A stretch of 61,952 nucleotides of DNA from a virus. A program made the position numbers and the translations under genes. Positions 1 through 61,952 of the stretch are shown piece by piece. The notes beneath the pieces are model-generated. The model was not told where the DNA came from. It ran no database searches and saw nothing but the letters and a program-made list of their open reading frames with translations. Where the stretch lies: the IMG/VR virus record IMGVR_UViG_3300021960_000001, positions 1-61,952 of that record. The stretch is one strand, 5' to 3'. Numbering within the stretch: position 1 is the first letter of the stretch; every line of letters begins with the position of its first letter.

Positions 1-127
1 ACATTCCCTCAATAGATACGAGTCAGTTCTTAACTGCTGGAGATATTCCTTCAATAGATACGAGTCAGTTCTTAACTGCTGGAGATATTCCTTCAATAGA
101 TACGAGTCAGTTCTTAACTGCTGGAGA
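1..127. repeat. Terminal direct repeat, left copy
   Basis: Bases 1-127 are identical to 61826-61952. The reading frame of the gene at 61471 continues perfectly through the join, so the genome is circular as assembled (about 61,825 unique bp). The length of exactly 127 equals a commonly used maximum assembly k-mer, so this is probably an assembly overlap and not a packaged terminal repeat (inference). Confidence 0.9.
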
Positions 128-167
128 TATTCCTTCAATAGATACGAGTCAGTTCTTAACTGCTGGA
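1..167 (+). repeat. 42-bp tandem repeat array, four copies
   Basis: Four head-to-tail 42-bp units lie here. The first (through 41) differs by two bases (gacattccc versus gatattcct); copies 42-83, 84-125 and 126-167 are identical. There are no spacers between units. The array is in frame and encodes the 14-aa repeat DIPSIDTSQFLTAG. It is cut by the contig ends. Confidence 0.95.
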
Positions 168-1175
168 GACTTACCTTCATTTAATATAGATGATTACAGA
201 GATGATTTTCTTTCTATAGCCAGAGAGGGTGTAGATATTCCTGAGTTTGAGCAACCAGATTTATCAGGATTTGCCAGAATAGAAGACATACCTAGTTTTG
301 ATTTCGACCAAGATTTATTCAGAGACCAACTATTTGATGATATAACAGGAAGTATTAATATTCCAAAACCTCCTCCTGTGTTTGATGAAGACGCATTTAG
401 AGATAATTTATTTGAAGATATTATGGGTAATATTCCTCAACCTCCACAACCACCTCAACCACCTGCGTTCAACGAAGATGAGTTAAGAGAAAGTATCTAT
501 AATGATATTATCGGTGATTTGCCTGGATTGTTTGAAGATTTTGATTTTCCTATTCCTGGGGTTCCTGGAGACTTACCTCCTATGACTCCTCCAACAGATA
601 TTCCTGGAGGAGGTAATCCATATGAAGGTATTTTTGGTCCAGGACAAGGAATGTTTCCTCCTATAAATTTCCCTCCTGGATTTTTTGATGGTATTGGTTT
701 TCCACCAGACGATGGAGGAGGATTGCCGCCGTTTCTTCCACCAATCACCCCTCCGAACGACCCAATTACTCCACCACCTCCCGTGGACAACAAACCAACA
801 GGTCCTATAAATCCGTACACAGGTCAACCAATCAGTAATCCTTATACACCGTACTCAACAGAGAGCGGAGCAACACCATTAAGGAAAGCAATAAGTCCTA
901 GGGATTTTGGTCAAGCTCCTGGATTTGAACGTCCTATAGGAGGTCCTCCTGTTAAACCAATAGACCCACCAAGAAAAGTACCTCCTAAACCACCTTCGAT
1001 TGGAGGAATAGGTGGTGGTGGAAGAGTCTATCTAGACGATGAACTAAGATTACCGCCCCCAGAAGATATTCGCAGATTAAAAGGTGGTGGAGGTATTTCT
1101 ATGTTGCCGATGAACGGACAAGGTGATACACTAACAACACAGGTATTCCAAAGCGGATTCCGACCAAGGAGATAA
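1..1175 (+). CDS. Repeat-containing virion-type protein, C-terminal part (gene wraps from 61471)
   Basis: The frame is open from base 3 to the stop at 1175 and continues the gene that starts at 61471; joined across the circular junction it encodes about 509 aa. The left end holds identical 14-aa repeats (DIPSIDTSQFLTAG). These are followed by degenerate acidic repeats such as FDEDAFRDNLFEDI, then a Pro/Gly-rich region, and a C-terminus with the pattern GGGGISMLPMNGQGDTLTTQ. It has no recognisable enzyme domain. Its place directly after the large internal-virion-like protein suggests a virion component; that is inference. Confidence 0.75.
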   Translation, partial: IPSIDTSQFLTAGDIPSIDTSQFLTAGDIPSIDTSQFLTAGDIPSIDTSQFLTAGDLPSFNIDDYRDDFLSIAREGVDIPEFEQPDLSGFARIEDIPSFDFDQDLFRDQLFDDITGSINIPKPPPVFDEDAFRDNLFEDIMGNIPQPPQPPQPPAFNEDELRESIYNDIIGDLPGLFEDFDFPIPGVPGDLPPMTPPTDIPGGGNPYEGIFGPGQGMFPPINFPPGFFDGIGFPPDDGGGLPPFLPPITPPNDPITPPPPVDNKPTGPINPYTGQPISNPYTPYSTESGATPLRKAISPRDFGQAPGFERPIGGPPVKPIDPPRKVPPKPPSIGGIGGGGRVYLDDELRLPPPEDIRRLKGGGGISMLPMNGQGDTLTTQVFQSGFRPRR

Positions 1176-1177
1176 TT

Positions 1178-1855
1178 ATGGACCCAAATGAAAAATTAAC
1201 AGGAATAACACAAATGGCACCTCCGTCTATGATGGCGGGTGGAATGGGTGGTGGACAGCCTCCTATGCCTCCTATGCCTCCTAGGGGCGGCGGACAACCT
1301 CCTATGCCTGAACCAGGGGTGGGAGAAATGGCTATGCAAGGTCAAGAACCCCCTATGGAAGAACCTGCGATGAATGTAGAACAAGATTCAGCCGCATTAG
1401 CACAAGCCGTTGTAGGTAGAACACAAGGAGATATAGGTGCAGCAGTTGCTGTATTAGATAATGCAAAAGCTTTATTAATCGCTAGTACCGAACAACAAGA
1501 GCCTCAGATGATGATGCATGGTGGTGAAGTTCATTATAAGAAAATGGGTGGACCATTATACCGTGAAGGCGGTGGTGCATTAAAACCAGTTCCTGAAGAT
1601 AATAAAGGTTTATCTAAGCTTCCACAAGAAGTTAGAAATAACATGGGCTTTATGAACATGGGTGGACCTTTGTATCGTAAAGGCGGTGGTGGTATGTCTG
1701 ATAGTGATGTACTAAGACAAATGATTATGGAAAATTTACAAAAACCTGCTGTTCAAGAACAAGCTATGGCAAAAGCTATGAATCAAATGAGTCAGCCTCA
1801 ACAAGTTTCTAAGGCAGACGCTATGTCCGACCTTATGAACTATAGAATGTCTTAA
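1178..1855 (+). CDS. Pro/Met/Gly-rich structural-type protein with GGPLYRxGGG motifs
   Basis: It starts 2 bp after the previous stop. The 225-aa product begins with a Pro/Met/Gly-rich stretch (PPMPPMPPRGGGQPPMP), then has a compact segment with AVVGRTQGDIGAAVAVLDNA, then two copies of the motif MGGPLYR(E/K)GGG, and a Met/Gln-rich C-terminus. No enzyme domain is recognised. It closes the late structural block and is probably a virion or virion-assembly protein; function unknown. Its stop overlaps the stop of the convergent helicase gene by 4 bp. Confidence 0.75.
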   Translation: MDPNEKLTGITQMAPPSMMAGGMGGGQPPMPPMPPRGGGQPPMPEPGVGEMAMQGQEPPMEEPAMNVEQDSAALAQAVVGRTQGDIGAAVAVLDNAKALLIASTEQQEPQMMMHGGEVHYKKMGGPLYREGGGALKPVPEDNKGLSKLPQEVRNNMGFMNMGGPLYRKGGGGMSDSDVLRQMIMENLQKPAVQEQAMAKAMNQMSQPQQVSKADAMSDLMNYRMS

Positions 1856-3294
1856 CCTATCCAGTCTTTCCACTTTTCATCACCTAGCACTTCTTGTGCT
1901 AGGTCGAGTTTATTTCGTAAAGCTTTTACAATTTTTTCATCAACCGTGCCTTTAGCAACTAAATCGATATAAGTTACTTTGTTGGTTTGCCCTATACGGT
2001 GTGCACGGTCTTCGGATTGTAAACGTTTTTCAAGGTCATAGTTATTACTATAATAAATAACAGTATTCGCTTCTGTTAGGGTAATACCATAACCACCTGT
2101 TTGAGTATTACTGATTAAATACTGTAAATCTGAAGTAGGGTCTTGAAACCTTTTAATTATTTCTTGTCGTTCTTCGTCAGGTGTTTCTCCGTAGTATGTA
2201 GCTACGCTATCTACTCCTGCTATATCATGAAGTTTCTTTAATATTCTTTTTATATCGTATTGATAGTTAGCCCATATAATAGTTTTGCCTTGTACTTCTT
2301 GTAAAACATCTACAAGTTCGTCTAACCGATTACTTTTTACTTCTACTTCTTCTCCGTTATCATGTCTAACAAAACCACATACTACTTGGTGTAGTCTCAA
2401 TATTTGAGTAAGAACAGAAGTTACACTAACTATTTCATGTGAGTCCAGTTCTGCTATAGCATAATCAGTAAGTTGTTTATAGACTTTCTTTTGTTCAGGG
2501 GTTAGTTCTACTTCCCTACGCTGATACACTTTATCGGGGAGGTCTAAACATTCTTTCTTTAGCACCCTGTATGAGAACTCATTTACATTAGATGTAAGTT
2601 CTTCTAAATTTTGATAGCCGACTACTTGTCTAAAAGACCTAGTTCCCATTTTACGATTAATTAATTTAGCGTATCTGTTTTGAAACGAATAAAAAGATGT
2701 ATAACCTAATAGTTGTGGGGATAGGAAAGTGCTTTGACTATATAAATCTAGGGGTGATTGGGTGACAGGGAAACCTGTAAGTATTCTTCTGTATTTAGTA
2801 TTGATGGCTAGTTTTAATAAATTCTTAGTTCTTTGTGCTTTAGGGTTTTTTATAGTTGTTGATTCATCAACCGCGATTAGTGCATTATGAGCTAAGATAA
2901 ATTTTTCTACAAACGCTACACCTTTTTTGGTACTAAACGCTTCTACGTTTATTACTAATATTTTTAAATCATGCGTAACTTCAAATAATTTAGTTAGTTC
3001 TCTTTTTTGTTTTATTGTTGGTGCTGGATTCCATACACCTATATGCTTTTCTATATGGTCTGGCATATGAGCAGGTATTTCTTTTTCTGACCAGTTCCTA
3101 TACACGCCCTTGGGGGCTATGATTATAGCACCGTTGATACCTCCTTTATCATAAAGGATAGATATATTATCTATAAGAACTTTAGATTTACCAGTACCCA
3201 TTTCCATAAAATAAGCATACTCACGCTTGTTCCATGATTTATTTAACGCCAGAAGTTGATGTTCATACGGCTTCGTTTTAAACTTATATTTCAT
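1852..3294 (-). CDS. SNF2-family (superfamily 2) DNA helicase/translocase
   Basis: The 480-aa product has two RecA-like lobes. The sequence shows YEHQLLAL (Q-motif-like) near residue 10, Walker A MGTGKS near residue 32, DESTTIKN as motif II, LTGFP as motif III, and QSEDRAHRIGQ as motif VI near the C-terminus, which is typical of Swi2/Snf2 ATPases. Such phage proteins are thought to translocate on duplex DNA in replication, recombination or repair. This is the only convincing minus-strand gene in the window. It converges on 1178-1855 and diverges from the early region. Confidence 0.93.
   Translation of the reverse strand: MKYKFKTKPYEHQLLALNKSWNKREYAYFMEMGTGKSKVLIDNISILYDKGGINGAIIIAPKGVYRNWSEKEIPAHMPDHIEKHIGVWNPAPTIKQKRELTKLFEVTHDLKILVINVEAFSTKKGVAFVEKFILAHNALIAVDESTTIKNPKAQRTKNLLKLAINTKYRRILTGFPVTQSPLDLYSQSTFLSPQLLGYTSFYSFQNRYAKLINRKMGTRSFRQVVGYQNLEELTSNVNEFSYRVLKKECLDLPDKVYQRREVELTPEQKKVYKQLTDYAIAELDSHEIVSVTSVLTQILRLHQVVCGFVRHDNGEEVEVKSNRLDELVDVLQEVQGKTIIWANYQYDIKRILKKLHDIAGVDSVATYYGETPDEERQEIIKRFQDPTSDLQYLISNTQTGGYGITLTEANTVIYYSNNYDLEKRLQSEDRAHRIGQTNKVTYIDLVAKGTVDEKIVKALRNKLDLAQEVLGDEKWKDWIG
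1882..1904. terminator. Perfect 9-bp hairpin at convergent gene ends
   Basis: ACCTAGCAC, a 5-nt loop (ttctt) and GTGCTAGGT form a perfect inverted repeat inside the last codons of the helicase gene, about 30 bp from its stop. It lies where two transcription units meet, so it may act as a two-way terminator. There is no strong U-tract on either strand, so this is uncertain. Confidence 0.4.
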
Positions 3295-3325
3295 ATTAAC
3301 CTTTCTAATTTCTAATTGAGATTAT

Positions 3326-3353
3326 ATATTACAAACTAGTAGAATTAAAAGTA
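3326..3353 (-). promoter_or_regulatory. Candidate promoter for the SNF2 helicase
   Basis: On the minus strand, TACTTT (3353-3348) is followed after 16 nt by TAATAT (3331-3326), with TATAAT just downstream of that. This matches the TACTTT element found before many plus-strand early genes. It is a pattern match only. Confidence 0.4.
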
Positions 3354-3551
3354 CAACGTAATACTTTCTCATGCCCTCTAATAGATTCATTGAGTTTTTA
3401 ATACTGACATCTTTAAATCTAATATTGGTTTACCCTCTAAAACATTGTGTTTTACTATAGTCAGTATTAGTATATTAGTTATATTAGTAGTTCTTAAAAT
3501 ATTTTTTCACAAAAAATTTTTAATTTTAAAAAGACATATCGGTAATAACTT

Positions 3552-3578
3552 TACTTTGCCTTTATTCGTATATATTAT
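3552..3578 (+). promoter_or_regulatory. Early promoter candidate, TACTTT-N15-TATTAT
   Basis: TTTACTTTGCC with the TACTTT hexamer at 3552-3557, a 15-nt spacer and TATTAT at 3573-3578. It is followed by the leader AAGAAAGGAGAAA before the GTG at 3614. This is the first member of a recurring promoter-leader family in the early region. Confidence 0.6.
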
Positions 3579-3613
3579 TTAAAACGTAACTAGAAATAAG
3601 AAAGGAGAAAAAA

Positions 3614-3940
3614 GTGACAGTATATGTTGTACAAGAAGTTCAAGGACGAAATATCGCCTCTGCTAGGCAGTATGGTGATTTTGAAGTTCTATTACCTTCT
3701 AACACACAAATTATGTTAAGTGCGTCTCCTTCAGTCCGTAGGATGAAAAGTCTCTTACAAGATTACAAAGAAGGAGATTACTTATTACTAATAGGCGACC
3801 CTGCCGCCATAGGAGTAGCGTGTTCTATCGCTGCATTTTATAATCGAGGTAGGTATAGTATATTAAAGTGGGATAGGCAGGAAGGTATGTACTATCCCGT
3901 TGATATTGACCTACACCAGAAAGGAGAAATAGATGAATGA
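3614..3940 (+). CDS. Small early protein, function unknown
   Basis: 108 aa from a GTG start that sits just after a strong AAAGGAGAAA ribosome-binding site. The sequence is a compact mixed alpha/beta protein with the pattern DYLLLIGDPAAIGVA in the middle and NRGRYSILKWDR towards the C-terminus. It is the first gene of the plus-strand early unit and overlaps the next gene by 8 bp. No family with known function was recognised. Confidence 0.8.
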   Translation: MTVYVVQEVQGRNIASARQYGDFEVLLPSNTQIMLSASPSVRRMKSLLQDYKEGDYLLLIGDPAAIGVACSIAAFYNRGRYSILKWDRQEGMYYPVDIDLHQKGEIDE

Positions 3941-4508
3941 AAAACCAACCTTTGAGGACTTAGTCGGTACGGATGATGTTCAGGAATGGACAAATAATGT
4001 AACCGATGGAGAACTCACTATAGTTTCTGATTTAGCCAATAAACAGTTAAAACTAGCTACTGAAGTATCAGAGTTAGAGGCTGATTTAAAAGCTAAAAAA
4101 GAAGAACTTCGTTTGACTTCGGAGCAAGAACTACCTGATGCTATGCAACAGGCAGGGCTTACACAAATAACACTTAGTAGTGGCGAAAAGATTGCTATTA
4201 ATGAGTTTTATAATGCTCACATATCGAAGGCAAACCAAGAAAAAGCGTATGAATGGCTAGTAACCAATGGACACGAAGGACTTATAAAGAACGAAGTTCT
4301 ATTAAAGTTCGGTCGTGAAGAAACTGAAGTAGTTGACCAAACTGTTTCAGCTCTACAGTCCAGAGGTTTATCACCAGAGGTACGTCAGAGTGTTCACCCT
4401 AGTACATTAAAAGCTTTTGTAAAAGAGCAGATTACAACGGGGAACGATATACCAACCGAGCCATTTGGTATCTATATAGGTACTAAAGCTACTATTAAAA
4501 AGGATTAA
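3933..4508 (+). CDS. Coiled-coil early protein, function unknown
   Basis: 191 aa preceded by GAAAGGAGAAATAG. Residues about 35-65 form a predicted coiled coil (ELEADLKAKKEELR). The C-terminal part carries HPSTLKAFVKEQI and FGIYIGTKATI, a pattern I associate with conserved phage proteins encoded beside single-stranded-DNA-binding and primase genes. The position between the first early gene and the candidate ssDNA-binding gene fits a replication accessory role (inference). Confidence 0.75.
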   Translation: MNEKPTFEDLVGTDDVQEWTNNVTDGELTIVSDLANKQLKLATEVSELEADLKAKKEELRLTSEQELPDAMQQAGLTQITLSSGEKIAINEFYNAHISKANQEKAYEWLVTNGHEGLIKNEVLLKFGREETEVVDQTVSALQSRGLSPEVRQSVHPSTLKAFVKEQITTGNDIPTEPFGIYIGTKATIKKD

Positions 4509-4512
4509 TATT

Positions 4513-5289
4513 ATGGCAGATAATAAAAATGAAATAGCTGAAGCTAAGACTACAGCAGTTAGTACGTTTGATGATTCGTTACTATCAGGCGGTACTGGGT
4601 TAGAGGAAACTACAACGGATGATTTTGCGATTCCGTTTATTAGAGTTCTACAACCTATGTCACCACAACTACAAAAACAACACGGAAGCTACGTAGCGGG
4701 TGCTAGTGCAGGAGACTTGTACAACACTGTTACAGGTGAAGCTTACGATGGAGAAGCAGGAGTATCTATTGTTCCATGTGCTTATAACAAAAAGTATATA
4801 GAATGGATTCCTAGAGAAAAAGGCGGTGGTTTAGTAAACGCTAACCACGATATTTCTATACTTTCTAAGTGTACAAGAGACCCTGAGTCTAGAAGATACT
4901 ACACACCTGAAGGTAATGAAATTGTAGAAACAGCTCAGTTTTTTGTTCTAGTAGTTCCTGAGGGAAAAGCTCCTCAACAAGCAGTTCTTGCATTTACGTC
5001 TACTCAACTAGGAGTATCTAGGAAGTGGCTAACCATGTTAAGAATGGCTAGAGTACAGAACTCAAAAGGTGAATCAGTAGAAGCTCCTATGTTTGCTTAT
5101 ACCTATAGACTAACCACAACTACGCAGTCAAATGATAAAGGTAGTTGGAACGCTTATAGTATCAACCAGGAAGGTGCGACCGATATGTCTGTGGCTATGA
5201 TGGCTAAAGACTTTATGGGTGCTGCTAAATCTGGAGATGTTGCAGTAAAACAAGAACAGCAGAACGATATTGTTAACGACACTATCTAA
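4513..5289 (+). CDS. Candidate ssDNA-binding/replication protein
   Basis: 258 aa. It has a disordered N-terminus, then a globular region from about residue 35 (IPFIRVLQPMSPQL) through VSIVPCAYNKKYIEWIPRE and LAFTSTQLGVSRKWLTML. This layout resembles phage proteins often annotated as ssDNA-binding or recombination mediators. It lies 11 bp upstream of the primase gene, which supports a replication role. There is no strongly acidic tail like that of T7 gp2.5, so the assignment is tentative. Confidence 0.5.
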   Translation: MADNKNEIAEAKTTAVSTFDDSLLSGGTGLEETTTDDFAIPFIRVLQPMSPQLQKQHGSYVAGASAGDLYNTVTGEAYDGEAGVSIVPCAYNKKYIEWIPREKGGGLVNANHDISILSKCTRDPESRRYYTPEGNEIVETAQFFVLVVPEGKAPQQAVLAFTSTQLGVSRKWLTMLRMARVQNSKGESVEAPMFAYTYRLTTTTQSNDKGSWNAYSINQEGATDMSVAMMAKDFMGAAKSGDVAVKQEQQNDIVNDTI

Positions 5290-5300
5290 GGAGATATTGT

Positions 5301-6824
5301 ATGTCGTTAGCAAAAGAGTTTGCTGTACGCTATGCAGGACTACGTCAAGCGTATGGAACTTTTACAGCTAACAATGAAACTAGGGAAGATGGAAAGGCAA
5401 GTGGTAAAAACATTACTATTTCTAAAGAACTATCAGATAGTGATTTATTAAAGTTATGGGAAGACCACTTGTCTGGTCATCAAAGCGTAGGTATTGTAGC
5501 GATAGATGAACACAATAAGTGTGTCTGGGGAGCCATAGACGTTGACGAGTATCAGCTAGATTTAAAAGATTTAGCAATTAAAATAGCGAAGCAAGAATTA
5601 CCATTAGTCCTTTGCCGTAGTAAAAGTGGTGGAGCACATATTTATATCTTTTTGACCGAGCCAGTATCGGCTTCCATGCTTCAAAGAAAACTTAGACAGA
5701 TTGCAGCAGCTATCGGTTATGGTCAAGTAGAGATTTTTCCTAAACAAACAAAACTATTATTAGATAGAGGAGATAGAGGCAGTACATTAAATATGCCTTA
5801 CTTTGGTGGAGAAAACTCCACTAGATACGCTTATGATAAAAAAGGAGCAGCAATGACTCCTGAAGAATTTTTAAACTATGCTAAAGAAATAGAACTAACA
5901 CCCAATGAATTAGAAAAACTAGAAGCTAGTCCTTTAAATGAAACAATGGACTGGTTAGACCAAGCACCTCCGTGTATACAACACTTAGTAGTACAAGGCT
6001 TTCCTAAAGGCTCACGTAACTCAGGACTGTTTAATGTAGGAGTTTTCCTAAGGAAGAAGTTTCCTGATGATTGGGAACGCAGATTAGAAGATGTTAATAT
6101 AAAGTTCATGCAACCTCCATTAGGTGCACAAGAAGTATTAACCGTTGCTAAACAGCTACAAAGAAAAGACTACTTTTATAAATGTAATGACCAACCTATA
6201 GCGAGCCATTGTAATAGTCCTTTATGTAGAACTCGTAAGTTTGGTATAGGTGCCAACGGTGGCACACCTTTATTCAGTAACCTTACAAAACAGGATAGCG
6301 ACCCACCTATATGGTTTTTAGATGTTGAAGGCGGTAGACTAGAGTTAGAAACAGACGACTTGTTAAATCAAAACAGATTTCAACGTAAGTGTATGGACGC
6401 TCTTAACAAGATACCACCTAAGGTAAAAGAAAACGTCTGGAATCAGATTATACAGCAGTTATTAGACGCTATAACAATAGTAGAGGTTCCTAAAGAAAGT
6501 TCTACAGAAGGTTATTTTATGGAACTTTTAGAAGCTTTCTGTACAGAAAGACCCGCTAGAGAACGTGATGAACTGTTGTTGCATAAGCCATGGACTAATA
6601 ACGGTAAAACATATTTTAGGCTTATGGATTTAATGGATTATTTACATAGGAATAATTTCAAAGAATATCAAAGAAACAAGCTAACTTCTAAGTTAAAACA
6701 GCTTCATGGAGAGCCATACTTTTTTAACATTAAAGGCAAAGGTGTAAACGTTTGGTTTATAGAGGAGTTTAAAGCACAGGACGAGCCTCATGACTTGCCT
6801 GAATTTAACGATAATTTATTATGA
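5301..6824 (+). CDS. Archaeo-eukaryotic-type (AEP/PrimPol) DNA primase
   Basis: 507 aa. The N-terminal catalytic module shows WGAIDVDEY (metal-binding D-x-D), CRSKSGGAHIYIFL (S-x-H nucleotide-binding motif) and VEIFPKQ, in the order expected of the AEP superfamily, within residues about 70-150. A cysteine/histidine cluster follows near residue 300 (C..HC..C) and then a helical C-terminus. There is no fused helicase. It primes DNA synthesis for the family A polymerase encoded at 13174. Stop and next start overlap by 4 bp (ATGA). Confidence 0.88.
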   Translation: MSLAKEFAVRYAGLRQAYGTFTANNETREDGKASGKNITISKELSDSDLLKLWEDHLSGHQSVGIVAIDEHNKCVWGAIDVDEYQLDLKDLAIKIAKQELPLVLCRSKSGGAHIYIFLTEPVSASMLQRKLRQIAAAIGYGQVEIFPKQTKLLLDRGDRGSTLNMPYFGGENSTRYAYDKKGAAMTPEEFLNYAKEIELTPNELEKLEASPLNETMDWLDQAPPCIQHLVVQGFPKGSRNSGLFNVGVFLRKKFPDDWERRLEDVNIKFMQPPLGAQEVLTVAKQLQRKDYFYKCNDQPIASHCNSPLCRTRKFGIGANGGTPLFSNLTKQDSDPPIWFLDVEGGRLELETDDLLNQNRFQRKCMDALNKIPPKVKENVWNQIIQQLLDAITIVEVPKESSTEGYFMELLEAFCTERPARERDELLLHKPWTNNGKTYFRLMDLMDYLHRNNFKEYQRNKLTSKLKQLHGEPYFFNIKGKGVNVWFIEEFKAQDEPHDLPEFNDNLL

Positions 6825-7411
6825 TAGTTTATATTAAAAAACATTTTAAAAACGCTAATCCTGGAATCGAGTACAACCAATGGGACGAGCCTAGAGAAAG
6901 AGAGTTCAATGGCTCTATGGTAAAAGGAAGAAAAACAAAAGGCTTCGGCAGTTCTTCTTTCAACTACGCAGGAAAACTTTATGAACCAACGCCATGGACT
7001 AAAGCTATGTACGATATAAAACAACAGGCGGAAAGATTGGTATGGGAAGAACTAGAAGTAGATAAACAGTTTACGTTTTGTCTATGTGGTTATTACGGTA
7101 TCGATGGCAAAGGTATACCACACCACTCGGACACAGTACCGACACTAGACGACATAGTTGTCTCTATATCTTTAGGTGCACCAAGAGTATTTGTACAAAG
7201 AACATACCAGAATGAAGTAAAGAAACACACCAATACTAGTGAAATAGAAACAAAAATAGAAAACTTTGTGATAGATGAAAAACATTACATATTAGAACAC
7301 GGAGACGTACTGATATTTGATGGTCGTAACCAAATGACTTCTACTCATGCTGTACCTAGTTTAGAGTCAGCAGGAGAAAGAATCAATTTAACTTTCAGGA
7401 GTGGTCTATGA
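6821..7411 (+). CDS. AlkB-like 2-oxoglutarate/Fe(II) dioxygenase
   Basis: 196 aa with the full AlkB-type active site. H102-S-D104 and H176 are the iron ligands; RINLTFR (R187, R193) binds 2-oxoglutarate. DDIVVSISLGAPR and HGDVLIFDG are the usual flanking strands. Known family members remove alkyl groups from DNA/RNA bases by oxidation. Located between primase and helicase, it probably repairs or modifies phage DNA. It overlaps both neighbours by 4 bp. Confidence 0.9.
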   Translation: MIVYIKKHFKNANPGIEYNQWDEPREREFNGSMVKGRKTKGFGSSSFNYAGKLYEPTPWTKAMYDIKQQAERLVWEELEVDKQFTFCLCGYYGIDGKGIPHHSDTVPTLDDIVVSISLGAPRVFVQRTYQNEVKKHTNTSEIETKIENFVIDEKHYILEHGDVLIFDGRNQMTSTHAVPSLESAGERINLTFRSGL

Positions 7412-8904
7412 CCCTACCAAGCCACACACAAGTTATTCTTGGACCACCAGGAACAGGAAAAACGAGTACGTTGCTTGGTCTTATAGAAGACGAACTACAA
7501 AACGGAACACAGCCTGAAAGCATAGGGTTTTTTACATTTACTAAAAAAGCAGTAACCGAAGGTAAACAAAGGGCTATGGCTAAGTTTAGTATAAGTGATA
7601 GAGATTTACCTTTCTTTAGAACATTACATTCTCTAGCTTTTAGACAACTAGGATTAACTAGGGAAAGTGTTGTAAGTAATACAGATATAAAAGATTTAAA
7701 TGAAAAATTAAACTTACGACTTACTGGTAGAACGACCACGGACGACGGTCATTTGTTCGGTATGACTCATGATGACCGTTTAGCCTTTATAGAAAATCTT
7801 GCTCGTATGCGTAATATACCATTAGAGCAGCAGTGGCATGAAGTAGAAGACGCAGTAGGGTGGTTTGAATTAGAAAGGTTTGCTAGAGGGCTTCAATTAT
7901 TTAAAGAGGACAGGCTGTTAGTTGATTATACAGACATGCTACATAAGTTTTTACACGAAGGAGATGTGCCATCGTTAGATGTTATGTTTGTAGATGAAGC
8001 TCAAGACTTGTCTCCTTTACAGTGGGCTGTGGTTCGCAAGGTTGCAGAAAAAGCTAAAAAGATATATGTAGCAGGAGATGATGACCAAGCTATTTATAAA
8101 TGGGCAGGTGCGGATGTTGATTATCTTATAAACAACTCTAAAAACGCAATGGTATTAAAACAATCGTACCGCGTACCATCGTCTGTTCATGAAGTAGCTA
8201 GTCGTTGTATAGGTCAAGTTCGTTCTAGAATACACAAAGAATGGACTCCTAGGAAAGATGAGGGTATTGTTCGTTGGGAGCCTACAATAGAATTAGTCAA
8301 TATGGAAAAAGGGGATTGGTTAGTATTGGCTAGAACAAATTATCTTTTAAACGAGGTCGATGAATACTGTAGAAACGAAGGATGGTTTTTTGAAGTTAAA
8401 GGCAGACCTAGTATATCAGAAGCTAAAGTACGAGCCGTGATATATTGGGAAAGGTTACGAAAAGGAGAAGCTGTTAGCTTAAATGAGTGTGCAAATATAT
8501 TAAAGTTCGTTAAGGTAGATAAACATAAAAAACTAGATATGTTAGACTCTGATTTAGTAATGCAATACGAAGACCTCAAAAGTCATTTCCCTGATTTACC
8601 TGAAGGCAACTGGTACGATGTTTTTACTCTACTGAGTCCTAGCGAAGTAAGTTATATAAGAGCCATGTTGCGTAGAGGAGAAAAAATAACCAAACAACCT
8701 AGAATACGTTTATCGACTATACATGCCGCCAAGGGAGGAGAAGCTACAAACGTTGTACTGTTAACAGATATAACAACAAGAGTATATAAAAACTATCAAC
8801 AAAACCCTGACGATGAAAATAGAGTATTCTATGTTGGAGTAACGAGAACAAAAGAAAACTTGTATCTGATAGAACCAAAATCGCCCCGCTGCTATCAGAT
8901 ATAA
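7408..8904 (+). CDS. UvrD/PcrA-like superfamily 1 DNA helicase
   Basis: 498 aa. Motifs in order: GPPGTGKTS (Walker A, about residue 12), FFTFTKKA (Ia), VDEAQDLS (Walker B), GDDDQAIYKWAGA (III), QSYRVP (IV), STIHAAKGGEATNVVLL (V) and VFYVGVTRTKENLYL (VI). This is a compact SF1A helicase, expected to unwind DNA 3'-5' at the fork or in repair. It starts in an ATGA overlap with the dioxygenase gene and is the last gene of the first early operon. Confidence 0.95.
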   Translation: MTLPSHTQVILGPPGTGKTSTLLGLIEDELQNGTQPESIGFFTFTKKAVTEGKQRAMAKFSISDRDLPFFRTLHSLAFRQLGLTRESVVSNTDIKDLNEKLNLRLTGRTTTDDGHLFGMTHDDRLAFIENLARMRNIPLEQQWHEVEDAVGWFELERFARGLQLFKEDRLLVDYTDMLHKFLHEGDVPSLDVMFVDEAQDLSPLQWAVVRKVAEKAKKIYVAGDDDQAIYKWAGADVDYLINNSKNAMVLKQSYRVPSSVHEVASRCIGQVRSRIHKEWTPRKDEGIVRWEPTIELVNMEKGDWLVLARTNYLLNEVDEYCRNEGWFFEVKGRPSISEAKVRAVIYWERLRKGEAVSLNECANILKFVKVDKHKKLDMLDSDLVMQYEDLKSHFPDLPEGNWYDVFTLLSPSEVSYIRAMLRRGEKITKQPRIRLSTIHAAKGGEATNVVLLTDITTRVYKNYQQNPDDENRVFYVGVTRTKENLYLIEPKSPRCYQI

Positions 8905-8909
8905 AAGTT

Positions 8910-8940
8910 CTTTACTTTGCATATAAAAGTAAAGTATAAA
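8910..8940 (+). promoter_or_regulatory. Early promoter candidate with inverted repeat
   Basis: TACTTT at 8913-8918 is followed 16 nt later by TATAAA (8935-8940). The -35 region is one arm of a perfect 9-bp inverted repeat (CTTTACTTT 8910-8918, AAAGTAAAG 8926-8934, 7-nt loop), which could be an operator or an RNA hairpin. The leader AAAGAAAGGAGAAA precedes the ATG at 8985. Confidence 0.5.
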
Positions 8941-8984
8941 AGGTATAATTTTTAATTATTTATGTTTAAAGAAAGGAGAAAATT

Positions 8985-9467
8985 ATGAACATATTTTATT
9001 TTAGTGAAGACCCTGTGACTTCTGCTAAAGCACAACCTGACAAGATGTTAGTTAAGATGCCTTTAGAGACTGCACAGATGTTATGCACCGCTCACCGCAT
9101 ATTAGATGGAGACGACTATGCAGATGAAGTTGGCTTATATAAAAAAGCTTACATGAACCATCCTTGTACAATATGGGCTAGGGAGTGTAGTGGTAATTAT
9201 TGGTGGCTCTACAAACATTTTTTAGCGTTAGGTAATGAATATACTTACCGCTACAAGCGTACTCATGCTAGTCTTACAAAACTAGCTGATGCTTTATACG
9301 TAATGCCTAAAAACATTACTAGAGGTCTTATGACCGATGTAGCACAGGCTATGCCTGATGAATACAAAAACGAGGACTCTACTTTGGCTTATCGTAATTA
9401 CGTGATAAACGAAAAACATTACGCTAAGTGGGAGAAGGGTAGAAATAAACCAAGTTGGTGGAGGTAA
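8985..9467 (+). CDS. Conserved phage protein of unknown function
   Basis: 160 aa. Distinctive conserved-looking patterns are VKMPLETAQMLCTAHR, NHPCTIWARECSGNYWWLY and EYTYRYKRTH, with a C-terminal RNYVINEKHYAKW and WW. I recognise this as a type of protein common in marine phage replication modules but do not know its activity. It heads the second early operon, behind its own promoter and leader, upstream of the methyltransferase and thymidylate-synthase-family genes. Confidence 0.8.
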   Translation: MNIFYFSEDPVTSAKAQPDKMLVKMPLETAQMLCTAHRILDGDDYADEVGLYKKAYMNHPCTIWARECSGNYWWLYKHFLALGNEYTYRYKRTHASLTKLADALYVMPKNITRGLMTDVAQAMPDEYKNEDSTLAYRNYVINEKHYAKWEKGRNKPSWWR

Positions 9468-9473
9468 AATAAA

Positions 9474-10316
9474 ATGTCATCAATAAGAAAGAAACTACTC
9501 GTCAATGAAAACGATAGTAAAAACACAAGAATGGATATTGCTAGTGCGGGTGTACTGGCTAACTGGCGACCTGATGAGATAGCTCATATGAGCCGTTTCG
9601 ATAATATAGCTTCTATGTGTATAGAAGAAGCTAAACGATTAGGCAGACCCTTAGATACGTTTGAAGTAGGTTGTGGAGAGTGTTGGACTCTTAGAAACTT
9701 ATATAAAGCTTATGTTATTAAAAAGTCTGATGTAATTAAATCATATTATGGCTACGATATAGACCCTATGTGCGAGTTAGAAAATCCTTTTTGGTCTAAC
9801 GCGGGTAATCCGTTAAAAGACTCTACATGGTTTCAAAACTTTAACGGAGAGATAAGAATACAAGACTTAACAGTAGACCCTGTATTTAAGCTAGAGGATG
9901 AAAGTATTGATTTTTTCTGGACTACCGAAGTTATTGAACATATGGGTAGAGAGTTTATCCCTGCATGGCTAGACGATGCGGCTAGGGTTATGCGACCAAA
10001 TGCATTAGCTTTTGTCTCTACGCCTAACCACGACGGTTCTAACGACAAGCTTCCTGAAGACCACGTATACGAGTGGGGTTTCCAAGAACTAAAAGAAGAA
10101 TTAGAAAGGAACTTCGAAATACTAGACGTAACAGGAACGTTTATACAACTACCTAACTTAAAGAAAGCTATGAAAGAAGATTCTAAAACAGGTTGGACTC
10201 CTGAACAATATAAGCAACTACAAAGCAGATATGGTAGACAGTTCTTAAGAGTTGTTGCAGCAACATTCTATCCTGAAGTTGCGAATAACTGTTCTTGGGT
10301 GTTAAGGAAGAAGTAA
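9474..10316 (+). CDS. Class I SAM-dependent methyltransferase
   Basis: 280 aa. A Rossmann-like SAM-binding fold is visible: FEVGCGECWTLRNL (motif I) near residue 62, YYGYDIDP as the second strand, then DFFWTTEVIEHMG and LDDAARVMRPNALAFVSTPNH, typical of class I methyltransferases. The target cannot be told from sequence. It sits beside a thymine-modification-type protein and a thymidylate-synthase-family gene, so a nucleotide or DNA substrate is possible. Confidence 0.85.
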   Translation: MSSIRKKLLVNENDSKNTRMDIASAGVLANWRPDEIAHMSRFDNIASMCIEEAKRLGRPLDTFEVGCGECWTLRNLYKAYVIKKSDVIKSYYGYDIDPMCELENPFWSNAGNPLKDSTWFQNFNGEIRIQDLTVDPVFKLEDESIDFFWTTEVIEHMGREFIPAWLDDAARVMRPNALAFVSTPNHDGSNDKLPEDHVYEWGFQELKEELERNFEILDVTGTFIQLPNLKKAMKEDSKTGWTPEQYKQLQSRYGRQFLRVVAATFYPEVANNCSWVLRKK

Positions 10317-11251
10317 TGACTGAGTTTCTTGCAGAAGAACTAGACCGTTTTTGCTATTGGCAAACTGAACGTGAAAGTATTAGGGTCAAAAAAGAGGAGT
10401 ATAAACTCCCTTCCCCCTGGACTGATGACCCTATTCTGCAAGAGTTTAAATTCTGCCAAGTTTTTCGAGAAGATGATAGAACAACTAGATGGTTTAGAGC
10501 ACACATAAGAGAGCCTTTAGCCAATAGTTCTGATGTTATTATGGCTACGATTATTTTTCGTTGGTTTAATTTTATACCGACAGGTAGAACGTTAGTAGAG
10601 AATGATTTACATAGAAACTGGGAGGGTGATAAAGCTATACAGCTTATACGAAAACAACCTAAGTGGGTGACAGGCTCTTATATTATTAAAACGCCAAACG
10701 GTATGGATAAAGTAACAGGGGTAGTCGATTGTATTAATAATATCTGGAAAGATAAGGATTGGATAACTAAACGTTTAGAGTACGATAAAAAAGAAGGAAC
10801 AAGTTCTTTAAAGTCTGCATGGACATTACTTAGGCAATATCCTTATATGGGTCCATTTATGGCGTACGAGGTTGTTACTGATTTAAGGCACACTTATATA
10901 TTAGATGAAGCCGAAGATATTATGACATGGGCTAATGCAGGTCCAGGAGCCATGAGAGGACTAAATAGATTAACAGGCAGACCGCTTGATTTTTCACATC
11001 GTAGCCACGACTGGAATACAGAAATGCAAGAATTATATCAAATAGTTATACGCAGATTACCTGCACATATTGCAATGCGTAATGATAGAGTATATGAACT
11101 ACGTGATATCGAAGGAGGACTTTGTGAGTTCGATAAATATTCAAGGATATTTAAAAACGAAGGAAGAACAAGGTCTATATATAAAAGTAATAATCTTCCT
11201 GAAGTAGAAGATTTAATAGAAGGAGAAAGTAAGTATGGGAAAAGTGAATGA
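10316..11251 (+). CDS. Helical protein related to 5-hmdU DNA kinase helical domain
   Basis: 311 aa from the ATG at 10316, which overlaps the previous stop (TAATGA); an in-frame ATG at 10295 is less likely. The N-terminus follows the pattern FCYWQTERESI...LPSPWTDDPIL...F(K/R)FCQVFREDDRTTRW. I recognise this as the helical domain found in 5-hydroxymethyluracil DNA kinases and related thymine-hypermodification proteins. No P-loop kinase part is present. Nearby thymidylate-synthase-family and methyltransferase genes fit a DNA-modification role; activity is inferred. Confidence 0.65.
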   Translation: MTEFLAEELDRFCYWQTERESIRVKKEEYKLPSPWTDDPILQEFKFCQVFREDDRTTRWFRAHIREPLANSSDVIMATIIFRWFNFIPTGRTLVENDLHRNWEGDKAIQLIRKQPKWVTGSYIIKTPNGMDKVTGVVDCINNIWKDKDWITKRLEYDKKEGTSSLKSAWTLLRQYPYMGPFMAYEVVTDLRHTYILDEAEDIMTWANAGPGAMRGLNRLTGRPLDFSHRSHDWNTEMQELYQIVIRRLPAHIAMRNDRVYELRDIEGGLCEFDKYSRIFKNEGRTRSIYKSNNLPEVEDLIEGESKYGKSE

Positions 11252-11456
11252 ATATTCTCTAGACCTTTTAGAGAACTACGGAGAAGATGTTGACTGTTAT
11301 TACACACAGTTTTTAGAAGTAGCTTTCTTTTTAAAAGTTGCCGCTAGTAATGAAATGGCGATAGCGTTTATAAAAAGAAAATTACCTGTCTTAAACGAAA
11401 GCGAAATAAGTTTTCTTATAGGTGAACTAGTAGAAGCACACCAGGAAACATTATGA
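11235..11456 (+). CDS. Small protein, function unknown
   Basis: 73 aa, overlapping the upstream gene by 17 bp and the downstream gene by 4 bp, with AGAAGGAGAAAG upstream. It is acidic and mostly helical (EYSLDLLENYGEDVDCYY at the N-terminus). No family recognised. Confidence 0.7.
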   Translation: MGKVNEYSLDLLENYGEDVDCYYTQFLEVAFFLKVAASNEMAIAFIKRKLPVLNESEISFLIGELVEAHQETL

Positions 11457-12493
11457 AAGTAATTAGAGCAAGAAATGTAAACGACGCTCTACTTTTAGGT
11501 ATTGATTTGTTTAATGACGATACCTCTTATAGGGTGCAAGAAAGCCGCAATGGTACGACCTACGAAGCGTTAGAACCAGTAACAACTGTTTATAGTAATC
11601 CCTGTGAAAGAGTATGTTTACTAAAAGCAAGAGACGCTAATCCATTCTTTCATTATATAGAAAGTTTATGGATGTTAGCAGGACGTAAAGATTTAAAACC
11701 TTTGACCTATTTTGTTAAATCTATGGAAGATTTTTCAGATGACGGAGAAACTTTATGGGGTGCCTATGGTTGGAGATGGAAAAGTTATTTTCATAAAGAC
11801 CAAATAGATATTGTCTATAGAATGTTAAAAGAAAATCCTGAAGATAGAAGGGCAGTATTACAGATGTGGGATGCGAACAAAGACCTTAATAGAAACGGTA
11901 AAGACGTACCTTGTAATACGAACATCTATTTTAAGATTAGAGAAGATAAGTTAAATATGACTGTTTGTAATAGGTCTAATGATATGTTGTGGGGTGCTTA
12001 TGGTGCTAACGTAGTTCATATGTCAGTATTACAAGAATATCTTGCTGCTCTACTCGGTGTCGAGGTCGGAACATATAGGCAAGTTAGTGATAGCTTTCAT
12101 GTGTATCTAAATCCTGTTTGGGATAAAGTAAAAGATATCGAAATAGATGTCTACACTTATAAAGACATAATGAATCCTTACGATACATTTTCATCGGCAT
12201 ATGAACACGCTCCTTTGTTTACTAGTCCTGACACTTTAGATTGGGAATTAGATAGGTTTTTCAACATACACTACACTGACCTAGATATGAACGGTTGGGT
12301 AAATCCAGCACTCAAAGATATTGCTGTTCCTATGACGTTAGCGTTTAATTCATATAAAGACGGAGATTTTAAATTAGCGTATGAACATATAGAAAATATA
12401 AAAGCCATTGATTGGAAAACGGCTTGTCTCGGTTGGGTCCGCAAAAGAGACAAGACTATTATTAATAACGCGGACGAAGGAGAAAACTTATGA
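11453..12493 (+). CDS. Thymidylate synthase-family enzyme (dTMP synthase or dUMP hydroxymethylase)
   Basis: 346 aa of ThyA type. Catalytic Cys154 lies in VPCNTNIYF; RR at 132-133 and RSND (R174, S175, D177) bind the phosphate; Asn186 aligns with the residue that selects dUMP over dCMP; SFHVYLN (H216, Y218) binds the sugar. The usual PCH is PCN here and the WNxxDL region reads WDANKDL, so it is a divergent member. Because a hypermodification-type gene is 200 bp upstream, a dUMP hydroxymethylase is a real alternative to dTMP synthesis. Confidence 0.85.
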   Translation: MKVIRARNVNDALLLGIDLFNDDTSYRVQESRNGTTYEALEPVTTVYSNPCERVCLLKARDANPFFHYIESLWMLAGRKDLKPLTYFVKSMEDFSDDGETLWGAYGWRWKSYFHKDQIDIVYRMLKENPEDRRAVLQMWDANKDLNRNGKDVPCNTNIYFKIREDKLNMTVCNRSNDMLWGAYGANVVHMSVLQEYLAALLGVEVGTYRQVSDSFHVYLNPVWDKVKDIEIDVYTYKDIMNPYDTFSSAYEHAPLFTSPDTLDWELDRFFNIHYTDLDMNGWVNPALKDIAVPMTLAFNSYKDGDFKLAYEHIENIKAIDWKTACLGWVRKRDKTIINNADEGENL

Positions 12494-12846
12494 GTAAGTG
12501 GGAAAATATGAAAGAGGTAGCCCAAAACGATTTAGAAGCTCTAAAACGGGCAGAGACTTCGTACGGTGACTCTTGGAGACGTCGCGGAGGTGTAGGTGCC
12601 TTTATGATGTTGGCACGTAAGTTCGATAGGATAGAACATCAGTCGCAAAAGCACGGATGGGATGTCTTCGAAGCAGGTGAGGTCTATAAAGGCGAAGCAG
12701 GTCTACTAGACGACATCAGAGACTTGCGTAGGTATCTTCTATTAGTAGAGGAATATATATTAACAAATACAGATACAGGTTCTGATGTAGAAGAAGCTGA
12801 AGATGTAAATTACTCTGTCGAAGAAGATAGAGAAGGAGACTATTAA
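12490..12846 (+). CDS. Nucleotide-metabolism-type helical protein (MazG/DUF1599-like)
   Basis: 118 aa, ATGA overlap with the thymidylate-synthase-family gene. The core is ETSYGDSWRRRGGVGAFMML, KFDRIEH and DDIRDLRRYLLLVEEY. The combination YGDSW...R...D.RDLRRYL resembles small all-alpha nucleotide-modification or pyrophosphohydrolase families. Neighbouring genes support a role in dNTP metabolism. The acidic C-terminal tail looks disordered. Family assignment is tentative. Confidence 0.55.
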   Translation: MSKWENMKEVAQNDLEALKRAETSYGDSWRRRGGVGAFMMLARKFDRIEHQSQKHGWDVFEAGEVYKGEAGLLDDIRDLRRYLLLVEEYILTNTDTGSDVEEAEDVNYSVEEDREGDY

Positions 12847-12847
12847 T

Positions 12848-13174
12848 ATGGGATTTTGGTCAAAATTTGTAACATTTTTTACTCCGCCACCTGTTGTAAA
12901 AGTGGATGAAGTAAAGAAAGCTAAAGTTATTAAAGAAGCTGTAAAAGAAGCTACGGTAGAATTAGATAAGTTTGAAAAGCCTATTAAATCAGCACCTAAA
13001 CGTGCTAGAACTAAAAAAGGTACATACATAGCTGATGATAAATCTACTCCAGACGTAAACGAAGCTTGGGTTGGTGGTAAAGCACCTAAAAAGAAAACAT
13101 CTGTAGCTAAGAAAAAGATAGCTAAAGCAAAAGCAGGTAAAGTTAAAATCACTACCAATAATATAGGCGAGTAA
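12848..13174 (+). CDS. Lys-rich small protein, function unknown
   Basis: 108 aa. After a short hydrophobic N-terminus (MGFWSKFVTFFTPPP) the protein is rich in Lys/Ala/Val, with KKKTSVAKKKIAKAKAGK near the end. It may bind nucleic acid or the membrane; both are guesses. It lies between the nucleotide-metabolism gene and the polymerase, sharing one base (TAATG) with the latter. Confidence 0.65.
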   Translation: MGFWSKFVTFFTPPPVVKVDEVKKAKVIKEAVKEATVELDKFEKPIKSAPKRARTKKGTYIADDKSTPDVNEAWVGGKAPKKKTSVAKKKIAKAKAGKVKITTNNIGE

Positions 13175-15042
13175 TGATTTTACAGCATACCTTGTTTGAA
13201 CCTAAAAGTTCTTGGACTACCCCAGACGTGTTTCCTCAGTTTTCTGAGACAGAAACTATTGCGGTAGACTTAGAAACTTATGACCCTCATTTAACGACTT
13301 GCGGTCCAGGATGGGCTACAGGTCGTGGTCATGTCGTAGGCATAGGGATAGCAACAAACAACTGGCAAGGTTATTTTCCTATCCGTCACGAGGGTGGTGG
13401 TAATCTTGACGAAGGTATGGTATTGCGTTGGTTAACGAACACACTCAGCTCTACAAAAAGAGATGTTATATTTCATAACGCACTCTACGATGTGGGTTGG
13501 TTAAGAAGAGAAGGAATTATTGTAAAAGGTAGAATACTCGATACAATAGTTGCTGCTCCTCTTATCAATGAAAACAGATATTCTTATTCACTCGATAATC
13601 TTGGCAGTTTTTACTGCGATGAAAAGAAAGACGAGTCTTTATTACAAGACGCAGCTTTGGCTTACGGGGTCAATCCTAAGTCAGAGATGTATAAACTTCA
13701 CGCTAAATATGTTGGACCTTATGGCGAACAAGACGCTGCTTTAACATTGAAGCTTTGGAATAAACTTAAAATAGAGATAGACGAGCAAGGGTTGCAAAAA
13801 ATATTAGACATGGAGTCTAAACTAATCCCTCTACTATTAGAAATGCGATGGAGAGGAGTTAGGGTAGATGAAGAAAAGGCTGAACAGGTAAGTAAGAAAC
13901 TTTCTACCGAAGAACAAAAGATACAGGTAGAAATAAAAAGGAAGTACGGCAGTGATGTAAATCTATGGGCTAATGCTTCTCTACAAAACATATTCGAAAA
14001 GAACAAGATATGGTTTCCGAGAACAGCAAAAGGCATGGCTAGTTTTCAAAAAGACTGGTTAGAAGGACATGAACATGAACTTCCTCAATTAATTGTTAGG
14101 GCTAGAAAGTTAAATAAAGCGAGAACTACCTTTATCGATAAGATGATTATGGAACACGCTTTTAACGGTAGAATACATGCAGAAGCTCATCCTATGCGTA
14201 ACGACCGTGGTGGGACTGTCAGCGGCAGGTTTAGTTATAGTAATCCTAACCTACAACAAGTTCCTGCACGTGACCCTGAAATAGGTAATCTGATACGTTC
14301 GTTGTTTATTCCAGAAGAGGGTTGTCAGTGGGGTGTATTCGATTATTCTCAACAAGAACCAAGACTTACTGTTCACTATGCTAATCAGATGAACTTAAAC
14401 GGTGCTGAAAAAGCAGTCTCTCAATATAGAGACGATAACGCAGACTTCCACCAAATAGTTGCAGACATGGCTAATATACCACGTAAACAAGCTAAGACGA
14501 TTAATCTAGGATTAAGTTACGGAATGGGTAAAGAAAAACTGATTAACGAATTAGGTATCGATGATACAGAAGCAGAGAAACTGTTTCAACAGTATCATGC
14601 TAACGTTCCTTTTATTCGTGCTCTACAAGACCAATGTGCAAGAGTAGCGATGGAACGCGGATATATAAAAACATTTGCAGGTAGGCATTGTCGTTTCAAT
14701 CTGTGGGAAAGCAGATACGAAAGGACTCTACCTTTGCCTCTAGACGAGGCTAAAGAAAAATACGGCGACGACCTCAAAAGGTCATACACTTATAAAGCCC
14801 TTAACAGACTAATACAAGGCTCAGCTGCTGACATGACTAAGTTAGCAATGATAGGTCTTTGGGAGGAAGGAATAGTTCCTCACCTACAGGTTCACGATGA
14901 AGTTGATATTTCAGTAGAGAACACAGAACAAGCGAACACGATAACAAGAATAATGGAGAATTGTGTTGAACTTGCTGTTCCCCTACTAGTAGACCAGGAA
15001 TTAGGTATGTCATGGGGCGAAACAAAGGAAATAAAAAGATGA
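13174..15042 (+). CDS. Family A DNA polymerase with 3'-5' exonuclease
   Basis: 622 aa. Exonuclease motifs: DLETYD (D32, E34), FHNALYD (N102, D106) and YGEQDAAL. Polymerase motifs: A, DYSQQEPR; B, RKQAKTINLGLSYG; C, QVHDEVD. There is no 5'-3' exonuclease domain, as usual for phage replicases. The residue equivalent to E. coli Phe762 is Leu445 (codon 14506-14508). In family A phage polymerases this position affects speed and fidelity, and Leu has been linked to slower or temperate life styles. It replicates the phage genome. Confidence 0.97.
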   Translation: MILQHTLFEPKSSWTTPDVFPQFSETETIAVDLETYDPHLTTCGPGWATGRGHVVGIGIATNNWQGYFPIRHEGGGNLDEGMVLRWLTNTLSSTKRDVIFHNALYDVGWLRREGIIVKGRILDTIVAAPLINENRYSYSLDNLGSFYCDEKKDESLLQDAALAYGVNPKSEMYKLHAKYVGPYGEQDAALTLKLWNKLKIEIDEQGLQKILDMESKLIPLLLEMRWRGVRVDEEKAEQVSKKLSTEEQKIQVEIKRKYGSDVNLWANASLQNIFEKNKIWFPRTAKGMASFQKDWLEGHEHELPQLIVRARKLNKARTTFIDKMIMEHAFNGRIHAEAHPMRNDRGGTVSGRFSYSNPNLQQVPARDPEIGNLIRSLFIPEEGCQWGVFDYSQQEPRLTVHYANQMNLNGAEKAVSQYRDDNADFHQIVADMANIPRKQAKTINLGLSYGMGKEKLINELGIDDTEAEKLFQQYHANVPFIRALQDQCARVAMERGYIKTFAGRHCRFNLWESRYERTLPLPLDEAKEKYGDDLKRSYTYKALNRLIQGSAADMTKLAMIGLWEEGIVPHLQVHDEVDISVENTEQANTITRIMENCVELAVPLLVDQELGMSWGETKEIKR

Positions 15043-15377
15043 AAGGTATCTCTCAACAAAAAGCAAAAGAAAACTCCATTAGATACAGAGATATGTATGA
15101 TGAATGGAATAACTCAAATATTACACTAGAACAATTAGGCAAAGCTAATAATCTTACAAAACAAAGAATGTGGCAAATTATTACACGTTGTAAGTTAGGT
15201 GATGGTGATTACTATTACGGTATTCATGTTGCACGTAACAAATGGTCAGAATTTAAACAACTCTACTCGGATGTCAATCAGACAAAAAGAGCTTTTGATG
15301 AGTGGCTAAAAGCACGCGAGATTAAATTAATTGAAAATAATCAAAAAGTTGCCCCTCATACGGGTTGGGATTGGTAA
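15039..15377 (+). CDS. Small helix-turn-helix-type protein
   Basis: 112 aa from the ATG at 15039, which overlaps the polymerase stop (ATGA); the longer frame from 15012 lies within polymerase coding sequence. The segment ITLEQLGKANNLTKQRMWQI looks like a helix-turn-helix of the sigma region 4 type. It could regulate transcription, but no DNA-binding function is shown. Last gene of the replication operon. Confidence 0.6.
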   Translation: MKGISQQKAKENSIRYRDMYDEWNNSNITLEQLGKANNLTKQRMWQIITRCKLGDGDYYYGIHVARNKWSEFKQLYSDVNQTKRAFDEWLKAREIKLIENNQKVAPHTGWDW

Positions 15378-15596
15378 TCGGTAAATTTTTAGGTTTTTCT
15401 AAAAAATCGGCTTTACCAGACTCCACAGGTTAAACGAACGGCTAGTAGTTAAGGGTTTTACTTCAGAACTATATAAAAGCCCTTAGAACGTCCCAGCTTA
15501 GCTTAGCTGGTGTTTAGGCTCTAAACGAGGTTTCTGAGGAGCTTTTTATTCTATTTACTAGTTTACTTTCGCTTTTTTCTCCTTTACCCTATTTAT
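15378..15596 (+). other. Noncoding region with three strong hairpins
   Basis: 219 bp without a gene. Hairpin 1: GGTAAA (15380-15385) with TTTACC (15412-15417), enclosing TTTTTAG/CTAAAAA (15386-15392, 15399-15405). Hairpin 2: AAGGGTTTT (15451-15459) with AAAAGCCCTT (15475-15484), one bulge. Hairpin 3: CCAGCT/AGCTGG (15493-15498, 15505-15510). A T-run follows at 15544. It could be a structured small RNA or a complex terminator; no tRNA features were seen. Confidence 0.45.
15564..15590 (+). promoter_or_regulatory. Promoter candidate giving a leaderless mRNA
   Basis: TACTTT (15564-15569), 15-nt spacer, TACCCT (15585-15590), then 6 nt to the ATG at 15597. Transcription would start at or next to the A of the start codon. 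No ribosome-binding site is present. Confidence 0.5.
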
Positions 15597-16031
15597 ATGG
15601 CTAAAAAAGACAAAGTTACATACCTACGATGCAGTCTTCCAGGATGCGATAATCCTCTTGTAGGACAACAAAGAAAATTTTGTAGTAGAAAATGTACCGT
15701 GAAAAATAATTGTTTAGATAGAAAAGGCATTTATAAAGAACTTGACTCACTCGGTGGACCTAGAAGTTTATCAAAAGTTGAAAGCTCTATCAAAAAAGAC
15801 GAAACTTTTGTAATGGGTGATGGTCGTTTTACTTTAGACGATATACCTATTGATAATGATATATGGGAAGCTGTAGAATTACGCGACGAACAACATAGGC
15901 TCGATTGTATTGAACATGAAAATAAAAGGGTCATAGCAGGATTCGAAGAATTTATAAAATCTTATAACGAACACCATGATGTTGCTTATGCAACGATGAA
16001 AGCTAGACAACTAAAAGAACAAAATGGCTAA
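15597..16031 (+). CDS. Zinc-finger protein, function unknown
   Basis: 144 aa. The N-terminus has a Cys4 cluster, RCSLPGC...RKFCSRKC (C-x4-C-x10-C-x3-C), expected to bind one zinc ion. The rest is charged and helical. There is no ribosome-binding site, and the spacing to the -10 box suggests leaderless translation. It overlaps the nuclease gene by 8 bp, so the two are probably co-expressed. Confidence 0.7.
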   Translation: MAKKDKVTYLRCSLPGCDNPLVGQQRKFCSRKCTVKNNCLDRKGIYKELDSLGGPRSLSKVESSIKKDETFVMGDGRFTLDDIPIDNDIWEAVELRDEQHRLDCIEHENKRVIAGFEEFIKSYNEHHDVAYATMKARQLKEQNG

Positions 16032-16413
16032 AGAAAAGAATCTTTGGCTTCTACTTAGAACAAATCTACCACATATCCATCTACAGAGGATTGAAACAGG
16101 AATGACAGGAGCAGGTGTTCCTGATGTCAACGGTTGTGCAAAAGGTAAAGAGTTCTGGATAGAACTAAAAGAAATACATTCAGGTAATCAACTTACTCTA
16201 CGACCCATGCAAATTTCCTGGTTGGCTAAACGTGCATCAAACGGTGGACAAGTTTTTGTAATGGCTAGAAAAAATGACGAAATCAAGCTCTACCATATTG
16301 ACAGTCTTACAGGAATAAAAGACCTAGTAAAAGGTGGCTATAACTCTGACGCTCTACTAACGCTGACAATACCCTACGATTGGGACGCTCTTACTACTGC
16401 TTTACTTTCTTAA
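16024..16413 (+). CDS. VRR-NUC-type (PD-(D/E)xK) endonuclease
   Basis: 129 aa. The nuclease core is visible as LQRIETGMTGAGVPDVNGC, GKEFWIELKE and RPMQISWLAKRA...GGQVFVMAR, i.e. the PD...ExK pattern of VRR-NUC/endonuclease-VII-like resolvases. Likely roles are branch resolution before packaging or degradation of DNA. It follows the zinc-finger gene with an 8-bp overlap. Confidence 0.8.
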   Translation: MAKEKNLWLLLRTNLPHIHLQRIETGMTGAGVPDVNGCAKGKEFWIELKEIHSGNQLTLRPMQISWLAKRASNGGQVFVMARKNDEIKLYHIDSLTGIKDLVKGGYNSDALLTLTIPYDWDALTTALLS

Positions 16414-16429
16414 CCTTGGTACGTATAAT
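16403..16429 (+). promoter_or_regulatory. Early promoter, TACTTT-N15-TATAAT
   Basis: TACTTT at 16403-16408, exactly 15 nt, then a perfect TATAAT at 16424-16429. This is the best example of the family. A small leader hairpin follows (AGTAG 16436-16440 / CTACT 16449-16453), then TTAGAAAGGAGAAATAT before the ATG at 16480. The -35 element overlaps the end of the nuclease gene. Confidence 0.7.
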
Positions 16430-16479
16430 GACCCTAGTAGTAATTAAGCTACTGTCATTAACTTAGAAAGGAGAAATAT

Positions 16480-17508
16480 ATGGCACATCAAGTAGAAACA
16501 ATGGCTTGGGCAGGTGACAAACCTTGGCACGGATTAGGTGTTGAAGTTGACGCTAACCTCACCCCATTGGAAATGCAAAAAGCTGCACAGTTAGACTGGA
16601 CAGTTAGTAAGCGTCCTAGTTATACACTAGACGCCCCTGAATGGAGCGACGACGTTGGTCTTATCCAAGCGGAGAATACCTTCCACATCGTTCGTGATTC
16701 TGATAATAGAATATTATCTCATTGCGGTAGAGACTACGTCCCTATTCAAAACGAGGACGTGTTCAAGTTCTTTAAACGCTTTACGGAAGCAGGTCATATG
16801 ACCATGGAAACCGCAGGTAGTTTAAAAGATGGCGGAGAAATATGGGGTTTAGCTAAAATCTCAGAAGACTTCGAACTGGCGGGAGACGACCTTATAAAAG
16901 GTTATCTTCTTATTAATCAACCGCATATAGTTGGTAGGTCGATGACCATAAAGCTAACGCCTATAAGAGTTGTATGTAATAACACTCTTACGATGGCATT
17001 ACAGCATGGTGGAACGGCTTCATTCCGTATGCCACACGTAAAAGAGTTCGGCGACGACGTTATACAAGCTGCAGAAGAAGCATTAGGTTTATCTGCATCG
17101 GCTATGACTGAGTTTAGAAACAACTCTACTATCTTGTCTAAAGCGAAAGCTAAGCATTCAGATGTTCTTGATTATGTTAGTGAAATATACCAGCCAACGA
17201 TGCTTGCTGAGTATAGGCTAGAAGAACAACTACGAGCCCAAGGCAAAGCCGTAGGTATACAAGAACCCTTGAAGGATAGGCTGAACAAGTTTCCTTCATT
17301 AGTAATGGAAGCTTTAGAAGAGAGTCCAGGTGCAAACCTGAAGTCTGCTAGAGGTACGTGGTGGGGTGCATTGAATGCTGTCACCTACGTAGAAGACCAT
17401 TTACGTGAGTCGCAAACTGAAGGCAATGCTCTACATAGTGCATGGTTCGGTGCCGCAGCCAATCGTAAGAGCAAAGCTTTAGAACTTGCTATACAGAGGG
17501 CTGCTTAA
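16480..17508 (+). CDS. DUF932 (TIGR03299-like) phage/plasmid protein
   Basis: 342 aa. It starts MAHQVETMAWAGDKPWHGLG, the hallmark of the DUF932 family, and continues with FFKRFTEAGHMTMETAG and IKLTPIRVVCNNTLTMAL, also typical. Family members are common in phages and plasmids, and their biochemical role is unknown. It heads its own unit behind a strong promoter and overlaps the next gene by one base (TAATG). Confidence 0.88.
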   Translation: MAHQVETMAWAGDKPWHGLGVEVDANLTPLEMQKAAQLDWTVSKRPSYTLDAPEWSDDVGLIQAENTFHIVRDSDNRILSHCGRDYVPIQNEDVFKFFKRFTEAGHMTMETAGSLKDGGEIWGLAKISEDFELAGDDLIKGYLLINQPHIVGRSMTIKLTPIRVVCNNTLTMALQHGGTASFRMPHVKEFGDDVIQAAEEALGLSASAMTEFRNNSTILSKAKAKHSDVLDYVSEIYQPTMLAEYRLEEQLRAQGKAVGIQEPLKDRLNKFPSLVMEALEESPGANLKSARGTWWGALNAVTYVEDHLRESQTEGNALHSAWFGAAANRKSKALELAIQRAA

Positions 17509-17738
17509 TGGAAAACCCTAAACAATACAAAATAGACGCTGATGTCTTAGGTATGGTTTGGGAAAGGTTATTCGAGTCAGGCAACGATGAACTGGCTCGA
17601 TTAATCTCCGATACCATGATAGCCCAAGGTTGTCAGGAGTTGGTGGGTGTAGATGACCCATCATTAATATTAATGTTTTGGAAAAATTATCTAGAGGAAA
17701 ATGACCTAGTTAGTTTTTCTGATGGTAAGCTACATTGA
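17508..17738 (+). CDS. Small protein, function unknown
   Basis: 76 aa, translationally coupled to the DUF932 gene through TAATG. Acidic, helical (DVLGMVWERLFESGNDEL). No family recognised. Confidence 0.7.
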   Translation: MENPKQYKIDADVLGMVWERLFESGNDELARLISDTMIAQGCQELVGVDDPSLILMFWKNYLEENDLVSFSDGKLH

Positions 17739-17757
17739 CGCTTATCCTATACTGGTT

Positions 17758-17810
17758 TACTTTCGCGTTATTCGAAGGCATACTAGAAACTGGTTCTACC
17801 GCAAGGTAGA
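17758..17810 (+). promoter_or_regulatory. Early promoter and leader hairpin
   Basis: TACTTT (17758-17763), 15 nt, CATACT (17779-17784). The leader then contains TCTACC-gcaa-GGTAGA (17795-17810), a 6-bp hairpin with a GNRA tetraloop, and AAAAGAAAGGAGAAA before the ATG at 17840. Confidence 0.55.
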
Positions 17811-17839
17811 GTTTATTAACTAAAAGAAAGGAGAAAGAT

Positions 17840-18217
17840 ATGCAAACTGCAACATCTACGCCCTCTAAAAAGAGAGCACCAATAGCAACTACTGTGAAAG
17901 CAGCAGCTGCAAAGCCACTTAGCAAAGCTAAAGTGAATGCTGTTCCTAAACCTATGAAAAGTGGTAAAGGCTCAGCGAGAACGTTATACAAGTACACTGG
18001 TAAAGCACCAGAAGGCAAGACTCCGCAAATGAATGCGTTGATTGCTACTTGTGTTGAGTGTAAGAAAACTGAGCTTGATATAGCTAGTTTCACTGCACAA
18101 GACTTAGTCGCGTTAGCTGTGAAAAAAGGTACTTTGACTACAGGTCAAGACCCGCTTAGAATCTTCAGGTTTTATGCAAAAAGACTTGTTGACGAAGGCT
18201 ACTTCGCGAAAGCGTAA
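17840..18217 (+). CDS. Small basic protein, paralogue of the 24038 gene
   Basis: 125 aa. The N-terminal 55 residues are Lys/Ala/Pro-rich (KKRAPIATTVKAAAAKPLSK) and probably disordered. The C-terminal part, from about residue 60, is a small helical domain ending PLRIFRFYAKRLVDEGYF. The same plan and ending (PAKIWQFYKNRLIKSEFI) occur in the 111-aa protein at 24038. A winged-helix-like nucleic-acid-binding protein is possible. It has its own promoter and leader. Confidence 0.7.
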   Translation: MQTATSTPSKKRAPIATTVKAAAAKPLSKAKVNAVPKPMKSGKGSARTLYKYTGKAPEGKTPQMNALIATCVECKKTELDIASFTAQDLVALAVKKGTLTTGQDPLRIFRFYAKRLVDEGYFAKA

Positions 18218-18223
18218 TCTACT

Positions 18224-18256
18224 AGGTGCATAGGGAAACTTGTGCACCTTATTTTT
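18224..18256 (+). terminator. Hairpin followed by T-run
   Basis: AGGTGCA (18224-18230) pairs with TGCACCT (18243-18249), followed by TATTTTT. It lies 7 bp after the stop of the upstream gene and fits a Rho-independent terminator; the stem is only 7 bp with a 12-nt loop, so strength is uncertain. Confidence 0.5.
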
Positions 18257-18267
18257 AGGAGAAAACT

Positions 18268-18447
18268 ATGCAAATAGAAATACAGAAAAAAGACGGCACG
18301 ACTTTTACAACAAACGTGACTACCCTAGCTAAAGCGATATATCCGCACGTGACAGCCGATACATCGTTTCACTATTCATTAGAAACAGACTTTATAAACG
18401 GCGTTTATGATGCTATCGAGCAGATGATGGGGGACAACGATGAGTAA
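18268..18447 (+). CDS. Small early protein, 59 aa
   Basis: ATG at 18268 after TTTTTAGGAGAAAACT. The product begins MQIEIQKKDGTTFTTNVTTL and has an acidic C-terminus. It overlaps the next gene by 8 bp. No family recognised. Confidence 0.6.
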   Translation: MQIEIQKKDGTTFTTNVTTLAKAIYPHVTADTSFHYSLETDFINGVYDAIEQMMGDNDE

Positions 18448-18616
18448 AAATAAAGTATGGGAAATAACAGTAAGCACAACTGTTCAGATAGATTCTGAAG
18501 ATGATTATTGTGAAAACCAAGAACATGCTGAAGTTATTATGTGGGATAGATGGAATGTTTATAAACACAATTTAGAAATAACTAAGGTAAAAACATGGGA
18601 GTATGAAAGTGAATGA
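18440..18616 (+). CDS. Small early protein, 58 aa
   Basis: ATG at 18440 within the end of the previous gene. The product starts MSKNKVWEITVSTTVQI and looks like a small beta/alpha protein (EHAEVIMWDRWNVY). No family recognised. Confidence 0.55.
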   Translation: MSKNKVWEITVSTTVQIDSEDDYCENQEHAEVIMWDRWNVYKHNLEITKVKTWEYESE

Positions 18617-18686
18617 CCGAGATAAAATAATTCTCGCTTTTGCGTGGTTTCTTTTAGTAGTTTACTTTGCCCTTTATGGTATATAA
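18603..18686 (+). CDS. Possible 27-aa membrane microprotein
   Basis: A 27-codon frame: MKVNDRDKIILAFAWFLLVV followed by YFALYGI. The middle and end would form one membrane helix. The ribosome-binding site is poor, and the frame overlaps a promoter motif, so this may be chance. Confidence 0.25.
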   Translation: MKVNDRDKIILAFAWFLLVVYFALYGI

Positions 18687-18689
18687 ACT
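18663..18689 (+). promoter_or_regulatory. Early promoter candidate
   Basis: TTTACTTTGCCC with TACTTT at 18663-18668; TAAACT 15 nt later (18684-18689), or TATAAA at 18682-18687 with a 13-nt spacer. The leader AAAGAAAGGAGAAATGTT precedes the ATG at 18723. Confidence 0.55.
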
Positions 18690-18722
18690 ATAGGTATAAC
18701 TATTAAAGAAAGGAGAAATGTT

Positions 18723-18986
18723 ATGAATTATACAAAAATTGAAGACGGCATGTATCGAGGCTCTGATGGTAATCTATACCACGACGAGCGAGTCTTGAGG
18801 TATAGAGTTTTATACCAAAATGTTGATACACCACATAGCGAGAACTGGATGTTACACACATCTCATAGCAAGTTTGAGTCTGCACAAGCCGAAGTCGAAA
18901 AACAAAACGAAAAGTGGAAAGGCTGGAACGTATATAAATTACGTGATGCAGGCGAAGCTACTAATATTAAGAGGTTGATGTACTGA
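18723..18986 (+). CDS. Small early protein, 87 aa
   Basis: The product starts MNYTKIEDGMYRGSDGNLYH and ends in a charged helical region (FESAQAEVEKQNEKWKGWNV). Its own promoter and leader precede it. It shares one base with the next gene (TGATG). No family recognised. Confidence 0.7.
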   Translation: MNYTKIEDGMYRGSDGNLYHDERVLRYRVLYQNVDTPHSENWMLHTSHSKFESAQAEVEKQNEKWKGWNVYKLRDAGEATNIKRLMY

Positions 18987-19309
18987 TGAAAATTAAAGAA
19001 CTAATGGCGGAAACATCAAGACTAGTTGATTTTTTCAATACTTTAACAGATAAAGATATCGAAATGATTACCTTTATTGATGCTGCGGTAGACGAGGGTA
19101 AACGCCCCAATTTAGCGGAGTTCGAAGAAGAGTTTTCTCACGATAACAGACCTCGTAACGAACTATTGTCCGATATATCTAGAAAATATTTAGATTATTG
19201 GCATAAATACAAACCTGAGACAGCAGGATTAATTAAACCTACATTATCTTGGTACGACCCTCATCACGAGGGTTATCACGAAATTGGCTCTAACAAGGGG
19301 CTCCATTAA
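18986..19309 (+). CDS. Small early protein, 107 aa
   Basis: Starts MKIKELMAETSRLVDFFNTL, acidic and helical, with a C-terminal stretch WYDPHHEGYHE rich in His and aromatic residues. Translationally coupled to the upstream gene. No family recognised. Confidence 0.7.
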   Translation: MKIKELMAETSRLVDFFNTLTDKDIEMITFIDAAVDEGKRPNLAEFEEEFSHDNRPRNELLSDISRKYLDYWHKYKPETAGLIKPTLSWYDPHHEGYHEIGSNKGLH

Positions 19310-19329
19310 TCGTGTATTATAAGACTGGT

Positions 19330-19356
19330 TTATAATCGTATGCTGTATTATATAAT
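19330..19356 (+). promoter_or_regulatory. Promoter candidate giving a leaderless mRNA
   Basis: A perfect TATAAT at 19351-19356 lies exactly 6 nt before the ATG at 19363; the upstream hexamer 15 nt away is TTATAA (or TTTATA with 16 nt). There is no ribosome-binding site. Confidence 0.5.
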
Positions 19357-19362
19357 TTACTT

Positions 19363-19473
19363 ATGTTAAAACTATACAAGAACGATTTTACGAGTCCCGA
19401 TAAAGGTTTTTATAGTTTATCTTTATCAGGCACAAGTGTGGTGCTGACAAAATTCACGAGGTCAGTTAAATGA
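19363..19473 (+). CDS. Tiny early protein, 36 aa, probably leaderless
   Basis: ATG 6 nt after TATAAT. The product starts MLKLYKNDFTSPDKGFYSLS and is basic at the C-terminus. It ends in an ATGA overlap with the next small gene, which supports both being real. Confidence 0.5.
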   Translation: MLKLYKNDFTSPDKGFYSLSLSGTSVVLTKFTRSVK

Positions 19474-19625
19474 GACTTGTTAAATACTACAACCACACTG
19501 AGTCAGCCATCGGGTGCGAGAGAGTTATCCCGAGAAGTGACGTTAAACTACTAGACTCTCACGTGTGGCTACAAATGAGCTCTGTAAATCCTGACTGCGT
19601 TCGCGTAGAGGTCGGTCTGAGATAA
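19470..19625 (+). CDS. Tiny early protein, 51 aa
   Basis: ATG overlaps the previous stop (ATGA). The product starts MRLVKYYNHTESAIGCERVI and contains two Cys and a compact hydrophobic C-terminus (CVRVEVGLR). No family recognised. Confidence 0.5.
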   Translation: MRLVKYYNHTESAIGCERVIPRSDVKLLDSHVWLQMSSVNPDCVRVEVGLR

Positions 19626-19693
19626 AATGCGAATAAGTGCTAGAAACCATCACGCAATAGCCACACACCTATTTCATAAGAAAGGAGAAATAT

Positions 19694-19936
19694 ATGAAAA
19701 ACCTAGAAGAAAACTTAGTTAAGATAGTTGATTCTATTGAAACTATTATCCAAACACAGCGTAGTGTTCAGGAGTTTATGCACGGTCAGATGGAAGCTAA
19801 TGAGTTTCTAGCTAAACGTATAAAAGAACTAGAAGGCAGAGTCGCTATTGCTGAAAACGAGAAAAACGTGATGAATGCTGTTTCTGGCATTATACCAACT
19901 CAGGAGGTGTTCAATGCTGAGCCTAAACGAGATTAA
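19694..19936 (+). CDS. Coiled-coil early protein, 80 aa
   Basis: A clear leader AAGAAAGGAGAAATAT precedes the ATG. The product is one long predicted coiled coil (NLVKIVDSIETIIQTQ, ELEGRVAIAENEKNV). It overlaps the next gene by 23 bp. No function recognised; oligomerisation or inhibition by complex formation is possible. Confidence 0.7.
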   Translation: MKNLEENLVKIVDSIETIIQTQRSVQEFMHGQMEANEFLAKRIKELEGRVAIAENEKNVMNAVSGIIPTQEVFNAEPKRD

Positions 19937-20186
19937 GAAACAAACTCTACCGCATATCAGCAGTTTAACGCGTTGGCTACAGCTGACTGATGAAGACATA
20001 CTTGCGGCATACGACTGGGTTGTCGAAGTTATGTATGACTATCACCGAGTTTACGAGCCCTATCAATCTATCAAACGTAGCGACGTAGAATACTTTTTTG
20101 AACTATGGTGCGACGATTATTTCGAAGACCCTGCACCTGCAGAGCCTCACGATGAGTGGGGTGCACCCTTACAGGAGGTAAACTAA
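19914..20186 (+). CDS. Small acidic early protein, 90 aa
   Basis: Start chosen at 19914 because CAGGAGGTGTTCA lies just upstream; the longer frame from 19875 has no such site. The product is rich in aromatic and acidic residues (YFFELWCDDYFEDPAPAEP). No family recognised. TAATG coupling to the next gene. Confidence 0.65.
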   Translation: MLSLNEIKKQTLPHISSLTRWLQLTDEDILAAYDWVVEVMYDYHRVYEPYQSIKRSDVEYFFELWCDDYFEDPAPAEPHDEWGAPLQEVN

Positions 20187-20302
20187 TGATTGAAGAACTA
20201 CTAGACAAATACCACGTAGATGATTTTGATAAATTATTAATTGAGATAATTAATCACATGATAGAAGTTAAAAAAGATAGGGAGATGGAAGATGGCGAAT
20301 AA
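20186..20302 (+). CDS. Tiny acidic protein, 38 aa
   Basis: ACAGGAGGTAAACTA followed by ATG at 20186, overlapping the previous stop. Starts MIEELLDKYHVDDFDKLLIE. Overlaps the following gene by 11 bp. No family recognised. Confidence 0.55.
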   Translation: MIEELLDKYHVDDFDKLLIEIINHMIEVKKDREMEDGE

Positions 20303-20555
20303 ATATTACTACGGCAACGGTTTCAACAGCGAAAACTCTATTGCGATTATATGGTCAATAGAAGATGTCAAAGACCAACTAGATGAATGGTTTCCGCAAC
20401 TAAAATATACAGAAGATGATTGTATGGAAGTTTTATATAGTATGCAAGATAACCATGATGCTAATTATGGGATAAGTTGGGAAACTATACACGCTCAGAT
20501 AGAGAACCATTGGTACGATGAACTTAAAAAATTAAAGGAGGAAAATGATGGGTGA
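20292..20555 (+). CDS. Small early protein, 87 aa
   Basis: Starts MANKYYYGNGFNSENSIAII; the rest is acidic and aromatic (DQLDEWFPQLKYTEDDCMEV). AGGGAGATGGAAG lies upstream of the ATG. No family recognised. Confidence 0.65.
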   Translation: MANKYYYGNGFNSENSIAIIWSIEDVKDQLDEWFPQLKYTEDDCMEVLYSMQDNHDANYGISWETIHAQIENHWYDELKKLKEENDG

Positions 20556-20646
20556 TATAGATAGAAATAAAATACCACCGCATTTACGTCATTTATCAGA
20601 ATGGCGATTACAAGCATTACTTTATTTATTTAGGGGAACTTTATGA
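20545..20646 (+). CDS. Tiny basic protein, 33 aa
   Basis: AAAGGAGGAAA just before ATGATG at 20545. Starts MMGDIDRNKIPPHLRHLSEW and ends in a hydrophobic helix (LQALLYLFRGTL). ATGA overlap with the next gene. Confidence 0.45.
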   Translation: MMGDIDRNKIPPHLRHLSEWRLQALLYLFRGTL

Positions 20647-20741
20647 AAAAAGAATTTAAAGAGATAGGTTTGATGTTAGAGGGTTTAGACGCCGATTTAC
20701 GCAAACTAGGAGGTTGGATATGTCGTCTATTTACAAAGTGA
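20643..20741 (+). CDS. Tiny protein, 32 aa
   Basis: Starts MKKEFKEIGLMLEGLDADLR. ATGA coupling to the previous gene and overlap with the next one. Helical; no family recognised. Confidence 0.45.
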   Translation: MKKEFKEIGLMLEGLDADLRKLGGWICRLFTK

Positions 20742-20890
20742 CCATAGTATTAGAATTTGATACGTTTCCAACAGGAGATGAAATAAAACAAAAAGTTGAA
20801 AAACATAACTATATGGCTGAAATAAAAGAAGTCAAAGGAGAAAAAACATGGCAACAGAAAAAACTATCTGGTATCAACAAAACCATATAA
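20720..20890 (+). CDS. Tiny protein, 56 aa
   Basis: AGGAGGTTGGAT followed by ATG at 20720. Starts MSSIYKVTIVLEFDTFPTGD, a beta-alpha-beta-like small fold. Overlaps the start of the MazG-like gene by 43 bp. No family recognised. Confidence 0.45.
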   Translation: MSSIYKVTIVLEFDTFPTGDEIKQKVEKHNYMAEIKEVKGEKTWQQKKLSGINKTI

Positions 20891-21261
20891 GTCACGGACG
20901 AGCAACGTCTAAACTACCATTTAGACGAGGTGCTGGAGGACGTTGGGGTTCTATCAGCAGGGTTGAGGAATGGGCAGAACAACGCGGACTTATAGATGAG
21001 AACGGTCCTCTACCATTACCTGATAAACAAATGATAAAATTTTTAGAAGAAGTAGGCGAAACTGCTAGAGCTCTACTTTACGACGATATGGATGAACTCC
21101 GCGATGGTATTGGGGACTGCGTAGTATGTTTGATAGTATTAGCAGCACAATGTAATATGACTCTAGAAGAGTGTATGGACGCCGCATGGGACGAAATAAA
21201 AGACCGTAGTGGTAAACTCGAAAATGGCTTGTTCAAAAAGGATGGCGACTTCGATAGCTAG
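20848..21261 (+). CDS. MazG-like nucleotide pyrophosphohydrolase
   Basis: 137 aa; AAAGGAGAAAAAACATG start. The C-terminal half has the helical MazG-type core: KFLEEVGETARALL (E-E-x-x-E), then DELRDGIGDCVVCLIVLA (E-x-x-D) and TLEECMDAAWDEIKDR. Such enzymes hydrolyse non-canonical or free (d)NTPs; in phages they may adjust nucleotide or (p)ppGpp pools. The N-terminal extension is basic. Confidence 0.8.
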   Translation: MATEKTIWYQQNHISHGRATSKLPFRRGAGGRWGSISRVEEWAEQRGLIDENGPLPLPDKQMIKFLEEVGETARALLYDDMDELRDGIGDCVVCLIVLAAQCNMTLEECMDAAWDEIKDRSGKLENGLFKKDGDFDS

Positions 21262-21263
21262 GG

Positions 21264-21290
21264 TACATTGGCGTTGCTCTTTTATATAAT
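21264..21290 (+). promoter_or_regulatory. Early promoter, TACATT-N15-TATAAT
   Basis: TACATT (21264-21269), 15 nt, perfect TATAAT (21285-21290). The leader TTAGAAAGGAGAAATAT precedes the ATG at 21331. Confidence 0.65.
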
Positions 21291-21330
21291 ATAAAGGTAC
21301 GTTAATCAAACTATTAGAAAGGAGAAATAT

Positions 21331-21666
21331 ATGAGTAAACCTACACTTCAAAAAGTATACGAAAAAATGCAAATGATTAAGAAATACCCTGACGGGTTGG
21401 TCTTAGCGACTGCTTACGATAACGGCAGTCCCGCATTAATTTTAGGTCTGACAACAGGTGATGCTGTCGAGGGTGATACCTTTACACCACTAGCTATTAT
21501 GCTCGACCAAAATAGAATCGATACGTTAAAGCCCGACTGGAGCACTTTTGACAATATTCAGCATATTATAAAAAATGCTGAAAAACTCGATAACAGAGAA
21601 GAACCTGACGAGTTCGACTATCAACATCTCACTATAGATAAGTATTTTGAAAATGCTAACTTCTAA
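21331..21666 (+). CDS. Early protein, 111 aa, function unknown
   Basis: Starts MSKPTLQKVYEKMQMIKKYP. A hydrophobic middle (GLVLATAYDNGSPALILGL) suggests a compact beta-rich fold. Acidic C-terminus. It has its own promoter and leader and overlaps the zinc-finger gene by 20 bp. No family recognised. Confidence 0.65.
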   Translation: MSKPTLQKVYEKMQMIKKYPDGLVLATAYDNGSPALILGLTTGDAVEGDTFTPLAIMLDQNRIDTLKPDWSTFDNIQHIIKNAEKLDNREEPDEFDYQHLTIDKYFENANF

Positions 21667-21853
21667 GTGTAATTTATGTTACGAACCAATACCTGAGGGC
21701 AGATTGTCCTTAGGTTATGTGACTTGTTTGGTATGTGGAGAAGCCGCAGCCAACAAGTTAGCGGAGATTCGCAAAAAGCAAAGTGCACCTGCTTACAATA
21801 AAGGTGCGTATCAATATATAACTATTAATGATACTAAGACTATTGGGCGGTAA
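21647..21853 (+). CDS. Small zinc-finger protein (DksA/TraR-like finger)
   Basis: 68 aa. The pattern SKCNLCYEPIPEGRL...TCLVCGEAA (C-x2-C ... C-x2-C) resembles the zinc finger of DksA/TraR proteins, which bind RNA polymerase. The protein lacks the usual N-terminal coiled coil, so a regulatory role is only possible. C-terminus carries NKGAYQYITI. Confidence 0.6.
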   Translation: MKMLTSKCNLCYEPIPEGRLSLGYVTCLVCGEAAANKLAEIRKKQSAPAYNKGAYQYITINDTKTIGR

Positions 21854-21864
21854 GTATGCTGGTA

Positions 21865-21891
21865 TATAGTCAGCTTGTTCTTAGCTATAAT
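21865..21891 (+). promoter_or_regulatory. Early promoter candidate
   Basis: TATAGT (21865-21870), 15 nt, TATAAT (21886-21891), with TATACT just downstream. The leader ATAAGAAAGGAGAAATTT precedes the ATG at 21924. The -35 hexamer departs from the TACTTT consensus. Confidence 0.45.
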
Positions 21892-21923
21892 ATACTTAGT
21901 AATAAATAAGAAAGGAGAAATTT

Positions 21924-22118
21924 ATGAATAATGTGACGAAATTAGATGACCGCAAGTGTTGTATTTGCGACGGTCATATCGAGCCGCTGAGAAATGACAG
22001 CGGTGAGGTTGTGTGGGAAGGTGGCAACAATGCTTTACCAGTGCAAGATGGTAGGTGTTGTGATAATTGTAATATGATGGTTGTGATACCCGCACGTATC
22101 GCAACGATGGAGGGGTAA
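21924..22118 (+). CDS. Small zinc-binding protein
   Basis: 64 aa. Two cysteine knuckles, KCCICDGHIEPL and GRCCDNCNMM, are spaced to bind one zinc ion. The remainder is short. It starts a small operon with the next two genes. Function unknown. Confidence 0.65.
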   Translation: MNNVTKLDDRKCCICDGHIEPLRNDSGEVVWEGGNNALPVQDGRCCDNCNMMVVIPARIATMEG

Positions 22119-22119
22119 T

Positions 22120-22311
22120 ATGGCTAGAGAACAACTAACTAATGACCGCGAATATTATTTCGAAATACTGGACACTATGCAAGAACTAGGTAGTGTGAAT
22201 ATGTATGGAGCACCCGCAGAACTTACAAAACATTTTGATGTTCCGAGACGCGAGGCTATGTCTATTGTGACCGACTGGATGAAGTCGAAGGTGGTGAATG
22301 ATGGGTCTTGA
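22120..22311 (+). CDS. Small helical protein, possible winged helix
   Basis: 63 aa. GAPAELTKHFDVPRREAMSI followed by VTDWMK reads like a helix-turn-helix, so DNA binding is possible. One base after the previous stop, with GGAGGGGTAAT as ribosome-binding site. Overlaps the next gene by 14 bp. Confidence 0.6.
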   Translation: MAREQLTNDREYYFEILDTMQELGSVNMYGAPAELTKHFDVPRREAMSIVTDWMKSKVVNDGS

Positions 22312-22747
22312 TTGTTATATAGTACACGCGAACGACCGTGATAAATCATTTACTCACGAAGATGACGAACGTTTGAAAGATATCAACTTGTGTGGAGGTA
22401 TGTTGAGCGGTGGTGGTAGCGACGGCTCTTTTAGGGGCAAGGTCTACGAACCTTTGATAGATGAACTTATGCAACACGACGGAGGTATTTGGCATAAACA
22501 AGAAGAAGATGACTACGTTGTGCTGACCGATGAACTAAAAGAACAGGCTCATGCTCTAGGTGATTTGATGACTGATTTGTTATTAGATGCCGAGGGTGAT
22601 GGGACAGTGCTTAACGATGATGATGTAGTTTATAAAACGACTACGTCATATTACGAAAACGAGTATACATGGAAGGAGATATGTGACCTCGAAAGGCTGC
22701 TCCGTGTTGCTTCAGAGCGTCGTGCCGTTATGCAAACATGGTGGTGA
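22298..22747 (+). CDS. Early protein, 149 aa, function unknown
   Basis: Starts MMGLDCYIVHANDRDKSFTH (the second Met is also possible). Contains a Gly-rich stretch CGGMLSGGGSDGSFRGKVYE and an acidic middle; the C-terminal part is helical (ICDLERLLRVASERRAVM). No family recognised. Confidence 0.65.
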   Translation: MMGLDCYIVHANDRDKSFTHEDDERLKDINLCGGMLSGGGSDGSFRGKVYEPLIDELMQHDGGIWHKQEEDDYVVLTDELKEQAHALGDLMTDLLLDAEGDGTVLNDDDVVYKTTTSYYENEYTWKEICDLERLLRVASERRAVMQTWW

Positions 22748-22750
22748 TTT

Positions 22751-22909
22751 ATGAGTGAAGAACTGCTACGATTAAATAAACTATACGACTCGGTCTACGA
22801 GAAGTTTGAAACTAAAATAGATAAGCTCAAAGCTAAACGAGATTATGAACTTAGTTATATTTATGACGCAATCAATAAAGAAAAACAAATAAAGAATTCT
22901 TCTCCATAA
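22751..22909 (+). CDS. Small coiled-coil protein, 52 aa
   Basis: ATG at 22751, 3 bp after the previous stop. Starts MSEELLRLNKLYDSVYEKFE and is helical and charged throughout. Last gene before a terminator. Confidence 0.55.
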   Translation: MSEELLRLNKLYDSVYEKFETKIDKLKAKRDYELSYIYDAINKEKQIKNSSP

Positions 22910-22937
22910 ATGCTCCTTATAAATGAAGGGTTCTTTG

Positions 22938-22962
22938 ACCTCGCTTCGTGCGGGGTTTTTTA
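22938..22962 (+). terminator. Rho-independent terminator at the end of the early region
   Basis: CCTCGC-ttcgt-GCGGGG stem (22939-22944 / 22950-22955, one G-T pair) closed by A-T and followed by TTTTTT. It lies about 30 bp after the last early gene. Confidence 0.8.
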
Positions 22963-23231
22963 TTGCCCTATTATTCTATGTGTATTGTTATTCTGTAAAA
23001 TAAAAAAGTTTTTGAAAAAAGTTCTCTACATTGGCTAATATCACTAATATACTAATAGAATCAAGCTACAAGGCTCTTGGTTAGAGGATTGTTAGTAATA
23101 GCAAAAGTAATAGATTTCTATTAGTCTATTACAAATGAGTGGTAAGATACCTAGAGGGCATGAGAAAAAGTTTATAATATGATAAATATATAATATTATT
23201 GTAATATCATTTGCTAAGTCTAGGAGACACA
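22963..23231. other. Intergenic region before terS
   Basis: About 270 bp without a gene between the early terminator and terS. It holds one promoter candidate (23027-23053). The stretch 23155-23210 is AT-rich. Nothing else was seen. Confidence 0.5.
23027..23053 (+). promoter_or_regulatory. Promoter candidate upstream of terS
   Basis: TACATT (23027-23032), 15 nt, TATACT (23048-23053). Same spacing as the early promoter family. About 180 bp upstream of the terS start. Confidence 0.5.
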
Positions 23232-23765
23232 ATGAAACAACTAACATATACATCATTAGTTCCGACAGAAGATGGTAAAGCCTATGTTGATGACAAGGGT
23301 AAGATATGGCAACCGCTCAACTCAAAACAAAAACTATTTTGTAAAGAGTATTTGAAAGGTCAAACAGCTACAGAAGCAGCGATTAAAGCAGGGTATACAA
23401 AGGACAGGAAGGGTGCTAAGACACAGGGAAGTGTTCTACTAAATCATAACCCAGTTGTACGAAACTACCTCATCGACTTGGAAATCGCAGCCTCAGAGAG
23501 GGACGCAGTTTCTCTAGAGAATCATTTGTCAACTCTACACGACCTACGAGAAGAGGCAAAAGACCAAGGTCAGATATCCGCAGCCATCACAGCCGAGGTT
23601 CATCGAGGGAAGGCAGGCGGACTCTACATTGATAGACGCGAGATACTAACCGCGAAAATCGATATGATGTCCAAGGACGACATACTCACTCGACTTGAAC
23701 AGCTAATCAACAAGCGAGCAAGCGAGTCTAACGTGATTGAGGGAGAGTTTTCCGCTAAAGATTGA
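23232..23765 (+). CDS. terS: Terminase small subunit
   Basis: 177 aa from the ATG at 23232 with CTAGGAGACACA upstream; the longer frame from 23211 lacks a ribosome-binding site. The N-terminal half has the helix-turn-helix typical of phage small terminases: LNSKQKLFCKEYLKGQTATE, AIKAGYTK and AKTQGSVLLNHNPVV. It should recognise the packaging site and recruit the large subunit at 26981. The C-terminal helices support oligomerisation. Confidence 0.85.
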   Translation: MKQLTYTSLVPTEDGKAYVDDKGKIWQPLNSKQKLFCKEYLKGQTATEAAIKAGYTKDRKGAKTQGSVLLNHNPVVRNYLIDLEIAASERDAVSLENHLSTLHDLREEAKDQGQISAAITAEVHRGKAGGLYIDRREILTAKIDMMSKDDILTRLEQLINKRASESNVIEGEFSAKD

Positions 23766-24037
23766 TTGAGCCCAATCACTCTACTCTACTCTATCACTCA
23801 CTCTACTCTACTCTACACCTTCACTACATTCCCCTACCCATGTACTGTTCTCTTCTTCAGTTCGTCTCTTCGTCTCTTCGTCCAATGTTCGTTGTCCGTT
23901 GTTATCTGTCCATTATTAGTGCATAAAATAAAAGTAAATTAGTTTCTCTAAATGGTTGTATTCTTAAAGTAAAGTAGTATAATGATATGTAAGTTCAGCA
24001 ATTAAGCTGGGCGGTTTTTCAAGAAAGGAGAAATACT
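23766..24037. other. Pyrimidine-rich noncoding region with CTCTA repeats
   Basis: 272 bp with no gene. The first 120 bases of the plus strand are strikingly C/T-rich, with repeated ctctact units (about 23777-23817) and TCGTCTCT repeats (23863-23882). Further on is the promoter of the 24038 gene. Composition is unlike the rest of the genome. Confidence 0.6.
23956..23983 (+). promoter_or_regulatory. Promoter candidate for the 24038 gene
   Basis: TTGTAT (23956-23961), 16 nt, TATAAT (23978-23983). A small leader hairpin (CAGC/GCTG near 23997-24010) and CAAGAAAGGAGAAATACT precede the ATG at 24038. Confidence 0.55.
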
Positions 24038-24373
24038 ATGAAAAACAAAACTATAGAAAAGAAAGCAACTAATAACTTCACTTCATTTAAAGTGCAAGGT
24101 AATGGCAGAAGATTTGACAAGACTTCTACTATCACTTTGAACAAAGTTGATGGTGCTAATACATTACCTCATCAAGCACAGTGCATCATATCCGCACTTG
24201 CTACTGCTGATAATAACAGCTTAACTGTTGAGGACTTAATAGGGACTGACGCATCTGGTCTTAACTCTGCATTAGACAAGGTTGCTGAGTTTAACACAGT
24301 CCAGACTCCAGCAAAGATATGGCAGTTCTACAAGAACAGGCTAATCAAGTCTGAGTTCATCACAGTCGAGTAA
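24038..24373 (+). CDS. Small protein, paralogue of the 17840 gene
   Basis: 111 aa. A polar N-terminus is followed by a helical domain ending PAKIWQFYKNRLIKSEFI, which aligns with PLRIFRFYAKRLVDEGYF of the protein at 17840. Both sit alone behind the same kind of leader and before a terminator. A winged-helix-like nucleic-acid-binding role is possible; function unknown. Confidence 0.7.
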   Translation: MKNKTIEKKATNNFTSFKVQGNGRRFDKTSTITLNKVDGANTLPHQAQCIISALATADNNSLTVEDLIGTDASGLNSALDKVAEFNTVQTPAKIWQFYKNRLIKSEFITVE

Positions 24374-24390
24374 TCTCGACTGACCTCTGA

Positions 24391-24418
24391 GCCCGCTGAT
24401 TCCAGTGGGCTTTTCTTT
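24391..24418 (+). terminator. Rho-independent terminator
   Basis: GCCCGCT (24391-24397), loop gattcc, AGTGGGC (24404-24410), then TTTTCTTT. The stem has one G-T pair. It ends the single-gene unit at 24038. Confidence 0.8.
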
Positions 24419-24613
24419 GCTTGTAAGTCTCTCTTGCTCCGCTGTTCGCGGACTCTACTCCACTCCCTTATTCTCGAAATCAGACCCCCATTCCCCCCTT
24501 TTTCGCGTGCTCGCGGGTCCCACCCGCCCGCCCCTGGACTTGCATCCGCTTTTGCATGTAGTTTTCAAATAAGTCCCTAGTCAAAAAAATTTTGCGAAAA
24601 AAATTTTTACGAT
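24419..24613. other. GC-rich hairpin island, possible packaging site region
   Basis: About 195 bp without a gene. It contains TCCGC-tgttc-GCGGA (24438-24452), C-runs, and GCGGGT-ccc-ACCCGC (24513-24527) in a notably G+C-rich stretch, followed by TTGCAT direct repeats (about 24540-24556). In such an AT-rich genome, and lying between terS and terL, it is a candidate for a packaging or regulatory site. No experimental support. Confidence 0.35.
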
Positions 24614-24619
24614 TATACT
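24592..24619 (+). promoter_or_regulatory. Promoter candidate giving leaderless spanin mRNA
   Basis: TTGCGA (24592-24597), 16 nt, TATACT (24614-24619), then 6 nt to the ATG at 24626. No ribosome-binding site upstream. Confidence 0.5.
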
Positions 24620-24625
24620 TTTGTG

Positions 24626-25012
24626 ATGGGATATAAAATAAGCATGGTTCTCGGAGTCCTATTGGTAGCTTCTTTGGCAGGTTCGAAATACCTGTTCGAC
24701 CAATTATCTCAGTCTAAAGCCAATCAAATGCTTTTAGAAGGTAAAATAACCGAGCAAAATGATTCAATTAAACAATACCTAGCTAAACAAGAACAACTAT
24801 CCGCGGACCTCGGTAAGTTGGAAACTCAAAAACAAGACGCTCTCCGTGAGGTCAATAAATTAAGACAAACATTTGCTAAGCACGATTTAGATAACCTTGC
24901 GTTAAACAAACCAGGATTAATAGAAAAGATTGTTAATAAAGGCAGTAAACAAGTCATGGATGACTTAGTAGACCTAACTTCGGTCCAGAAGGAAACCCCC
25001 TCAAATGAATAA
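24626..25012 (+). CDS. Rz: Inner-membrane spanin (Rz-like)
   Basis: 128 aa from the ATG at 24626; a GTG at 24623 is in frame but would sit only 3 nt from the -10 box. An N-terminal membrane anchor (residues about 5-20, ISMVLGVLLVASLAG) is followed by a long coiled coil (QEQLSADLGKLETQKQDALR) and a C-terminal periplasmic part. The gene overlaps the lipoprotein gene that follows, the classic Rz/Rz1 arrangement. It fuses inner and outer membrane in the last step of lysis of a Gram-negative host. Confidence 0.78.
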   Translation: MGYKISMVLGVLLVASLAGSKYLFDQLSQSKANQMLLEGKITEQNDSIKQYLAKQEQLSADLGKLETQKQDALREVNKLRQTFAKHDLDNLALNKPGLIEKIVNKGSKQVMDDLVDLTSVQKETPSNE

Positions 25013-25361
25013 GTCCTACCATTTAGTTCTACTAAGTTCATTCTTCTTTATAACTAGTTGTTCCCTATTGCCGACCAAACCTGTTGAAGTGAATACTATT
25101 GCCTTACCTGCTCCTATGTACCACCCACCGCTGCCCATGGAAATACAAGCCGTTGGTGTTGAATGGAAAGTTCTTACCCCAGAAATCATGGAAGAATATT
25201 TAAAGTTAGTACAAGAAGGTAAAGCTCCTGCGGTTGCGTATTATGCGTTAACTACGCCTCAATATGAAAACTTATCGATGAACATGGCTGAAATAACAAG
25301 ATATACTAAAGATATCCTGTCTATAGTTGAATACTATAGGGAATATGATGAGAAAGAATAG
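25005..25361 (+). CDS. Rz1: Outer-membrane spanin lipoprotein (Rz1-like)
   Basis: 118 aa with a lipoprotein signal, SSFFFITSC (Cys19), followed by a Pro-rich segment (LPAPMYHPPLPMEI), as in Rz1 proteins. Overlaps the Rz-like gene by 8 bp. At about 100 mature residues it is longer than the lambda Rz1, and its C-terminus contains a conserved-looking WKVLTPEIMEEYLKL. Partner of the inner-membrane spanin. Confidence 0.75.
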   Translation: MNKSYHLVLLSSFFFITSCSLLPTKPVEVNTIALPAPMYHPPLPMEIQAVGVEWKVLTPEIMEEYLKLVQEGKAPAVAYYALTTPQYENLSMNMAEITRYTKDILSIVEYYREYDEKE

Positions 25362-25494
25362 ACAATGGCACGGCGGCAAGGGAAGTAGACAAAGACCCAC
25401 GGACCGCGAAAAGTTCAATGCTAACTTCGATAAAATATTCAAAGACCGCAAGGCTAAAGAAAAACAATCCGCGAACCAAGAACTCCACTCATAG
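25345..25494 (+). CDS. Small basic conserved phage protein, 49 aa
   Basis: ATGATG at 25345 overlapping the end of the spanin gene. The product reads MMRKNRQWHGGKGSRQRPTD then KFNANFDKIFKDRKAKEK. The pattern KGSxxRPxDxxKFNxNFDxIF is one I associate with small proteins widespread in phages; function unknown. Confidence 0.65.
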   Translation: MMRKNRQWHGGKGSRQRPTDREKFNANFDKIFKDRKAKEKQSANQELHS

Positions 25495-25551
25495 TCTTTT
25501 CTCCTTTACTTTATTTTCAGCGTTTGCTTTGTAAATAGATAGTAGTTCGCA

Positions 25552-25557
25552 TATACT
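25552..25557 (+). promoter_or_regulatory. -10 box giving a leaderless mRNA
   Basis: TATACT at 25552-25557, 6 nt before the ATG at 25564. The -35 region is unclear (TTGTAA with an 18-nt spacer is the best match). No ribosome-binding site. Confidence 0.45.
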
Positions 25558-25563
25558 TAGCTT

Positions 25564-26991
25564 ATGGCTGAACCTACAGGCACAATAGAACCTATAAATC
25601 CATTTAACCAATCATTCATGGATAGGATTTATAACTATATAAATCAGCCCTTAAACACCGAAGACCCTCTTCAAAACCTTGTATCTGGAGCAGCCGAGTT
25701 TATTCCAGGAATATCTACTGAACTAGCTAAACGTAGAGGAGATAAATTTGGAGAAGCCTTATCTTATTTAGACTATCTGGGAGCAGGGGGTGCAAAACTA
25801 GCTTTAAGTCCTTTTTTAATAGCTAGACGAAAAGAAATACAACAAACTCTTAAGACTTTTGACGAAGACCCAATATTAAAAGGTAATGAAACTGTTAGAG
25901 ATTCTCTTAAGAAAGAACTAGACCAAATCAATAAAACAGAAGCAGAAGAATTAAGAATAAAACAACAGTATGATGAGTTTGTAAAAGACCCTACAAAGTT
26001 TGGTAAAAAACAACCTACAAAAGAAATAGCAGATTCCACAAAGAAAACAGGCAGAAACGAACCTGTTCCTAAAGATATGCTGCGAGATATGCAAGCCGAT
26101 TACATAAAATCAAGAAAAGGTCCAACAGAAATACCCCCTGTTTTATACGACCGAAGAAGTCTCGATGACGAAGCTTTAGATTTTGATAAAGCTATTTTAC
26201 GCGGAGACTATAAAAGAACACCAAACAACCCAGACTTGTTAGAATTAACAAATAAAAACATGGTAACTAATTCTCGAAATGTTACAGGGTATGGTAAATA
26301 CCTTGATAACCCCAATAAACTAAAAGAGTTAAAACTAGCAACAGGTCCTGATTTACGGTATAGCACACAACAAGACCCAACATTAATACAAGATGCATTC
26401 TCAGGACAATATCCCGAGTTAAACCGTTTATTTCACGGTAGTAGTGAACGAGGAATTAAAAGTTTAGAAATACCTAAACGATTATTCGATGACGCAGGAA
26501 AAGAAATAATCACAAAAAATTCTACAGGAGGTATTTACTCAGTAGTAGACCCTGCAGACCCCCGATTTAAACAGTTTGCTAAAGGCTACGTTAGTAAAGG
26601 AGGAACAGGGTCTGGTTACGTATTAGAGCCTAATTTTAAAAAACCATTAGACATGGGGGATATCCCAGATGATATGCTTAGTATTTTAAAAGATATGCAA
26701 ATGTATAGAGCACGTCCTAGTAGAGGCGGACCTAAAAAATTAGATTTCGATATAGACTCTGTACTACAGGGAAATCGAATGTTGGGCGGCAGAGCCCCCT
26801 CAATAATAGATAAAGAATTCGCGGATATTTTTACTAAAGAAGGTTACGATGCTTTACGTTTTCCACCTAGAAGAAAAGGACCTGAAAGAAGTACACTAGT
26901 ATCATTAGACCCACGTAATTTAAAAATAGTTGACGAGGTACCTTACGAAGAACTGGGCGACTATATAAGAGCATTATTAAATGACATCTAA
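25564..26991 (+). CDS. ADP-ribosyltransferase-like protein upstream of terL
   Basis: 475 aa. The first 270 residues are helical and polar, with no known domain. The C-terminal 190 residues match the layout of polyvalent/PARP-type ADP-ribosyltransferases: RLFHGSSERGIKSLE, then GGIYSVVDPADPRFKQFAKG, VLEPNFKKPLDM, and EGYDALRFPPRR plus LVSLDPRNLKIV at the end. Such domains transfer ADP-ribose from NAD to proteins. Some phages inject them with the DNA. It overlaps terL by 11 bp. Catalytic activity is unproven. Confidence 0.65.
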   Translation: MAEPTGTIEPINPFNQSFMDRIYNYINQPLNTEDPLQNLVSGAAEFIPGISTELAKRRGDKFGEALSYLDYLGAGGAKLALSPFLIARRKEIQQTLKTFDEDPILKGNETVRDSLKKELDQINKTEAEELRIKQQYDEFVKDPTKFGKKQPTKEIADSTKKTGRNEPVPKDMLRDMQADYIKSRKGPTEIPPVLYDRRSLDDEALDFDKAILRGDYKRTPNNPDLLELTNKNMVTNSRNVTGYGKYLDNPNKLKELKLATGPDLRYSTQQDPTLIQDAFSGQYPELNRLFHGSSERGIKSLEIPKRLFDDAGKEIITKNSTGGIYSVVDPADPRFKQFAKGYVSKGGTGSGYVLEPNFKKPLDMGDIPDDMLSILKDMQMYRARPSRGGPKKLDFDIDSVLQGNRMLGGRAPSIIDKEFADIFTKEGYDALRFPPRRKGPERSTLVSLDPRNLKIVDEVPYEELGDYIRALLNDI

Positions 26992-28507
26992 CGCAGATAA
27001 GCTAAAAGCTTTAAAAAACATAGACCTTGCATATTTGAATAAATCTGAAGCTAAAGAGTTTACAGTTTTATTAGAAGAATTAGAAAAACGTGAGTTCCAA
27101 GAAAAAGCTACAAGTACTTTTATGGATTTTGTAAAATCTATTTGGTCTGAATTTATTAACGGCGACCATCACGTAAAAATGGCGAAAGCTTTTGACGATA
27201 TTGCTAGTGGTAAATTAAAACGTTTAATTATCAATATGCCGCCTAGACATACTAAATCTGAGTTTGCATCACATTTGTTTCCTGCTTACTTATTAGGTAA
27301 AAACCCTAAGTTAAAAATTATAGAAGCAACCCACACCGCTGACCTTGCAGTTAACTTTGGTAGAAAAGTTAGGGATTTAATTGACGGTGAGGAATACAAA
27401 GAACTATTTCCAGATACAGAGCTAAAAGCAGATAGCCGTTCTGCGGGTAAATGGCTTACAAATAAAGGCGGCGAATATTACGCGGCAGGTATTGGTGGTG
27501 CATTAGCAGGTAGAGGAGCGGATTTGTTTATTATTGACGACCCTCATTCTGAACAAGACGCTATGTCTGATAAAGCATTAGAGGAAGCTTACGAATGGTT
27601 TATGGCAGGTCCTCGTCAAAGATTACAGCCTGGAGGTGCAATCGTTATAGTTATGACCCGTTGGAATAAAAAAGATTTAACAGGTAGATTAACTAGGAAA
27701 ATGGCACAAGATGAAGGTTCAGACCAATGGGAGATAATAGAGTTTCCTGCTATATTACCCAGTGGTAAACCTCTTTGGAAAGAATTTTGGGAACTAAAAG
27801 AACTTGAAAGTATAAAAGCTTCTGTTAGTCCGTCTAAGTGGGCGGCACAGTATATGCAAAGACCTACAGGTGAAGGTATTTCGATTATTCCTAAAGACTG
27901 GTTTAATGTTTGGGACGAAAATCAGCCGCCTAAATGCGATTATATTATACAAAGTTATGACACAGCTTTTTTAAAATCAGAAAGAGCCGACTTTACCGCT
28001 ATAACTACATGGGGAGTTTGGTACCCTGAAGGAAAAATAGGTGAAGAACATTATCCTGGAAACGAAGCACATTTAATTTTAATAGACTGTATTAAAGAAA
28101 GATTTGATTTTCCTGAATTAAAAGCAGAAGCGTTACGTTTGTATGATTATTGGGACCCCGACACAGTAATTATTGAAGCAAAAGCTAGTGGTATTCCATT
28201 AGTACAAGAACTGCGTAGGGTAGGTATTCCTGTAAACACTTTTAGTCCTGGAAAAGGACAAGATAAAATTGCAAGGTTAAATTCAGTGTCTCCTATTTTC
28301 CAAGACGGGCGTGTTTGGGTGCCTGATAATAGATTCGGCGAAGAACTTATGGAAGAAGTTTCTGACTTTCCTGGTGGAGAAAATGATGACCTTGTTGATG
28401 CTACAACATTAGCACTAGCAAGGTTTAGAGAAGGCGGATTTTTACAATTAAGTAGTGATTATTTTGAGGAAGAAAGTTATTATGAAGGCGAAAGGGTTTA
28501 TTATTAA
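26981..28507 (+). CDS. terL: Terminase large subunit
   Basis: 508 aa. The ATPase domain has PPRHTKSEFASHLFP (Walker A variant) near residue 87 and LFIIDDPHSEQDAM (Walker B) near residue 180. The nuclease domain has IIQSYDTAFLKSERADFTAI, VIIEAKASGIPLVQEL and NDDLVDATTLAL, the usual acidic metal ligands. It powers DNA packaging and cuts the concatemer. The circularly closing assembly without fixed ends is compatible with headful packaging. Confidence 0.95.
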   Translation: MTSNADKLKALKNIDLAYLNKSEAKEFTVLLEELEKREFQEKATSTFMDFVKSIWSEFINGDHHVKMAKAFDDIASGKLKRLIINMPPRHTKSEFASHLFPAYLLGKNPKLKIIEATHTADLAVNFGRKVRDLIDGEEYKELFPDTELKADSRSAGKWLTNKGGEYYAAGIGGALAGRGADLFIIDDPHSEQDAMSDKALEEAYEWFMAGPRQRLQPGGAIVIVMTRWNKKDLTGRLTRKMAQDEGSDQWEIIEFPAILPSGKPLWKEFWELKELESIKASVSPSKWAAQYMQRPTGEGISIIPKDWFNVWDENQPPKCDYIIQSYDTAFLKSERADFTAITTWGVWYPEGKIGEEHYPGNEAHLILIDCIKERFDFPELKAEALRLYDYWDPDTVIIEAKASGIPLVQELRRVGIPVNTFSPGKGQDKIARLNSVSPIFQDGRVWVPDNRFGEELMEEVSDFPGGENDDLVDATTLALARFREGGFLQLSSDYFEEESYYEGERVYY

Positions 28508-28533
28508 TCAAAATCATACTATGATTTATCAAC

Positions 28534-30951
28534 ATGGCTATTGAAAAACAAGCAATCTCCGCAGTACCTGATAATTCTGAAGCAATAGAGCTTGAGATTA
28601 TGGCACAGCCCGAAGAAGAAACTGAACTTTTTGTACAACCAGACGGTTCAATAATTCGAGGCAGCGACATGCCTGAAGAAACTGTTTCAAAGTTCGGAGA
28701 AAACTTAGCGGATAGCTTAGATGAACGAGAACTAAACACGATAGCAACTGAATTAGTTAGTTCTTACGAAGATGATTTAGATTCTAGAAATGATTGGTTT
28801 CAAACATACACAGAAGGACTAGATTTATTAGGAATAAATTCTACTTCCAGGTCACAACCTTTTGTCGGGGCTTCGGGAGTTCATCACCCAATACTTGCAG
28901 AAGCTGTAACTCAGTTTCAAGCACAAGCATATAAAGAAATGTTGCCTGCGGGCGGACCTGTTGATACAGAAATTTTAGGAATGACCGATAACGCTAAGAT
29001 GGAAAAAGCAAATCGTGTTAAAAATTTCATGAATTACCAAATAACCTACAAAATGGAAGAATACGACCCAGAAATGGACCAACTTTTATTTTATTTACCT
29101 TTATCTGGTTCAGCATTTAAAAAAGTTTACTATGACCCTGCTGTTGGACGGGCTGTCGCACGGTTTGTTAAGTCAGAAGATTTAGTTGTTCCGTATTATG
29201 CAGTGGATTTACTAACTTCTCCTAGAATTACACACGTAATTCATATGAATGAAAACGAATTACGTAAATTACAGCTATCTGGTTTCTACAAAGACATGGA
29301 TATGGCGTCTCCAGGAAGTTCAGCCGAAACAACAGAGGTTGATGACAAAATAGAGGAGCTTCAAGGACTAAGTAGAACAGTTAGTGACGAAGAATACACA
29401 CTTTTAGAGATGCATGTTGACTTAGATTTAGACGGATATCAGGATTTAGACGAAGATGGAGAAGAAACAGGCTTAGCACTGCCCTATATCGTTACTATTT
29501 GCAAAGATAACAACAAAATTCTTTCAATTAGACCAAATTACAACGAAAAAGACCCAATGCGTAAGAAAATTGAACATTTTACGCATTATAAGTTCCTTCC
29601 AGGACTAGGTTTTTACGGTTTTGGCTTAATTCACATGATGGGCGGTCTAACTAAGTCAGTTACAGCGATTTTACGACAATTAATAGACGCAGGTACGCTT
29701 TCTAACCTTCCAGCAGGATTTAAATCACGTGGATTAAATATTCAACGTCATGATGACCCATTACAACCAGGAGAATGGAGAGATGTCGATGCTCCAGGAG
29801 GAAGATTACAAGATGCCTTTCTTCCTTTACCCTATAAAGAGCCAAGCGGTACTTTAGCTACGTTATTGGGAGCATTAGTAGATTCTGGTAAAAGATTTGC
29901 CGCTACAGTAGAAAATCCAACAGGTGATGGTAACTCTGAAGCACCTGTAGGAACAACAGTAGCGTTAATGGAAAAAGGACAAAGAGTTATGTCTGCAATC
30001 CATAAAAGATTACATTATGCACAAAGATGTGAATTTAAAATTCTAAAAAGAGTATTTGGTGAGTTTTTACCCCCCGAATACCCGTATCAAGTACAAGGTG
30101 CGTCTGAAAACGTTTTCAAACAAGATTTCGACAGCTCAGTAGATGTTATACCTGTTAGCGACCCTAATATTTTTAGTATGACGCAAAGAATAACATTAGC
30201 CCAAGCACAACTTCAAATGGCACAAGCGGCACCTGAATTACACGATTTAAGAGAATCTTATAGAAAAATGTACATAGCGTTAAATATTAAAGATATTGAT
30301 GCGTTATTACCGCCAGAGGAAGAAGTACCGCCGAGAGACCCGATAAGCGACCAACAAGCAGCTATGACAGGGAATCCTATAAAAGCGTACCCTTTCCAAA
30401 ACCACGAGGCGTATATTGGAGCCCATAGTGCATTTATGCAAAATCCTATGGTTCAGCAAAACCCTATCGCTACGCAAGCAATAGGTGCAAATATACAAGA
30501 ACACCAGTCTATGTTATATAGACAACAAATAGAACAAGCAATGGGTCAACCACTACCTCCGTTAGACCAACCTATGCCGCCTGAAATGATGAACGAAATA
30601 GCTATGATGGCAGCACAAGCAACACAACAAGTTACAGGTCAAGCACAAGCGATGGCACAAGCACAAGCGGCAGCACAACAAAATCCTCAAATGGAAATGT
30701 TCCAGCAGCAGTTGCAATTAGAAAAAGAACAGTTAATGCAGAAATCAGAAGATGATGCAAGAGATGCACAACTTGCGGCTATGAAAGCAGAACTAGACGC
30801 ACAGATTAAACGTGAAAAAATAGAAGCTGATTTAAAAGTACAAGATACTAAATCTGCTATAGAATTGCAAGAATTAGAGCTAAAAGCAAAAGCTGATGCT
30901 GATAAGAACTATAACGAACTGGTAAAAACAGTTAGAGATAGTAGACAATAA
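28534..30951 (+). CDS. Portal protein (P22-type)
   Basis: 805 aa, large as in P22-like podoviruses. N-terminal acidic region, then ELVSSYEDDLDSRNDWF, SRSQPFVGASGVHHPILAEA, a central LPGLGFYGFGLIHMMGG / AILRQLIDAGTLSNLPAG crown-stem region, and a Gln/Ala-rich C-terminal barrel-like tail (about residue 680 onward, many QA and AQ pairs). It forms the dodecameric DNA entry ring. No clear ribosome-binding site precedes the ATG. Confidence 0.92.
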   Translation: MAIEKQAISAVPDNSEAIELEIMAQPEEETELFVQPDGSIIRGSDMPEETVSKFGENLADSLDERELNTIATELVSSYEDDLDSRNDWFQTYTEGLDLLGINSTSRSQPFVGASGVHHPILAEAVTQFQAQAYKEMLPAGGPVDTEILGMTDNAKMEKANRVKNFMNYQITYKMEEYDPEMDQLLFYLPLSGSAFKKVYYDPAVGRAVARFVKSEDLVVPYYAVDLLTSPRITHVIHMNENELRKLQLSGFYKDMDMASPGSSAETTEVDDKIEELQGLSRTVSDEEYTLLEMHVDLDLDGYQDLDEDGEETGLALPYIVTICKDNNKILSIRPNYNEKDPMRKKIEHFTHYKFLPGLGFYGFGLIHMMGGLTKSVTAILRQLIDAGTLSNLPAGFKSRGLNIQRHDDPLQPGEWRDVDAPGGRLQDAFLPLPYKEPSGTLATLLGALVDSGKRFAATVENPTGDGNSEAPVGTTVALMEKGQRVMSAIHKRLHYAQRCEFKILKRVFGEFLPPEYPYQVQGASENVFKQDFDSSVDVIPVSDPNIFSMTQRITLAQAQLQMAQAAPELHDLRESYRKMYIALNIKDIDALLPPEEEVPPRDPISDQQAAMTGNPIKAYPFQNHEAYIGAHSAFMQNPMVQQNPIATQAIGANIQEHQSMLYRQQIEQAMGQPLPPLDQPMPPEMMNEIAMMAAQATQQVTGQAQAMAQAQAAAQQNPQMEMFQQQLQLEKEQLMQKSEDDARDAQLAAMKAELDAQIKREKIEADLKVQDTKSAIELQELELKAKADADKNYNELVKTVRDSRQ

Positions 30952-30965
30952 AAACGGAGAATAAT

Positions 30966-31178
30966 ATGCATAAAAATAGAGATTACCCGTCGCCTTCTAA
31001 AAAGGTGAACAGGTCTGCTCCTAGTGAGCCTAAAATGGTAGACAACACTAAAACACAAACAGTTGCTGCTGGTGAAGTAAATACAGACGCAAAAGGCAAC
31101 GTTGTTGGTAAAGAGTCTAAAGTAAAGGCTGCTTACGGACAAACTAAAGGACTTCTTTGGTATAACTACATTAAATAA
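30966..31178 (+). CDS. Small protein, 70 aa
   Basis: AACGGAGAATAAT upstream. Basic and polar, with RDYPSPSKKVNRSAPSEP at the start and AAYGQTKGLLWYNYIK at the end. Lies between portal and capsid-assembly genes. Unknown function. Confidence 0.65.
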   Translation: MHKNRDYPSPSKKVNRSAPSEPKMVDNTKTQTVAAGEVNTDAKGNVVGKESKVKAAYGQTKGLLWYNYIK

Positions 31179-31376
31179 ATGGATTATATCTTAGCTACGG
31201 AGCATTTGCTCCGTAAATATCGTGAGAGAAAAGAAGCTCTTACGCAGACATTAGCTTCTGGAAGTATTGAAGACTTTAATCAATACCAAAGGATAGTTGG
31301 TGAAATAGCAGGTTTGAATTTCGCCGAACAGGAGATTCAAACTTTACATTCTAATATGGAGGATGCAAATGACTAA
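31179..31376 (+). CDS. Small helical protein, 65 aa
   Basis: Starts MDYILATEHLLRKYRERKEA directly after the previous stop. Two predicted helices with a C-terminal coiled coil (GLNFAEQEIQTLHSNMED). Overlaps the co-chaperonin gene. Unknown function. Confidence 0.65.
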   Translation: MDYILATEHLLRKYRERKEALTQTLASGSIEDFNQYQRIVGEIAGLNFAEQEIQTLHSNMEDAND

Positions 31377-31821
31377 TAAAGTCGAAACAAAAACTGTTCC
31401 AAATAGAGTATTAAGAGAATTCGGAAGTGATAAGGCTCCTGTTGCAGAAGCACCAGATGAAGTTATTACTCCTGAAAACTTAGAAGCTCATGCGGAATCG
31501 CTACCACGTCCAACGGGGTATCGTATTTTAATATTACCTTTTACACAATCAACAGTGACTAAAGGCGGCATACATTTAGCTAAATCAACGGTAGACAAGG
31601 AAAGACTTGCGACTGTTGTAGGTTATGTTGTTGCCATGGGAGCTGATGCTTATAGTGACTTACATAAGTTTCCTGAAGGACCTTGGTGTAAAGAAGGTGA
31701 TTGGGTAATCTTCGGTAGATACGCAGGTGCTCGTTTTCAAATAGAAGGTGGCGACATGCGTCTTTTAAATGATGACGAAATCTTAGCTACTATAGATGAC
31801 CCAGAAGCAATTTTATCATAA
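31369..31821 (+). CDS. GroES-like (Cpn10) co-chaperonin
   Basis: 150 aa from the ATG at 31369, placed 6 nt after GGAGG; an in-frame ATG at 31363 is less well spaced. After a 45-aa polar extension the sequence RPTGYRILILPFTQSTVTKG, then LATVVGYVVAMGADAY, GDWVIFGRYAGARFQIEGGD and LLNDDEILATI follows the GroES beta-barrel with its mobile loop. Phage co-chaperonins (T4 gp31 type) work with host GroEL to fold the capsid protein. Location between portal and scaffold fits. Confidence 0.88.
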   Translation: MTNKVETKTVPNRVLREFGSDKAPVAEAPDEVITPENLEAHAESLPRPTGYRILILPFTQSTVTKGGIHLAKSTVDKERLATVVGYVVAMGADAYSDLHKFPEGPWCKEGDWVIFGRYAGARFQIEGGDMRLLNDDEILATIDDPEAILS

Positions 31822-31839
31822 CAATCTTGAGGAGGACTC

Positions 31840-32727
31840 ATGCAAAACGAAGCAGAAAAAATAGAATTAGAACTTCCCGAAGGGGAAATTGACGTAAGAG
31901 CGGCAGATGTTGACGATTCGATTAAAGACGAAGTAGTCGAAGAAACCGCAGTAGAAGAAGCTCAACCAAAAGACGAGCTAGACCAAATTAGCGACTCAGT
32001 ACAAAAACGTATTGATAAGTTAACGTATAAAATGCGGGAAGCGGAAAGACAGCGAGATGAAGCTGTTAATTATGCTCAAAGCGTTAATCAAACAGCTACT
32101 ACCCTAAAAGAAAAGTTAAAGAACTCTGATTCTTCGCTTTTCAAAGAGTATGATAATAGGGTACAATCAGAAATTGAAAGAGCCAAAACCGCTTTAAGGG
32201 AGGCTCAGGATGCAGGAGATGGAGAAGCAGTTGCTAATGCAACTGAAAAACTTTCTAGAGTAAGTGCCGAAGCAGAAAATCTTAGAAGATTATCCGCACA
32301 GCAACAAATCAGAGAGAAAAACCAAGCTCAAGAAGTTCCTGTTGAAGAATATCAGCCTACACTACAACCTCAGGCTGCTGGACCAGACCCGAAAGCAGAG
32401 GAGTGGGCTAAACAGAACACATGGTTCGGAGATGACCAAGCAATGACGTTTGCAGCTTTTGGAATACATAAAGAATTAGTTGAGGGGGGAATAGACCCTA
32501 CTTCTGATACGTATTACAGCGAAGTAGACAAACGTATGGCTGAAACTTTTCCACACAAATTTTCTAACGAGCAATCTGCCCCCGTGCAACAGGTTGCTGC
32601 TTCTAGCAGAGGTGCTAGCGGTAAAAAATCATCACGCAAAATAAAGCTGACACCAAGTCAAGTAGCAATAGCTAAAAGACTAAACGTGCCACTAGAAGAA
32701 TATGCTAAGCATATCGAAGGAGTATAA
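31840..32727 (+). CDS. Scaffold-type capsid assembly protein
   Basis: 295 aa, strongly acidic N-terminus (LELPEGEIDVRAADVDDS), a long coiled coil at about residues 45-160 (RIDKLTYKMREAERQRDEAV, NLRRLSAQQQIREK), and a basic C-terminus (KKSSRKIKLTPSQVAIAKRL). This acidic-coil-basic pattern and the position before the capsid gene are typical of scaffold proteins. AGGAGGACTC ribosome-binding site. Confidence 0.75.
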   Translation: MQNEAEKIELELPEGEIDVRAADVDDSIKDEVVEETAVEEAQPKDELDQISDSVQKRIDKLTYKMREAERQRDEAVNYAQSVNQTATTLKEKLKNSDSSLFKEYDNRVQSEIERAKTALREAQDAGDGEAVANATEKLSRVSAEAENLRRLSAQQQIREKNQAQEVPVEEYQPTLQPQAAGPDPKAEEWAKQNTWFGDDQAMTFAAFGIHKELVEGGIDPTSDTYYSEVDKRMAETFPHKFSNEQSAPVQQVAASSRGASGKKSSRKIKLTPSQVAIAKRLNVPLEEYAKHIEGV

Positions 32728-32728
32728 A

Positions 32729-33229
32729 ATGACCGAAGATAATAAAACAACAGAAGTCAGAACTGACCGTAACTCACGGTCTGCAGAGACACGAGCCTCT
32801 CAAACTCGCAGAACGCCTTGGAAACCCCCGTCAATGTTAGACGCACCTGAAGCCCCTCCTGGATATCAATTCAGGTGGATTCGTGAAGCTACTAGAGGAC
32901 AAGATGATAAATCTAATATGTCTAAACGTATTAGAGAAGGATATGAACCTGTGAGAGCAGAAGATTATCCTGATTTCGAAGCCCCTACAATAGATAGCGG
33001 AAGCAATACAGGAGTAATTGGGGTCGGAGGTTTAATCCTCGCTAAAGTTCCAGTCGAAACCGCACATGAACGTACAGAGTATTTTCAAAACCAAGCAAAA
33101 TCTGCTATGGACGGTGTAGACCATTCCTTTATGCGAGAAAGTGACGCTAGAATGCCTATAAAAGATAGTGATATCCAAAGGTCTTCTAAAGTCGCGTTTG
33201 GTAGCAAACCTACCAACAAAGGAGATTAA
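32729..33229 (+). CDS. Head-assembly region protein, 166 aa
   Basis: Start at 32729, right after the scaffold stop, with GAAGGAGTATAAA. Polar N-terminus (SRSAETRASQTRRTPWKPPS), then PGYQFRWIREATRGQDDKSN, then GVGGLILAKVPVETAHERTE. A known neighbour of capsid genes in marine podoviruses as far as I recall; function unknown. Confidence 0.7.
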   Translation: MTEDNKTTEVRTDRNSRSAETRASQTRRTPWKPPSMLDAPEAPPGYQFRWIREATRGQDDKSNMSKRIREGYEPVRAEDYPDFEAPTIDSGSNTGVIGVGGLILAKVPVETAHERTEYFQNQAKSAMDGVDHSFMRESDARMPIKDSDIQRSSKVAFGSKPTNKGD

Positions 33230-33262
33230 TAATAACAATGTATATAAGCAAAGGAGATTATC

Positions 33263-33802
33263 ATGGCTAATACAAATAAACCAGATGGTTTTACTCCAGC
33301 ATATCATATGTACGGTGGTGTTATTCGTCCTGCTAAAATGAGAATCGCAAGTGCAACTAACGCATCAATCTTTTCAGGTGATGTTGTTAATTTATCTAGT
33401 GGTTATGTCATTCAAGGCACGGCGACAGGCACTCCTGTAGGCGTATTTTATGGAGTATTTTACACAGCTACTGACGGTACCCCAACTTTTTCAAAAGTTT
33501 GGACTGCCGACACGGCTACTCTAGGCGGAGACGATGCAGAAGCTCTCGTTTACAATGACCCAGGAATTGTTTACGAAGCTCAATTTACAGCAGGCACACC
33601 TGCAGTAAGTTTTATCGGCTCTAAATACACTCTTTCAACTACAGCTGGTTCAACAACCAACGGTAGGTCTAAAGAGGGTGTGACTGCAACAACATCAAGT
33701 GGTGTAGCGTTATGTGTTGGATTCGCTTCGCAACCAAGCAATGAAATAGGTGCTTATGCGAGAGGATTATTCACATTCCCTACTAACACATTTGCTGTAT
33801 AA
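33263..33802 (+). CDS. Probable head decoration/minor capsid protein
   Basis: 179 aa, beta-rich and Gly/Thr/Ser-rich: GFTPAYHMYGGVIRPAKMRI, then VGVFYGVFYTATDGTPTFSK and YEAQFTAGTPAVSFIGSKY. Immediately upstream of the capsid gene behind AAAGGAGATTATC. The structure suggests a beta-barrel decoration protein. Inference from composition and position. Confidence 0.6.
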   Translation: MANTNKPDGFTPAYHMYGGVIRPAKMRIASATNASIFSGDVVNLSSGYVIQGTATGTPVGVFYGVFYTATDGTPTFSKVWTADTATLGGDDAEALVYNDPGIVYEAQFTAGTPAVSFIGSKYTLSTTAGSTTNGRSKEGVTATTSSGVALCVGFASQPSNEIGAYARGLFTFPTNTFAV

Positions 33803-33819
33803 TCTAAGGAGAATAAATA

Positions 33820-34728
33820 ATGGCAATTAATAGAGCCCAACTAGTCAAAGAACTAGTACCAGGACTCCATGCTCTCTTTGGATTAGAGTATGAGAGATAT
33901 AATAACGAACACGAAGACATCTTCGACACCGAAAGTTCTGAAAGAGCGTTCGAGGAAGAAGTAATGTTAAGTGGGTTTGGTGAAGCACCGACTAAGGGAG
34001 AAGGAGCAGCAGTCGTTTACGATACAGCTCAAGAATCTTGGACATCACGTTTCACACACGAAACTGTAGCATTAGCATTTGCGTTGACAGAAGAAGCTAT
34101 CGAAGATAACCTCTACGATACTCTTTCTTCAAGATACACAAGAGCTTTAGCTAGGTCAATGCAAACAACTAAACAAGTGAAAGCAGCTAACGTATTAAAC
34201 AATGCGTTTAGTTCTTCATATGTTGGTGGAGACGGGAAAGAGCTTTGTGCTACAGACCATCCTACTGTTGCTAATGTTGACTTAAGAAACGAACTAGCTA
34301 CTGCGGCTGACTTAAATGAGACTTCTCTTGAACAAGCGTTGATTGACATCGCTGATTTCAAAGATGAAAGAAATCTTAAAGTTAATGCACAGGCGAAAAA
34401 ATTAATTATTCCGCCTGCTTTACAATTCGTAGCAGATAGACTGATGGAAACTCCTGGAAGAGTTGGTACTTCAGATAACGATATTAATGCAATTAGAAAT
34501 ATGGGAATGGTCTCAGAAGGCTATGTTGTAAATCATTATCTAACAGATACTGATGCTTTCTTTATCAAAACTGACGTACCTAACGGGTTAAAACACTTTG
34601 TTAGAACTCCTGTATCAACTAGTATGGAAGGCGACTTCGAAACTGGTAATGTAAGATACAAAGCTAGAGAACGTTACAGCTTTGGTTGGAGTGACTGGAG
34701 AGGTATCTTCGGTTCACCTGGAGCATAG
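33820..34728 (+). CDS. Major capsid protein (Mu gpT-like, HK97 fold)
   Basis: 302 aa. AINRAQLVKELVPGLHALFG at the N-terminus, then the spine-helix region, RYTRALARSMQTTKQVKAAN, DGKELCATDHP, then KLIIPPALQFVADRLMETPG and a C-terminal YKARERYSFGWSDWRGIFG. This order matches the gpT-like capsid family with the HK97 fold. AAGGAGAATAAATA ribosome-binding site. A terminator follows directly, as expected for a very highly expressed gene. Confidence 0.92.
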   Translation: MAINRAQLVKELVPGLHALFGLEYERYNNEHEDIFDTESSERAFEEEVMLSGFGEAPTKGEGAAVVYDTAQESWTSRFTHETVALAFALTEEAIEDNLYDTLSSRYTRALARSMQTTKQVKAANVLNNAFSSSYVGGDGKELCATDHPTVANVDLRNELATAADLNETSLEQALIDIADFKDERNLKVNAQAKKLIIPPALQFVADRLMETPGRVGTSDNDINAIRNMGMVSEGYVVNHYLTDTDAFFIKTDVPNGLKHFVRTPVSTSMEGDFETGNVRYKARERYSFGWSDWRGIFGSPGA

Positions 34729-34748
34729 TTCACTTTCGTGAAAAAATT

Positions 34749-34776
34749 AAGGGAGCTTCGGCTCCCTTTCTTTTTT
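34749..34776 (+). terminator. Strong Rho-independent terminator after capsid gene
   Basis: AAGGGAGC-ttcg-GCTCCCTT, a perfect 8-bp stem with a UUCG tetraloop (34749-34768), followed by TCTTTTTTG. Located about 20 bp after the capsid stop. Confidence 0.92.
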
Positions 34777-34793
34777 GATTTTAATGATGTATC

Positions 34794-34821
34794 ATGACAA
34801 GAGTTCTAGGATTAATATAAT
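34794..34821 (+). promoter_or_regulatory. Late promoter candidate
   Basis: ATGACA (34794-34799), 16 nt, TATAAT (34816-34821). Downstream, TCTATCG (34824-34830) and CGATAGA (34855-34861) could pair as a 5' leader stem. It would restart transcription of the tail genes after the terminator. Confidence 0.6.
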
Positions 34822-34881
34822 AATCTATCGACTGACCTAGCAGACAAGCCAAGACGATAGAGTTTATTAAGGAGACTTAAT

Positions 34882-35388
34882 ATGGCAAAATCAACATTTT
34901 CAGGTCCTGTAAAATCATTAGCAGGATTCATCGCAGCAGGTAATGCTAACGTCGTTAGTTTAACTGCAGACACAAGTATCACAGTAGCAGACCATGCAGG
35001 TAAAGTTCTTGTATGTAATGACGCAGACGGTAAGTTTACTTTACCTTCAATCGTAGCAACTGCCCCAGGAAGTAACGACGACCCAAATCAAACAAATAAC
35101 TTAGGTGCTACATTTACTTTTATAGTAGTTACAGCAGCAACAGATATGGACATCTTAACTGATGGAACTGATAAATTTGTGGGTGGGTTATATACTGGTG
35201 TTACTGATGCAACAGGTAAAACATTTATTTCAGGTGCATCTAACGATGTTATCACAATGAACGGGTCAACTAAAGGTGGATTAGCAGGTAGTATTGTTAA
35301 ATGTACAGCAATGGCTACTGCTAAATATGCTGTAGAAGGTATTATTTTAGGTTCAGGAACTTTAGTTACTCCATTCGCTGACGCTTAA
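34882..35388 (+). CDS. Virion protein, beta-rich
   Basis: 168 aa, Gly/Ala/Thr-rich: MAKSTFSGPVKSLAGFIAAG, then VVSLTADTSITVADHAGKVL and FTFIVVTAATDMDILTDGTD. The composition suggests a surface or head-fibre-type virion protein. AAGGAGACTTAAT before the ATG. Preceded by its own promoter candidate. Confidence 0.6.
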   Translation: MAKSTFSGPVKSLAGFIAAGNANVVSLTADTSITVADHAGKVLVCNDADGKFTLPSIVATAPGSNDDPNQTNNLGATFTFIVVTAATDMDILTDGTDKFVGGLYTGVTDATGKTFISGASNDVITMNGSTKGGLAGSIVKCTAMATAKYAVEGIILGSGTLVTPFADA

Positions 35389-35400
35389 TAGGAGCTTAAT

Positions 35401-35727
35401 ATGAGTTCATCCGATGTAAAAGCAACTAAGGCTTTAACAGCCACAGGGCAACTACAAGGGTTCATAGGCACTGGTGCAGGTACTGCAACCAACTTAGGTC
35501 CAATAAGAATTCAATCTGTACAGGCACAAGCAAGTGCAGCAGACGGTTCTATAAAAATCTACGATGGAACTAGTGCTAGCGGAACTAAGCTTTTAATAGA
35601 GTTTAAATTCGGTTCAGCGGCAAATGAATCTTTTGACCACTATCTACCTAATGATGGAGTTAAGTTCAATACAGGAGCCTATGTCGTATTAGCTAATTGC
35701 GACTTTTTTGTAGCATACTACAACTAA
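35401..35727 (+). CDS. Small virion-type protein, 108 aa
   Basis: Beta-rich: TATNLGPIRIQSVQAQASAA, then KIYDGTSASGTKLLIEFKFG and NTGAYVVLANCDFFVAYYN. Pattern seen in small head or neck proteins of marine phages; function unknown. ATAGGAGCTTAAT ribosome-binding site. Confidence 0.6.
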   Translation: MSSSDVKATKALTATGQLQGFIGTGAGTATNLGPIRIQSVQAQASAADGSIKIYDGTSASGTKLLIEFKFGSAANESFDHYLPNDGVKFNTGAYVVLANCDFFVAYYN

Positions 35728-35728
35728 T

Positions 35729-36400
35729 ATGGCAACCTCAGGAACTCGTGCATTTAGTTTAGATGTAGCGACCGCAATCGAAGAAGCGTACGAACTTGCA
35801 GGATTAGAAGCTCGTACGTCCTATGACGCAGTAACTGCAAGACGTTCTTTAAACATTATGTTTGCGGATTGGTCAAACAGAGGTATTCAAATGTGGGAAG
35901 TTTCTAAAGCAGAACTTACCCTAACGCAAGGAACTAATGAGTACACCCTTAATAGCTTTGATATAGATATTTTAGACGCTTATATAGAAAGAACAGAAAA
36001 TAATACTGTTACTGATTACACCCTATCCAGGGTAGACAGGAATGAATATATAAGTGTTCCTAATAAATCGACACAAGCAAGAGCAACAGAATATTGGTTA
36101 GAAAGGTTAAAAACTCCAGTTATTCATTTATACCCAACGCCCGAGAATTCAACCGACAAACTCGTTTACTATGTTTGGCGTAGAATCGAAGATAATACGG
36201 CACAGGTTAACGATGTAGATATACCCAGTAGGTTTATGCCGTGTGTAGTTTCAGGCTTAGCTTATTATATTTGTTTAAAAAAGAATGTTCAAAAACTTGC
36301 TATAATGAAAGAACAATACGAACAGGACTTAGCAAACGCTTTAAGGTATGACGAAGACCGTTCACCTTTAAGACTTGTCCCTAAACATGAGTATATCTAA
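35729..36400 (+). CDS. Head-tail adaptor (P22 gp4-like)
   Basis: 223 aa. Helical N-terminus (FSLDVATAIEEAYELAGLEA) with a repeated domain plan ending in RFMPCVVSGLAYYICLKKN and KEQYEQDLANALRYDEDRSP. This matches neck proteins of P22/podovirus type that bind below the portal. Overlaps the following gene by one base. Confidence 0.65.
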   Translation: MATSGTRAFSLDVATAIEEAYELAGLEARTSYDAVTARRSLNIMFADWSNRGIQMWEVSKAELTLTQGTNEYTLNSFDIDILDAYIERTENNTVTDYTLSRVDRNEYISVPNKSTQARATEYWLERLKTPVIHLYPTPENSTDKLVYYVWRRIEDNTAQVNDVDIPSRFMPCVVSGLAYYICLKKNVQKLAIMKEQYEQDLANALRYDEDRSPLRLVPKHEYI

Positions 36401-36738
36401 TGTCATACGCCTCAGGTAAATACGCTTATTTTATATGTGATACTTGCGGCTTTAGATATCCTTACAAATCTGCAAAAGGTAATTGGGAGAATTTCAGAAC
36501 CTGTCATGAATGTTACGAGCCAAAACATCCTCAACTGGACCCGCCTAGTATTTCAGCAGACGCAGAAGTTCTTTGGAAACCTCGCCCTGACGTTTCTTTA
36601 CCTAAAAGTCAATTAGGGGTTATAATCACTACAAACGCAGGGAGCGGTATGACTTTTAAAGCTGACCCTGTAGGAACAGCTTTTGATGGACTAGGAGCAA
36701 CTAGTGGTTTAGGAAGCGTAACAGTGGGTATAGCATAA
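36400..36738 (+). CDS. Zinc-ribbon neck-region protein
   Basis: 112 aa. YFICDTCGFRYPYKS...RTCHECYEPKHP gives two CxxC knuckles for zinc binding. The C-terminal half is Gly-rich (GLGATSGLGSVTVGIA). It lies between two neck-protein genes with one-base overlaps, so it probably belongs to the head-tail joint. Confidence 0.7.
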   Translation: MSYASGKYAYFICDTCGFRYPYKSAKGNWENFRTCHECYEPKHPQLDPPSISADAEVLWKPRPDVSLPKSQLGVIITTNAGSGMTFKADPVGTAFDGLGATSGLGSVTVGIA

Positions 36739-37406
36739 TGGCAGGATTTACATATAGTGGATTAAAAACAGCGGTCCAGAATTATTTAGATAATACTGAA
36801 ACTACCTTTGTAAACACCTTAGATACTTTTATACAGACAACAGAAGAACGTATTTTAAAATCTGTACAGCTTCCTGTTTTCCGTAAAAATGTCACAGGAA
36901 CATTGACTCAAGACAATACTTATTTATCTACGCCGACGGATTTTTTATCACCATTTAGTTTAGCTTTGATAGACGGAAGTAATAACTATAGTTATTTATT
37001 ATTAAAACACGTTTCTTTTATTAGAGATTACACACCGCAACAAGCCACAACTGGCGAACCTCTTTACTATGCTCAGTTTGATGAAGACACTTTTATAGTA
37101 GCCCCTACACCAAATACAAATTATTCTGTTGAACTTCACTATAACTACAGACCTAATTCATTAACTACTGTGGGAGACGACAATCAAACTTGGTTATCTG
37201 ATAATGCTCCTAATGCTATGTTATACGGTTCTTTAGTAGAAGGTGCTGTTTTTATGAAAGCTGACCCAAATACAATATCATTGTACGAACAAAAATATCA
37301 AGAAGCTTTAGCTATGTTAAAATTATTAGGTGAGTATAAAGATGTTAGAGACGAAGCAAGAAACGACCAAATTAAAATAATGCCGCAAGGAACAACGAAT
37401 GTTTAG
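36738..37406 (+). CDS. Neck/adaptor protein
   Basis: 222 aa. TYSGLKTAVQNYLDNTETTF, TEERILKSVQLPVFRKN, and FDEDTFIVAPTPNTNYSVEL followed by a helical end (ISLYEQKYQEALAMLKLLGE) follow the layout of adaptor proteins seen in phiEco32/SU10-like podoviruses. It should attach tail components to the portal. Overlaps the next gene by 8 bp. Confidence 0.7.
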   Translation: MAGFTYSGLKTAVQNYLDNTETTFVNTLDTFIQTTEERILKSVQLPVFRKNVTGTLTQDNTYLSTPTDFLSPFSLALIDGSNNYSYLLLKHVSFIRDYTPQQATTGEPLYYAQFDEDTFIVAPTPNTNYSVELHYNYRPNSLTTVGDDNQTWLSDNAPNAMLYGSLVEGAVFMKADPNTISLYEQKYQEALAMLKLLGEYKDVRDEARNDQIKIMPQGTTNV

Positions 37407-37689
37407 TGTAGATGTAAAACCAACATTAGGAACTGTTAATGTTCAAACAACAGATAATAAAGGTTTAAGTCCTGAATATTGGACTGAAAGATTAGTAGAA
37501 AAACTTATTGGTATAAGTGATAACGCTGACCCTATGGTAAAAGCCCAAGCAGAAGCGTTTAAAGACACGATACAACAAGTTATTTTATTATATATAAAGC
37601 AAGCTATTGCAAGTGATAGAGCGACAGTAGCGGGTTTATTAGAAAAACAAGGTCATAAACAAATGGCTGATATCATAAGGAGAATATAA
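37399..37689 (+). CDS. Small tail-region protein, 96 aa
   Basis: Helical: LSPEYWTERLVEKLIGISDN, then QAEAFKDTIQQVILLYIKQA. Placed between adaptor and tail genes. Resembles small helper proteins in the tail module; function unknown. Confidence 0.6.
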   Translation: MFSVDVKPTLGTVNVQTTDNKGLSPEYWTERLVEKLIGISDNADPMVKAQAEAFKDTIQQVILLYIKQAIASDRATVAGLLEKQGHKQMADIIRRI

Positions 37690-38117
37690 TGGCAATAACG
37701 CAAGCAATGTGTACATCATTTAAAAAAGAATTAATGACTGCTACACATAATTTTACCGCAGCAAGTGACCAATTTAAGTTAGCACTTTATACAAGTAGTG
37801 CTTCTTTAGACGCGGCTACTACTGCATATACTTCGAGTAACGAAGTGAGTGGAACTGGATATACTGCTAAAGGTGCATTTTTAACAAGTGTTACCCCCAC
37901 AACCTCGGGTACAACAGCTTTAACTGATTTTAATGATTTAACATTCAGTACTGCTACAATCACTGCAAGAGGTGCATTAATCTATAACGAAGCTGCAAGT
38001 GGAGACCCCTCAGTATGTGTATTAGATTTTGGTGGCGATAAAACGTCAACAGCGGGTGATTTTACAATTCAATTCCCAACAGCAGATGCTTCAAACGCTA
38101 TTATAAGAATAGCTTAA
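37689..38117 (+). CDS. Tail-region virion protein, 142 aa
   Basis: Starts MAITQAMCTSFKKELMTATH, then FKLALYTSSASLDAATTAYT, VSGTGYTAKGAFL and GALIYNEAASGDPSVCVLDF. This is a common phage virion protein type placed near fibres. One-base overlap with the previous gene. Confidence 0.65.
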   Translation: MAITQAMCTSFKKELMTATHNFTAASDQFKLALYTSSASLDAATTAYTSSNEVSGTGYTAKGAFLTSVTPTTSGTTALTDFNDLTFSTATITARGALIYNEAASGDPSVCVLDFGGDKTSTAGDFTIQFPTADASNAIIRIA

Positions 38118-38124
38118 ATCACTT

Positions 38125-39018
38125 ATGTCGAGTGTGACAGGTTGGGGTCGAGGTACTTGGAGCAGTGCTGCTTGGGGTACATCTTTACCTGTTGAACTAA
38201 CAGGAGTTTCCGCTACAGGTTCTGTTACTAGTGTAACTACTGTAGCAGAAGCTAATATAACACTTACAGGTGTTGCAGGAACCGCAACTTTAGGTAATGA
38301 AACAGTAGCCGCTAATGCAGATGTAAGCGTTACTGGTTTCAGTCTTACTTCTTCATTAGGAAATGAAACGGTAATAGGCACAGCTGTTATTTTACCTACA
38401 GGTGTTTCATCAACAGGAACGTTAGGTGACGAAAGCGTAGTAGCAGAAGCTAATATTTCACCTACAGGTGTTTCATTAACAGGAACGTTAGGTGACGAAA
38501 CAGTAACAGGTACCGCTAATATCTCACCTACAGGTATTGCTGGAACAGGTACTTTAGGTGATGAAAGTGTTGCAGCAGATGCTAATACCACAACAACAGG
38601 TAATGTAGGTACTTCTGCATTAGGTAATGCTATTACGGCAGGAGCAGCAGTAACGGGTGTTACCGCTGTAGCTTCAGTTACAAGTTTAGGTGAAGAAACC
38701 GTTACAGCAGGAGCAAATGTAGCTGTTACAGGTCCAGGACTTACTTCAACGTTAGGTACGGTTACACAAAGAACTTCTAATACAATAAGCGTAACAGGTT
38801 TAGCAGGAACTTCAGGAGTAGGTTCTGTAACCCTTATAGCTAAAGCGGTTGTGGCTCTTACAGGAGTAGAAGGACAGGGTAAAGTTAAAACTGTAAACAT
38901 TTGGGGATTAGTAAACGATACTCAAACACCAAGTTATTCAGATGTTTCAACAACTCAAACACCCAACTATTCAACTATTTCAGATACTCAAACACCAAAT
39001 TGGAAAGAAGTTGCTTAA
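38125..39018 (+). CDS. Repetitive beta-rich tail protein
   Basis: 297 aa. After a WGRGTWSSAAWG start come about ten repeats of roughly 23-24 aa such as PTGVSLTGTLGDETVTGTAN. The C-terminus has three 11-aa repeats (DTQTPSYSDVS, TTQTPNYSTIS, DTQTPNWKEVA). Likely a beta-structured fibre-attachment protein; inference from repeats and from its place before the long fibre. Confidence 0.6.
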   Translation: MSSVTGWGRGTWSSAAWGTSLPVELTGVSATGSVTSVTTVAEANITLTGVAGTATLGNETVAANADVSVTGFSLTSSLGNETVIGTAVILPTGVSSTGTLGDESVVAEANISPTGVSLTGTLGDETVTGTANISPTGIAGTGTLGDESVAADANTTTTGNVGTSALGNAITAGAAVTGVTAVASVTSLGEETVTAGANVAVTGPGLTSTLGTVTQRTSNTISVTGLAGTSGVGSVTLIAKAVVALTGVEGQGKVKTVNIWGLVNDTQTPSYSDVSTTQTPNYSTISDTQTPNWKEVA

Positions 39019-39038
39019 CAATTACATAAAAAATAAGG

Positions 39039-39044
39039 TATAAT
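39039..39044 (+). promoter_or_regulatory. -10-like TATAAT before the fibre gene
   Basis: TATAAT at 39039-39044 in the 44-bp gap before the fibre gene. No good -35 box was seen. AAAACGGAGAACAAAA is the ribosome-binding site. Confidence 0.3.
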
Positions 39045-39062
39045 CAAAAACGGAGAACAAAA

Positions 39063-42000
39063 ATGGCAAGTACATACGTAAATGACTTAAGACTTAACGA
39101 GATGGCTACTGGGGATGCTAGTGGTACATGGGGCGAAGTTACAAACACAAACTTAGAATTAATTGCTGAAGCTTTTAGTTATGGCACAGAAGCTATAACA
39201 ACTAATGCTGACACACATACAACAACTATAGCAGACGGAGCAACCGACCCTGGAAGGTCAATGTACCTTAAATATACAGGTACTTTAGATTCAGCCTGTA
39301 CTATTACCATCGGTCCTAACACCGTTAGTAAAATGTGGTTTATTGAAAACGCTACTAGCGGTTCTCAAAATATAGTAATTTCTCAAGGTAGTGGAGCTAA
39401 TATCACTATTCCTGCAGGAGACGTAAAAGTAGTTTACTCAGACGGAGCAGGAAGTGGAGCAGCAGTCGTTGACGCTTTTGCTAGTCTTAATGTTGTAGAT
39501 TTAAAAGTACAAGATGATTTAACCGTAACTGACGATATGACTGTTGGCGGTACTTTAGGTGTTACAGGAGTTTTAACAGCTACCTCACTAGACATCTCAG
39601 GCGATATAGACGTAGACGGAACTACTAACTTAGACGTAGTAGATATAGATGGAGCTGTAGATATGGCTTCTACTCTACAAGTAGATGGAGCTATTACAGG
39701 TTCAAGCACAATCAATGGCGTAGGTATTTCTTCTAATATTACAAACTTTTCTGAAAGTATATTAATTAGTAATGATGCTGGTACAGGTACTTTATCTAGT
39801 GCTAGTAGTAACACAGGTTTAGGTTTTGAAGTTTTTAATGTCTTAACAACAGGTGATAACAATACTGGTATTGGAAGAAAAGCATTAACCGACACAACAA
39901 CTGGGAGTAGCAATACTGCTTTAGGACAAAATGCTTTAGCAGAAAATACTACAGCTAGTAACAACACAGCTGCAGGTAAAAGTGCATTACAAAATAACAC
40001 TACTGGTGCTTCAAATTCTAGTGTTGGTGCTTCTTCTTTAACAACAAACTCCACAGGTTCTAATAACACCGCTGTAGGTTTTGAAAGTTTAAAAGCAAAC
40101 ACAACAGCAGACAACAACACAGGAATTGGTTATCACGCTTTACTAGCAAACACTACAGCAACACAAAATACAGCAGTCGGTGCAAGTGCTTTAGCAGCTA
40201 ACACCACTGGTGCTAATAATACAGGAATTGGTACAAATACTTTATTTGATAACACTACTGGTGCAGAAAATACTGCTTTAGGTGTAGGTGCTTTAGCAAA
40301 TAATACTACAGCGAGTAATAATACTGCTGTTGGTAGGGCAGCTTTAGTAGGAAACACTACAGGTAGTAACAATTCTGTAATAGGCTCTACAGCAGCAGAT
40401 GCTTTAACAACAGGTAGTTATAATGTTGCTTTAGGCTTTGCAGCTTTGGGTTCAGATACGCAAGGAAGTTTATCAGTTGCTATTGGACCATCTGCATTGT
40501 TAAATCAAAACTTTACATCAGCTACTGATGCTTACAATGTAGCGGTTGGAACTAATGCAGGTCTATCAGTAACCACAGGTGTTCAAAATACCCTCATTGG
40601 TGGTCTAGCAGGTGATGCTATTACTACAGCAAGTAATAATTCAGTATTAGGTTGGTCAGCTTTAACAGCAAACACAACTGGTGCTCAAAATGTAGCAGTA
40701 GGTACAACAAGTTTATTCTCAAACACCACAGGTTCAACAAATACAGCTTTAGGCGATGCTGCTTTAAAAGAAAATACAACAGCCAGTAACAATACTGCTG
40801 TTGGTAAAGATGCTTTAAGGGCAAATACCACAGGTGCAGGTAATACATCAGTCGGTATGGATTCATTAAAAGCAAACACCACAGGTGCTGGGAATCAGGC
40901 TTTTGGTAAAGATGCTTTATTTGCAAACACTACAGGTAGTCTTAACTCAGCATATGGTGCTGGTGCATTACAGGCTAACACTACTGCTAGTAATAACACA
41001 GGTGTTGGTTACTTATCTTTAGGAGCAAACACTACAGGTGCTGAAAACGTAGCAGTAGGTGCAAATGCTTTAGATGCAAATACTACAGGAGGTGGAAATG
41101 TTGGTATTGGTGTTAATTCTTTAGGAGCTTTAACAACTGGTGCAGGTAACACAGCTATTGGTGATGATTCAGTAGCTAGTGGTGTTGTAACAGGTAACTA
41201 TAATACTGCTTTAGGTAATTCAGCATTAGATGCACTTACTTCAGGTACATTGAATGTTGCTATAGGTAGATTATCATTAGCAGCGAATACTTCAGGTGTT
41301 AATAACGTGGCAGCTGGTGCTTCTTCTTTAGATGCTAATACAACAGGTAATGCAAATGTTGCTATTGGGCATTTCAGCTTAACATCAAACACAACTGCTA
41401 GTAACAATGTGGCTGTCGGTGGTGATTCAATGCAACAAAATACCACAGGTGCTAATAACGTAGCGGTTGGTACAGATGCACTTAAAGCAAACACTACAGG
41501 TGATTCTAATACAGCAGTTGGTGGTGCATCACTAGATGCTAACACTACAGGTGCTAATAATGTAGCAGTAGGTTATGCTTCTTTAGGGTCAAACACTACT
41601 GCTTCTAATAACACAGCAGTTGGAGTCGGTGCTATGGACTCTAACACCACAGGAACTAGTAATGTTGCTTTAGGTGCAAATGCCCTAGACGCTAACACCA
41701 CAGCATCAAACAGTACAGCAGTTGGTTTTGATGCTTTAACAACAAACACTACAGGTGCTGCAAATACAGCTATAGGTAATGTAGCATTACAAGCAAACAC
41801 AACAGGAAATTATAATTCTGCTCTTGGTTCAGGTGCTTTGCTTTCTAATACAACAGGAAGTAACAATGTAGCGGTTGGTCTGAACTCTTCAGTATTAAGC
41901 ACTACAGGTAATTTTAATACTTCTGTGGGTGCTTTTTCTTTAGATTCAAACACAACTGGTTCATCTAATACTGCTGTAGGTGAAGGTAGTCTTGGTAATG

Positions 42001-43031
42001 CTACTACAGCTTCTAACAACACAGCAGTTGGTGCTAATGCTTTGGTAGCAAACACTACAGGTAGTTCAAGTGTAGCTGTTGGTAGTAATGCATTAGCAAG
42101 TCAAACAACTGCTTCTGGTAATACAGCTATTGGTGCAAATTCTGCTGACGCTATAACAACAGGAATACACAACACAGCTGTAGGTTCAGGTGCCGCAGGT
42201 AGTTGCACGACAGGAACTAATAACACAGCAGTTGGTTATATAGCTCATTTAACAAACACTACAGGTGCTAGTAATACAATTATTGGTCATAGTGCTGGAG
42301 CAGCCTTTACTACAGCTAACAACAACACAGCAATTGGTAAAGATTCTATGCAAGTAGGTACAACTGCTGGTGAAAATACTGCTGTTGGTTATAGGTCTAT
42401 GAATGATATAACAACTGGTGGAGAAAATTCTGCTCTTGGTGATGAAGCAGGTGGAAGTATAACTACAGGTATTCAAAATGTTTTTGTAGGACAAAGAGCA
42501 GGTAATTATCTAACAGCAACTACTACTGGTAATTACAACACTTATCTTGGTATGGCAATTCAGGCTAGTCATCCAGCATCAGAAAATGAAATAGTAATTG
42601 GACGTATACAGGCAGGTAAAGGTAATCAAACTGCTATGATTGGTGGTACTAGTGGAGCTTATAACGGAGCCAACTCATCTACATGGTCAACAACTTCTGA
42701 TAGAAGAATTAAAAAGAATATAGAAGATAACAATACTGGTCTTGATGCTATAAAAGATATTAAAGTTAGAAACTTTGAATATAGAACTGAAGATGAAATT
42801 ACAGATTTTGAAAATCCAGCTTCAGCAGTTGTTCATAAAGAAGGCATACAACTAGGAGTTATAGCTCAAGAAATAGAAACAATTTTACCTGATATGGTTA
42901 TTACACAATCAACAGGTGTAAAAGCTGTAAACCCTGATAACCTTACATGGTACTTGGTAAACGCAGTAAAAGAACTGTCTACAACAGTAGATGAATTAAA
43001 ACAAGAGTTAAAAACTCTAAAAGGAGAATAA
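39063..43031 (+). CDS. Long tail fibre with 17-aa repeats and S74 self-cleaving domain
   Basis: 1322 aa. The N-terminal ~200 residues form the virion-binding part. From about residue 262 to 1146 there are some fifty 17-aa repeats of the type NTT(A/G)xNNTAVGxxALxx, like the heads of trimeric YadA-type adhesins. The C-terminal ~111 residues are an intramolecular chaperone of peptidase family S74: TSDRRIKKNIEDN (cleavage Ser1212, with K1217/K1218), then GVIAQEIETILPDMV. It should trimerise, cut itself and bind the host surface. Confidence 0.93.
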   Translation: MASTYVNDLRLNEMATGDASGTWGEVTNTNLELIAEAFSYGTEAITTNADTHTTTIADGATDPGRSMYLKYTGTLDSACTITIGPNTVSKMWFIENATSGSQNIVISQGSGANITIPAGDVKVVYSDGAGSGAAVVDAFASLNVVDLKVQDDLTVTDDMTVGGTLGVTGVLTATSLDISGDIDVDGTTNLDVVDIDGAVDMASTLQVDGAITGSSTINGVGISSNITNFSESILISNDAGTGTLSSASSNTGLGFEVFNVLTTGDNNTGIGRKALTDTTTGSSNTALGQNALAENTTASNNTAAGKSALQNNTTGASNSSVGASSLTTNSTGSNNTAVGFESLKANTTADNNTGIGYHALLANTTATQNTAVGASALAANTTGANNTGIGTNTLFDNTTGAENTALGVGALANNTTASNNTAVGRAALVGNTTGSNNSVIGSTAADALTTGSYNVALGFAALGSDTQGSLSVAIGPSALLNQNFTSATDAYNVAVGTNAGLSVTTGVQNTLIGGLAGDAITTASNNSVLGWSALTANTTGAQNVAVGTTSLFSNTTGSTNTALGDAALKENTTASNNTAVGKDALRANTTGAGNTSVGMDSLKANTTGAGNQAFGKDALFANTTGSLNSAYGAGALQANTTASNNTGVGYLSLGANTTGAENVAVGANALDANTTGGGNVGIGVNSLGALTTGAGNTAIGDDSVASGVVTGNYNTALGNSALDALTSGTLNVAIGRLSLAANTSGVNNVAAGASSLDANTTGNANVAIGHFSLTSNTTASNNVAVGGDSMQQNTTGANNVAVGTDALKANTTGDSNTAVGGASLDANTTGANNVAVGYASLGSNTTASNNTAVGVGAMDSNTTGTSNVALGANALDANTTASNSTAVGFDALTTNTTGAANTAIGNVALQANTTGNYNSALGSGALLSNTTGSNNVAVGLNSSVLSTTGNFNTSVGAFSLDSNTTGSSNTAVGEGSLGNATTASNNTAVGANALVANTTGSSSVAVGSNALASQTTASGNTAIGANSADAITTGIHNTAVGSGAAGSCTTGTNNTAVGYIAHLTNTTGASNTIIGHSAGAAFTTANNNTAIGKDSMQVGTTAGENTAVGYRSMNDITTGGENSALGDEAGGSITTGIQNVFVGQRAGNYLTATTTGNYNTYLGMAIQASHPASENEIVIGRIQAGKGNQTAMIGGTSGAYNGANSSTWSTTSDRRIKKNIEDNNTGLDAIKDIKVRNFEYRTEDEITDFENPASAVVHKEGIQLGVIAQEIETILPDMVITQSTGVKAVNPDNLTWYLVNAVKELSTTVDELKQELKTLKGE
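39850..42500 (+). repeat. 51-bp degenerate coding repeats in the fibre gene
   Basis: About fifty imperfect 51-bp units encoding the 17-aa pattern NTTxxNNTAVGxxALxx. The units differ in many silent positions, so the array is old or is diversified by recombination. The repeats also create long spurious open frames on the minus strand. Confidence 0.85.
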
Positions 43032-43032
43032 T

Positions 43033-43311
43033 ATGGCACAAACAGTAACAGAAGTCTTAACAGCAGGAACTGATAGCGTAACATTAATTGACGGTGTAAA
43101 AGCTGGAAGTTGGGACGTTACAGGATTGGAGCAATCTGAAATAAATAAAATGGTACAAAGAAACGTGGACCACTTAGAACTTATTTTAGAATATGCACCT
43201 GTTGATAGTGATGATGAAACTCCAGATGTAAAAGGAGCAGCAAGTAATTTAAAAACTACTCACGTTGCAGCTATTGCTACTGGTAAAAAGTACATAACTG
43301 ATAATAGTTAA
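43033..43311 (+). CDS. Small protein after the fibre, 92 aa
   Basis: SVTLIDGVKAGSWDVTGLEQ, then EINKMVQRNVDHLELILEYA, with a C-terminal KTTHVAAIATGKKYI. Immediately downstream of the fibre gene (TAATATG). Common companion of fibre genes in marine phages as I recall it; function unknown. Confidence 0.65.
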   Translation: MAQTVTEVLTAGTDSVTLIDGVKAGSWDVTGLEQSEINKMVQRNVDHLELILEYAPVDSDDETPDVKGAASNLKTTHVAAIATGKKYITDNS

Positions 43312-43344
43312 TTTTAATAAACCATCACCTAAGGAGGTGCACAA

Positions 43345-43578
43345 ATGCAAAAAGAAGAAAATAAAGCCGTCATTGGCGATAACGAAATTCTAGAAACAGA
43401 AATGACTGAGGAGCAAAAATATTTAGCTAATCAAATAACTGATTTAAGAAATAAAAAAGCTAAAATTCAGTTTGATTTAGACCAAATACAAGCAGCTCTA
43501 ACTGTTTTTGAAAATACTTTTATAGCTTCAACAAAAGAAAAAGCTGATGAGGTTCTAGAAGAAAAAGAGGAGAAATAG
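43345..43578 (+). CDS. Coiled-coil protein, 77 aa
   Basis: CCTAAGGAGGTGCACAA upstream. Acidic start, then EEQKYLANQITDLRNKKAKI and a heptad-like C-terminus. Next to the holin candidates; function unknown. Confidence 0.6.
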   Translation: MQKEENKAVIGDNEILETEMTEEQKYLANQITDLRNKKAKIQFDLDQIQAALTVFENTFIASTKEKADEVLEEKEEK

Positions 43579-43734
43579 ATGGTAGATTTAATTATGTGGA
43601 TTACTACAATAGTAACAGTTGCTTCAATAGTAGCTGCTTCAACGCCCACTCCCAAAGACGATGCTTGGATTGGTAAACTTTATAAGTTTATTGATTTACT
43701 AGCTTTAAATATTGGAAAAGCCAAAGATAAATAA
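43579..43734 (+). CDS. Holin candidate, 51 aa
   Basis: AAGAGGAGAAATAG before the ATG at 43579. One N-terminal membrane helix (MWITTIVTVASIVAAS), then TPTPKDDAWIGKLYKFIDLL, a pattern I associate with small phage holin-like proteins. TAATG overlap with the next membrane protein. It would permeabilise the inner membrane for the lysozyme at 46153. Confidence 0.6.
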   Translation: MVDLIMWITTIVTVASIVAASTPTPKDDAWIGKLYKFIDLLALNIGKAKDK

Positions 43735-43916
43735 TGGCTACTGCTAAAGATGCTTTAAATGCTATAGAATCTCATGAAAGAGAATGTAAAGCATTATATA
43801 AAAGTATTGATAAAAGACTGGAAGACGGCTCAAAACGTTTTGATAAACTAGATAATATGATTTGGGCGGTCTATCCTTTTATTGTCGGTGTTGTATTTTT
43901 AGCTAAATTTGTATAG
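43734..43916 (+). CDS. Small membrane protein, holin-like or antiholin
   Basis: 60 aa. A charged helical N-terminus (ALYKSIDKRLEDGSKRFDKL) precedes a C-terminal membrane helix (WAVYPFIVGVVFLAKFV). Coupled to the upstream holin candidate by TAATG, which suggests a holin/antiholin pair. Confidence 0.55.
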   Translation: MATAKDALNAIESHERECKALYKSIDKRLEDGSKRFDKLDNMIWAVYPFIVGVVFLAKFV

Positions 43917-43925
43917 GAGGATTTA

Positions 43926-45815
43926 ATGCCTCTTCAAAAACTTTTATTTAAACCAGGAATAAACAAAGAAGCTACTGATTACGCTAGTGAAGGTGGCTGG
44001 GTAAATTCTAATTTAGTTCGTTTTCGTAAAGGCTTACCCGAAAAAATAGGCGGGTGGGTTAAGGCTAGCACTGACACTTTTAAAGCTACAGGACGAGCAC
44101 TTCATGCTTGGGTAGACCTACAAGGAACTAAATATTTAGGGTTAGGAACTACTTGGAAATACTATGTCGTAGACGGTTCATCTTTTAATGATGTAACGCC
44201 AATACGTTCTACAACGGCTGCAGGAGACGTAACATTTGCAGCAACTAACGGTTCTTCAACCATTACCGTAACCGATACAGGACACGGAGCCGTTGCGAAT
44301 GATTTTGTTACTTTTAGTGGAGCAGCTACTTTAGGCGGTAATATAACAGCCGAAGTTTTAAATCAAGAATATCAAGTTGTTGCTGTAACAACAAATACAT
44401 ATACTATTGTAGCTAAAGATACTAGCGGAACAGAAGTTACCGCAAACGGTTCAGATACTGGAAACGGTGGTAGTAACACAGTAGGTACATATCAAATAAA
44501 CGTGGGGCTTGATGTTTACGTTCCTTCTACAGGTTGGGGTTCTGATTATTGGGGAGCAGGAACTTGGGGAAGCGTTTCACCACTAGACGCCGCTAATCAG
44601 CTAAGACTTTGGTCACATGATAATTTTGGTGAAGACTTAGTTATAAATGCACGTGGAGCAGGTGTTTTTTATTGGGATGAAACTAATGGAGTAGAAACAA
44701 AAGCTGTTGCCTTATCTGCTTTACCAGGAGCTAATTTAACACCTACGTTAGCTTTACAAGTTATGGTATCAGACGTGGACAGGCACGTTATTTGTTTTGG
44801 GGCAGACCCTATAAACGACTCAGGTACAGCCAGAACAGGGGCTATAGACCCTATGTTTATAGCTTGGAGCGACCAAGAAAATATAGAACAATGGGAACCT
44901 TTATCTACTAATACAGCAGGTTCGTTTAGGCTTTCGGCAGGTTCTGCAATCGTTGGGGCGGTTAGAGCAAGACAAGAAACATTAATATGGACAGATACGT
45001 CTTTATATTCCATGACTTTTGTTGGTCAGCCTTTTACTTTTTCAATTAATCTAGTTAATGAAGGCGTAGGTCTTGTTGGACCTAATGCTATGGTAAATAC
45101 TCCTAAAGGGGTGTTTTGGATGGATAAAAAAGGTTTTTATTCTTATGCAGGAGCCATACAAGAGCTTCCTTGTACTGTAGACGATTATGTATTTTCTGAT
45201 TTAAATCAAACACAAAGTTATCAAATATTCGGTTTTGTTAATAAAGCATTTAACGAAGTTGGTTGGTTTTATTGTTCGGAGGATAGCAATGTTATCGATA
45301 AATATGTTACTTATAACTATGAAGAAAATCTTTGGATGATAGGAGAACTTTCTAGAACTTGTTGGATAGACGAAGGTATTTTTAGTGACCCTAAAGCAAC
45401 TTATACAACTAATTACACAGGTTATTTGTTTAATCACGAAACGGGTAATGATAACGACGGCTCAGCAATGACTAATGTTTTTATAGAATCTGCTGATTTC
45501 GATTTAGGTGAAGGAGATATGTATCAGTCTATAAGCCGAATAATTCCTGATGTTAAATTTACAGGTTCTGCGAATACAGGAGCGGAAGGACAAACTTTAG
45601 ATATTGTTTTAAAAAGAAGAAACTTTCCTGGTGAAGAACTCACTACAGCAGTTACCAGTGCATGTACTTCGGTAACTACTAAAATAGATACTCGTGTACG
45701 AGGAAGACAAGCCGTATTGAGAGTTCAATCTAATGATACAAATACTAACGACGTAGGGATGGGTTTTAGATTAGGAGCAACACGTATAGATATAAAACCT
45801 GACGGAATGAGGTAA
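43926..45815 (+). CDS. Tail stabilisation/hub protein (P22 gp10-like)
   Basis: 629 aa. The start LQKLLFKPGINKEATDYASE, GGWVNSNLVRFRKGLPEKIG and the repeated strands (YLGLGTTWKYYVVDGSSF; FYWDETNGVETKAVAL) resemble the beta-propeller-like packaged-DNA stabilisation proteins of podoviruses. WGAGTWGS recurs, as at 38125. Probably closes the tail tube. One-base overlap with the next gene. Confidence 0.65.
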   Translation: MPLQKLLFKPGINKEATDYASEGGWVNSNLVRFRKGLPEKIGGWVKASTDTFKATGRALHAWVDLQGTKYLGLGTTWKYYVVDGSSFNDVTPIRSTTAAGDVTFAATNGSSTITVTDTGHGAVANDFVTFSGAATLGGNITAEVLNQEYQVVAVTTNTYTIVAKDTSGTEVTANGSDTGNGGSNTVGTYQINVGLDVYVPSTGWGSDYWGAGTWGSVSPLDAANQLRLWSHDNFGEDLVINARGAGVFYWDETNGVETKAVALSALPGANLTPTLALQVMVSDVDRHVICFGADPINDSGTARTGAIDPMFIAWSDQENIEQWEPLSTNTAGSFRLSAGSAIVGAVRARQETLIWTDTSLYSMTFVGQPFTFSINLVNEGVGLVGPNAMVNTPKGVFWMDKKGFYSYAGAIQELPCTVDDYVFSDLNQTQSYQIFGFVNKAFNEVGWFYCSEDSNVIDKYVTYNYEENLWMIGELSRTCWIDEGIFSDPKATYTTNYTGYLFNHETGNDNDGSAMTNVFIESADFDLGEGDMYQSISRIIPDVKFTGSANTGAEGQTLDIVLKRRNFPGEELTTAVTSACTSVTTKIDTRVRGRQAVLRVQSNDTNTNDVGMGFRLGATRIDIKPDGMR

Positions 45816-46141
45816 TGTCTAAGCTATTAGAAACGAAACTTCCTGTAGCTACAGGACCTCTCGACCCTGCAATATTTAATCGTTTAGTTAGAATATTAGA
45901 ATTAAGTTTAAATAAAGTAAACGTAGGCTCTACTGTAAATATTAATGAGTCTCAAAGAAATATAAACCAGTTTAATACAGGAGATATTGTTTGGAATTTA
46001 TCTACTAAACAACTTCAATTATGGACAGGAGAACAATGGTCAGATATTTATTCAGGAACAGAAAAAGGAGTTCAGGGAGTAGCCTCTCTGGGAAAAGTAA
46101 GTGTGTCAACGGGTGGAGACACAACAGTAAAAATATTGTAA
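45815..46141 (+). CDS. Small tail-associated protein, 108 aa
   Basis: GPLDPAIFNRLVRILELSLN, then NTGDIVWNLSTKQLQLWTGE and GVASLGKVSVSTGGDTTVKI. Gene order after the gp10-like protein suggests a tail accessory; function unknown. Confidence 0.65.
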   Translation: MSKLLETKLPVATGPLDPAIFNRLVRILELSLNKVNVGSTVNINESQRNINQFNTGDIVWNLSTKQLQLWTGEQWSDIYSGTEKGVQGVASLGKVSVSTGGDTTVKIL

Positions 46142-46152
46142 AAGGTGAGACT

Positions 46153-46593
46153 ATGAATTTAAAAAAGCTACAAGAAGAATTAACTTTCGATGAAGGGTGT
46201 ATCGATAAAATATACTTAGACCATCTAGGGTACCCTACTTTTGGAATAGGTCATTTAATACTAGAAACAGACCCCGAACACGGACAAGACGTGGACACGC
46301 CTGTTTCTAAAGAAAGAATCGATGAATGTTTTGAAAAAGATATACAAAACGTTATAAACGATTTAAACAGAAACTTGGTTTGGTGGAAAGACTTACCTGA
46401 AGATTTACAAAGAGTCATGGCTAATATGTGTTTTAATTTAGGCATAACAAGATTATTGAAATTTAAAAATTTTTTAGCAGCTATGGAAAAAGAAGATTGG
46501 GATAAAGCAGCGGTTGAAATGTTAGACAGTCGTTGGGCTATACAAGTGGGTCCTAGAGCGATAAGATTGAAAGATAGAGTTTTAGGAGCCTAG
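46153..46593 (+). CDS. T4-type lysozyme (glycoside hydrolase 24)
   Basis: 146 aa from the ATG at 46153 (AAAGGTGAGACT upstream); the longer frame from 46021 overlaps the previous gene and is not needed. The catalytic triad Glu14, Asp23, Thr29 lies in LTFDEGCIDKIYLDHLGYPT, followed by FGIGHLI, as in T4 lysozyme. No signal peptide, so it needs a holin (candidates at 43579 and 43734). It degrades peptidoglycan at lysis. Confidence 0.93.
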   Translation: MNLKKLQEELTFDEGCIDKIYLDHLGYPTFGIGHLILETDPEHGQDVDTPVSKERIDECFEKDIQNVINDLNRNLVWWKDLPEDLQRVMANMCFNLGITRLLKFKNFLAAMEKEDWDKAAVEMLDSRWAIQVGPRAIRLKDRVLGA

Positions 46594-46594
46594 T

Positions 46595-46741
46595 ATGAAA
46601 GTTAAAGCACCAAAAGGATATCATTGGATGAAAAACGGCAAATCGTTTAAATTAATGAAACACACAGGTAAATTTGTAAAACATAAAGGTGCAAGTTTAT
46701 CAGCAGATTTCGCAGTACAAAAAGTACATAAGAAAAAATAG
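46595..46741 (+). CDS. Small basic protein, 48 aa
   Basis: ATG at 46595, just after the lysozyme stop. MKVKAPKGYHWMKNGKSFKL followed by a Lys/His-rich stretch and a C-terminal KVHKKK. First of three adjacent strongly basic proteins; likely nucleic-acid-binding. Confidence 0.65.
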   Translation: MKVKAPKGYHWMKNGKSFKLMKHTGKFVKHKGASLSADFAVQKVHKKK

Positions 46742-46750
46742 GAGAATAAA

Positions 46751-46948
46751 ATGCCCGCAAAAAAGAAAACACATAAAACTAAAGACGGCAGAACTGCTAA
46801 AAAAGGTCTTTATTACAATATAAATAAAAAACGTAAAGAAGGAAAAAAGATGCGTAAAAAAGGAGCCAAAGGTGCTCCTACAGCAGCTGCTTTTAAACGT
46901 TCTGCTAAAACAGCTAAGAAGCCTAAGAAGAAAAGTAAAAAGAAATAA
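46751..46948 (+). CDS. Lys-rich protein, 65 aa
   Basis: Extremely basic (AKKGLYYNINKKRKEGKKMR; C-terminal KKPKKKSKKK). Histone-tail-like composition; could condense DNA or be packaged. TAATG link to the next gene. Function unknown. Confidence 0.65.
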   Translation: MPAKKKTHKTKDGRTAKKGLYYNINKKRKEGKKMRKKGAKGAPTAAAFKRSAKTAKKPKKKSKKK

Positions 46949-47241
46949 TGCCTAGGAAAAAGGAAAAATCTATAAGACGTACTACTGGTAAAGGCGGTAA
47001 TTACCGTAAAACTAAATCAGGTGCAGGCATGACTAAAAAAGGTATTGCAGCATATAAAAGAAAAAACCCAGGGTCTAAACTTAAAGGGGCTGTCACAGGT
47101 AAAGTTAAAAAAGGAAGTAAAGCAGCAAAAAGGAGAAAGTCTTACTGTGCTAGAAGTGCAGGACAAATGAAAAAGTTTCCTAAAGCGGCTAAAAATCCTA
47201 ATTCAAGATTACGTCAAGCACGTAAAAGGTGGAAATGTTAA
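46948..47241 (+). CDS. Conserved basic protein, 97 aa
   Basis: GMTKKGIAAYKRKNPGSKLK, KRRKSYCARSAGQMKK and NSRLRQARKRWKC form a conserved-looking pattern, resembling a small basic phage family of unknown function (I recall it as DUF6321-like, unverified). Third of the basic trio; two cysteines could bind metal. Confidence 0.65.
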   Translation: MPRKKEKSIRRTTGKGGNYRKTKSGAGMTKKGIAAYKRKNPGSKLKGAVTGKVKKGSKAAKRRKSYCARSAGQMKKFPKAAKNPNSRLRQARKRWKC

Positions 47242-47625
47242 ATGGCTAAAAAAGCACCAGATGCATTTGTATATAATGCTACACTAGAAAGAATAGTGGA
47301 CGGAGACACTTTCGATTGCTGTCTTGATTTAGGTTTTGATGTAAAACTACATAAACAAAGAGTACGTTTAAGTGGTATCGATACTCCTGAGTCTAGGACT
47401 AGAGATTTAGCAGAAAAGAAACTAGGACTTGCTGCTAAAGAAAGATTAAAAGAACTTTGTGCGGGTAAGTTAAAAGTAAAATCTCTAGGTAAAGGCAAGT
47501 ATGGGAGAATATTAGGCATACCATACACAGAAGACGGTAAAGATATTTGTGAGATTTTAATTAAAGAAGGACATGCAGTTGAGTATCACGGAGGTACTAA
47601 AGTTAAAATCTGGGGAGATTATTAA
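47242..47625 (+). CDS. Staphylococcal-nuclease-like (thermonuclease) protein
   Basis: 127 aa. IVDGDTFDCCLDLGFDVKL, RVRLSGIDTPESR and KYGRILG supply the Asp, the two Arg and the Glu of the SNase active site. It has no signal peptide, so it would act in the cytoplasm or virion, cutting DNA or RNA with calcium. Located between basic proteins and a membrane protein; one-base overlap downstream. Confidence 0.88.
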   Translation: MAKKAPDAFVYNATLERIVDGDTFDCCLDLGFDVKLHKQRVRLSGIDTPESRTRDLAEKKLGLAAKERLKELCAGKLKVKSLGKGKYGRILGIPYTEDGKDICEILIKEGHAVEYHGGTKVKIWGDY

Positions 47626-47975
47626 TGGAGTCTGCTGTTACCTTAATACAAGAAGTTGGTTTTCCAATAGCAGCAGCAGGTGCACTTGGTTGGTTTATTT
47701 ATAAACTTATAATGCGTATTGTAGACGGTATGGAAAGTAAGTTAGATGTAGTCGATGAAAAAGTTGCTGGTCAAATAACTCAGTTAGAGGAAAGATTGGG
47801 CGGTAAACTTGATTCACAACATGGTATTTTGGTAGCCTTGATAGATAGAATCAGAAGCCTCGATAATGAAATCATAAGACAAGATACTATGATTAAAACG
47901 ATATTAGGAGTTCCTCACCTAATAAATCAAGATAAAATAGCTAAAGCGGACAGAGAAGACCAAAGAAAAGATTAA
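47625..47975 (+). CDS. Membrane protein with coiled coil, 116 aa
   Basis: An N-terminal membrane helix (VGFPIAAAGALGWFIYKLIM) is followed by a long amphipathic coiled coil (VAGQITQLEERLGGKLDSQH). Could be a holin relative or an envelope anchor. Lies directly before the curli-like cassette; function unknown. Confidence 0.6.
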   Translation: MESAVTLIQEVGFPIAAAGALGWFIYKLIMRIVDGMESKLDVVDEKVAGQITQLEERLGGKLDSQHGILVALIDRIRSLDNEIIRQDTMIKTILGVPHLINQDKIAKADREDQRKD

Positions 47976-48160
47976 TGAAAAAAGTATATATAACAGAATT
48001 TAAAGTAGGTGATAAAATATATGAAGGTCCTTTTATATACGCTAACAGTTTTGAAGAAGCTGACCTAGAAGCCGAAGCCTATGGGGTAGTTATCGTTGGA
48101 GAAGCTAAAATAGTTATAGGAATAGATGAAACTGAAGAACGAGAAAGAGTTTTACATTAG
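47975..48160 (+). CDS. Small protein, 61 aa
   Basis: KKVYITEFKVGDKIYEGPFI, then EEADLEAEAYGVVIVGEAKI. A small beta-alpha fold. No family recognised. Confidence 0.6.
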   Translation: MKKVYITEFKVGDKIYEGPFIYANSFEEADLEAEAYGVVIVGEAKIVIGIDETEERERVLH

Positions 48161-48169
48161 GAGACGTAA

Positions 48170-48652
48170 ATGACACCTGAAGAAGAAAAAGACAAAATAA
48201 TCTGGGCTATTATGTTCATAGGGGCGGTTTTAATTATAGGTATTTTTGTACAAAACATTAAAGCAGACCAAATAGTTCATAAGTTTAAATCACCTAGTTT
48301 TAACGGCGTTGGTACATCATCTCATTACCTAACTATAGAAAACCAAGAGTTCAGCCGTAAGCTGACTATTAAAGAAGAAATTAAAGCCTTGCAAGATGAA
48401 ATAGAAAGAGAAAAAGAAAATTCCACTCTTGCTAGATTCATGAGAAATCTTGAATCACGTGTCTATGCTGAACTATCTAGACAATTAGTTAACAACCTCT
48501 TTGGAGAAACACCTTCTGATTCAGGTACAATAGAACTAGAAGGAAACATTATTGAGTACACAAGCGATGGTGTTACATTAACGTTAAAAATTACGGAAGC
48601 AGATGGAACAGTTACTGAAATTACAATTCCTATTGGTACTTTTACTTTCTAG
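48170..48652 (+). CDS. csgF: CsgF-like curli secretion accessory protein
   Basis: 160 aa. N-terminal membrane/signal segment (residues about 9-30), then IVHKFKSPSFNGVG, which matches the mature N-terminus of CsgF (F-x-x-P-x-F-x-G), the part that plugs into CsgG in E. coli. The middle has an inserted charged helix, and the end EGNIIEYTSDGVTLTLKITE fits the CsgF C-terminal domain. GAGACGTAA ribosome-binding site. In E. coli CsgF sits at the CsgG pore exit. Confidence 0.85.
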   Translation: MTPEEEKDKIIWAIMFIGAVLIIGIFVQNIKADQIVHKFKSPSFNGVGTSSHYLTIENQEFSRKLTIKEEIKALQDEIEREKENSTLARFMRNLESRVYAELSRQLVNNLFGETPSDSGTIELEGNIIEYTSDGVTLTLKITEADGTVTEITIPIGTFTF

Positions 48653-49439
48653 CTGTTCTACGTTAGACCAAGTTGAAGATACGTACGAACATAGGTTTCA
48701 AAGACACAATGTAGTAAATATACAAGATTTACAATCCATTGATTTACGTGATGTTTCTGTTCCTAAAGTAAGTCCTGTTGTAGCTGTATATCCTTCAGCT
48801 TTTACTGACCAAACAGGACAAAGAAAAAGCAATAGTGAGTTTGCTTTATTTAGTACAGCCATCACCCAACAGCCTAATGCATTGCTTATAAGAGCACTTA
48901 AACACGCAGGAAACGGTAATTTCTTTAGGGTTGTAGAACGTGTGGGGCTAGATAATTTAACAAAAGAAAGACAACTTATACGGTCAGCTAGAGAACAATT
49001 TGCTAGTGATGAAGAAAAGAAAAAACAATTAGCACCGTTATTGTTTGCAGGTGTTTTGCTAGAAGGTGCTGTTATTAGTTATGAAGCTAATTTAGAATCA
49101 GGAGGTATCGGTGCTCGTTATCTTGGTATTGGCAATAGCGTGCAATACAGAGAGGATAATATAACAGTTAGCCTTAGGATGGTTTCTGTAGCAACAGGCG
49201 AGGTGTTATTAGAAGTATTGAGTCAGAAAACTATATTCAGCTATGGTAAATCTAATGATGTATTTAGGTTTATAGAAATGAATACTGAACTTGTAGAAAT
49301 AGAAGCAGGTAACGCAAGAAACGAGTCTTCTACTATTGCTTTAATGAAAGCTATTGAAGGCGGGGTATTAGAGATAATTAAGTTAGGTTACAAAAAAGGT
49401 TACTGGGTTTTACAAATAGAAGAAAAAACGGTAGAATGA
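48603..49439 (+). CDS. csgG: CsgG-like curli secretion pore lipoprotein
   Basis: 278 aa, the family's usual length. Lipoprotein signal FLLVLLLSSC with Cys18. Hallmarks of CsgG: VVAVYPSAFTDQTGQ, NALLIRALKHAGNGNFFRVV, ERQLIRSARE, EGAVISYEANLESGGIGARY, then LGIG, VATGEVLLEV and FRFIEM. In E. coli CsgG forms a nine-subunit outer-membrane channel. The constriction Phe56 is kept (F83), but Asn55 aligns with Leu82 and Tyr51 with a non-Tyr residue (alignment by eye). The first 50 bp overlap csgF. Confidence 0.93.
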   Translation: MEQLLKLQFLLVLLLSSCSTLDQVEDTYEHRFQRHNVVNIQDLQSIDLRDVSVPKVSPVVAVYPSAFTDQTGQRKSNSEFALFSTAITQQPNALLIRALKHAGNGNFFRVVERVGLDNLTKERQLIRSAREQFASDEEKKKQLAPLLFAGVLLEGAVISYEANLESGGIGARYLGIGNSVQYREDNITVSLRMVSVATGEVLLEVLSQKTIFSYGKSNDVFRFIEMNTELVEIEAGNARNESSTIALMKAIEGGVLEIIKLGYKKGYWVLQIEEKTVE

Positions 49440-49443
49440 AATT

Positions 49444-50175
49444 ATGATGATGAACAGATACATACAATTATTGCTGTGTTTTGTTTTATTACCGTTATAC
49501 GCTGCGGACAATGAAATTTATGTAGACCAGTCAGGTACTGGGGCTAACATAGATTTAGAACAGCTTGGTATATCTAATATTATTGGTGGGTTAGGTTCTT
49601 CTGCAGGTGATTTAACTGCTTTTGATTTAGACGGAAATACCATGACGCTAGACATTAATATGATTGGTGCTACTAATAAATTTCTTGGTGATATATACGC
49701 TGACAACTTTACAGGTGTATATAACTTTACGGGCGGTACAAATTCTTTTACGATTCAGGTAGACCCTACAAACGCTAATAGTTCAGACGGCTCTAATCAA
49801 AACGTAGCTGTTACTGGCAGTGGTAATACCTTTACATTAAATCAAGGAACATCAGCTATAGCTGCATCACTAGATTTAGATTGGATTATTCAAGGCTCTA
49901 ATAACACAGTAACATCTAATATTAATATTGATGGTGCTACTAACTATATGGATATAGATGGTTCTGATAATACAGTTACTTATACAGGTACGGGTGTGAA
50001 CGCATCAGCAGGTGGATATTTTTATTTAGACCACACAGGCGGTTCAAGAACTTTTAATATTCAACAACTGAGTACCCAAGATAATGACTGGCTCAAAATT
50101 ATGTCAATCTCTGGCACTTCTGCTTCTACTGTTTGTGTCGTTCAAAACGACCAAGGTACAAGCACAAGCTGTTGA
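49444..50175 (+). CDS. Secreted beta-rich protein, curlin-like candidate substrate
   Basis: 243 aa. Signal peptide YIQLLLCFVLLPLYAADNEI with likely cleavage after YA. Mature protein is Asn/Gly/Ser/Thr/Asp-rich with beta-solenoid-like elements: EIYVDQSGTGANIDLEQLG, SGNTFTLNQGTSA, SNNTVTSNINIDG, SDNTVTYTG. IYVDQSG and Asn-rich turns recall curlin repeats, but the classical S-x5-QxGxGNxA-x3-Q repeat is not clear. C-terminus has two Cys. Position between csgG and fecR suggests it is the exported cargo. Confidence 0.6.
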   Translation: MMMNRYIQLLLCFVLLPLYAADNEIYVDQSGTGANIDLEQLGISNIIGGLGSSAGDLTAFDLDGNTMTLDINMIGATNKFLGDIYADNFTGVYNFTGGTNSFTIQVDPTNANSSDGSNQNVAVTGSGNTFTLNQGTSAIAASLDLDWIIQGSNNTVTSNINIDGATNYMDIDGSDNTVTYTGTGVNASAGGYFYLDHTGGSRTFNIQQLSTQDNDWLKIMSISGTSASTVCVVQNDQGTSTSC

Positions 50176-51205
50176 CATTGGAGACATTTCTGAGCTAAAT
50201 GGTTCAGCACAAATAGTAAGAGACAAGCCATACGACGTTAACGTAAAATTTGCTATACAAAGTAATGACGAAGCTATTACTAAAGATGGTAGAATGGCTA
50301 TTACTTTTTTAGATGAGTCTGTAGTAAAATTAACTGAACACTCGCAACTACTTATCGATGAATATATTTATGACCCTGACCCAAGCAAATCTAAAATGGC
50401 TCTTACCTTTGGTCTTGGGACAGCACGGTTTATTACTGGTAATTTAAACCGCATAGATAAACAAAATATTACTCTTAAAACTCCTACAGCCAATATAGCA
50501 ATAAGAGGTACAGACTTTACAGCTACAGTAGATGAACTAGGTCGTAGTCTTATAATATTATTGCCAGATGCTTCAGGTTTATCTAGTGGTGAAATAGAAG
50601 TGGTTACGGCTATGGGTACGGTACTTTTAAATAAACCATATCAAGCTACAACTGTTAGCGTTTTTGAGTCACCTCCAAGCAAACCAGTTATTTTAGATTT
50701 AACGTTAGATATTATTGATAATATGTTAATAGTTACTCCACCTAAAGAAGAAGAACGTGTAGAAGAAGAAACCACAACTGTTCAAACAGACAGTGTTTTA
50801 GATTTTAACGATTTAGATATTGATTACTTAGCAGAAGATTACTTATCAGAGGACGAACTAGATTTTACAGAACTCGATATTAATTTTCTAGATGTAAATT
50901 ATCTTGAAGACCTTCTTAATGTATTAGACGCATTAGCCATAGCAGAAGATGAAGACGCTTTAGCCCAAGCCACAAGCACACAAATATCTGGAACTCTTTT
51001 AGGTAAAGACCCAGACACCCAAATAACTGCCTTAATAACAGGCAACGTTATTAGTTTACGAAGACAAGTAAACGAAAGCGTAAGAGTAGATTTGAACGGT
51101 AGTGATGCGTATACTGTAATTTTGATACAAGACGGAGTATCTAATATAATCAAGGTGAATGGAGGAAGCGATAGTGTTATAACTATTACGCAAAATGATG
51201 GATGA
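50084..51205 (+). CDS. Periplasmic FecR-domain protein
   Basis: 373 aa. Signal peptide SLALLLLLFVSFKTTKVQAQ is encoded in the 92-bp overlap with the upstream gene. FecR domain at about residues 30-190: GDISELNGSAQIVRDKPYDV, GRMAITFLDESVVKLTEHSQ, LGTARFITG, PTANIAIRGTDFTATVD. The C-terminal half is acidic with LDFNDLDIDYLAEDYLSEDE and similar repeats. In bacteria FecR-domain proteins are often paired with CHASE2 cyclases, as here; it may sense or bind a periplasmic partner. ATGA overlap with the cyclase. Confidence 0.82.
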   Translation: MTGSKLCQSLALLLLLFVSFKTTKVQAQAVDIGDISELNGSAQIVRDKPYDVNVKFAIQSNDEAITKDGRMAITFLDESVVKLTEHSQLLIDEYIYDPDPSKSKMALTFGLGTARFITGNLNRIDKQNITLKTPTANIAIRGTDFTATVDELGRSLIILLPDASGLSSGEIEVVTAMGTVLLNKPYQATTVSVFESPPSKPVILDLTLDIIDNMLIVTPPKEEERVEEETTTVQTDSVLDFNDLDIDYLAEDYLSEDELDFTELDINFLDVNYLEDLLNVLDALAIAEDEDALAQATSTQISGTLLGKDPDTQITALITGNVISLRRQVNESVRVDLNGSDAYTVILIQDGVSNIIKVNGGSDSVITITQNDG

Positions 51206-52938
51206 AAAAACTTTTTATACTACCCCTACTATTAATTCTTGCACTGCCGTTAGTGTTTCAATCAACACCCACAGAAATATTAAAACTTAAAGTATTTGAT
51301 ACGTTTATAAAACACCAAGAACCTTCTGGTAATTTTGTTATTCTTAATATTACAGAAGAAGACGTTGAACGTGAAGGTGGCTATCCTTTACCTAGAAAAA
51401 GATTAGCGGATATACAACTAGAGTTATTAGGTAAAGGTGCTCTTGGTGTTGGTTGGGTCATAAGTTTTCCACAGCCTGATAGACTTATGGGCGATGAAGA
51501 TTTTGCTAGGTCTTTAGGATATGCTCCTAGTGTTCTAGCAATGTTTGAAACAAATAGTGGTCAATATCCTAAAACCACAGGAACTGTTATAAAAGGCAAT
51601 GATACTGGTGGTATACTTACAACGGGAGTCAAGGAAAATTTCTACACCTATCAAAATATATTACAAGGAATCGCCAGTGCTCCCACCGAAGTAGACCAAC
51701 TAGTTAGACGAGTTCCTTTACTATTACGAACACCTGACGGTTGGGTAGCTTCTTTTGGCACACAAATATATAAAGCCTTGTTTGGTGTAAAAAGCTACAT
51801 CATAACTACAAACGAAAACGGTATACAAGAAATAGCTATACGAGGTATACCGCCTGTCAAAACAGATAGTCTTGGTCGTAAGTGGATTAGTTGGGTAGAT
51901 ACACCAGAAACTAATTTAAAAGAAATGGATGTAAACGGTAAGTTTGTGTTTGTAGGTGTAACCGCTAACGGCGTTATGCCGCAGGTTGCTACACCAGTTG
52001 GTTTACTAGAACCGCATAAAATACAAGCAGCACTAGCAGAGTCTCTTTTAATTCAAAATAGTCCTTTTATACCAGATTACGCCCTAGCTTTAGAACTACT
52101 TATTTTCATAGCGTCTGTAGGGCTCGTATGGGCTTTTATAAGCTATTTAGGTATAACGTGGGGCGTAAGCTTAGCTTTACTTACGATGGCTTTAACGGGC
52201 TTCTACGGTTATTACAGCATAACTACAGGTGTTTTAATAGATATTACGTGGTCTTTAGTTTCTCAGTTTATCACAGGAGCCATAGCTTTTTATTTAAGAT
52301 TTAGAGAACAATATAAATTAAGGCAACAAATTAAAAAGCAGTTTGAACATTACTTAGACCCACGACAAGTTAAACGTTTACAAAAAGACCCTAGCTTATT
52401 AAAACTAGGAGGAGAAAAAAGAAGATGTACTTTCTTGTTCACAGACGTTAGAGGATTTACAGCTTTATCAGAAACGTTACCTCCTGAAGAAGTAACAACA
52501 ATAATGAATAAAGCATTAACTATACAATCAGAAGCAGTGCAAAAATATGGTGGCATGGTAGATAAGTATATTGGAGATGCAATGATGGCTATCTTTAATG
52601 CACCTATGGATTTACTACACCACGAAAGCATAGCAGTAGAATGTGCTAAAGAAATACAAGAAAATATAATAAAAGCCGATATTGGTGTTGAGATTGGAGT
52701 AGGTGTAAATACAGGCGAAGCTGTTATAGGCAACATGGGTAGTGATACTAGATTTGATTATTCAGCTATAGGAGACGCTGTAAACACCGCTGCTAGACTA
52801 GAATCAGCGACTAAAGAAGCGGGTGTAAACATACTTATAGGCAAAGAAACAGAAAAATATTCAGGCATAACTTTGAAACCGCTAAAACCAATAAAAGTAA
52901 AAGGTAAAGAAAAACCTTTAAAAATATACACTTTTTGA
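51202..52938 (+). CDS. CHASE2-domain adenylate cyclase (class III)
   Basis: 578 aa. One N-terminal membrane helix, a periplasmic CHASE2 sensor (about residues 25-290; ILNITEEDVEREGGYPLPRK), three membrane helices (about 292-385), then a class III cyclase domain: LFTDVRGFTALSE (D415), VDKYIGDAMMAIFN (D459) and YSAIGDAVNTAARLE (D525, N528, R532). All catalytic metal and transition-state residues are present; Asp525 suggests ATP rather than GTP. It should make cAMP in response to a periplasmic signal. Confidence 0.92.
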   Translation: MKKLFILPLLLILALPLVFQSTPTEILKLKVFDTFIKHQEPSGNFVILNITEEDVEREGGYPLPRKRLADIQLELLGKGALGVGWVISFPQPDRLMGDEDFARSLGYAPSVLAMFETNSGQYPKTTGTVIKGNDTGGILTTGVKENFYTYQNILQGIASAPTEVDQLVRRVPLLLRTPDGWVASFGTQIYKALFGVKSYIITTNENGIQEIAIRGIPPVKTDSLGRKWISWVDTPETNLKEMDVNGKFVFVGVTANGVMPQVATPVGLLEPHKIQAALAESLLIQNSPFIPDYALALELLIFIASVGLVWAFISYLGITWGVSLALLTMALTGFYGYYSITTGVLIDITWSLVSQFITGAIAFYLRFREQYKLRQQIKKQFEHYLDPRQVKRLQKDPSLLKLGGEKRRCTFLFTDVRGFTALSETLPPEEVTTIMNKALTIQSEAVQKYGGMVDKYIGDAMMAIFNAPMDLLHHESIAVECAKEIQENIIKADIGVEIGVGVNTGEAVIGNMGSDTRFDYSAIGDAVNTAARLESATKEAGVNILIGKETEKYSGITLKPLKPIKVKGKEKPLKIYTF

Positions 52939-53023
52939 TATATAATCAATATATCAGCCGTTGTGCTGCAGCTTACGGGGTGAGCTTTAACTCGCAAATA
53001 CGTGTAAACACGCTGGAGAAACA

Positions 53024-53131
53024 ATGACTGGAGTAGATAAGAAGACATACCTAAAGAAAAAAGGGAGCCGTTCGGACTTCTATATATACACGTCTAAAGG
53101 AAAAAAGATAAAATCTAGGAGCCGTTTCTAA
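53024..53131 (+). CDS. Small basic protein, 35 aa
   Basis: CTGGAGAAACA before ATG at 53024; stop overlaps the next ATG (TAATG). MTGVDKKTYLKKKGSRSDFY then Lys/Arg/Ser-rich. The 85-bp gap upstream holds TATAAT-like sequence (about 52944) and a short CGTGT/ACACG hairpin. Confidence 0.5.
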   Translation: MTGVDKKTYLKKKGSRSDFYIYTSKGKKIKSRSRF

Positions 53132-53676
53132 TGGCTTTATCTCTTATCAAGAATCCAGAACTAAGTTATCAAGAAGCTTGTGAGTTTTTTGATTATAAAG
53201 AAAATAAAATAAAGTTTCAAAATAAAATAAAAGAGTTTGAAGCAGCGATTACTAAACACTGCGAAGAAAACAATAATCAAGATTTAAACAGCCAAATAAC
53301 AGGTCAGACTGAAGGGGCTGTTACGCATAACTTTGCAGATGGTCAATATATAAGACAAATTGTCATGCCTAAAGGGTTATTAGTTACAACTAAAATACAT
53401 GCTAAAAATCATCCTTTCTTTATTATGAAAGGAGAAGCTTCTATCTACAGTAATGATGGAGTAGAACGTATAAAAGCACCTTTTCATGGAATAACTGAAG
53501 CAGGAACAAAAAGAGTTTTATATATTCATGAAGAATGTACTTTTATAACAGTACATAGAACAGATTGTTTAAGTATAGATGACGTTGTAAATGAAATAAC
53601 AGTTGATGATTTTTCTAAACTAAACTTAAAAGGTTTTGATATAAAACAAATAGATAAAATAATGGAGAAAATTTAA
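53131..53676 (+). CDS. Cupin-fold protein
   Basis: 181 aa. Residues about 70-150 form a cupin barrel: GQYIRQIVMPKGLLVTTKIH, then HPFFIMKGEASIYSNDGVER and APFHGITEAGTKRVLYIHEE, CTFITVHRTD. Phage proteins with this pattern are common near tail genes; they may bind metal through the His residues. Function unknown. One-base overlap with the next gene. Confidence 0.75.
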   Translation: MALSLIKNPELSYQEACEFFDYKENKIKFQNKIKEFEAAITKHCEENNNQDLNSQITGQTEGAVTHNFADGQYIRQIVMPKGLLVTTKIHAKNHPFFIMKGEASIYSNDGVERIKAPFHGITEAGTKRVLYIHEECTFITVHRTDCLSIDDVVNEITVDDFSKLNLKGFDIKQIDKIMEKI

Positions 53677-54665
53677 TGGCGTTAGCAAGTATAGCGACAG
53701 CCATAGCGGTTGGGGTGGGAACAAATTTAATCACTAAAAAAATTGTTGGCGACCCCGATATGCCTGCACAAATCGGTAGTGGAACTTCTCCTTCGTTAAC
53801 CCCAGGAGCAGATATAGACATCAATCCTATAATGGGTAGTGAGGTTCAAGAATTTGGTGATTTTAAATTTGAAAATTTAACTTCTCCAGAAGATGGGCAA
53901 AAAGAAATGATATTAGCCCAACTAGAAGAAGCAGGGGTAGATGTAGCTGATTTAGACCAATACGGTATTGCAGGTATGGCTGTTGGTGGTTATTTAAACA
54001 GGGCTAACGGCGGTAATTTAGGATTAATGGCTTTATTAAAAGAACAAGGTCTTATTCCTGAAGATAAACCAAAAAGTTTATCGGGTGTTGTTGATGTAGA
54101 TTTTTCTGAAATAGCGGAACCAAAACCAGAAGATTTATTAGAAGAACAAATGATGGCAGATATAAACTTTGAAATGCCTGATGTTCCTATGCCTGAAAAT
54201 CCTTTAACAAACTTACAAAAAGTAGAATCGTTTATAGATAACCAAAATCCTATGGTGTCTGATGCAATATATAGTGGTTTGGGAAGTATAGGCTCAGCTT
54301 TGTTTGGTGAATTATTTGGTTTAAACGATAAAAAACGTAAAGGCAGTTTAGTGAAAACTGAAACACTTCCTGGAAACTCTAACAGAAGAAGAAACCAGTT
54401 AGATAAAATTTCACCTATTGGGGGTTCTAGTGTAACTTTTGCTAACGAAGGCAAAGTATTACAAAGACCAATGTTTATGCCTAATGGGGGTCCTATGCGA
54501 GGTCCAGGTGGTCCAAAAGATGATTTAATACCAGTAATGGCAAGTAACGGAGAATATATGTTATCCAAAGCGGCAGTAGATGCAGCAGGTGGCGGCAGTC
54601 ATGCTAAAGGAATTGCTGTTTTAGATAAATTTAACAAAATGGGAAATAAGAGATATGGCGTCTAG
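53676..54665 (+). CDS. Virion-associated protein with Gly-rich C-terminal motif
   Basis: 329 aa. Hydrophobic N-terminus (ASIATAIAVGVGTNLI), then LAQLEEAGVDVADLDQYGIA, GMAVGGYLNRANGGNL and a C-terminus PGGPKDDLIPVMASNGEYML, SKAAVDAAGGGSHAKG. The last pattern recurs in phage virion and tail proteins. Overlaps the next gene by 11 bp. Likely an internal virion or ejection protein. Confidence 0.65.
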   Translation: MALASIATAIAVGVGTNLITKKIVGDPDMPAQIGSGTSPSLTPGADIDINPIMGSEVQEFGDFKFENLTSPEDGQKEMILAQLEEAGVDVADLDQYGIAGMAVGGYLNRANGGNLGLMALLKEQGLIPEDKPKSLSGVVDVDFSEIAEPKPEDLLEEQMMADINFEMPDVPMPENPLTNLQKVESFIDNQNPMVSDAIYSGLGSIGSALFGELFGLNDKKRKGSLVKTETLPGNSNRRRNQLDKISPIGGSSVTFANEGKVLQRPMFMPNGGPMRGPGGPKDDLIPVMASNGEYMLSKAAVDAAGGGSHAKGIAVLDKFNKMGNKRYGV

Positions 54666-56451
54666 AGAAGAACAAGAATATTCCAGTCAAGCCCCCGCCC
54701 CGTATATAGGGCAGTTTTTACAACAGGATATATTTCCTTTTGCACAACAGTTTTTAAGGCAACAGTTTCAAAACTTAGGTCAAGCTGATTCAAGTCCATT
54801 TACTTACACAGGACAAAGAGTTGCTGATTTTGACCCTAGAGAACTTTATGGTATGGAACTTGCTGATTCAGCGATTGGTAGTTACAGACCGTACTTAGGT
54901 GCACAGGCAGATTTACTAGACGAAGCAGCAGGAATATCTAGAGGAGCATTAGCTAGAGGACAAGACGAAATTACAGCAGGTCTTGGTGCAGGTAGAGGAT
55001 TATCTAGTTTAGGTGCTGACCTTACTAGAGGTGCTCAATTCGACACTACAGGTAGAGACTTATTAGCAGGAGCACAACAAAGACAATCAGGTAGAGGTCT
55101 TATAGAAGGAGCACGATTTGGTCAGTCTGGTAGAGATTACCTTATGGGCGGAGTTCCAGGATTTAGTGAAGCTCAACAGTTAACTAGGGCGGGTGCACCT
55201 AATTTAGATTTAGCTAGAACTGAAACAGCGTCAGCTAGACCAGAGTTCGGTGGTGCTAGAGCAGGATTAAGTAGAGCAGAACAAACAGGTTATGGTTCTA
55301 CAGGAAGTTTTGACCCTAGAGGAATAGCAAGTTTTTATAATCCATTTGAAGAAGACGTAGTACAACAAACACTAAAAGACGTTAGAGAAGGGTTAGCTAA
55401 AAGTGATATGGGTCTTAGAGACGAAGCTGTTAGTGGAGGAGCTTTTGGCGGTTCTAGGTCACGAATGAGACGTGATGAACTTGCAGAAAATGTTGCAAGA
55501 GGAGCAGCAGAACAAGTAGGAGCTATCCGTAGTGGTGGTTATTCTGATGCAGCAAATAGAGCACAACAAGCTTTTGAAGCACAGCAGCAAAGACAAGCAG
55601 GTCTTGCAGGATTACAGTCAGGATTAGCAGGACAGTTAGGTGGTTTCGCAGGTCAAGAAGCACAAAGTGCTTTAGCAAGAGGTAGGCAGTTTGGCGACCT
55701 TTCTTCAACTGAAGCTCAAAATCAATTAGCTAGAGCTTCACAGTTGGGAAGTTTAGAAGCACAACAAGCACAGGCTAAATTAAATACAGGTCAAGCATTA
55801 AACGCTTCTGAACAAGCAGCAATAGATAATGCAATGTCTAGAGGACAACAGTTAAATACTTTAGACCAACAAAGATTTGCTAATCAAATGCAACAAGGAC
55901 AGCAGTTATCTAACATTGACCAACAAAGATTTGCTAATCAACTACAACAAGGCTCACAACTAGGTGCTTTAGGACAACAACAGTTCGGTATGGGGCTACA
56001 GGGTGGTCAAGGATTAGCAGGACTAGGTCAACAAACAGCAGGTGCATTAAGTGGTTTCGGTGGTCAATACGGCGGTATGGCTAGTTTATTACCACAACTA
56101 CAACAACAAGATATTTCATCGATGATGGGTATGGGTGGACTAGGTAGAGGAAGACAACAGTCCTTAATGGATTTGAACTACCAAAACTTTACAGGTCAAT
56201 ACAACTTACCTATGCAAACGTTACAAAACGTTGGAGCACTTACAGCTTCTCTTGGACCTATGGCAGGTGGCTACGGCTATGCAGGTGGTGCACAAGCTCC
56301 TTACGGTAATTACTCACCCACAGGAACTATGGGAACAGGGTTGATGAATCAAGGTATAGCAGGTCTTAATCCTGCTCCTGGTCAACAAACACAGGGACCA
56401 GTTAAAAGATTCCCTAACTTCTCAATTCAAAACATGGGGATACAGTTTTAA
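54655..56451 (+). CDS. Gln/Gly/Ala-rich internal virion protein
   Basis: 598 aa. Starts ...PAPYIGQFLQQDIFPFAQQF. The central 400 residues are Gln/Gly/Ala/Arg-rich coiled repeats (for example DQQRFANQMQQGQQLSN, twice in variants). C-terminus has a PxQ-rich tail. Composition fits an ejection protein that travels with the DNA. One-base overlap with the next gene. Confidence 0.65.
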   Translation: MASREEQEYSSQAPAPYIGQFLQQDIFPFAQQFLRQQFQNLGQADSSPFTYTGQRVADFDPRELYGMELADSAIGSYRPYLGAQADLLDEAAGISRGALARGQDEITAGLGAGRGLSSLGADLTRGAQFDTTGRDLLAGAQQRQSGRGLIEGARFGQSGRDYLMGGVPGFSEAQQLTRAGAPNLDLARTETASARPEFGGARAGLSRAEQTGYGSTGSFDPRGIASFYNPFEEDVVQQTLKDVREGLAKSDMGLRDEAVSGGAFGGSRSRMRRDELAENVARGAAEQVGAIRSGGYSDAANRAQQAFEAQQQRQAGLAGLQSGLAGQLGGFAGQEAQSALARGRQFGDLSSTEAQNQLARASQLGSLEAQQAQAKLNTGQALNASEQAAIDNAMSRGQQLNTLDQQRFANQMQQGQQLSNIDQQRFANQLQQGSQLGALGQQQFGMGLQGGQGLAGLGQQTAGALSGFGGQYGGMASLLPQLQQQDISSMMGMGGLGRGRQQSLMDLNYQNFTGQYNLPMQTLQNVGALTASLGPMAGGYGYAGGAQAPYGNYSPTGTMGTGLMNQGIAGLNPAPGQQTQGPVKRFPNFSIQNMGIQF

Positions 56452-58115
56452 TGGCAAACGGTAATAGAGGTATAGGAGGCTTTATGCCTTTTCCAACTTT
56501 CGGTGGACCTAAAGACGCAGGGGGAATTACACCTGTTAAATTAGCCCCGACTCAAATGAGGTTTCCAACGGCTCGTGGACCTGTCAGACGTACACCTGAA
56601 CCAGATACTATAGAGAAAATAGCCCCCTTTCTTCCTTTAGTTACTGAAGGAGTTATGAGTTTATTTAAAGACACACCTAAACCTCAATCAAGAGACGATT
56701 ATCTTAAAAGTATCGCTGTTGATGCAACAGACCCCACTAAGTTAGAAGAAGCAAGAGCCGACGCTTACACATTGTTCGGGGAACCTGAGCAAAGAGACGG
56801 TTTTGGTCTTGATGAACTTGTTAATTTAGCTGTTGGTAGCCAAACAGGGAGAGGAGCGAAAGATTTTGCTAATACGTATTTTCAAATTAGAAAAGGTAAA
56901 GAAGCCGCTAGAGTATCTAAAGAAGGACAAAGAGCAAGTTTCATACAAAAACAAATAGACCCTGACGCTTTTCAATTTTTAAATTTACAAGATACTACTA
57001 AGGCTAAAACAGGAGTAGTTGATATACGTCCAGGATATTTCGATAAAGAAACAGGGCAAACCTATATAAAAGACCCTAAAAATAAAGAAGCTAATGAGTA
57101 TGGATTTATTGTTGCTGGTGAAAACTGGATAGACCCTGCTAAATTAGCTACTAGTGGTTCAACAGGAGTCGATATTTATAAAGACCCTCAGTATACCGAA
57201 CTTATGAAAACTAATGCAGAACTAACTGCAAGAGACCAAGCAGTTATGGGTACGTTAAACGTTGCTAATAAAACAATAGAGATGTTAGACGAAGGTATTA
57301 AAGACCCTAGTAAAGCACCAACGACTGTTGTTTCTTCTTTGATGAATATGGGTAATAGTGCTATAGCTAACTTTGACCAAATAGCTTCATTAAATGGTAA
57401 TCGTGACCCTTTATCATATTTTAGTGCTGATGAAACAGGCGGTACTTTAAGAGGTTCTGGTAATAACGCTAGAGAATTATACATAGCTCTTAAATCAGGT
57501 GACGAAGAACAAATAGAATTAGCAACAGCTAACTTTGAAAACGCAACAGGGTCCAATTTAAGACAACTTATGGGTGAAGCTGCTTATAGTAATGTAGCAA
57601 CTAGAGCAAACTTTTTACAATTAGCTTATATGGCAGCAGCCGCAAACGGTCAAACAGGTAGAACACTTTCTGATAAAGATTTAGCTTACCATTTACAAAT
57701 AGTGGGTTTTGGCTCAACGCAAGACCCTAAAATATTAAAAGATAATTTAATACGTTTTGTTGACCAACTAGTTGGTGGTGTTGATTCTGAAGTTCAAGTA
57801 GCCATTCCTACAGGCGGTCTACAACGTTACAATATGAATGACGAAACATTCCAGTCTATTGTTACTATGTATTATAATCCACTAATAGGTAAAGACCCTG
57901 AAGGAAAAGACACGCCTCAATGGTTAAACTACGGTGCTTATACTTACAAGCCTTTTTACGAAAGATATAAAGGCGTAGGAGCAGTAGACCAGTGGCAAAA
58001 ACATGATGCAACGTTTTACGATAGAAAAACAAAAAGTTCAGCTAACTCAACGTCGCCTGTAAACCCGTCTATAGATTTAGATAAAACATTAAAAGAAATA
58101 GAAAACCTATATTAA
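56451..58115 (+). CDS. Internal virion-type protein, 554 aa
   Basis: GFMPFPTFGGPKDAGGITPV at the start, a helical middle (NAELTARDQAVMGTLNVANK, AAYSNVATRANFLQLAYMAA) and a C-terminus with VDQWQKHDATFYDRKTKS. No enzyme motif. Sits between two other internal-virion-type genes with one-base overlaps. Confidence 0.65.
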   Translation: MANGNRGIGGFMPFPTFGGPKDAGGITPVKLAPTQMRFPTARGPVRRTPEPDTIEKIAPFLPLVTEGVMSLFKDTPKPQSRDDYLKSIAVDATDPTKLEEARADAYTLFGEPEQRDGFGLDELVNLAVGSQTGRGAKDFANTYFQIRKGKEAARVSKEGQRASFIQKQIDPDAFQFLNLQDTTKAKTGVVDIRPGYFDKETGQTYIKDPKNKEANEYGFIVAGENWIDPAKLATSGSTGVDIYKDPQYTELMKTNAELTARDQAVMGTLNVANKTIEMLDEGIKDPSKAPTTVVSSLMNMGNSAIANFDQIASLNGNRDPLSYFSADETGGTLRGSGNNARELYIALKSGDEEQIELATANFENATGSNLRQLMGEAAYSNVATRANFLQLAYMAAAANGQTGRTLSDKDLAYHLQIVGFGSTQDPKILKDNLIRFVDQLVGGVDSEVQVAIPTGGLQRYNMNDETFQSIVTMYYNPLIGKDPEGKDTPQWLNYGAYTYKPFYERYKGVGAVDQWQKHDATFYDRKTKSSANSTSPVNPSIDLDKTLKEIENLY

Positions 58116-61100
58116 TGGCTATTACGCAACAACAATTTGATGAATTTAAAAAGATGCAAGAAACATATGCTCTTGATTTATCAAAACAGCCTTTGAAAGA
58201 TAATCCCAACATTACCTACGGTCAGTTGTTATCCCCTAAAGAACTAGAACTAGCAGCAATTATGTATAGTCCTGAACTTAAATCGAAAGCTACGGGTATT
58301 TATTCATCAGAAGACATGAGCAAGATAGAAAACTCTATCGACTGGCAAAATAGAGTTGCTCCGTATAATAGAGCACCTATCGAATATGATATGTACGAAC
58401 GTCATCCTGAGTATATGAAACAACTAGATGAGTTTAACAGTCCCGAAGGTCAAGAAAGAAGAAACATGATAAAAGTTCGTGGTAATTTTCCTGATACTTA
58501 TGAACCGTTAGAGCCTATTGCTCCACTAGGAATAGAAAAAGCAAAAAAGATAGCGGCTCTTGGTTTTGACCCTGCGAATGAATTACAGTTTCAAACATTT
58601 AAAGACGGTGTTGGTTTTAGAAGCAAGTTAGCTTTTGCACCTAGAAAAACAACAGTAGAGGATTTTAAAAAACTAGGCGACCAATATGGTTTAGTCGGCG
58701 ATTATAGATATATAAACCCTAGCGACCCTTCATTAGGTTTAGCTTTTAAACCCGAAGGTTCCGATGATTTTCAATTATTAAATACACCATACGTCACTGC
58801 AGAAGATACCTATAACTTTTTAGTACAAGAGTTTCCTGCAATAGCGGGAGATATAGCCTTAACAGTATATGGTTCTAAAAAGTTTACTAGTCCTTTTGGT
58901 TTAAGTGACAAAGTAGGCGGTAAAGTTGGTAAAGTTTTAGGTTTATCTGGTTTATCAGCAGCAGGTGCAGCAGGTGGAGACTTTTTACGTTTAACTGCTG
59001 GATTAGCAATGGACGCTCACGATAGAGATTTCGATGAAATATTAAAAGAGTCTGGAATGATTGGTGCTTTTGCTTTTGGAGGTACTGCTCTTATAAGTGG
59101 AGCAGCACAAACGATACCTAAAGTTTGGAAAATGATTACAGGTAAAGACGTACCTCCTAGTTTTTATGAAAAGATAGATGACGCTATGCAAGAAGCTAGA
59201 GCACAAGAACGAGGAGACGGAGCATTAGCTTCTGGAATACTTTACGGTGACGCAACATCAGTAAAAGTAATTAACGAACAAATAAACGATTTAGCAAAAC
59301 GTTTTGATGTAGAACTTAAAAATTATAATCCTACAATCGCTTCAGCTGCTGGTACACAAGGTGCTGCTGATTTAGAAACATTATTCTTAAAATATGCTGA
59401 TGACCCTGACCTTAGAGAACTATATCAACAAGTAAAAATAGGCAACCAAGAAGTTATTGACCGTTTTATACAAACACTGAACGAAAAAATTGGACCTTCA
59501 ACAACAGGTGGGGCAACAGGGGCAACGGTAGGTGCTGGTATAAGAGAACTAGCTCAAAAAGATATAGATGCTTTCAACGACCAAGCCTACGATATGATTG
59601 ACCAAGTGAGACTACAAGTGGGTGGTGCTGATGATGCTGCTGTTGCAGGACAGTCTTTACTAAAACAAGTTGACGACCCTAATGCTTCTACAGGTCCTTT
59701 ATTCGAAAGACAACAAACTAGATTATTGGAAATTAAAAAAGACTATATAAATCCATATAATCAAGCATGGAATGCTGCTTTAGAAAATCCTCGTTATGCT
59801 AACTTAACTACAGGTGCGGGCTTTACAAGAAAACCTGCTAATGAATGGATGAATTTACGAAAAGGTGAAGCTAATAAGCTGTTTCGTTCAGCTGAATCTG
59901 ATGAGTCTGTAAAATTATTATATGAACAAATACCTGCTGGAACTAAAAACACTCTTAATAGATTAAGAGGTATTGGTCAAAAAGGTAAATTTGAATCTCC
60001 TAATTTTACGTTAAGAGAACTTAATGACGCCAGAGTATCGTTAAACGAATTCGCTAGTACGACTAACAATGTAAAAGCTTCGCAACAAGCTAGACAATTA
60101 GAACGTGGTCTAGAAGAACAAATGAATCAGTTGCTACGAGAAGGTGCTTCAGCCGAAGCAGGTATTCCTCTTACACGAAAAGTTGAATTAGAAAACTGGA
60201 TGACGCAAAATAACTACGGAGATGATTTAAGATTAGCTTGGTCACAGCAAAAAGAAGCGATACAACTGGCTAATTCACAAGCAGTCCGTTCTATATTAGA
60301 ACAAAGACCTGAAAAAGTAGCAGATTATTTATTTAACACTGTAGCTAAAGGTAGTAAACAAAATACTGTTGTTACTGATTTAATGACTTTATTAAAAAGA
60401 GACGGCTCTGATGAAGTTAGACAAATACAGGACGGCATGGCTGAGTATATACAAAGAGAAATACTATCTAACCCAGATAGAACACCTTTTCAAATAGCTA
60501 AAGACTACAGAAAATTTGTTAAAGATAATGAAGGAACACTACAGTCTGTATTCGGAGATGACTTTAGTGCTAGGTTTATGACTAATCCTAAACAATTTAA
60601 TAAAGCGGTTATAGAGCCTTTACAAAAACTAGAACAAAACATATTACAAATAGAGGCTCGTGTTGGTTTATCTTCAGCAGACCCTGATAGAAGGGTAGCT
60701 AATATTGTTGAGTCTATTTTAGCTACGGGTAAAACACAAAGACAGTCTGGAATACTATTAGATGATATTCAATACATAAATAATATTGTAAAACAAAACC
60801 CTTTATTACAAGACCAAGTTTCACAAGTAACAAAAAGATATTTGATGCAAGAAATGATGGAGCCCAGACCAGGAGGAGGTTTTGTCATAAGCCCTCAAAA
60901 ACTGAATGATTTATTATATAAAGGTTTTGGTCCAGAAGATGTTACAGGTCCAACACTTACTTTTGATAACTTTATACAGCCATTATTAGGTAAAGAAGGC
61001 AAAGATTACGTAGCTAATTTAAAAGTTATAAATGAAATGGTACAAAGAGAAATGGGAACTGTGCCTAGTGAGGGTGTTGTAAGAGATTTAACTAGAGGTG

Positions 61101-61471
61101 AATACGGAGCAGGTGCTAACATCGAAGGTATTAGAATGTTACAAAGATTACTTATTGCTCCATTGACACAAACAGGTAGAAGAATAACAGCTCTTTCTAA
61201 TAGCCAAGCGAACAGGTCGCGTAAATTTATTGGGCGTATGTTGTTAGACCCAGAATTATTTGAAAGAACAGCAAGTTTTGCTAGAGGACAACAATCAACA
61301 CAAAATTTTATAAGGTTTTTAAGCAGTTATGGTTTTGTGTATGGTGAAGATTTAGGTAACGAAATGAAATATTATGATACAGTAGATAAAGCACAAAAAA
61401 CTCCTGAAAATATAAATTTTATAAATGAAGCACAGGAACGAGCTACAGTCATTACAGGAGGAACTAACTAA
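58115..61471 (+). CDS. Large internal virion/ejection protein, 1118 aa
   Basis: N-terminal 240 residues are mixed; residues about 240-340 contain Gly/Ala-rich hydrophobic segments (VGKVLGLSGLSAAGAAGG, GMIGAFAFGGTALISGAA) that may insert into a membrane; the rest is mostly long helices. The size and place match internal proteins ejected to form a DNA conduit through the cell envelope in podoviruses. No lytic transglycosylase motif seen. Confidence 0.7.
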   Translation: MAITQQQFDEFKKMQETYALDLSKQPLKDNPNITYGQLLSPKELELAAIMYSPELKSKATGIYSSEDMSKIENSIDWQNRVAPYNRAPIEYDMYERHPEYMKQLDEFNSPEGQERRNMIKVRGNFPDTYEPLEPIAPLGIEKAKKIAALGFDPANELQFQTFKDGVGFRSKLAFAPRKTTVEDFKKLGDQYGLVGDYRYINPSDPSLGLAFKPEGSDDFQLLNTPYVTAEDTYNFLVQEFPAIAGDIALTVYGSKKFTSPFGLSDKVGGKVGKVLGLSGLSAAGAAGGDFLRLTAGLAMDAHDRDFDEILKESGMIGAFAFGGTALISGAAQTIPKVWKMITGKDVPPSFYEKIDDAMQEARAQERGDGALASGILYGDATSVKVINEQINDLAKRFDVELKNYNPTIASAAGTQGAADLETLFLKYADDPDLRELYQQVKIGNQEVIDRFIQTLNEKIGPSTTGGATGATVGAGIRELAQKDIDAFNDQAYDMIDQVRLQVGGADDAAVAGQSLLKQVDDPNASTGPLFERQQTRLLEIKKDYINPYNQAWNAALENPRYANLTTGAGFTRKPANEWMNLRKGEANKLFRSAESDESVKLLYEQIPAGTKNTLNRLRGIGQKGKFESPNFTLRELNDARVSLNEFASTTNNVKASQQARQLERGLEEQMNQLLREGASAEAGIPLTRKVELENWMTQNNYGDDLRLAWSQQKEAIQLANSQAVRSILEQRPEKVADYLFNTVAKGSKQNTVVTDLMTLLKRDGSDEVRQIQDGMAEYIQREILSNPDRTPFQIAKDYRKFVKDNEGTLQSVFGDDFSARFMTNPKQFNKAVIEPLQKLEQNILQIEARVGLSSADPDRRVANIVESILATGKTQRQSGILLDDIQYINNIVKQNPLLQDQVSQVTKRYLMQEMMEPRPGGGFVISPQKLNDLLYKGFGPEDVTGPTLTFDNFIQPLLGKEGKDYVANLKVINEMVQREMGTVPSEGVVRDLTRGEYGAGANIEGIRMLQRLLIAPLTQTGRRITALSNSQANRSRKFIGRMLLDPELFERTASFARGQQSTQNFIRFLSSYGFVYGEDLGNEMKYYDTVDKAQKTPENINFINEAQERATVITGGTN

Positions 61472-61952
61472 TGGCTACAAGAATGACAGGCAGAGAATCA
61501 TTGATGAGACAAGGTTTAATAAATGACCCTTTTACACAAGCACTAGAATCTATTAATTTAAGAAAAGACGCAAACGATTCTATAAACAATGCCAGTGACC
61601 AATACGAAGCTGATGTTGCAGATTTTAAAAACACCCAAGCTAATGAATTTGAACAAGGGTTAGCGGGACTGTTGGATAGAGTAGGTGCTTTAGAAAATAC
61701 ACCAACACCTAGTTTTAATATGCCAGACTTATCTGGATTCGCTACTCTCGAAGACTTAAACCAAGGTATCGGAGGTATTAATATTCCTGGTGCACCCGAC
61801 CTTAGTGGCTACGCTAGGCTAGAGGACATTCCCTCAATAGATACGAGTCAGTTCTTAACTGCTGGAGATATTCCTTCAATAGATACGAGTCAGTTCTTAA
61901 CTGCTGGAGATATTCCTTCAATAGATACGAGTCAGTTCTTAACTGCTGGAGA
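61471..61952 (+). CDS. Repeat-containing virion-type protein, N-terminal part (continues at 1)
   Basis: ATG at 61471 overlaps the previous stop (TAATG). The product starts MATRMTGRESLMRQGLINDP, then a helical segment, then PDLSGFATLEDLNQGIGGIN and PDLSGYARLEDIPSIDTSQF. The window ends in the tandem array; the frame continues without break at base 1 to the stop at 1175 (about 509 aa in all). It is the last of the large internal-virion-type genes before the 1178 gene. Confidence 0.75.
   Translation, partial: MATRMTGRESLMRQGLINDPFTQALESINLRKDANDSINNASDQYEADVADFKNTQANEFEQGLAGLLDRVGALENTPTPSFNMPDLSGFATLEDLNQGIGGINIPGAPDLSGYARLEDIPSIDTSQFLTAGDIPSIDTSQFLTAGDIPSIDTSQFLTAG
61825..61952 (+). repeat. 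Tandem repeat array and right copy of terminal direct repeat
   Basis: 61826-61952 equals 1-127. It contains three of the 42-bp units (one variant, two identical) and ends just inside the next. It marks circular closure of the assembly within the repeat array. Confidence 0.92.

Follow-up and report, generated by a model that had tools for sequence, protein, structure and literature searches.

Why does a phage genome carry curli-secretion genes next to a FecR-domain protein and a cyclase, and what would these genes do together in the infected cell? The question is raised by IMG/VR record IMGVR_UViG_3300021960_000001, whose whole 61,952-nucleotide stretch was analysed and is called the window here. 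All five ORFs of the block were confirmed in the window ORF list, and all lie on the plus strand (Table 1). Curated Pfam cut-offs were exceeded by CsgF (5e-16), CsgG (5e-46), FecR (3e-9), CHASE2 (1e-23) and Guanylate_cyc (1e-19). The initial annotation had read the genes from the letters alone as CsgF-like, CsgG-like, a secreted beta-rich protein, a FecR-domain protein and a CHASE2-adenylate cyclase and had proposed profile searches for them. The Pfam, PDB and homolog matches agree with these identities, and the motifs it quoted (the Cys18 lipobox, GGIGARYLGIG, ERQLIRS and FKSPSFNG) are present in the translations. The block belongs to the type VIII secretion (curli) module described before in pelagiphages, and we consider it likely that it works in curli secretion.

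Table 1. Features of the module and its surroundings (window positions)
Feature	Position	Strand	Basis or remark
YvrJ-like small protein, 116 aa	47625..47975	+	N-terminal hydrophobic helix, coiled coil; constant first gene of the module
Clade-specific ORF, 61 aa	47975..48160	+	between YvrJ-like gene and csgF; 31 loci; absent from myophages
CsgF homolog, 160 aa, extracellular chaperone/pore partner	48170..48652	+	Pfam, phrog_35372
CsgG homolog, 278 aa, outer-membrane lipoprotein secretion channel	48603..49439	+	Pfam, PDB
Curlin (CsgA/B)-type fibre subunit, 243 aa, signal peptide	49444..50175	+	position, family homology
Secreted FecR-domain protein, 373 aa	50084..51205	+	Pfam FecR, TM scan, C-terminal motif
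CHASE2 sensor + class III adenylate cyclase domain, 578 aa	51202..52938	+	Pfam, PDB, catalytic residues
T4-type lysozyme/endolysin (context, outside the module)	46021..46593	+	Phage_lysozyme 2.8e-10 (Pfam); phrog_7 endolysin 2.2e-20

As to its kind, its gene order and the group of phages that carry it, the module has been described before. The genes csgF and csgG were reported in pelagimyophages in 2020 (PMC7029224), a lysis pore was proposed for Melnitz in 2022 (PMC9004378), and in 2022 the arrangement HK-csgF-csgG-csgA/B-fecR-(csgA/B)-AC was described in HTVC023P-type podophages and myophages together with its global distribution and transcripts (PMC9599517). The initial annotation was right that csgG and csgF had been reported in marine phages, and its remark that it knew of no combination with FecR and a cyclase has been superseded, since this combination is published (PMC9599517) and annotated in the Melnitz GenBank record. 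The window shares phage type, genes and order with the published module, that is, csgF-csgG-csgA/B-fecR(-AC) in a genome of the HTVC023P-type/pelagimyophage kind. It differs in lacking a second curlin and in having at the position of the published "HK" a YvrJ-like gene in which no kinase domain was detected. What we add is the YvrJ-like reading of "HK", a secreted FecR protein with a curlin-like end, a survey of FecR-CHASE2 pairing, and the near absence of a CRP-type cAMP receptor from SAR11-family genomes.

The same gene set is found in two cultured phages: the clusters of HTVC008M (KC465899) and Melnitz (MZ577097) contain two YvrJ-like genes, CsgF, CsgG, a curlin, a FecR-type protein and a cyclase. 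These phages differ from the carrier of the window in being myophages with a second curlin-repeat protein. In HTVC008M this protein (AGE60352; L002:5583-6908) has an N-terminal PA14 domain (2.7e-6) before three Curlin_rpt stretches (5e-8), and by its domain order it may be a curli subunit displaying a carbohydrate-binding domain. In Melnitz, the proteins at L003:4107-4826 and 5885-6901 both exceed the Curlin_rpt cut-off, which contradicts the published statement that Melnitz is without csgA/csgB (PMC9004378).

The carrier is, as judged by its genes, a podophage related to the HTVC023P-type pelagiphages. The closest TerL proteins were those of DSL-LC04 (58% identity), 023Pt_psg01 (57%), HTVC027P (54%) and HTVC023P (51.5%), and the window encodes a thymidylate synthase, which also fits clades V, VIII and IX of PMC9599517. 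From the TerL kinship and the thymidylate synthase we infer a SAR11 host. The record bears a 127-bp direct terminal repeat, so that the 61.9-kb window looks circular, and joining its ends gave a single open gene of 509 codons. The terminal repeat (window 1-169 and 61828-61952) is built of a 42-bp coding tandem unit, SIDTSQFLTAGDIP; since it lies within the array of this unit, closure could conceal a collapsed repeat, and it is not certain how many copies the junction has. A virion or tail-spike-like protein of 1322 aa with 51-bp repeats is encoded at 39063-43031. Between the lysozyme gene and the module, two small, very Lys/Arg-rich proteins (46751-46948 and 46948-47241, the second being DUF6321 at 2.4e-11) may be DNA-binding or packaged. 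Directly 3' of the cyclase, an ORF at 53131-53676 matches short tail fibre/adhesin PHROGs (2.6e-26), which places the module between the lysis and tail-fibre genes.

The genes of the module overlap by 50 bp (csgF/csgG), 92 bp (curlin/fecR) and 4 bp (fecR/cyclase), as had been said of them from the sequence. The initial annotation had described the block as having no promoter of its own; the promoter scan gave 28 sigma-70-like sites, a number at chance level (29.9 +/- 5.6 expected). The Rfam scan gave no match. A CsgG search of IMG/VR returned at least 557 confirmed relatives, and linkage was counted in the nearest 80 of them, so that the counts describe this segment of diversity plus the two myophages. 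In the contigs long enough to judge, the gene order was invariant among these 80 loci: csgF was in place in 68/68, curlin in 72/72, fecR in 65/65 and the cyclase in 58/58. This is the five-gene order that the initial annotation had proposed to seek in marine viral contigs. The csgF/csgG overlap of 50 bp was kept in 71 of 76 loci and the curlin/fecR overlap of 92 bp in 59 of 69. The median dN/dS was 0.08 for csgF, 0.09 for csgG, 0.10 for curlin, 0.10 for fecR, 0.15 for the cyclase and 0.15 for the YvrJ-like gene, which indicates purifying selection on all genes of the module. Nucleotide divergence is high: a megablast search with the 8.7-kb region had no match among phage records. The initial annotation was right to read the block as a cargo unit in a phage. 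Its limits were drawn too narrowly, as the YvrJ-like gene was also part of it wherever a relative allowed the check.

CsgF matched phrog_35372 at 9e-44 and can be aligned with CsgF of HTVC008M and Melnitz. CsgG matched the solved E. coli CsgG structures at 5e-44 in a PDB sequence search, is 51% identical to CsgG of HTVC008M, and has the lipobox LLSSC18. By sequence, the window thus has the CsgG-family lipoprotein channel and the CsgF partner of type VIII secretion. Bacterial curli systems (E. coli csgBAC/csgDEFG and the alphaproteobacterial csgF-csgG-curlin operons L109-L113) share CsgF, CsgG and curlin-type subunits with the phage module. E. coli curli also has the periplasmic gate CsgE, whereas there was no PF10627 match anywhere in the window; CsgE is accessory rather than essential (PMC7029224) and has been reported missing from the pelagiphage module (PMC9599517).

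The curlin ORF of the window has no Pfam match of its own over the cut-off and no Curlin_rpt match. It shares its position, and can be aligned, with HTVC008M and Melnitz proteins whose annotation reads curlin minor subunit or curlin-repeat protein, and Curlin_rpt was detected at E<=1 in 20 of 49 members of the family, the best at 8.6e-6 and the window member not among them. One N-terminal unit is clearly of the curlin type and the later units are degenerate; judged by inspection and comparison with CsgA, the stretch IYVDQSGTGANIDLEQLGISN is spaced like a curlin repeat. The predicted structure is all-beta (pLDDT 80), and a fold search with this model against the PDB found nothing at E<=0.001, the best hits, beta-helix proteins, being at 0.27. 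Rows from named phage records were left out of the alignments behind two structure predictions.

It is possible to imagine CsgG and CsgF working without any fibre, as an outer-membrane pore that times lysis (PMC9004378) or lets in larger molecules (PMC7029224). In the clade of the window the T4-type lysozyme lies just upstream, a small membrane protein of holin size precedes csgF, and with no CsgE gate found the pore might leak. However, the module of HTVC008M and Melnitz has no lysozyme adjoining it, the Melnitz module contains two Curlin_rpt proteins, and a bare pore leaves CsgF and the secreted FecR protein unexplained. Moreover, the curlin gene was kept beside csgG in all 72 loci and is under purifying selection. 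This weakens the pore-only or lysis role suggested in the initial annotation, and we regard such a role as improbable.

According to the published view, FecR is an iron-citrate regulator and the cyclase a cAMP switch, both controlling transcription of the curli genes (PMC9599517). The family names speak for this, as does the cAMP-dependent curli control in Gammaproteobacteria cited in the same paper. We analysed three parts of this wiring: the gene labelled histidine kinase, the FecR protein and the cyclase. In PMC9599517 the gene before csgF is labelled HK, "sometimes two". The YvrJ-like gene precedes csgF in all 64 IMG/VR loci with enough upstream sequence, and from its position and copy number it is probably this published "HK", no other gene being present at that position. 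It encodes 92-116 aa, single or in tandem, with a hydrophobic N-terminal helix, EVGFPIAAAGALGWFIYKLI, followed by a coiled coil. The HisKA and HATPase domains were absent among the Pfam matches of 20 homologs; YvrJ was matched weakly in 12 of the 20, at best at 0.008. The protein matched phrog_18771 (E=1.5e-16), a PHROG with no assigned function. The helix fails a simple hydropathy cut-off, and the protein is putatively a membrane one. Neither this gene nor the module was present in the fetched parts (about 50 kb each) of the HTVC023P-type phages 023Pt_psg01, HTVC023P and HTVC027P, so gene and module move together. These matches put the HK label in doubt, and not the membership of the gene in the module.

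In the FecR protein, a signal peptide starting at residue 1 is followed by a FecR domain (66-151), an Asp/Glu/Leu-rich middle and a curlin-like C-terminal unit (about 341-373). Pfam FecR was found in 43/43 homologs as the sole domain matched. A FecIR-type anti-sigma factor needs an N-terminal anti-sigma part in the cytoplasm, which a single TM helix connects to the FecR domain in the periplasm. In the protein of the window the TM scan detected no segment beyond the signal peptide, and there was no match to an anti-sigma domain. It follows that an iron anti-sigma regulator is unlikely. The C-terminal motif [ILVC]x[ILV]xQx(0-4)-end occurs in 60/60 distinct FecR proteins of the module, which, as the motif was defined after viewing these sequences and the proteins are related, stands for conservation and not for 60 independent events. 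It holds down to 30-37% identity (HTVC008M, Melnitz, L087 and L114). With the curlin and FecR families set aside, the strict form was present in about 3 of the remaining ORFs, which number about 1,030. A looser form of the pattern was found in 71 of 73 curlins and 2 of 56 cyclases, and in none of the CsgG, CsgF and other families tested. Using hhalign, we found that the FecR and curlin C-termini align end to end with P 0.006 and a low probability score; the AlphaFold model of FecR is of low confidence (pLDDT 49). The curlin-like nature of the unit is thus an argument from sequence.

The cyclase domain matched bacterial adenylate cyclases in the PDB down to 1e-29, and the class III residues D415, K455, D459, S521, N528 and R532 are intact in the window, comprising the two metal Asp, the substrate Lys and Ser, and the transition-state Asn and Arg. 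Among the 38 sequences compared, Asp415, Asp459, Lys455 and Arg532 are present in all and Asn528 in 35, and position 521 is Ser, Thr or Asp. The output of the enzyme is a different matter. Two of the 60 SAR11-family genomes scanned encode a protein with the cNMP-binding domain PF00027, in one case of CRP size, and the phage encodes none. With such a receptor lacking from the phage and from the other 58 genomes, reprogramming of host cAMP, one of the roles first proposed for the block, loses weight; by this count a CRP-based route is unlikely, an argument that stands only if the host is SAR11. Taken with the signal peptide of FecR and the absence of a kinase domain hit in "HK", the nearly complete lack of a CRP-type receptor makes transcriptional control of curli genes by FecR and the cyclase very improbable.

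Class III cyclases and CsgG both occur in the same two MAGs among the 60 SAR11-family genomes and share contigs there, and the contig of G003 (L090) also carries a phage terminase gene; for these reasons both are most likely binned phage contigs. In the Rhodobacteraceae bacterium Water_Bin34 MAG (L087, L114-L117), four contigs show YvrJ-csgF-csgG-curlin laid out as in the phages, and they are probably several different phages of one sample binned together. A host-derived assembly chimera or a recent inert passenger, to which the contigs in the two SAR11-family MAGs might point, has practically no chance and was rejected, as the block is conserved in at least 557 IMG/VR relatives and two cultured myophages under purifying selection. 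Neither of the refuting conditions named in the initial annotation, a lack of CsgG/CsgF profile hits or a chimera absent from related phages, applied.

Where, then, could the FecR protein and the cyclase have come from? FecR and cyclase are stated not to be part of bacterial curli operons (PMC9599517). In agreement with this, five csgF-csgG-curlin operons of Alphaproteobacteria had neither gene at a distance of up to about 9 kb. In this class CsgF is rare, exceeding the cut-off in 6 of 385 genomes, one of these with phage-type modules. A CsgG profile scan of genome contigs gave seven loci, most or all with the phage module layout; the true bacterial curli operons were located via CsgF and not via CsgG. 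The pairing of FecR with CHASE2 is found elsewhere: a FecR protein lies within 9 kb of 11 of 20 alphaproteobacterial CHASE2-cyclases, which were picked from the top matches on long contigs. RTX and/or cadherin/Ig/Calx-beta domains, which are typical of surface proteins, were present in 4 of 9 scanned FecR proteins from these loci. A FecR-CHASE2 kinase pair also belongs to the biofilm-regulating BiofilmReg operon of Burkholderia (PMC5192318). Like the phage module, these bacterial pairs combine an exported protein bearing a FecR domain with a CHASE2 sensor in the membrane. They differ from it in that the alphaproteobacterial pairs had no neighbouring curli genes and their FecR proteins lacked the curlin-like C-terminal motif, and in that the output of the Burkholderia pair is a histidine kinase. 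By its gene content, the phage module resembles a curli core to which a bacterial surface-protein-sensing pair has been added.

For the curli-secretion reading, which we prefer, the following course can be proposed. Late in infection, four products (CsgG, CsgF, curlin and FecR) would be exported by the Sec pathway. The curlin would be released through CsgG-CsgF and assemble into a fibre at the surface of the host, which itself is without curli. The FecR protein, its end imitating that of a curlin, would join secreted or stalled curlin; it would thus be a secreted partner of the fibre or of the sensor, in contrast to the iron regulator of PMC9599517. The CHASE2 domain of the cyclase would sense the state of FecR and curlin, and cAMP would be made. 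Taken alone, this step from FecR to CHASE2 is a tentative proposal, somewhat doubtful as it stands. The benefit may be one of those in the published hypotheses, namely superinfection exclusion, the keeping together or aggregation of sibling cells, or uptake; no clumping was seen with Melnitz (PMC9004378).

A more specific prediction, which we regard as rather unlikely in all its parts, is that the exported FecR protein is an end-piece of curli, its curlin-like terminal unit joining the fibre, nucleating it or capping it, and that its FecR domain reports the state of the fibre to the CHASE2 cyclase. Phages would then have built a self-monitoring amyloid secretion system from a bacterial curli core and an adhesin-sensing FecR-CHASE2-cyclase pair, and its cAMP receptor would be one not yet known in SAR11. 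Given the signal peptide of FecR, the absence of a kinase domain hit in "HK" and the near absence of a CRP-type receptor, the published wiring, with an iron regulator, a histidine kinase and a cAMP switch, would misdirect experiments. If the preferred curli-secretion reading is right, infected SAR11 cells, which are among the most abundant in the sea, would show a phage-encoded amyloid, something beyond the means of the host when uninfected.
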